DNA of 20,405 nucleotides from a virus. The stretch spans positions 1 to 20,405 of the IMG/VR virus record IMGVR_UViG_3300042924_003254, one strand, 5' to 3'. Below are positions 1-20,405 of this stretch, in pieces; the stretch's first letter is position 1, and every line of letters begins with the position of its first letter. The notes beneath the pieces are model-generated. The model did not search any database, had not been told where the DNA came from, and saw nothing but the letters and a program-made list of their open reading frames with translations. Position numbers and translations under genes: made by a program.

Positions 1-495
1 GCGCTTTCCGATGCCCTTGCCAACCCGACGCTGACGGGGATCGCGATTCACAAACAGCAGGCCACCATGGGCTTTGCGGCTCCTGGCGCACAGATGATCG
101 CCGGCATGTTCCTGGGGTTGCTCCAGGGCAACCCAAAGGCCGTGAACTACCTGGAGCTGACTTTCGGATCCAGCGAGGGGAACATCCTGGTCACCGTCCA
201 CCGCCCCGGCGGAGCCACGCCTCACAACCTGCGTGCCCTGGCGGAGCAGGAGGCCAGGGAGGCGAAGCAGGAGGCCGAGTGCCTGCGGGGCGATCTGGCG
301 ACAGCCAGGGAGGCCGTCAGGCGCCTGGTGCGCTGGCTCGAAGGCGCTGAAGGCTGCGACCTCGGGGTAGTGAGGGCTGTCCACTTGTGGGCCATCGAAA
401 ACCACATGGCTGACCCGCTGCCGCCGCTGCCGGAACGGTTGGCAAAGCCGGACGCAGCCATCATCCCAGCCCCAACCCCCGAAGCCACCCCATAA
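1..495 (+). CDS. Partial hypothetical coiled-coil protein, open at the left window edge
   Basis: The reading frame is open from base 1, so the true start may lie outside the window; the first in-window ATG is at 67. Numbering from that ATG (142 residues), the protein has a small hydrophobic stretch near residues 8-22, a short segment around NYLELTFG, then a strongly charged heptad-like helix at about residues 60-95 rich in Ala, Glu, Arg and Leu. The tail is Pro/Ala-rich. I recall phage proteins with a comparable NYLE...TPHNLR segment followed by a coiled coil, but none with an assigned function, and that recollection is unverified. The last 35 bases overlap the end of a minus-strand ORF. It has the same orientation as the 69-residue gene and the methyltransferase to its right, from which it is separated by about 230 bp. 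Confidence 0.6.
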   Translation, partial: ALSDALANPTLTGIAIHKQQATMGFAAPGAQMIAGMFLGLLQGNPKAVNYLELTFGSSEGNILVTVHRPGGATPHNLRALAEQEAREAKQEAECLRGDLATAREAVRRLVRWLEGAEGCDLGVVRAVHLWAIENHMADPLPPLPERLAKPDAAIIPAPTPEATP

Positions 496-727
496 CCCCA
501 CGGCCCGGCCGCTCCAGCGCCGCCACCTGTGCTTCCAGCTCCAGCAGTCGCCCCATCTGGCGCTTCAGGGCCTGCGCGTGGTTCACCTGAGCCGCCAGAC
601 TGAGGGTGAGCTGCCGCTCCAGCTCTTCACGCGAGAGCCGCGGCACCGCCCGCCGGGCCGCCTCGAAGTGACAGGCGGCCGATGGGCTGACATCGGGATC
701 AAGCCAAACAGATTCGTTTTCAACCAT
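461..727 (-). CDS. Hypothetical small coiled-coil protein (88 aa)
   Basis: This ORF runs from ATG 727 to TGA 461; a GTG at 739 would add four residues. The protein has an acidic N-terminus (VENESVWLDPDVSPSA), then a long amphipathic Leu/Glu/Arg helix starting at SREELERQLTLSL and continuing to AALERP, and ends in a Gly-rich tail. The helix looks like a genuine coiled coil rather than the Arg/Pro/Gly-rich sequence typical of antisense ORFs here. It is the best coding candidate for the 230 bp between the two plus-strand genes. Points against it: it opposes both neighbours, overlaps the left gene by 35 bp, and has no clear ribosome-binding site. Function is unknown. Confidence 0.4.
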   Translation of the reverse strand: MVENESVWLDPDVSPSAACHFEAARRAVPRLSREELERQLTLSLAAQVNHAQALKRQMGRLLELEAQVAALERPGRGVMGWLRGLGLG

Positions 728-935
728 GTCCACCACCACGCCCGTCGCAGCTCAGCCTCCACAGTCTGATGAAGAGGCCTACGTGCTGCTGCACCAGGAC
801 ACCGGCGCGGTCTTGTACTCGACCCATGCCACCGCCGCCACAGTCCACCGGGCAAACCAGAGCCTCGGGAAGTGCGGTGTGCGACATCGGTACGTGGCTG
901 CCAGGCTGCTGCCGCATGGGGATGTGGAGGCGTGA
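726..935 (+). CDS. Hypothetical small protein (69 aa) upstream of the methyltransferase
   Basis: The ATG at 726 opens a 69-residue protein without membrane segments; its middle reads EEAYVLLHQDTGAVLYST and its end reads ARLLPHGDVEA. The stop codon TGA (933-935) overlaps the GTG start of the adenine methyltransferase at 932 as GTGA, so the two are probably translationally coupled. Its C-terminal codons lie in a 23-bp sequence repeated after the methyltransferase (see the direct repeats), so this gene was probably the original recipient of the methyltransferase insertion. The ATG lies in CATG, overlapping the ATG of the opposing small ORF. No function is recognised; the sequence looks like a small compact domain. 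Confidence 0.6.
   Translation: MSTTTPVAAQPPQSDEEAYVLLHQDTGAVLYSTHATAATVHRANQSLGKCGVRHRYVAARLLPHGDVEA
900..922 (+). repeat. 23-bp direct repeat, left copy
   Basis: This copy is identical to 1975-1997. It begins on a codon boundary of the 69-residue gene and encodes its near-terminal residues ARLLPHG plus two bases. The identity stops on both sides: base 899 differs from 1974 and base 923 differs from 1998. Together the two copies bracket the whole methyltransferase gene, with 1075 bp between equivalent positions. Confidence 0.9.
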
Positions 936-1969
936 CGCTGGCCGCCCCCTTCCCCTACTTCGGTGGCAAGCGTCGCGCAGCCGCCCGAATCTGGCAGGCC
1001 TTCGGCGATCCCGCTGGCTATGTCGAGCCGTTCGCCGGATCGGCTGCAGTGCTGCTGGCCCGGCCTGCATTCACCGGCCGCCGGGTTGAGACCCTGAATG
1101 ATGCGGACGGCTGGCTGGTGAACGCCTGGCGTGCCATTCAGCTCAGCCCTGCCGAGGTGGCCCGGCACGCATGGGGGCCCGTGGCTGAGATCGACTATCA
1201 CGCTCGGCTGGCCTGGCTACAACAGCGCCGCACGCCCGATCTGGTGGCATGGCTGGAAGGCGACCCGGAGGCGCACGACGCCAAGGCGGCTGGGTGGTGG
1301 CTCTACGTGGTGGCCTGCGGCATTGGCGACCCGTTCGGTCCTGGCCCTTGGCGGGTGGTGGATCGCCATCTCCGCAAGCTGCCGCACCTGGGGAATGCAG
1401 GGAGGGGCGTGAACCGTGAGCTGCCGCACCTGGGGAATGCAGGGATGGGCGTGAACCGTGAGCTGCCGCACCTGGGGGATGCCGGGAAGGGCGTGAACCG
1501 TGAGCTGCCGCACCTGGGGGATGCCGGGAAGGGCCAGCTTGAGGTCTACATGGGGCAGCTTGCTGATCGCCTTCGCCGCGTGCGCATCACCTGCGGATCA
1601 TGGGAGCGGGTAGTGAAGCCATCTGTCACCCGCAGCGGCACCGGTGGCGATGGCACGCGAGCGATCTTCCTGGATCCGCCCTATGCCACCTCAGGCGACC
1701 TCTACGCCCACGTGGATGCCGATGTGGGCCTGGCCGTGCGCGAATGGTGCGCCACGGCGCCGCGTGAGCTGCGCTTGATTCTCTGCGGCTACGACACCGA
1801 GCACGATGCTCTGCTGGCCCGTGGCTGGTCTGTCACCGAGGGGAAGGCAGGCAGAGGAGCTGGCTACAGCACCAACGGGTTTAATGGCCGCCGGGAGCGG
1901 CTGTGGTTGTCGCCGGCCTGTATTGGCACGACTCAGCCCGACCTGTTCAGCTCAGGCTGCGCAGCATGA
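932..1969 (+). CDS. Dam-like (D12 class) DNA adenine N6-methyltransferase with internal repeats
   Basis: This enzyme is predicted to transfer a methyl group from S-adenosylmethionine to adenine N6 in DNA; in phages this commonly protects against host restriction. I place the start at GTG 932 (345 aa) because it gives a GTGA overlap with the upstream gene and puts the conserved PFPYFGGK motif at residues 6-13; an upstream ATG at 872 would add 20 unlikely residues. Visible motifs are PYFGGK, the SAM-binding VEPFAGSAAV (31-40) and the catalytic DPPY (248-251), in the order of the alpha group, which places the target recognition region between them. That interval contains three full and one partial copy of a 14-residue repeat (150-202), which is odd for the family core. 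The C-terminus has the expected GYSTNGF...RERLWLSP ending. The target site cannot be predicted. Confidence 0.92.
   Translation: MTLAAPFPYFGGKRRAAARIWQAFGDPAGYVEPFAGSAAVLLARPAFTGRRVETLNDADGWLVNAWRAIQLSPAEVARHAWGPVAEIDYHARLAWLQQRRTPDLVAWLEGDPEAHDAKAAGWWLYVVACGIGDPFGPGPWRVVDRHLRKLPHLGNAGRGVNRELPHLGNAGMGVNRELPHLGDAGKGVNRELPHLGDAGKGQLEVYMGQLADRLRRVRITCGSWERVVKPSVTRSGTGGDGTRAIFLDPPYATSGDLYAHVDADVGLAVREWCATAPRELRLILCGYDTEHDALLARGWSVTEGKAGRGAGYSTNGFNGRRERLWLSPACIGTTQPDLFSSGCAA
1379..1537 (+). repeat. 42-bp in-frame tandem repeats inside the methyltransferase
   Basis: Units begin at 1379, 1421, 1463 and 1505; the last is partial (33 bp). Each full unit is 42 bp and encodes LPHLG(N/D)AG(R/M/K)GVNRE. 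Units 1 and 2 carry GNAG while units 3 and 4 carry GDAG, so the array looks built by duplication of adjacent units. Unit length is a multiple of three, so copy-number changes would keep the gene in frame. There are no spacers, which excludes a CRISPR array. Confidence 0.95.
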
Positions 1970-2016
1970 TCACCGCCAGGCTGCTGCCGCATGGGGAGAG
2001 GGAGGCAGACGCCTAG
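1966..2016 (+). pseudogene. 16-codon remnant of a duplicated C-terminus
   Basis: An ATG overlapping the methyltransferase stop (ATGA, 1966-1969) opens a 16-codon frame encoding MITARLLPHGEREADA, ending at TAG 2014-2016. The core ARLLPHG matches the C-terminus of the 69-residue gene upstream, in the same codon phase. It is best read as the displaced original 3' end of that gene, left behind when the methyltransferase entered. It could still be translated by coupling, but it is too short to assign a function. Its TAG overlaps the TAG of the opposing peptidase gene in the palindrome CTAG (2013-2016). Confidence 0.55.
1975..1997 (+). repeat. 23-bp direct repeat, right copy
   Basis: This copy is identical to 900-922 and codon-aligned in the 16-codon remnant frame. 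It begins 5 bases after the methyltransferase stop codon. Confidence 0.9.
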
Positions 2017-2747
2017 CTAAACAACCAGGCCCAGCCGGTACCAGCCCCCTCGGCCTCCCATCGCGGGTTGAAGTTGCGGTAGCTGTAGCGAAGCCCCCGC
2101 CCGCTGGTCCCGCCGCTGCGCAGCCAGCCGCCGTTGATCAGATCGAGCTCGCCGAACGGATCCATCACGTTCCAGGCGTGCGCATCGAACCCGCAGCAGG
2201 CCAGCCAGTGGCCACCGCCGCTAGGTGCGCTGACGTGCCCCCGGTGCAGGTATCCCATCGCCAGGGGCAGGCCGGCCCGGATCTCCGCCTGGGCTTGGGA
2301 GGCTGAGCAGTTCCGAACAAACCGCGCCTTGACCCGCAGCTCCGCCAATGCCGCCTGGTGCGTTGCCTGGCTGGTGGTGTCCCCGTGCCGGCGGACGACC
2401 TTCAGGTAGTCGGTGTCGTCTTTGATGCCGCCCACCCCCAGGTAGGCCAGGCACATGGCAATCGCGCTGGTTTGGCACTGCCGCCAGCCCTCGGGGCCGT
2501 CGCTGGCGTTGATCTGTGAGAAGTAGGGAAAGCCCGTGAGCGGGTTGGTGGGCCGGGGCGCCGGCGGCTTGGGGGACGCCGCCGGGCTCCCTTTGGCACG
2601 CCAGTCCACGGTAAAGGCCTGCCGCTGCTCAGGGGTCAGGCGGGCATCGTGAGCGGAGAGAGCAGCCAGCTGATGGGGCTCCAGCTTGCCGGTCCTGACG
2701 GCATGCTCGACAGCGGCGCGGATTGAGGCGGTGGTAGGGTTGCTCAT
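2013..2747 (-). CDS. C39-like papain-fold cysteine peptidase, candidate endolysin
   Basis: This 244-residue protein has no signal peptide. Residues 1-50 form a helical N-terminal region, 51-70 a Pro/Ala linker, and 71-244 a C39-family-like peptidase domain. The likely catalytic set is visible: Gln90-Cys91 in GWRQCQTSAIAM, His180 in GGGHWLACCGFD, and Asp196 in NVMDPFGE. C39-like and related papain-fold domains occur in phage lysins and tail-associated peptidoglycan hydrolases. As the last gene of the late operon, after the fibre, an endolysin role is plausible, but no cell-wall-binding domain is recognisable. The ATG at 2747 lies 22 bp after the fibre stop, with no clear Shine-Dalgarno sequence. 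Fold assignment is fairly secure; substrate is inferred. Confidence 0.75.
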   Translation of the reverse strand: MSNPTTASIRAAVEHAVRTGKLEPHQLAALSAHDARLTPEQRQAFTVDWRAKGSPAASPKPPAPRPTNPLTGFPYFSQINASDGPEGWRQCQTSAIAMCLAYLGVGGIKDDTDYLKVVRRHGDTTSQATHQAALAELRVKARFVRNCSASQAQAEIRAGLPLAMGYLHRGHVSAPSGGGHWLACCGFDAHAWNVMDPFGELDLINGGWLRSGGTSGRGLRYSYRNFNPRWEAEGAGTGWAWLFS

Positions 2748-2769
2748 GGGTTCAGGGTTGGGAGTCTGA

Positions 2770-3621
2770 TCACTCGACGATAATGTTCATTGAGCCCAGA
2801 TCGAAGGCGGCCGTGCCTGCCGCCGTGGTAACGCGGACCATCCCCAGAGCACCGGAGAGGGAAACTACGCCAGCTGAAGTAATTGCTCCAATCGCGCCGG
2901 CTGTAGTTGTGAAATGCCCGGTGGCTAGCCAAGTGTTGCCCGATGGGTCAAACCTTTCAATTACAAGGCGCCCGCTGATAATGTATGCAGGCAAAAAGTT
3001 GGTGACTGGAATGCCAGCCGACGAAGTTACGACAGTTGTGCCTCCCCCTGTAAAGACAAGGACAGACTGACTCTGGGTGTAACCGCTTGTTGTCGGGGTT
3101 GTGCCTACCCCAAGCTGCACAAGTATGTCATTAGCGCTACTTTGGCTGACCCCGTTGAACAGTAGGGTGACTCTTTTTGCATAGCTCGGGATGCCAGTAA
3201 AGTTGATCGCGGTCCCGCTGGTGCTGCTCTGCACTGTGCCCAGCACGGGCGCAGCAAGCGCTACGGCTGCTGCTACAGGCGCTACGGCTGTTGCTACAAA
3301 CGCCGTGGTTGCTAGCTGAACTGTGCTGGTGCCCGCAGCTGCGGTCGGGGCGGTTGGTGTGCCGGTGAACTGGGGAGACGCCAACGGCGCCAGCCCGTAA
3401 GCGGTTTGATCGATGGGGCCGATAGTGACCCACGCAGTATTGGAAGAGTTGCGGACCTTCCAGAGCCCCGTGTCTTGATCTGCCCAACGCATGAATGCGT
3501 AGGGCGTCGAAGGCTCAAGTGGTCCGCTGTTGTTGGTCGCGAGCGCTACGAGGGCGCTGTTAGTGTCGGCACGAAATGCCGGAAACGACTGGTTGCTGAG
3601 GTTGTAATCGTGCTGGGGCAT
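2770..3621 (-). CDS. Tail fibre or tail-tip appendage protein
   Basis: This 283-residue protein is encoded directly after the J-like tip protein, with start and stop overlapping as TAATG (3619-3623). The N-terminal 70 residues (MPQHDYNLSNQSFPAFRADT...) are a polar domain of the kind that anchors small phage fibres. Residues about 85-130 are low-complexity Ala/Thr/Val, including the phage-fibre-like PTAPTAAAGTSTVQLATTAF. The C-terminal 150 residues are Ser/Thr/Gly-rich beta sequence starting around FTGIPSYAKRVTLLFNGV and are likely to be receptor-facing. The position matches the lambda side-fibre region downstream of J. It shares no obvious N-terminal similarity with the larger fibre at 14966-16801. 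The receptor is unknown. Confidence 0.75.
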   Translation of the reverse strand: MPQHDYNLSNQSFPAFRADTNSALVALATNNSGPLEPSTPYAFMRWADQDTGLWKVRNSSNTAWVTIGPIDQTAYGLAPLASPQFTGTPTAPTAAAGTSTVQLATTAFVATAVAPVAAAVALAAPVLGTVQSSTSGTAINFTGIPSYAKRVTLLFNGVSQSSANDILVQLGVGTTPTTSGYTQSQSVLVFTGGGTTVVTSSAGIPVTNFLPAYIISGRLVIERFDPSGNTWLATGHFTTTAGAIGAITSAGVVSLSGALGMVRVTTAAGTAAFDLGSMNIIVE

Positions 3622-6600
3622 TAGGTGACCTCCCGACCAAATCCAATAGCAGTATAGTTAAACTGTCTGGCCACAGCCGCTCCGGCGCTGTTTCTGAAGG
3701 TGAGGCTAAAGCCCGATCGCGTGATCGATGCAGGATTGATGACCCAGTATTCGCCCGCCGCCATGTTGTACCCCGTGACACCAATGTTCGGCGGCTCGTA
3801 AAATCGCTCGGCAAAGGTCACCGCATGGGTGCTCGCCGGGGCTGACAGGGTGCCGGACTGCTCGATGCGTTGCTGCAGCTCCATCTCAGCGCCGAGCTCT
3901 TCGACCAGGATGTTCTGTGAACTGTCGCCGCTGGTGGCTAGCAACTTGAATTGAAAACCCCGGCCCCGCACGATCCCGTTCGCCACCTCGCGCCATTCGG
4001 ACCACTGCGGGGATCCAGATGGATCGCCTTGCGTAGACCGTACCAGCAGCGCAGCATCCACGGCGCTTATAAAATCGCCGTCAAAATCATCCGCCGCATC
4101 GTCAAATAGCCCAGTGCGACTATCAAATAAGTCGAGCTGGCTTGTTGCTCGCGTCTGCAACCGGCGCCGTATGTTTACATCATATACGCCATTCATTGAG
4201 TATGTAGAGCCGAACTCATATTCGCCCTGCGCCGCGACGGGCTCTGTCAGTGCGGTGCTAGGATCATCAATCATTCCCGCCCTAGAGTCAACCAAGCCTT
4301 CGGCTGAGTCCCACAGGGACACACTACCTATGATTAGCGCGTCAAAGTATTCGCTATAAAACATATTCAACCCGTTGCCATTGAATGGCGGGCTCTCCGC
4401 ATCTTCCGCGTAGGTCTTAACCAGGAGGCGCGGCTGCGGCTGCGGTAAGTCGGTGACCACGTAGGCCACTTCGGGGGACAGCCGCCCACCATCATCCTCG
4501 AACCTCAGCAGGTAGCTGCCCTCCAGCAACGGCACCTGTTTTTGCACCTCATTGCCGGCGGCGGCGTGCGCAATGCTCGTCGCCTCCCCCCACCCCGGGG
4601 TGTCGAGGCGTGAGCTGTGCCGGATCTGCACGCGCCCGCCCACCCGCACGTCCAGGTCGCTGGCGCGATCCCAGCTCAGGATTCCGCTGGCCTCGTCAAT
4701 CGGCATCAGCGAAGCGCCAGTCACGTTTACGGGCGGCGCCGTTTTCCCAAAGGTGACGAATCGCAACTGGGCTGGCCGACTGAAAATGATCCCCGTCTTT
4801 ACCGAGGCCACCAGGATTTCGTAGGTTCCCGCCTGGGTGTCGAGGATCTCAATGGATGGCGCGCCGACATTGCGCTGCTCCCAGTTCCCTGGGATTCGGC
4901 GATAGCTGACCCGGTAGGTGTTGACCCCTGGCACCATGCTCCAGCTGAGCTGCAACTTGGCCGCGACCCGGCCGCCGGCTTCGTAAAGCACCTCTGCGCC
5001 GGTGAGGTTCTGCGGCGGGTTCGGGACAATATCGAGGTCGGTGATGTCGCGCTTGGTCAGCGCCAAGCCTTGTTCGACGAAGTTGTACTTGCTGGGGTTG
5101 TGAGCCAGGGCCGTGATTGGGTATCGCACCCCGTCAGACTCTCCCACGCCAAGCACGCGCCAAAGCGCGGCCAAAATGTTGGAGGTCTCCCAAATCCAGA
5201 TCGAGTTAGCCTGCGGTGCCGAGCTGAACGCGGGCGACACCTCCACCACGTTGCCCGAGATTGACACAACCGGTCGGGTCTCCACTGTGGCATTGGTGAG
5301 GATCACGCTGAGCGTGGGGTTACTGGCCATGGCGAGCCCCGCGGCATCGTCCAAGGTGATTGCGGTGGTGGTGGCTGCTGCAATGGCACCGCCACGGCGA
5401 GATCCCGCCCGGAGGGGGTCGGCGATCTGGACGATCTGCCCAGGCCGCACGACGGCTCCGGCTGCGAGGTTCGAGGTGAACGCGACTACCTCGCCTTCGT
5501 TGGCCTCGCAATAAAGGAGCCACTTCCCGAGGCGCCGGGCTTGGCCTTGGCTGGTGCAGGCAAGCGCCTCGATCTCGACCGTTACCACCCCATAACGAGC
5601 GATGCCGGCGGCATCCTCGACTACCTCGAAATTTTCGCTTCGGAGGTCCAGATCCTGATACCTGACCACGGCCACGGTTGGCCGGGTCTTCAGGCTGCTG
5701 CCGCTGTAGCTGAAGCCCTCGGGGCCGACATTGGCCAGGGTGAACGAAAACGACGGATCGGCCGGGCGGTCCTGGGAGATCGTGAGCGCACCACTGGCCC
5801 AATAGGGCATGCAACGCATCACGGAACACAGATCGGCGATCAGCCGATAGGCATCATCAGCGGTTTGAATGTTGGCATTGCAGCTAAAGCGAGGCTCCCA
5901 GCCGCCAAATCCATCAGGCACCAGCGCCGAGGCGTACTGGCTGGCGGAATAGAAAGCCCACCGATCGAGCTTACTGGCGTCGAGGTGATCGCCAAAGCCA
6001 AACCGGCGGGAGATGAGCAATACCCACAAGCACCAAGCGGGGTCGCTCGTCCACTGCGCGGCGCCGAATGTTCCATTCCAAACGCCGGAATAGATCAATC
6101 GCCCGGTGGCGTTGTCAACCGTGGCATTGCTGGGGATCTGCACTTTCAGCCCCCGCACCCGGCAGCTCCGGGAAGGAATCGCCCCGTTGAACTGGTCGGC
6201 TTCGATTCTGTATCCTATTACTGCAGTATTGGGGTAAGCCAGCTTGGCGTAAATGATCTCCGAAAAACTGCTCCAGCTAAACGCATTGTTTACTTTTGAG
6301 CTTGTGCTGTCAGGGGTAACCCGATTTACCTGAATATCAACCGGGAACGGGCCTGACAAGTTGATTAGATATTGCCGCTGGTATTGCTGCGACGTTCTTC
6401 CCGTGATAATGTCTTCAAGCGCGAGGTAATAGCCGCCGCCGTTGTACTGAACATAAATTTGCAAGTAAACACTTGAGCCCAGTACGTCGTTTTTATCGGT
6501 AAACTCTTGCAATGTCGGCAGGGTCACGATCACCCGAGCGGCATCGCATGGCTGGGTGATCGTGCGAGTGACCGGTTCTAAATCCGTAACCACTACGCCG

Positions 6601-6968
6601 ACGCCGGTCTCGCTGGCTATTTCGTCATATCCAGGGATATAGCTCTGAAACTGAGTGCCATTGCGTATTTCTACGCTGACGCCCCGAAAGTTCAGGCTGC
6701 CATCAGGGTTCTGAATTGGTGTGCCGTCTAGGTAGATCGACCGCAAGCCATTTACTGGGCCTTGGATTTCCCCTTCGCCGATTGCATCGATAATTTTAAT
6801 GTAGCTAGTCGAGAACAGACTGTTAGCCGCTTCAGTCGGAACGTACTGCTCCGGCTGCGCCGCGACGACATATTGCTGCTGGGCTGGTTGGCTTTGCTGG
6901 GGGCGACTCCTCCTGCCGCCGGAGCCACTAATCAGCGGCCCGCCAGATATGCGCCCGCCGCTACTCAT
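3621..6968 (-). CDS. Tail tip attachment protein, lambda J-like
   Basis: This central tail-tip protein is predicted to form the distal hub and to contact the host receptor. I choose ATG 6968 (1115 aa) because it overlaps the TGA of the I-like gene as ATGA; a GTG at 6974 would add two residues. Its length is close to lambda J (1132 aa). The first 45 residues are a Ser/Gly/Gln-rich tail; FSTSYIKIIDAIGEGEIQGP (about 52-71) is the hallmark start of this family. A hub region follows to about residue 640, including the GFGDHLDASKLDRWAFY segment (about 324-340). Two fibronectin-III-like domains sit at roughly 650-740 and 745-845 (QLSWSMVPGVNTYRVSYRR; ILSWDRASDLDVRV). The C-terminal 250 residues are variable beta-rich sequence. 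It follows I and precedes a fibre, as expected. Confidence 0.92.
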   Translation of the reverse strand: MSSGGRISGGPLISGSGGRRSRPQQSQPAQQQYVVAAQPEQYVPTEAANSLFSTSYIKIIDAIGEGEIQGPVNGLRSIYLDGTPIQNPDGSLNFRGVSVEIRNGTQFQSYIPGYDEIASETGVGVVVTDLEPVTRTITQPCDAARVIVTLPTLQEFTDKNDVLGSSVYLQIYVQYNGGGYYLALEDIITGRTSQQYQRQYLINLSGPFPVDIQVNRVTPDSTSSKVNNAFSWSSFSEIIYAKLAYPNTAVIGYRIEADQFNGAIPSRSCRVRGLKVQIPSNATVDNATGRLIYSGVWNGTFGAAQWTSDPAWCLWVLLISRRFGFGDHLDASKLDRWAFYSASQYASALVPDGFGGWEPRFSCNANIQTADDAYRLIADLCSVMRCMPYWASGALTISQDRPADPSFSFTLANVGPEGFSYSGSSLKTRPTVAVVRYQDLDLRSENFEVVEDAAGIARYGVVTVEIEALACTSQGQARRLGKWLLYCEANEGEVVAFTSNLAAGAVVRPGQIVQIADPLRAGSRRGGAIAAATTTAITLDDAAGLAMASNPTLSVILTNATVETRPVVSISGNVVEVSPAFSSAPQANSIWIWETSNILAALWRVLGVGESDGVRYPITALAHNPSKYNFVEQGLALTKRDITDLDIVPNPPQNLTGAEVLYEAGGRVAAKLQLSWSMVPGVNTYRVSYRRIPGNWEQRNVGAPSIEILDTQAGTYEILVASVKTGIIFSRPAQLRFVTFGKTAPPVNVTGASLMPIDEASGILSWDRASDLDVRVGGRVQIRHSSRLDTPGWGEATSIAHAAAGNEVQKQVPLLEGSYLLRFEDDGGRLSPEVAYVVTDLPQPQPRLLVKTYAEDAESPPFNGNGLNMFYSEYFDALIIGSVSLWDSAEGLVDSRAGMIDDPSTALTEPVAAQGEYEFGSTYSMNGVYDVNIRRRLQTRATSQLDLFDSRTGLFDDAADDFDGDFISAVDAALLVRSTQGDPSGSPQWSEWREVANGIVRGRGFQFKLLATSGDSSQNILVEELGAEMELQQRIEQSGTLSAPASTHAVTFAERFYEPPNIGVTGYNMAAGEYWVINPASITRSGFSLTFRNSAGAAVARQFNYTAIGFGREVT

Positions 6969-7579
6969 GCCCACACCTGATCAACATCGATCGCGGCCGA
7001 AATCACTACCGAACCGACAATCACCTCGCCAAAAATTATCGGCAGCGGCACGCCTTGTTTAGTTGTGTTCTGGATGGAACTGAACGATGAATTACGCCGT
7101 GGGTCGTTGCTGTCAGGCTTGGCGCTGTTTGCGCTAGCCATGGCACCTACGGCACTGGCCGCGCCCGGCCCGGCAATGCGCGGCACTGGGGTCAGCAGTT
7201 GCGCGACGCCGCCCAGGGCCAAGCTGGCGCCTACGCCGGTGATCAGCGAGAACGCCAAGGGGCCCAGCCACGGTTGACCTATGACGAACGCAGCCGCGAC
7301 CAGGGCCACTCCGCCGATGACTCGCCCCACGGCGCCAGCGCCGCCGATCACGGGCACGATCGTGATCTCTGCCCGCCCGGCCGGTTCGTGGAGATCCTCA
7401 GGCTCAAGAGCCCGAGCCCCGATGCTCACGTGATAGTGCTGGGTCGCCATGTGCGCTTCCACCTTGGGGAAGTTACACAGAAGGAACCGCACGGCCTCGG
7501 CCGCGCTGGCCACCTCAGCGCGGAAGGTGCGGCGCTTCAGGAAGCGGGCCAGCTGGCCGTAGACGCGGATCGTTTTCAT
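6965..7579 (-). CDS. Tail assembly protein, lambda I-like
   Basis: This 204-residue protein starts at ATG 7579 (MKTIRVYGQLARFLKRRTF), overlapping the TGA of the K-like gene as ATGA; the longer frame running back to 7792 is antisense-like overlap with K and is rejected. The N-terminal 75 residues fit the beta-grasp fold of the lambda tail assembly I family. A long hydrophobic Gly/Ala-rich segment (about 85-145, GGAGAVGRVIGGVALVAAAF onward) is followed by a polar region and the conserved KQGVPLPIIFGEVIVGSVVIS near the C-terminus. In lambda, I acts with J, K and L in tail-tip assembly. The K-I-J gene order supports the call. Confidence 0.88.
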   Translation of the reverse strand: MKTIRVYGQLARFLKRRTFRAEVASAAEAVRFLLCNFPKVEAHMATQHYHVSIGARALEPEDLHEPAGRAEITIVPVIGGAGAVGRVIGGVALVAAAFVIGQPWLGPLAFSLITGVGASLALGGVAQLLTPVPRIAGPGAASAVGAMASANSAKPDSNDPRRNSSFSSIQNTTKQGVPLPIIFGEVIVGSVVISAAIDVDQVWA

Positions 7580-8289
7580 TCCTTCAGTCTGCCCACCCAG
7601 CCGGTGCAGTTCTGCAGCCATCCCCCGTAGAAATCCCGACTGGAGAGCCTGCCCCTGAGGTGATGCAGCAACATCTGATCGCCCACGTAGACGCCGACGT
7701 GATTGAGCCTGGCGTTCGAGATCGCCATCAACACGGCATCGCCTTCCCGTATATCGGCCGGGTCGATCTGCTCGAATCCCGCCTCCTCCCAAAGCCCCTC
7801 AAACATTGGATAGTCCTCAAACTCGGAAACCCGAGCTGGCCGCGGCCAATCCGGCAGAACAGTGCCCTGCTCCGCGTACCAGTCGCGCACCAACGTCCAG
7901 CAGTCCTGAGCGCCCCACACCCACCCACGGCCAATCAGCGGGGCCTTATAGCCACAGGGCTCAATCTCGGCCCATGCAAGCGTCTTGGGGTTGACGATCA
8001 GCCAGGGCAGGCCCGAGGCCTCGCACGCGGCCCTGTCATCGGGGTGCGGGCCTGGAGGGGTGATTGGGTGCGAGTGGAACACGGCCAGCACTTCGCCTTC
8101 GTCTTCCGCCTGGCGGTAATCGTCAGGGTCGATCGTGAACATCTCCCCCGGCTCCTCGCCGATGTTTCGGCATGGCCGGTAGACCTGCCGCCCCTTGATC
8201 ACCAACACCAGCCCGCAGGCCTCGCGTGGGTCGTCCTGCTGGGCATGGGCAAGGGCCTTGGCCTTGATGCTGTCGTCGATGTCGATCAT
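7576..8289 (-). CDS. Tail tip protein, lambda K-like (JAMM plus NlpC/P60)
   Basis: This 237-residue two-domain enzyme acts in the tail tip and is probably used to process or cross the cell wall. Residues 1-110 are a JAMM/Mov34 metalloprotease-like domain: Glu23 in REACGL, His72 and His74 in FHSHP, Asp85 as third ligand. The usual Ser of HxHPx6SxxD is replaced by His82. Residues 120-237 are NlpC/P60: Cys130 in QDCW, His197 in NHVGVYV, His209 or His210 in LLHH. The start at ATG 8289 is supported by GGAG nine bases upstream (8299-8302). It lies between L and I as in lambda. The spacing to L has been lengthened by a 14-bp tandem duplication. Confidence 0.92.
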   Translation of the reverse strand: MIDIDDSIKAKALAHAQQDDPREACGLVLVIKGRQVYRPCRNIGEEPGEMFTIDPDDYRQAEDEGEVLAVFHSHPITPPGPHPDDRAACEASGLPWLIVNPKTLAWAEIEPCGYKAPLIGRGWVWGAQDCWTLVRDWYAEQGTVLPDWPRPARVSEFEDYPMFEGLWEEAGFEQIDPADIREGDAVLMAISNARLNHVGVYVGDQMLLHHLRGRLSSRDFYGGWLQNCTGWVGRLKE

Positions 8290-8290
8290 G

Positions 8291-8318
8291 TCAGTAAGCT
8301 CCAGTCAGTAAGCTCCAG
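8291..8318 (-). repeat. 14-bp tandem duplication at the L-K junction
   Basis: The 14-base unit TCAGTAAGCTCCAG (plus strand) occurs twice without interruption, at 8291-8304 and 8305-8318. It duplicates the last codons and TGA of the L-like gene. Without one copy, L would stop one base before the K start; with both, the gap is 15 bp and a GGAG sits upstream of K. Confidence 0.95.
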
Positions 8319-8979
8319 CGCCAGGGAAGCCGCCAAACGGCAGCTGTGCGCCGGCGCCGAAATGCTCGCGGCAGTCCGACAGGCTTTTGGTGCAGCTGGG
8401 CAGGCCGCCGCTGTAGCCGCATTCGGCGGACCTGTAGACCCACGGGCAGTAGCGGGTCGCCTGCCGCTTTGGCGCCCGCACACCGGCAAGGTCGAATGCA
8501 GAGCACAATTCAAACTCAACCACGGCGCCGCTCTCACTCTTCTTGCGATCGATAAAATATTGCTCGATTGAGTATTCAGCCGTAGGATCTGGTGTTCCCA
8601 AGGGGTTGACATTGCCCGGAAAGTTGACGGCATCTAAGTAGCGAGCATGGGTGCGGCGGCGCGTTACCCGGGCCCCTTCCAGGCCCTCAGGCAGGGTCAA
8701 CAGCAGGGCGGTGATGGTGCCCAGTACGTTTGAAACCCTGAGTATGGGTCTGGGCAGTGGGCCGTTGCCGCTGTAGCTGAATCCATCGGCCTCAATGGGC
8801 AAGGCCATGTAGTAATTTCCAGCCCACACCAGCTCGCCCTCGTCGCCCATGGCATTAAAGCCGGCATGAAAGCGATAGACCGTGCCCACGCCATGAACAG
8901 CAGGAATCAGCTCCAGCTCAAACAGCTCGATTAGCGCCGTGGGGGCGGGCAGTTGGGCTTCGGAGAATGGGATAGGCAT
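8305..8979 (-). CDS. Minor tail protein, lambda L-like, iron-sulfur
   Basis: This 224-residue protein resembles lambda L, a tail-tip protein that binds a [4Fe-4S] cluster in its C-terminal domain. The expected cysteine pattern is present: Cys178 and Cys187 (RYCPWVYRSAECGYSG), Cys196 and Cys203 (SCTKSLSDCREHFG); Cys159 is a fifth, probably non-ligand, cysteine. The N-terminal part contains the family-like WAGNYYMALPIEADGFSYSG. The start codon overlaps the stop of the M-like gene as TAATG (8977-8981). The C-terminus (GGFPGAGAY) is encoded in the first copy of a 14-bp tandem duplication. The order M-L-K is preserved. Confidence 0.92.
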   Translation of the reverse strand: MPIPFSEAQLPAPTALIELFELELIPAVHGVGTVYRFHAGFNAMGDEGELVWAGNYYMALPIEADGFSYSGNGPLPRPILRVSNVLGTITALLLTLPEGLEGARVTRRRTHARYLDAVNFPGNVNPLGTPDPTAEYSIEQYFIDRKKSESGAVVEFELCSAFDLAGVRAPKRQATRYCPWVYRSAECGYSGGLPSCTKSLSDCREHFGAGAQLPFGGFPGAGAY

Positions 8980-9317
8980 TATTGGTCAAATACCTGCTGA
9001 AACTTGGCGCGAATCTGGTTGTTGTTGGCGTGAGTAGGGGTGATGCTCCACTCTTTGCAAATCCACTTCCTTCCGGTTTGCCCATATATTGTAGTCCAGT
9101 CAAACGACTCCGCGCCCCCATGGGCTTCGAGGAAGGCCCGAATCTCGTTGCGCTCAGTATCGGTGCGGTGCTCAAACTGTAGATCCCATGTTTTCGCGTC
9201 TGAGTTCAAGCCCATTCTGACCCTTTGGCTATAACCGTCTCCGAACTCGGTCTCCAGCACTTTTGGCTGGCTTGACTCTGCAGAGCCGAACGATGGAGTC
9301 CAAGTAAAGGTTGCCAT
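8979..9317 (-). CDS. Minor tail protein, lambda M-like
   Basis: This 112-residue protein belongs to the phage minor tail family of lambda M, which joins the tape measure/tube complex to the tip. Family-like features are the opening TFTWTPSFGS, ETEFGDGYSQRV (about 22-33), a FEHRTDTERNEIRAFLEAHGG block and FDWTTIYGQ. The length matches lambda M (109 aa). It starts at ATG 9317, three bases after the tape-measure stop, so its ribosome-binding site would lie inside the tape-measure gene. It overlaps the next start as TAATG. Confidence 0.9.
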   Translation of the reverse strand: MATFTWTPSFGSAESSQPKVLETEFGDGYSQRVRMGLNSDAKTWDLQFEHRTDTERNEIRAFLEAHGGAESFDWTTIYGQTGRKWICKEWSITPTHANNNQIRAKFQQVFDQ

Positions 9318-9320
9318 GAA

Positions 9321-11843
9321 TTAGCTAGCCAAAATGCCGTTGGGTCGGCGGTGATAAATCAGGCGGGCATCGATTACTTGGGCTAGGTCATCGGCCAGCG
9401 CCTTCCCCCTGCCCTGGTCGCCCGCCGCCTTGGTGCCGGTGGCGTCCACGTTGATGGTGATGCTGGTGTTGCCGGCAGCGGCCATGGGGGCGCCGCGGGT
9501 GTGATCAGTGACCGTTTCCCGCGGGTGCATGATCGCCAGGAAGCCGCCTTGTCCGTCGAGGCCTCCAGAGCGAGGGCCGTTGCCGGTGTAGCCGCCGCCG
9601 GCAAAGCTGCCCAGCGATCGGGGCGAGTTGATGCCCAGGCCGGCGGTGGGGGGCGCGAAGATGCCGCCAATCGCGCCAATGATCGTCTTCAGCACCAGCT
9701 GCTGAAAGATCATCTTGCCGGTGTCCTGCAGCAGCGAGGCGGCAAAAACCTTGAAGTTACTGGGGCCGGTGACAGCCAGCTCAGCCAGGGCGTCCCCTAA
9801 TCCCCCGAGCCCGTCAACAGTGAGTTTGCCCACTGCGTCGCGCATGTTGCCGATCGAATCGGAATACTCCTGCAGGCCCTGCTTGAAGCCGGTGCTGATG
9901 CTGCTGCGGCTGGTGATCTCCTCCAGCCGCGCCATTGATTCAGCCAGCGCATCGGCGCCCTCCCGCTCCTGGGTGATCCGCTGAGCCACGATTTCCCGCA
10001 GCTTCTCCTGGTGTCCGATCTCAGCGGCGCGGATGTCACTGGTCTGGGCCGCTACCAGGGCCATGCGCTCCTCTTCGCTGCGGGCGCCCTGTAACTTGTC
10101 GGCATACTCGGCCATCCGCCGGGCCCGGTCTTGGCCGTACTCCGCGCTCAGCCGCTCCAGTGGGTTGGTGGCCTCAGCGACGCGCAATGCCGCCTCGCTG
10201 GCAGTCAGCAGCCGGCCGGCGGCAATGAGCTGCTTGGTGGCTTGCTCGGCCGCCTCTTTCTCCTTTTTCTTGCGCTCCTCCTCGGCCTTCTTGGCCTTTG
10301 CATCGGCATCGGCTATCGAGTCTCTCCAGGCCATCTGGCCGTCAATGCCGCCACCGCGCTGCAGCTGCGATTTACCGACCTGGCCCGTGCTGATGCCTGC
10401 AAGATGGCCAAGCTCAAAGACGCCGCCGGGGCCGCTTACCCTCATGCCGCGGCCTAGTGCCCCCAGCACCCCCATATCAGTCCCGGTCCAGCCGGGGCGC
10501 AGCTTGAACGGCGTGCCCTGCGGGGTGCCGTAGTCGTTGCCCCGGTAGCCGTCGTGGTATCCAGGGCGCCGCCGCTCGCCATAGATGGGATCCAGAGCAG
10601 TCCGACCGCCTGGAAACTCAAGGGCGGCGGCGACCATCTGGTTGACCCCGGCGCCAGATACTCGCTGGGCGTGGAGGTGCGGACCGGTTGACCGACCACG
10701 GCTTGGCCCAGACTGGCCGCCACCCGTAAAGCCGCCGGTGATGATGGTGATCTTTGCCTCACCTGCCGCTGCTCGGGTGCCGCTGGTCAAGGGGGGCACC
10801 GCCAATGGGGCTGTCCGGCCGCCGGTGCCTGCGGGGGATCGGAACTCCGGCTGCTGCTGCAGGAGCTTGATGAACTTGTCGTTATCGTTGCCGGCCTGTT
10901 TCTGCAGCGCCTTGCGCCGCTGCTCGCCGATCAGCTTGTCAATGCCGGCCTGGCCAAACGGCATTTTTCCGGCCTGAATATCGGCCCTGGTGTCCGCGTT
11001 TTGGGGGCCCATCGTGATTGCACGAAGCGCCCTGTTGTATGTGTCAACTGTTGATGTTGCGATTTGCAGGGCCTTGTTCATCGCCGGCCCAAACAATGTG
11101 CCGATCGTCTGCGAAAGGCTCGTCACCGTGTCCCGCAAGGTGCTCAGCCGGCCGTTCAGCGTGTCGCTCTGGGCAATGGCGCCATCGGCGTACTTGCCAC
11201 CCTTGTCGGTCAATCGAACGATGGCCTGCTCGAACGCTTCGGAGCTCACCCGGCCATCAGAGAGGGCCTTCTGCAGCTCTTGACCGCTGAGCCCATACAT
11301 CTTCTGCAGCTCGGCCTGGATACCGACGCCGCGCTCCTGGAACTGCAGCAGCTCCTCTGTCTGCAGGCGGCCCTTTGACACCACCTGCCCGTAGGCGGTG
11401 GCCAGTTCACCCAGGTTGGAGCCGGTGGCGCCAGCAACGTCGCCGAGGCGCTTGGTCACCTCCACGACCCGTTGGCCGGCGATGCCAAACGCACCAAGTC
11501 GCTTGGCGGTCTCAATCAGCTCAGTGGATTCAAACGGCGTGACCGCGCCATAGGCCTGCAGCTCCTTAACGATCTGGCTGGCCTTCGCGGCGCTGCCCAG
11601 CAGCACCTCAAGCGAGCGAGTCTGAGTCTGAAGCGTTGCCGTGTCGCCGAAAATCTTGGTCATGACTGTGGCGCCGCCAACCAGGCCGATCACGCCACCC
11701 ACCGAGGCCTGGAGCCCCCGCAACGCCACGCTTGCCCCCGTGGCCGTTCGCTCGACGCCCTGCAACCCGCGGTTCAGCGCAACGATCTGATTCGCGCCCT
11801 GAACATCGGAGCGGATTCTCAGCAGGGCGTCGAGGTTGGCCAT
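9321..11843 (-). CDS. Tape measure protein with embedded M23-like segment
   Basis: This 840-residue protein is predicted to set tail length; lambda H is 853 aa, so a lambda-sized tail is expected. The N-terminal third (about 60-260; PFESTELIETAKRLGAFGIA, QFQERGVGIQAELQKMYGL) matches the tape-measure N-terminal domain. Residues about 365-500 hold an M23-peptidase-like segment in permuted motif order: STGPHLHAQ (His389, His391), then GNDYGTPQGTPF (Asp437), then FELGHLAG (His480). A charged helix follows (about 505-640, EEERKKKEKEAAEQ), then a hydrophobic segment (about 700-730) and a C-terminal GGFLAIMHPRETVTDH motif typical of lambda-type tape measures. The start overlaps the T-frame stop as TGATG (11841-11845). 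The peptidase activity is inferred and may be lost. Confidence 0.9.
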   Translation of the reverse strand: MANLDALLRIRSDVQGANQIVALNRGLQGVERTATGASVALRGLQASVGGVIGLVGGATVMTKIFGDTATLQTQTRSLEVLLGSAAKASQIVKELQAYGAVTPFESTELIETAKRLGAFGIAGQRVVEVTKRLGDVAGATGSNLGELATAYGQVVSKGRLQTEELLQFQERGVGIQAELQKMYGLSGQELQKALSDGRVSSEAFEQAIVRLTDKGGKYADGAIAQSDTLNGRLSTLRDTVTSLSQTIGTLFGPAMNKALQIATSTVDTYNRALRAITMGPQNADTRADIQAGKMPFGQAGIDKLIGEQRRKALQKQAGNDNDKFIKLLQQQPEFRSPAGTGGRTAPLAVPPLTSGTRAAAGEAKITIITGGFTGGGQSGPSRGRSTGPHLHAQRVSGAGVNQMVAAALEFPGGRTALDPIYGERRRPGYHDGYRGNDYGTPQGTPFKLRPGWTGTDMGVLGALGRGMRVSGPGGVFELGHLAGISTGQVGKSQLQRGGGIDGQMAWRDSIADADAKAKKAEEERKKKEKEAAEQATKQLIAAGRLLTASEAALRVAEATNPLERLSAEYGQDRARRMAEYADKLQGARSEEERMALVAAQTSDIRAAEIGHQEKLREIVAQRITQEREGADALAESMARLEEITSRSSISTGFKQGLQEYSDSIGNMRDAVGKLTVDGLGGLGDALAELAVTGPSNFKVFAASLLQDTGKMIFQQLVLKTIIGAIGGIFAPPTAGLGINSPRSLGSFAGGGYTGNGPRSGGLDGQGGFLAIMHPRETVTDHTRGAPMAAAGNTSITINVDATGTKAAGDQGRGKALADDLAQVIDARLIYHRRPNGILAS

Positions 11844-12181
11844 CAGGCACGCAACTCCGCCAGCTTGGCCAGGGCCGCGTCTTCCATCACTCGCACGTCT
11901 TCGAGCACTTCGAGCGGGTTGGGGTCTCCCTCCAGGCTAAGGAGGCTGAGCACGACGCCATAATCCAGGCCAATCCGCTGGTCGTCGCTGATGCGCCACT
12001 GGGTGCAGACCTGCTGAAACACGCGGATTCCCTTCTCGGCCTCAGGGTGAATGTCGAAAAATTCCGGCTCTGGCTCTGGCGTGTCCAGGATCACACCGAA
12101 TGCCTTGGCAGCCTCTGCCAGCTCAGGTGGTGGGCTTTTTGATTTGCCGCCGGTCACCCACAACTCGGCGGCCTCTATCAG
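11843..12181 (-). CDS. Tail assembly chaperone frameshift extension (T-like frame)
   Basis: This frame is expected to be translated only as the C-terminal part of a G-T fusion. After a -1 slip on A AAA AAC, reading continues CTG ATA GAG (Leu-Ile-Glu) from 12181 for 112 residues to TGA at 11843-11845, giving a 227-residue fusion. An independent ATG exists at 12217, but it lies within the G frame and has no good ribosome-binding site. The sequence is acidic at the start (PEPEPEFFDIHPEAEKGI) and carries a family-like block QWRISDDQRIGLDYGVVLSLLSLEG. In lambda, gpG and gpGT wrap the tape measure and recruit tail tube subunits. The position directly before the tape measure fits. Confidence 0.85.
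   Translation of the reverse strand: MIEAAELWVTGGKSKSPPPELAEAAKAFGVILDTPEPEPEFFDIHPEAEKGIRVFQQVCTQWRISDDQRIGLDYGVVLSLLSLEGDPNPLEVLEDVRVMEDAALAKLAELRA
12146..12172 (-). promoter_or_regulatory. Stem-loop downstream of the frameshift site
   Basis: In the minus-strand RNA, seven bases GCCGCCG (12172-12166) pair perfectly with CGGCGGC (12152-12146) around a 13-nt loop. The stem begins 8 nt after the slippery heptamer, the spacing usual for structures that stimulate -1 frameshifting. Pairing was found by eye; no folding energy was computed. Confidence 0.6.
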
Positions 12182-12525
12182 TTTTTTCGCTTGCCCTTCG
12201 CCAGGGATTCCAGCCAAGCGGCCACGATGGCAGAGGCCACCAAGGGGACGTTGAGGATCCTCTGGCGGCTGGTTTCACTGAAGGGCACTTCTTCGCCGGA
12301 CTCATCAAAGATGCCGCTCCAGCCAGTCAGCACCTGGTCGAGCAGCTCCGCATCAAGAATGGAGCCGGCCTCGATCTTCTCCCCGATCTCACGCAGGCGA
12401 TCCTGAGAGAGCCGCTTGAACTCAGCGTCGAATACCTCCTTGTCAAACTTCCCGCCATCAACAGGGAACTCAACAGTGACGGGCCAGCGGTAGGTGGGGG
12501 TTTGACTGCGGAGCTGGAGAGGCAT
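12178..12525 (-). CDS. Tail assembly chaperone, lambda G-like
   Basis: This 115-residue protein (140 in lambda G) lies between the tail tube gene and the T-like frame. It is acidic and helical, with DKEVFDAEFKRLSQDRLREI around 28-47 and a C-terminal part PLVASAIVAAWLESLAKGKRKN. The stop TGA (12180-12178) follows immediately after the slippery sequence. Most ribosomes would stop here and a minority would shift into the T frame. The product should be a soluble assembly factor absent from mature particles. ATG 12525 has no strong Shine-Dalgarno sequence. Family membership rests on position, size and frameshift architecture more than on residue motifs. Confidence 0.85.
   Translation of the reverse strand: MPLQLRSQTPTYRWPVTVEFPVDGGKFDKEVFDAEFKRLSQDRLREIGEKIEAGSILDAELLDQVLTGWSGIFDESGEEVPFSETSRQRILNVPLVASAIVAAWLESLAKGKRKN
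12181..12187 (-). promoter_or_regulatory. -1 ribosomal frameshift slippery heptamer A AAA AAC
   Basis: The G-frame codons CGA AAA AAC TGA place A AAA AAC exactly as X XXY YYZ, with YYZ followed at once by the stop. An AAGGG sequence lies six bases upstream (12194-12198) and could act as an internal Shine-Dalgarno-like stimulator. A GC hairpin begins 8 nt downstream. Confidence 0.9.
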
Positions 12526-12566
12526 GAGTGAGGGTGCAGTGGATCAGGCTTGAAAGTCTGAGGCGA

Positions 12567-13508
12567 TTAGGTGAACGAGGTTGAATGATCATCATTGCCG
12601 GCGACTGGTAGGCAGATCCCCGGAACAGTGAGCATCACCTTGCCGGCGTCGTCGCTGTAGGTGGGTATCAGCGTCTTAGCGGCTGGGGCGGCAAACACCA
12701 GGCGATTGCCTGCGGTGGTGCCTTGCGTGATAGTCAGCGGGTTAGTGGCCTGCGTCAGCGCTTGGGAAAAATAATCCCTCTGCGCAATGCTCGGGCACTC
12801 GATGACGGCCTCAAACGTGCTTCGGCCGCTGGTGATCAGCACCTCTTTAACTCCACCCGGCAGGGAGTGGTAGGTCATCACGTTCTCTTGCGTGAACGTA
12901 AAGCTTTGCAGAAAGGCGCCTGTGAAGCCTGCGATATTGATGCTGAGCGTGTTGCCCAAGGTGACGGGCAGAGGATTGGCCTGCAGGGTGTAAGTGGGGT
13001 TGGCTGGAATCGGGGTGTCCGTCGGGCCCTGGTAAATCCCCATACCGTCAAACCTGAGCACGCCGAAGCTTTTGTTGGCTAAACTCATGCTGACACTGCC
13101 GCGCCAACCAGTGATAATGTGGCGGATGCCGCCGATAAAGTAATAAATTGTAAGCGACGTATTGCCGCCGAGTGTAGTGATCGGCGTGTAAGTGTTGCTA
13201 GTAGTAGCAACGGTGGTGATTGCATTGCGGCAGGCCTGAAGCGCTGGCCCGAACCTTGGCGCTGTGCCAGCGACGCCGCTGCCGGCTACTTCGCAGCTGA
13301 ACGCGAATCTGACATGCTCGCCCACCACTGCTTGCGGGGATGCGCCCATAAATGGCCGCACCAAGTTGCGGTCTACGATGTCACCCTGCATCTCAGGAAA
13401 TGTGACCTCGCTAACCGCCAGAGCGTCGGTTGCAATGGGGACTGCATCAACCCCGTGGGTCGACTCCAGCTTGGTCAGAATTAGATTTTCCGCTACGAAC
13501 TTTGCCAT
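12567..13508 (-). CDS. Major tail tube protein
   Basis: This 313-residue protein is at the position of lambda V, between the tail terminator and the chaperones. It begins MAKFVAENLILTKLESTHGVDAVPIATDAL, a typical N-terminus of siphophage tube proteins (a beta strand followed by a loop describing tube inputs). The rest is beta-rich with few charged stretches and contains a GWRGSVSMSLANKSFGVLRFD strand pair around 160-180. The C-terminus is Ser/Thr-rich. It starts at ATG 13508 inside the 3' end of the preceding small gene (62-bp overlap, different frame), with no clear Shine-Dalgarno sequence. A 58-bp gap (12526-12566 plus flanks) separates it from the chaperone and holds nothing recognisable. 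Confidence 0.85.
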   Translation of the reverse strand: MAKFVAENLILTKLESTHGVDAVPIATDALAVSEVTFPEMQGDIVDRNLVRPFMGASPQAVVGEHVRFAFSCEVAGSGVAGTAPRFGPALQACRNAITTVATTSNTYTPITTLGGNTSLTIYYFIGGIRHIITGWRGSVSMSLANKSFGVLRFDGMGIYQGPTDTPIPANPTYTLQANPLPVTLGNTLSINIAGFTGAFLQSFTFTQENVMTYHSLPGGVKEVLITSGRSTFEAVIECPSIAQRDYFSQALTQATNPLTITQGTTAGNRLVFAAPAAKTLIPTYSDDAGKVMLTVPGICLPVAGNDDHSTSFT

Positions 13509-13632
13509 CTTTGGGGGATTCGGTGGTTGGCTCGGGACCTTCGATCAGGCTGCGCTTTCCCGTTTCGGGATCGAGCAGGTAGCAACCGCCGTGGCCAGCG
13601 GCAAACTTCTCATCTGCGGTCAGGCTAGTCAT
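13447..13632 (-). CDS. Small phage protein (61 aa) overlapping the tail tube gene
   Basis: ATG 13632 (MTSLTADEKFAAGHGGCYLLD) lies 5 bases past the tail terminator stop; a TTG at 13641 would instead overlap that stop. The protein contains a compact GGCYLLDPETGKRSLIEGPEP segment that looks like a short beta hairpin, followed by a polar Ser/Lys-rich tail. Its 3' end runs 62 bp into the tail tube gene in another frame, which is unusually long for this cluster. I recall similar GCYLLDPETG segments in small phage proteins but no function. A role in tail morphogenesis is only implied by position. Confidence 0.6.
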   Translation of the reverse strand: MTSLTADEKFAAGHGGCYLLDPETGKRSLIEGPEPTTESPKDGKVRSGKSNSDQAGVDPRG

Positions 13633-13637
13633 TCTGA

Positions 13638-14066
13638 TCAAATGTCTTGAGTGAGATCGGCCAGCGCCGTGCGGAATCTGACGACGTACCTCAATCTAAC
13701 GACCCCGATCTCGCCAGACTCGCCGTCCCACCCGGCACCCATTGAGTGAATGTCGTAGGACAGGCCCCCCAGGGTCCGGTCGGCCATCGCCCGCCGGTGA
13801 ACCTCGGCGCGGAACGGATCGGCGAGTGTTGACAGAGGCCTGCCGCTGATGTTGAGCTCCAGCTGGACCGTGAGCGAGGCATCGAGCACCGGCAGGGCGG
13901 GCCCCTGATCGTGCGGCTCGGTCTCTGGGAAGATCCTCAGACAGGGGCACTCCTCCCGCGAGACGGGTTCGTAGCGGTCGCGCCAGATTCGGTTCCCTAA
14001 GCCAGGGGTGCCAGCCAGCGCTGCTTCGATCGCCGCCAGGATGCGCTCAGACTTGCTGGCGGTCAT
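13638..14066 (-). CDS. Tail terminator / completion protein, lambda U-like
   Basis: This 142-residue protein is close to lambda U (131 aa) and lies immediately upstream of the tube block. It opens with a helix (SKSERILAAIEAALAG), continues through CLRIFPETEPHDQ and ends in a strand motif VRLRYVVRFRTALADLTQ, the general ending seen in siphophage tail terminators. It would cap the tube and contact the head-tail connector. The start overlaps the preceding gene as ATGA (14063-14066). Lambda has both Z and U here; only one such gene is visible, so assignment to U rather than Z is an inference from size. Confidence 0.75.
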   Translation of the reverse strand: MTASKSERILAAIEAALAGTPGLGNRIWRDRYEPVSREECPCLRIFPETEPHDQGPALPVLDASLTVQLELNISGRPLSTLADPFRAEVHRRAMADRTLGGLSYDIHSMGAGWDGESGEIGVVRLRYVVRFRTALADLTQDI

Positions 14067-14266
14067 GGCTTGCGCTGCTCCTGCAGGGCCACGCCCAGAG
14101 CCACGTTGGCGGCAGCGGCCCAGGCGGCAGCGGCGCCCGCCAGAGGGGCTTCACAGTCGGGCCTGTTGGCACGCAGGCAAACAATCCACCCGGCGGTCGG
14201 CAGGGTTGCCCCGATCACCAGGCATGCCCCGGCAAACGACAAGCAGCGGCCTAGGAACGCGGTCAT
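14063..14266 (-). CDS. Small membrane protein (67 aa), two predicted helices
   Basis: Two hydrophobic segments are visible, about residues 4-30 (FLGRCLSFAGACLVIGATLP onward) and 42-62 (LAGAAAAWAAAANVALGVAL), joined by a short loop with Cys and Arg (CLRANRPDCEAP). A two-helix protein of this size could be a holin or a small inner-membrane protein. It is translationally coupled on both sides by ATGA overlaps (14263-14266 and 14063-14066). Its place between a fibre gene and the tail terminator is not a lambda position. No family is recognised, and function is not assigned beyond membrane location. Confidence 0.55.
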   Translation of the reverse strand: MTAFLGRCLSFAGACLVIGATLPTAGWIVCLRANRPDCEAPLAGAAAAWAAAANVALGVALQEQRKP

Positions 14267-14457
14267 AGCTTCCCCGCTCTCAAGCGCTCTTCGTGGTCTT
14301 CCAGCTTGTTTTGATGGTGCGCCAGAATCTCAAGGATCTTTCCCTCGAAGTTCCCTAGGCCCTTTGAAATAGCCCACAAGGCTTTGACACCGGAGGTTGC
14401 CGTAGCGCCCACGGTTAAAGCCAGGCCCGCCAAGGCAATTGATTCAGCAACTCCCAT
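14263..14457 (-). CDS. Small protein (64 aa): N-terminal membrane helix and C-terminal coiled coil, holin-like
   Basis: The N-terminus (VAESIALAGLALTVGATATSG) is one membrane helix; the C-terminal half (EILAHHQNKLEDHEERLR) is a charged coiled coil. This layout occurs among accessory phage membrane proteins, including holin-like ones. A strong GAGGAGG lies upstream, but 13 bases from ATG 14457, longer than usual. The gene is coupled to the next membrane protein by ATGA. The 23-bp gap upstream contains that purine-rich sequence and nothing else. With the neighbouring 67-residue protein it could form a two-gene lysis or membrane pair, which is inference. Confidence 0.55.
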   Translation of the reverse strand: MGVAESIALAGLALTVGATATSGVKALWAISKGLGNFEGKILEILAHHQNKLEDHEERLRAGKL

Positions 14458-14480
14458 GTTGGATCCAAATCCTCCTCAGG

Positions 14481-14966
14481 CTAGGCAGGCTGATCGGGCG
14501 CCCCCAGCGAGTCGATCAGCGCCTGGGGGAGGTGGTATGCCGCCGCCAACTGCGCCATTGCTGCGGCAATTTCTGGCGCGACGAGGCTGGCTTCCTGCAG
14601 CAGTTGCCAGGCGCCTACGAACAGGCCGGAATCGCCAGTCGGCAGCGAGGCTATAGCGAGCCCTCCCGTCAAAGAACCCAGCGCATTCACGGCCCGCAGC
14701 AGCTGCACACGTCGCACCTCGTTTGCTGTCGGCAGCTCGGTGTTGATGATCGCCTCAGCTCCCAGCTGCGCGGCCGCCAGCATGGGCGTCAAGAGCAGTT
14801 GCTGCAGAAACCCGGCCCAGTTAGGCGCCGGATCCGGGGGCGGGTGATAGAGGATTATCGCTGCCTCAATTTCGTGCTGCGGGGTATCACGCGACAGCAC
14901 CACGGGCGGGCGACTACCAACTTCGTCGGCAATTGTAATGCTATCGCCGGCATAAAAAATGGCCAT
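14481..14966 (-). CDS. Hypothetical protein (161 aa) after the large fibre
   Basis: ATG 14966 overlaps the fibre stop as TAATG, so the two genes are coupled. The N-terminal 50 residues (MAIFYAGDSITIADEVGSRP...) look beta-rich and polar. The remainder is Ala/Leu/Gln-rich amphipathic helix (FLQQLLLTPMLAAAQLGAEA; GGLAIASLPTGDSGLFVGAW). There is no signal peptide and no motif I can name. Location directly behind a fibre gene makes a fibre assembly chaperone or fibre-associated cap a reasonable guess, by analogy with small genes that follow fibres in other phages. Nothing in the residues proves it. Confidence 0.55.
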   Translation of the reverse strand: MAIFYAGDSITIADEVGSRPPVVLSRDTPQHEIEAAIILYHPPPDPAPNWAGFLQQLLLTPMLAAAQLGAEAIINTELPTANEVRRVQLLRAVNALGSLTGGLAIASLPTGDSGLFVGAWQLLQEASLVAPEIAAAMAQLAAAYHLPQALIDSLGAPDQPA

Positions 14967-16801
14967 TACGCAAATGCTCCGTACTTGAAAAGCGCCACCG
15001 GCACCCTACTATTACCAAATACAGTGCCAAAAGTGGCACCGGTTACATTCGGCCATGTGCCAAATGTATGAGATAATGTATAGTTAAAGCAAGTATTGCC
15101 GACGCCAGGATTGAAGCCAGTTATTGAGCTTGGCCCGCAGACAGTCCAGGGGTAAAAATTCTCTCCGGCCAGAGCGATGAACGCTATTGAGGTTCCAGAG
15201 TTTACGTTGACGGCCAAAAAATAAGGAGTATTCGCAGCTAGATCAAAAGCTGTGGCCAAAGTGTCAGCAACGCCAGCCACTGCAGCACTACTCATTGACG
15301 CAGTGGCGCCTATCGGCGGGCCCGTGGGGTCTCCGTTTGCGCCCATAGCATAAACAGCTAACTGAAATGACGAGCCAGCAAGTACTGTATTAACTCGTGC
15401 ATATATTTCAGTAACGGTGCCGCCCCTCTTAACTGTAAACGGTACAAACGAAATCGTGTTTGCGGTGTTCGCTGAGCCGGCGACACCTCTGCCGTCAAAC
15501 GGGGTAAAATACCTGCCAATCGCGTAGCTATTGTTAGATCCGCCGCCGCCGCCGCCGCTCGCGGAGATCGTCTGGTTGGGCCAAGATCCCGAAATCGTGA
15601 CGTTGGTGCCCGGCACCAGGCCCGGTGCTGCGGTGCCAGTGCCGCCGTTGGCTACCGGCAGGAGGCCCGTCACGCCAGTGGTCAGGGGTAGGTCCGTGCC
15701 GCTGGTTAGGGTGATGCTCGACGGGGTGCCGCCGGCCCCGTTCAAAACGACCGGGGCGCCGATCGAGCCGACGTTGGCAGACAGCGCGGTGGCAACGCCG
15801 GCTCCCAGGCCGGTGATGCTGCCGACGGCCGTCGCGCTGGCGCTTAGCACGCCGCCGCTCAACGTCAGGTTTGCGCCGAGAGAGATTTCTTCGGCCACGC
15901 CCGCACCGGCGCTGCTGCGCCCCAGCAGCCGGCTGGTGGCCATACTGGTCGAAATCACCGGGACGCTGCCGCCGCTGCTGGTGATCGGCCCGGTTGCCGT
16001 CACGCCTGTGACGGTGCCAGCGCCGAGGGCCGTCCTGGCGGCGGCTGCATCGGCCTGCGTCAGCAGCGACCGCCCGAAAGCCGCAGTCGTCAGCGCCGCA
16101 ATCGATGTCAGATCAGAGTCGAGGGGCTGGTAGTTGGCCGCCGCCGTTGCAGGCTGAACAGCGGTGGCCGCAAGAGATCCCTGCGCGGCGGTGGCGAAAT
16201 CGCTGCTTGCCGCCGTTGCTGCCGATCCCAGCCCTAGGCTGGTGCGGGCGGTCGCTGCGTTCAGGCCTGTGCTGCTGCCGTCCCACCGCAGCCGCTCGCT
16301 AAACGCCGTGTTCCAGTTGGCCTGGCTGCTGTCGAGCGGCAGGCTGTAGCCGATGGCGAACGTCACCCCCAGCGACGCCGTGCCGCTGCCGCTGACGCTG
16401 AAGCCCGTCGGCATGCTCAGCGACGGATACCCACCGCCACCGCCGCCCGTGACGACCAGGGCCCCGCCCACGATCGCCAGGCCCGAACCCAGCGTGAACA
16501 CCTGCGGCGCGCCGGTGCCGCTCTCGCGGCCCAGGATACCGGCCGTCATGGTCAAGCCGCTGGAGCCGATCGGGCCGGTGGGCGCCTTGCCGTCCAGGGC
16601 CGTCTGGGTGGCCGCGCTGATCGGCTTGCTGGCGTCGCTGGTGTTGTCGGCGTTGCCGAGCCCCACCGTTGCCTTGGTGGCCAATGCGGCGATAGCGCTG
16701 GCCGGCGCATCCACGGTCGCGCCGCCTTGATCCATCGGCACCCGCTCGGTGCCGGTCAGAGTCGCTGCGTTCGGCAGCCCTGTGATCGTGACATCGGCCA
16801 T
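14966..16801 (-). CDS. Large tail fibre with two polyglycine hinges
   Basis: This 611-residue protein begins with a polar domain MADVTITGLPNAATLTGTERVPMDQ of the kind found at fibre N-termini, with a repeated-fibre segment KATVGLGNADNTSDASKPIS around 44-64. A first polyglycine run is at residues 119-124, then a repetitive Ala/Ser/Thr/Gly shaft (125-415; TGLLPVANGGTGTAAP near its end), a second run at 416-421, and a C-terminal beta domain (422-611; FVPFTVKRGGTVTEIYARVN, FFLAVNV-like strands) that may bind receptor. The DNA of the C-terminal domain is much less GC-rich than the shaft. The gene sits between head-tail joining and tail terminator genes, outside the usual fibre position. ATG 16801 follows 17 bp after the previous stop. 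Confidence 0.8.
   Translation of the reverse strand: MADVTITGLPNAATLTGTERVPMDQGGATVDAPASAIAALATKATVGLGNADNTSDASKPISAATQTALDGKAPTGPIGSSGLTMTAGILGRESGTGAPQVFTLGSGLAIVGGALVVTGGGGGGYPSLSMPTGFSVSGSGTASLGVTFAIGYSLPLDSSQANWNTAFSERLRWDGSSTGLNAATARTSLGLGSAATAASSDFATAAQGSLAATAVQPATAAANYQPLDSDLTSIAALTTAAFGRSLLTQADAAAARTALGAGTVTGVTATGPITSSGGSVPVISTSMATSRLLGRSSAGAGVAEEISLGANLTLSGGVLSASATAVGSITGLGAGVATALSANVGSIGAPVVLNGAGGTPSSITLTSGTDLPLTTGVTGLLPVANGGTGTAAPGLVPGTNVTISGSWPNQTISASGGGGGGSNNSYAIGRYFTPFDGRGVAGSANTANTISFVPFTVKRGGTVTEIYARVNTVLAGSSFQLAVYAMGANGDPTGPPIGATASMSSAAVAGVADTLATAFDLAANTPYFLAVNVNSGTSIAFIALAGENFYPWTVCGPSSITGFNPGVGNTCFNYTLSHTFGTWPNVTGATFGTVFGNSRVPVALFKYGAFA
15540..15559 (-). repeat. GGC trinucleotide run encoding the second polyglycine hinge
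   Basis: Consecutive GGC codons encode most of Gly416-Gly421 of the large fibre. The run coincides with a sharp drop in GC content toward the C-terminal domain. Slippage would add or remove single glycines without breaking the frame. Confidence 0.8.
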
Positions 16802-16818
16802 GAACTCAGGCTAGGGAG

Positions 16819-17202
16819 TCAAAGCGTGACCAGATAGCGACCGTCCAGCGTGGTCAGCCTCAGGCCGGCCAGGGTGGTGATGTTGTTGGCGGTGGCGACG
16901 GCCGCTGCCACTTTCATCAGCGGGATCCTGCACCACATGCCAGTATCGAAGTGCTGGGGCTGCATCTCGACCTTGTAGGACTCGCCGCCCACTGTGATTG
17001 CCTGGCCATAGGCAAGATTGCCAAAGTCAGCAGTCAGCGCCTCAAGCATGTAATCGATCACGGTCACCTCGCCGCCGAGGATGACCTCGCTGTTCATCTT
17101 CAAAAATCCTCGCCCTGAGGCGGCGCCAGCAACAACGCTGACGCTGCCCAGGCGAGCAAAGGCCACCCGGTTGGCTGATGCTTCCAGGGTGGCCCAGCCC
17201 AT
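16819..17202 (-). CDS. Head-tail joining protein, lambda FII-like
   Basis: This 127-residue protein (lambda FII 117 aa) lies between the decoration protein and the tail genes. It has a beta-rich C-terminal half with the family-like block YGQAITVGGESYKVEMQPQHFDTGMWCRIPL (split about 83-113), preceded by EVTVIDYMLEALTADFGNLA. Such proteins seal the portal side and accept the assembled tail. The start overlaps the previous stop as TGATG (17200-17204). After it, the gene order departs from lambda because a fibre intervenes before the terminator. Confidence 0.75.
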   Translation of the reverse strand: MGWATLEASANRVAFARLGSVSVVAGAASGRGFLKMNSEVILGGEVTVIDYMLEALTADFGNLAYGQAITVGGESYKVEMQPQHFDTGMWCRIPLMKVAAAVATANNITTLAGLRLTTLDGRYLVTL

Positions 17203-17537
17203 CAGAAGGAGCCATTCAGGCGGACACTGCAGGTGGAATCACCATCGGCGCAGGTGGCAGTGAACACGCCGATCAGCGTGTTGCCGGTGGACACGGCGGT
17301 AACCAGCTTGGTGCCGGTAATGAAGTACGCCTTAGCGCCTTGCGACCCGCCAGAGCTGGCAGCGGTGGACTTGGCGAGGGAGTAGACGCCTTCAAGCTGG
17401 AATACGCCTTCCTCGCCGCTGGCCAGGTCAGTGGAAGCGACGCCAAAGATTGAGCCAACAATCGCGCCTCCGCCGCTGGAGACGGCGTAAGGGGCGATGA
17501 GAGGGAGGGATTTTCCTTCCTTGATGTAGTTCTTCAC
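17202..17537 (-). CDS. DUF2190-like capsid decoration protein
   Basis: This 111-residue protein is placed directly after the capsid gene, as lambda D-type decoration proteins are before or next to it. Family-like features are an N-terminal extension (MKNYIKEGKSLPL), SGGGAIVGSIFGVA (about 22-35), EEGVFQLEGVYSLAKS and a C-terminal hydrophobic strand NTLIGVFTATCADG. DUF2190 members are small beta-barrel-like proteins often found beside phage capsid genes. I choose GTG 17537 as start because GAGGT stands six bases upstream, one of the few good Shine-Dalgarno matches in the window. It is coupled to the joining protein by TGATG. Confidence 0.75.
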   Translation of the reverse strand: MKNYIKEGKSLPLIAPYAVSSGGGAIVGSIFGVASTDLASGEEGVFQLEGVYSLAKSTAASSGGSQGAKAYFITGTKLVTAVSTGNTLIGVFTATCADGDSTCSVRLNGSF

Positions 17538-17566
17538 GGGGTTACCTCAGGGTTTGAATTGAGATA

Positions 17567-17583
17567 GGCCGGCGATCCCGGCC
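17567..17583 (-). other. GC hairpin between capsid and decoration genes
   Basis: GGCCGG and CCGGCC pair perfectly around a 5-nt loop in the 60-bp gap between the capsid stop and the decoration start. No T-run follows on the minus strand, so it is not a standard intrinsic terminator; an RNA-stability or processing element is possible. Confidence 0.4.
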
Positions 17584-17597
17584 CAGAGTCATCCGGC

Positions 17598-19571
17598 TTA
17601 GACGCCGGTGGAACGGTAGAAGCCGCGCCAGTCAGCCAAAGTGGCGTAGAAGTCGTGGCGCACCAGCATCTCCACGCCGTCGGGGTTGCGCTTCTCGGTG
17701 GTGGTGATCGTCGGGCCGCCTTCGCCGGCCAGATAGCCAAACTGAATCATGTCGATTCGGTTGGGGCTAGCGGCCAGATACCATTGCGCTGGGCTATCCG
17801 CAGAAAGGCGTGCTTCGGAGATGATCTGCATTGAGCCGGCAAAAGGATTGACGGAAGCCAGCGCAGATGGCGCGTATTGAATAGGATTTACAACTTGCGC
17901 TGCCGCAGTTTCCAGTTCAACTGGCACAATCAGATAAGCGGAAGGCAGGTTGAGCGGAACGTTGACAGGGGGCTTGCTGTCGTCAGGGGCCGTTTGCTTT
18001 TTCATCTTAACCCTACCAGCATCAATCCCGGCAATACTGATTGGGCCGGTGCCGGTGTTGTTGTGCCCAGAAGCAAACAAAGCCTGCCCGTCAAGGCTGA
18101 CGGTGGCGCCGTTAGACCCATCGGTTACCAAGGCCCAGACAATGTTCGATTCCAGCAAAGCGCAGCCATAGCCCATCCTTGGTAGCAAGCGATCCAGCGC
18201 AGACAGATCGTCATTGATTAGCATTTGCCGGCTAAACATCAGACCCTTGCCGTAGGTGCTGAGCTGATAGGTGGCCTTCCCATCGCTCATGGTGCCAAAC
18301 TTATACTCGCCATCTTCAAGCACTTTTTCAGGGACAATGGTGGCATTGAGCTGCACCAGGCTATTTTGCTTGAAATCGTTGTTGTCTGATTGATTTGCCA
18401 GTATGCGCCAGGTTTGCACCTCTTGATCGTAACCACGGGCAAGAGTTTTGTTTGCCGTGTTGAGGAGAATGTTGGTCAAGTCAGAGGTGGTGTGGAACGC
18501 CCGCTCGATCAACTCGCTGATGCTCATCATGCGAACATCGGAGCGACTGAAGCCACGCATGGTCTCCAGGTAATCGGCGGCCATTTCGCGGACGGCCATC
18601 CGCTTGTACTGGCGGCCCAGCTCGGTGGGCTCCTTGACGGCGCCGCAGCGGGCGTCAATCCCCTCCTGGAAGCCACGCAGCAGGGTATCCCCAGCGTCAC
18701 GGGTTACCTCGACCCGGGCAGGGTGGCCGGCGGCCACAGGAGAATTGGCCTCGACCGCAACGCGGGCGGCGCGCACCACTTCGACCATCACGCCGGGAAG
18801 ATCCTTGCCGGCAGTGGTGCGGATCAGCTCCTGCACAGTGGATTCGGTGAGGCCCCCAGCACCAGCAGCGCGGCGGATGTGAAGCTCGCGAGCCACGTCA
18901 TCGGGGCCAGGCTCGGGAGCCTGAGCGGCGGCAGGTGCAGGAATGGTGGTCGGTTCGGTCACGGCAGCAGCCTCGGGAGTGGCAGTAGCAGCCGGGTCGC
19001 CCCCGGCCAGTTCAGTTGCGGTGGTCATCGGGGGTTCCATTAAGGGGTGTTCTGTTTCATCCGCCGAGCGCATGACGCTCGCCGGGTCCTGGCCAGCAAT
19101 GACCAGCGACACAGCAATCGGTTCCCAATCGGTGGCCCGATCGAGCGGCTGTGTTGCGCTGGCCCGCTGCCAGCCGTAGATCCGAGCGTCAACAGAAAAA
19201 CGCGCAGATCCGTTCCTGAGGCGTGGGATGGCAATGGCCATCGCCTCCTCGGGACCGTCAACCTGAACCGTTCCGATCAAGGCAGCAGAGCCGTCATCGG
19301 CGCGGCCCAGGTCCATCGATGTGATCGCTCCCCAGCAGGAGGCTGAGGAGCGCTGGTGGTCGATGTCGGTCGGCAACGGGCGCATAGGCCAGCGGATAGC
19401 CGCTCGCTCATGCACCAGCTGCACGCCATCGCCTACATCCGCATCGGTTGAGATGATCACCGTTGCAGTTCTGGTCTCCTCGTTCCATGAGGATGGAGAG
19501 ATCAGCGCCATCCGCTTGCAGGCTCGATCGCCTGTTTCCAATGGCATCGCGGTAGGAATGGGCTCGGGCAT
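17598..19571 (-). CDS. Prohead protease / scaffold / major capsid fusion protein
   Basis: This 657-residue fusion supplies maturation protease, scaffold and capsid subunit in one polypeptide. Residues about 15-175 resemble a prohead serine protease: His72 in TDIDHQRSS and the SARFSVDAR segment (Ser122 or Ser126) are candidate catalytic residues. Residues 176-225 are a low-complexity Ala/Pro/Glu/Thr linker, 226-345 a helical scaffold-like region, and 346-657 a HK97-fold-like capsid part ending RHDFYATLADWRGFYRSTGV, a typical capsid C-terminus. Cleavage would be expected near the 330-345 boundary, by inference. It lies 4 bp after the portal gene, as expected where protease and scaffold precede capsid. 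No Shine-Dalgarno precedes ATG 19571; ATG 19547 is an alternative. Confidence 0.85.
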   Translation of the reverse strand: MPEPIPTAMPLETGDRACKRMALISPSSWNEETRTATVIISTDADVGDGVQLVHERAAIRWPMRPLPTDIDHQRSSASCWGAITSMDLGRADDGSAALIGTVQVDGPEEAMAIAIPRLRNGSARFSVDARIYGWQRASATQPLDRATDWEPIAVSLVIAGQDPASVMRSADETEHPLMEPPMTTATELAGGDPAATATPEAAAVTEPTTIPAPAAAQAPEPGPDDVARELHIRRAAGAGGLTESTVQELIRTTAGKDLPGVMVEVVRAARVAVEANSPVAAGHPARVEVTRDAGDTLLRGFQEGIDARCGAVKEPTELGRQYKRMAVREMAADYLETMRGFSRSDVRMMSISELIERAFHTTSDLTNILLNTANKTLARGYDQEVQTWRILANQSDNNDFKQNSLVQLNATIVPEKVLEDGEYKFGTMSDGKATYQLSTYGKGLMFSRQMLINDDLSALDRLLPRMGYGCALLESNIVWALVTDGSNGATVSLDGQALFASGHNNTGTGPISIAGIDAGRVKMKKQTAPDDSKPPVNVPLNLPSAYLIVPVELETAAAQVVNPIQYAPSALASVNPFAGSMQIISEARLSADSPAQWYLAASPNRIDMIQFGYLAGEGGPTITTTEKRNPDGVEMLVRHDFYATLADWRGFYRSTGV

Positions 19572-19575
19572 GGCT

Positions 19576-20405
19576 TTATGCTACCGATGGCGGAAGTGTG
19601 GCCCCCGGTTCCGGGATGCGAGATCCCGCGGGGCGGGCTTGAGTGACCCCCGCATCAGAAACAAGCTTGGCATCAACGGATAGAGCCAAATCTTTTTCGC
19701 GGGCGCTGGCTAGGTCTTCAGCGAGTTCCTCCAGCACCTGGGCAGGCACATAGCCTAGCGAGCGCTGGACTTCAGACAGACTCATCAGGCCGGCGCGGAT
19801 CGCTGCCTCCAAAGCCGGAATCTCCTCGGCCGGGTTGATCATCTCCCTGCGAGGAGGCGTCCAAAGCATCCGGCCGTTGACCCTGTTGGCCATGCCTGCC
19901 TGGAGAACAGCAGTTGCAAACCATTGCGAAACGGGATTGAGAAACTGCGGGATCGCAATGTTCCACCGCCAGTGGCTCACGTTCCGGTGAAACTCCAACC
20001 ACCCCATCCGGCCACTGGAGAAGTTCACCTCAGAAAGAATCCCGGTCAGCGCTTCAAACGTGATCCCGTAACCAGCCGCCACTGAATGCAGGTGATGGCG
20101 CTGCATCTCGATGAAGTTGCCTGCGCTGGGCGGGGTGCTGAACCTGATATCCTTCCCTGGAGGCAACACCTCAATGGCGCCGGGCTCCAGTTTTTCAAAC
20201 AGGGTCGGGATTGAAGCGTCAGGGCTTTTGGGATCGACTGGCGCATCGTCCGGGTTGAAGTCAGTGACAAATGCGGTGAAGCACGCCGCCACCTTGTCGA
20301 GCGTCAGGCGGGCCTGGGCGTGGTCTCCGATGTCCCGCAGCGTCAGCAGCGAGGATGCGCCCCATGGGACACCGGTTGCCTGCCCAGGCCGGCGCACGTC
20401 GTAGA
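19576..20405 (-). CDS. Portal protein, lambda B-like family, C-terminal half (partial)
   Basis: The frame is open through the right edge, so the N-terminus lies outside the window; the 277 codons seen end at TAA 19576-19578. The portal forms the dodecameric ring at the head vertex through which DNA passes. Family-like features are RPGQATGVPWGASSLLTLRD near the visible start, KVAACFTAFVTD, ALEPGAIEVLPPGKDIRFSTP-like segment (starts LEPGAIEVLPPG), GITFEALTGILSEVNFSSGR and WNIAIPQFLNPVSQWF. The C-terminal region is charged and helical (EELAEDLASAREKDLAL). It is followed after 4 bp by the protease/capsid fusion, consistent with the head operon order. Confidence 0.9.
   Translation of the reverse strand, partial: YDVRRPGQATGVPWGASSLLTLRDIGDHAQARLTLDKVAACFTAFVTDFNPDDAPVDPKSPDASIPTLFEKLEPGAIEVLPPGKDIRFSTPPSAGNFIEMQRHHLHSVAAGYGITFEALTGILSEVNFSSGRMGWLEFHRNVSHWRWNIAIPQFLNPVSQWFATAVLQAGMANRVNGRMLWTPPRREMINPAEEIPALEAAIRAGLMSLSEVQRSLGYVPAQVLEELAEDLASAREKDLALSVDAKLVSDAGVTQARPAGSRIPEPGATLPPSVA

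Follow-up and report, generated by a model that had tools for sequence, protein, structure and literature searches.

Apparent exchange of methyltransferase bodies between constant ends in phages, seen from an insertion scar in the 3' end of a small gene

In T-even phages, Tetart et al. in 1998 are said to have found that adhesin specificity is swapped by recombination between conserved motifs. For orphan DNA methyltransferases (MTases) of phages, a protective role against host restriction is known, and in the pan-genomes of cryoconite phages they topped the annotated genes of the variable islands in frequency; in one phage region, near-identical core stretches enclosed different MTases or some other gene, and recombination was proposed (PMC7468147). 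Rapid variation of phage MTases and its tie to recombination are already published (PMC7468147). The replacement of one enzyme by an unrelated one without damage to the neighbours is nevertheless seldom visible. At the locus described here the joints can be read, as empty sites, the locus of origin, a transferred copy still holding part of its former neighbour and two enzyme classes in the same frame are all at hand. As far as open papers show, what is new is the definition of the seams to the base, the second position with its terminase remnant and the shared clamp-like tail.

The window, that is, the whole stretch of DNA analysed here, spans 20,405 bp and makes up an IMG/VR record in full. 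It is a fragment of a tailed phage whose minus strand encodes portal, capsid, tail tube, tape measure and tail tip proteins, and it ends in the portal gene. All sequences compared, the window included, are metagenome assemblies. The features used below are as follows (L numbers denote other contigs).

464 to 739, minus strand: p92, a conserved protein of 92 aa, divergent neighbour of the small gene
726 to 935, plus strand: small gene (open reading frame), 69 aa, product ending in ARLLPHGDVEA, with relatives in L003, L084, L086 and L087
898 to 931, plus strand: copy 1 of the target duplication (core 900-922)
924 to 943, plus strand: constant 5' end and left junction, GTGGAGGC followed by GTGACGCTGGCC, 20 bp identical to L131-L133
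932 to 1969, plus strand: predicted Dam/D12-type DNA adenine MTase, 345 aa, DPPY motif
933 to 1928, plus strand: putative exchangeable MTase body, 91% identical to L004
1372 to 1534, plus strand: 42-bp (14-aa) tandem repeats LPHLGnAGxGVNRe, four copies, low model confidence
1933 to 1985, plus strand: constant 3' end, 53 bp identical to L131-L133
1934 to 1948, plus strand: QPDLF codons (residues 335-339), candidate sliding-clamp-binding peptide
1966 to 1977, plus strand: remnant of a terL start, ATGATCACCGCC, with the right junction in CCGCC (1973-1977)
1966 to 2016, plus strand: chimeric 16-codon frame MITARLLPHGEREADA, terL start plus small-gene tail
1973 to 2006, plus strand: copy 2 of the target duplication (core 1975-1997)
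2013 to 2747, minus strand: C39-type endolysin (PF13529; phrog_10051, endolysin)

The small gene lies between p92, which is about 90-95% identical in L084, L086, L087 and L003 and had no family match in Pfam or PHROG, and the endolysin gene. Its TGA stop (933-935) overlaps the GTG start of the MTase, and no homologue was found in the phage GenBank collection. The endolysin allele varies, with a YkuD type in L087 and L131-L133 and an allele of matching sequence in L003, and the C39 and YkuD alleles combine freely with the MTase states. The C39 peptidase and YkuD L,D-transpeptidase bodies stand behind a conserved N-terminal stretch and represent another swapped body (window 2013-2747 and 2556-2754; L087 4928-5647; L133 5269-5988).

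The small gene was recovered without an MTase in four viral contigs (L003, L084, L086 and L087), and no MTase was found in these records. In L084, positions 465-931 and 1973-2770 of the window correspond to 40-503 and 470-1267, two stretches that overlap as neighbours, and the same holds for L086. Being collinear with the window on both flanks, L084 and L086 are, as judged from the alignments, exact empty sites. Their small-gene proteins end in ARLLPHGEVDADP and ARLLPHGEVEAGG, and beside a YkuD-type right neighbour the protein end reads ARLLPHGEVE(A/P)DQPPSCQTDT. As the MTase-free alleles carry the tail that follows the MTase in the window, this tail belongs to the small gene, whose natural 3' end has been replaced. 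An earlier note on this DNA had suggested that the 3' end of the small gene had received an adenine MTase and been duplicated in the process, and had named MTase-free alleles as the test: such alleles exist, with proteins ending in ARLLPHGEV-D/EA-type tails, and the empty sites bear the suggestion out.

The 23 identical bp that the note had seen at 900-922 and 1975-1997 (GCCAGGCTGCTGCCGCATGGGGA, spacing 1075 bp) are indeed present and form the core of a 34-bp duplication (898-931 and 1973-2006; 30/34 identical), with a 32-bp match at 91% around the repeat. No longer exact match is shared by the 200-bp stretches on either side of the MTase; 300 Markov resamplings of these stretches gave 13 bp at most, and none of 70 related MTase loci had flanking direct repeats above 11 bp. 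Since it exceeds all the resamplings and all these loci, the match is not due to chance. With the empty sites at hand, the repeat is the scar of an insertion. We rejected a mobile element bringing its own repeats, as the 70 related loci lack them. The insert consists only of the MTase reading frame and 12 bp of terL, with no transposase or integrase within it, in agreement with the note. The equal reading phase of the two copies, also described there, is real but uninformative, because the second frame takes its ATG from the start of terL, and it is a one-in-three coincidence that the duplicated tail falls in the same phase. The 16-codon frame said to be coupled to the MTase stop likewise exists, although it is probably a by-product of the insertion and not a gene; we rejected a displaced real gene at 1966-2016, since this frame joins the start of terL to the duplicated tail. 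Precise loss of the MTase through the repeat is plausible.

The origin of the insert can be read from the 12 bp at the MTase stop. This sequence, ATGATCACCGCC, corresponds to four codons at the start of the gene for the large terminase subunit (terL) and begins terL in L008-L010, L018, L068 and L069, whose MTase is of the window type (type A), and in L150-L154 with another type (type B, see below), the MTase before it ending in LFSSGCAA* or a near variant in both groups; terL of L149 starts with ATGATCAGCGCC. In all the type A contigs listed, a close relative of the window MTase lies directly before terL and ends in LFSSGCAA* or a near variant, as in the window, with the small-subunit gene terS upstream where the contig reaches that far (the identity of terL and terS was confirmed by PHROG and tblastn). 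The terL start in the insert thus points to a terS-MTase-terL locus as the source, from which the cassette, by its sequence, was joined via short homologies (13/14 bp on the left, 5 bp on the right). The left join lies within GGGGA-GTGGAGGC-GTGACGCTGGCC; L149 has the donor-type GGGGAGGTGAAGGCGTGACGCTGGCC at its terS end and matches the empty small gene at 13 of 14 positions over GGGGAGGTGgAGGC. The 25-mer across the right junction of the window was not found in other IMG/VR viral contigs, L131-L133 differing from it by one G/T in repeat copy 2. In nine loci, terS and terL adjoin without an MTase (e.g., with an ATGA overlap in L101). L101 and other capsid relatives of the window have this arrangement, and no MTase was found in 18 capsid-relative records searched whole. 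With the window ending in its portal gene, the phage's own terS-terL locus is no more than a possible source.

The contigs L131-L133 carry the same small gene with the same left and right joins, but their MTase is of the N6_N4 class (PF01555, 6.8e-41) and not of the D12 class. These three form one near-identical lineage (at least 99.9%), so that two independent lineages underlie the two-by-two pattern at the small-gene site. Positions 1929-2007 of the window and 5185-5263 of L133 are 93.7% identical, whereas the DNA of the two MTase genes could be aligned only over the last 41 bp. The constant 3' end runs through the MTase tail QPDLFSSGCAA*, across the terL start and into repeat copy 2. A pattern scan for it recovered 15 contigs, 12 terS-terL and three small-gene loci, to which the window adds the missing combination of position and enzyme. 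Relatives of MTase B also occur between the same terS and terL (L149-L154): L008 and L150 are near-identical before ATGACGCTGGCC, differing once in about 80 bp, and become identical where the MTase tail ends, with different enzymes in between. At a third position, before another terL family, either type was found (L004, L007 and others versus L155 and L157); the MTase of L004 adjoins a different terL, and its likeness to the window stops at 1928, at the start of the constant tail. Since two MTase classes sit in the same junctions both at the small-gene site and between terS and terL, we interpret these alignments as an exchange of MTase bodies that leaves the ends constant, at two positions in the genome. 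Homologous flanks around different genes (L008 versus L150; window versus L133) are what is seen in a mosaic phage module exchanged by recombination. Of the earlier cassette model, the insertion core stands; the unit itself is better described as an exchange slot, since an unrelated MTase occupies the same site elsewhere.

Several other observations were made in these contigs. At the left junction, a poly-G tract has eight G in L131 (~4197-4204) and nine in L132 and L133 (~4197-4205), this base being the sole difference between L131 and L132 in 8.2 kb. Eight G put the small gene and MTase B into one continuous frame, and nine shift the frame; the tract could be a phase-variable switch or assembly noise. 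MTase B contains a short tandem repeat, REYEDLR, in two full copies (L133 4860-4920), so that tandem repeats occur in both unrelated enzymes of the slot. In L133, a C5-cytosine methyltransferase gene (PF00145, 2700-3776) lies just upstream of p92, which suggests that DNA-modification genes collect at that end of the genome. In L070, the gene after MTase A (~533-1231), followed by terL, encodes a product ending in HQPDLFAGVAA. A Mom-like DNA modification family was matched once in the downstream set, and this match probably belongs to the L070 gene.

The window enzyme matched PF02086 (E=4e-6, 27.2 bits for a cutoff of 22) over positions 1-62 of 253 only, and phrog_56 at 1.3e-25, while its partial match to TIGR00571 (27.7 bits) was below the cut-off of 114.85. 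A search of solved structures by sequence gave no match, and the best match in the phage GenBank collection was a Mycobacterium prophage (66%). Its AlphaFold2 model (pTM 0.77) was matched by Foldseek to Escherichia coli Dam (E=2.6e-8, probability 1.00), as well as to DpnM and T4 Dam, so that the predicted fold is Dam-like. In the motif FLDPPYATSG, residues D248, P249, P250 and Y251 were invariant in 45 aligned sequences. From sequence and model, this enzyme is a predicted DNA adenine methyltransferase of the Dam/D12 class. It has the catalytic fold and the DPPY motif in common with E. coli Dam, DpnM and T4 Dam, and differs from the solved Dam structures in its low identity to them (~10-15%), a 14-aa repeat of variable number and the QPDLF-type C-terminal tail. 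The repeats, one to six copies of LPHLGnAGxGVNRe among close relatives (L004-L039, L008), lie in a stretch that the model predicts with low confidence, after motif I and before DPPY. In Dam enzymes, this interval holds target-recognition parts.

The C-terminal tail is shared beyond the closest relatives. Bacterial clamp-binding proteins have C-terminal peptides of the QL(S/D)LF type (PMC9690074). The QPDLF of the window fits the relaxed pattern Q-x-(S/D)-L-F, with P replacing L at position 2, and the model gives no fixed structure to this tail (pLDDT <50 for residues 335-345; MTase A only). With both classes taken together, 38 of 73 distinct MTase C-termini had a clamp-like motif in their last 22 residues, where the remainder of the proteins predicts 0.12; after clustering at 70% identity, Qx[SDET][LM][FL] was present in 6 of the 17 clusters, where shuffled tails predict 0.06. 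The patterns were chosen after the tails were seen, so that these expectations flatter the enrichment somewhat. The MTase tails QPDLF, QLSLL, QMDLF and QLEMF resemble the peptide of DnaN-binding proteins and, like it, lie in a C-terminal region, of low confidence in the MTase A model. No clamp-binding phage MTase was found in the literature (open papers). We hypothesize from this resemblance that the MTase tail docks to the sliding clamp, which would explain how enzymes work after an exchange and would tie phage anti-restriction to replication. Sharing of tails by recombination would explain identical tails in one locus, not differing versions of the motif in distant relatives. It is conceivable, though we consider it doubtful, that the slot works as a plug-in, the start region and the clamp-docking tail belonging to the locus and the body being replaceable, with the tail as both seam and clamp adaptor. 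If so, the tail would tie each incoming MTase to the replication clamp, and new phage DNA would be methylated at the fork.

We consider that the repeat is the scar of one insertion from a terS-MTase-terL locus, followed by a swap of the body (probability of about 0.8). A whole MTase gene with the first 12 bp of terL would have been copied from such a locus in a related phage or ancestor and joined into the 3' end of the small gene beside the endolysin, in the manner of template switching or of recombination at short homologies while phage DNA replicates. On the left, the join would have used GGGGAGGTGgAGGC, where the small gene and the end of terS agree in 13 of 14 bp, the NTGA coupling being kept at the start of the insert, and on the right CCGCC; as the right join is placed 34 bp upstream of the left one in the recipient sequence, 34 bp were duplicated. 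Later, in one of the two known lineages, recombination within the start region and the QPDLFSSGCAA tail, both of them constant, would have replaced the original body by an unrelated one, as in the terS-terL locus. Phages presumably benefit from a changed methylation specificity against host restriction. We infer this order, one insertion and then a swap, from the sharing of both joins.

A single clade of MTase-bearing alleles was not supported by the 450-bp upstream flank, on which the window grouped with the empty L086 (96/97). The MTase state thus changed at least twice or the flank recombined; loss in L086, two insertions at one spot and recombination of the flank are all possible. The grouping, requiring at least two changes, would suit an old MTase-bearing state that gave rise to the empty alleles when the MTase was excised precisely through the 23-bp repeats, the more so as the product would match an L086-like allele exactly. 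This is unlikely, since the terL remnant and the duplicated tail indicate that the gene was intact until the MTase was inserted into it, the four diverse empty alleles have ordinary 3' ends and a repeat of 23 bp is rather short for homologous loss to occur often. Separate site-specific insertions of two terS-terL cassettes, one with MTase A and one with MTase B, guided for instance by an HNH homing endonuclease, would account for identical junctions around different bodies and for the separation of the MTase lineages on the flank tree. HNH genes do occur upstream of terS (L008-L010, L018, L153, L154 and L101) and of the empty small gene in L003 (coordinates 2368-3354 in L008 and 174-470 in L003), and such an enzyme could promote the exchanges. 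Nevertheless, no HNH gene lies inside the cassette, short homology at both joins already explains the position, and the terS-terL locus, with its exchanged bodies and near-identical flanks, demonstrates a swap without a new insertion site; we regard two insertions as quite improbable. Least credible of all is an assembly artefact joining two phage genomes at 900-2000 through shared MTase ends. The record is metagenomic and the constant ends are common to several loci, but the remnant and junction recur with a different MTase in three other contigs from three other IMG datasets (L131-L133), the repeat copies have diverged (30/34), and both they and the tail show differences specific to the window.

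Two close relatives of the MTase occur in contigs of cyanobacterial MAGs (L135, Synechococcaceae, and L136), so that a cyanobacterial host is likely; a freshwater origin is a guess. By analogy with other phage orphan MTases, the window enzyme probably protects from host restriction. The slot lets phages exchange DNA-methylating enzymes, by which they probably evade bacterial defences.

The locus resembles the cryoconite phage islands in that varying MTases lie between near-identical flanks in both. It differs from them in that the boundaries are defined here to the base, that two unrelated classes are found at each of two positions and that the terL remnant reveals transfer between positions. 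With T-even adhesin swapping it has in common short conserved ends that let a variable part be replaced; here, in contrast, the replaced part is the whole body of an enzyme of a different class, and only the start-codon region and the last ~13 codons are constant.
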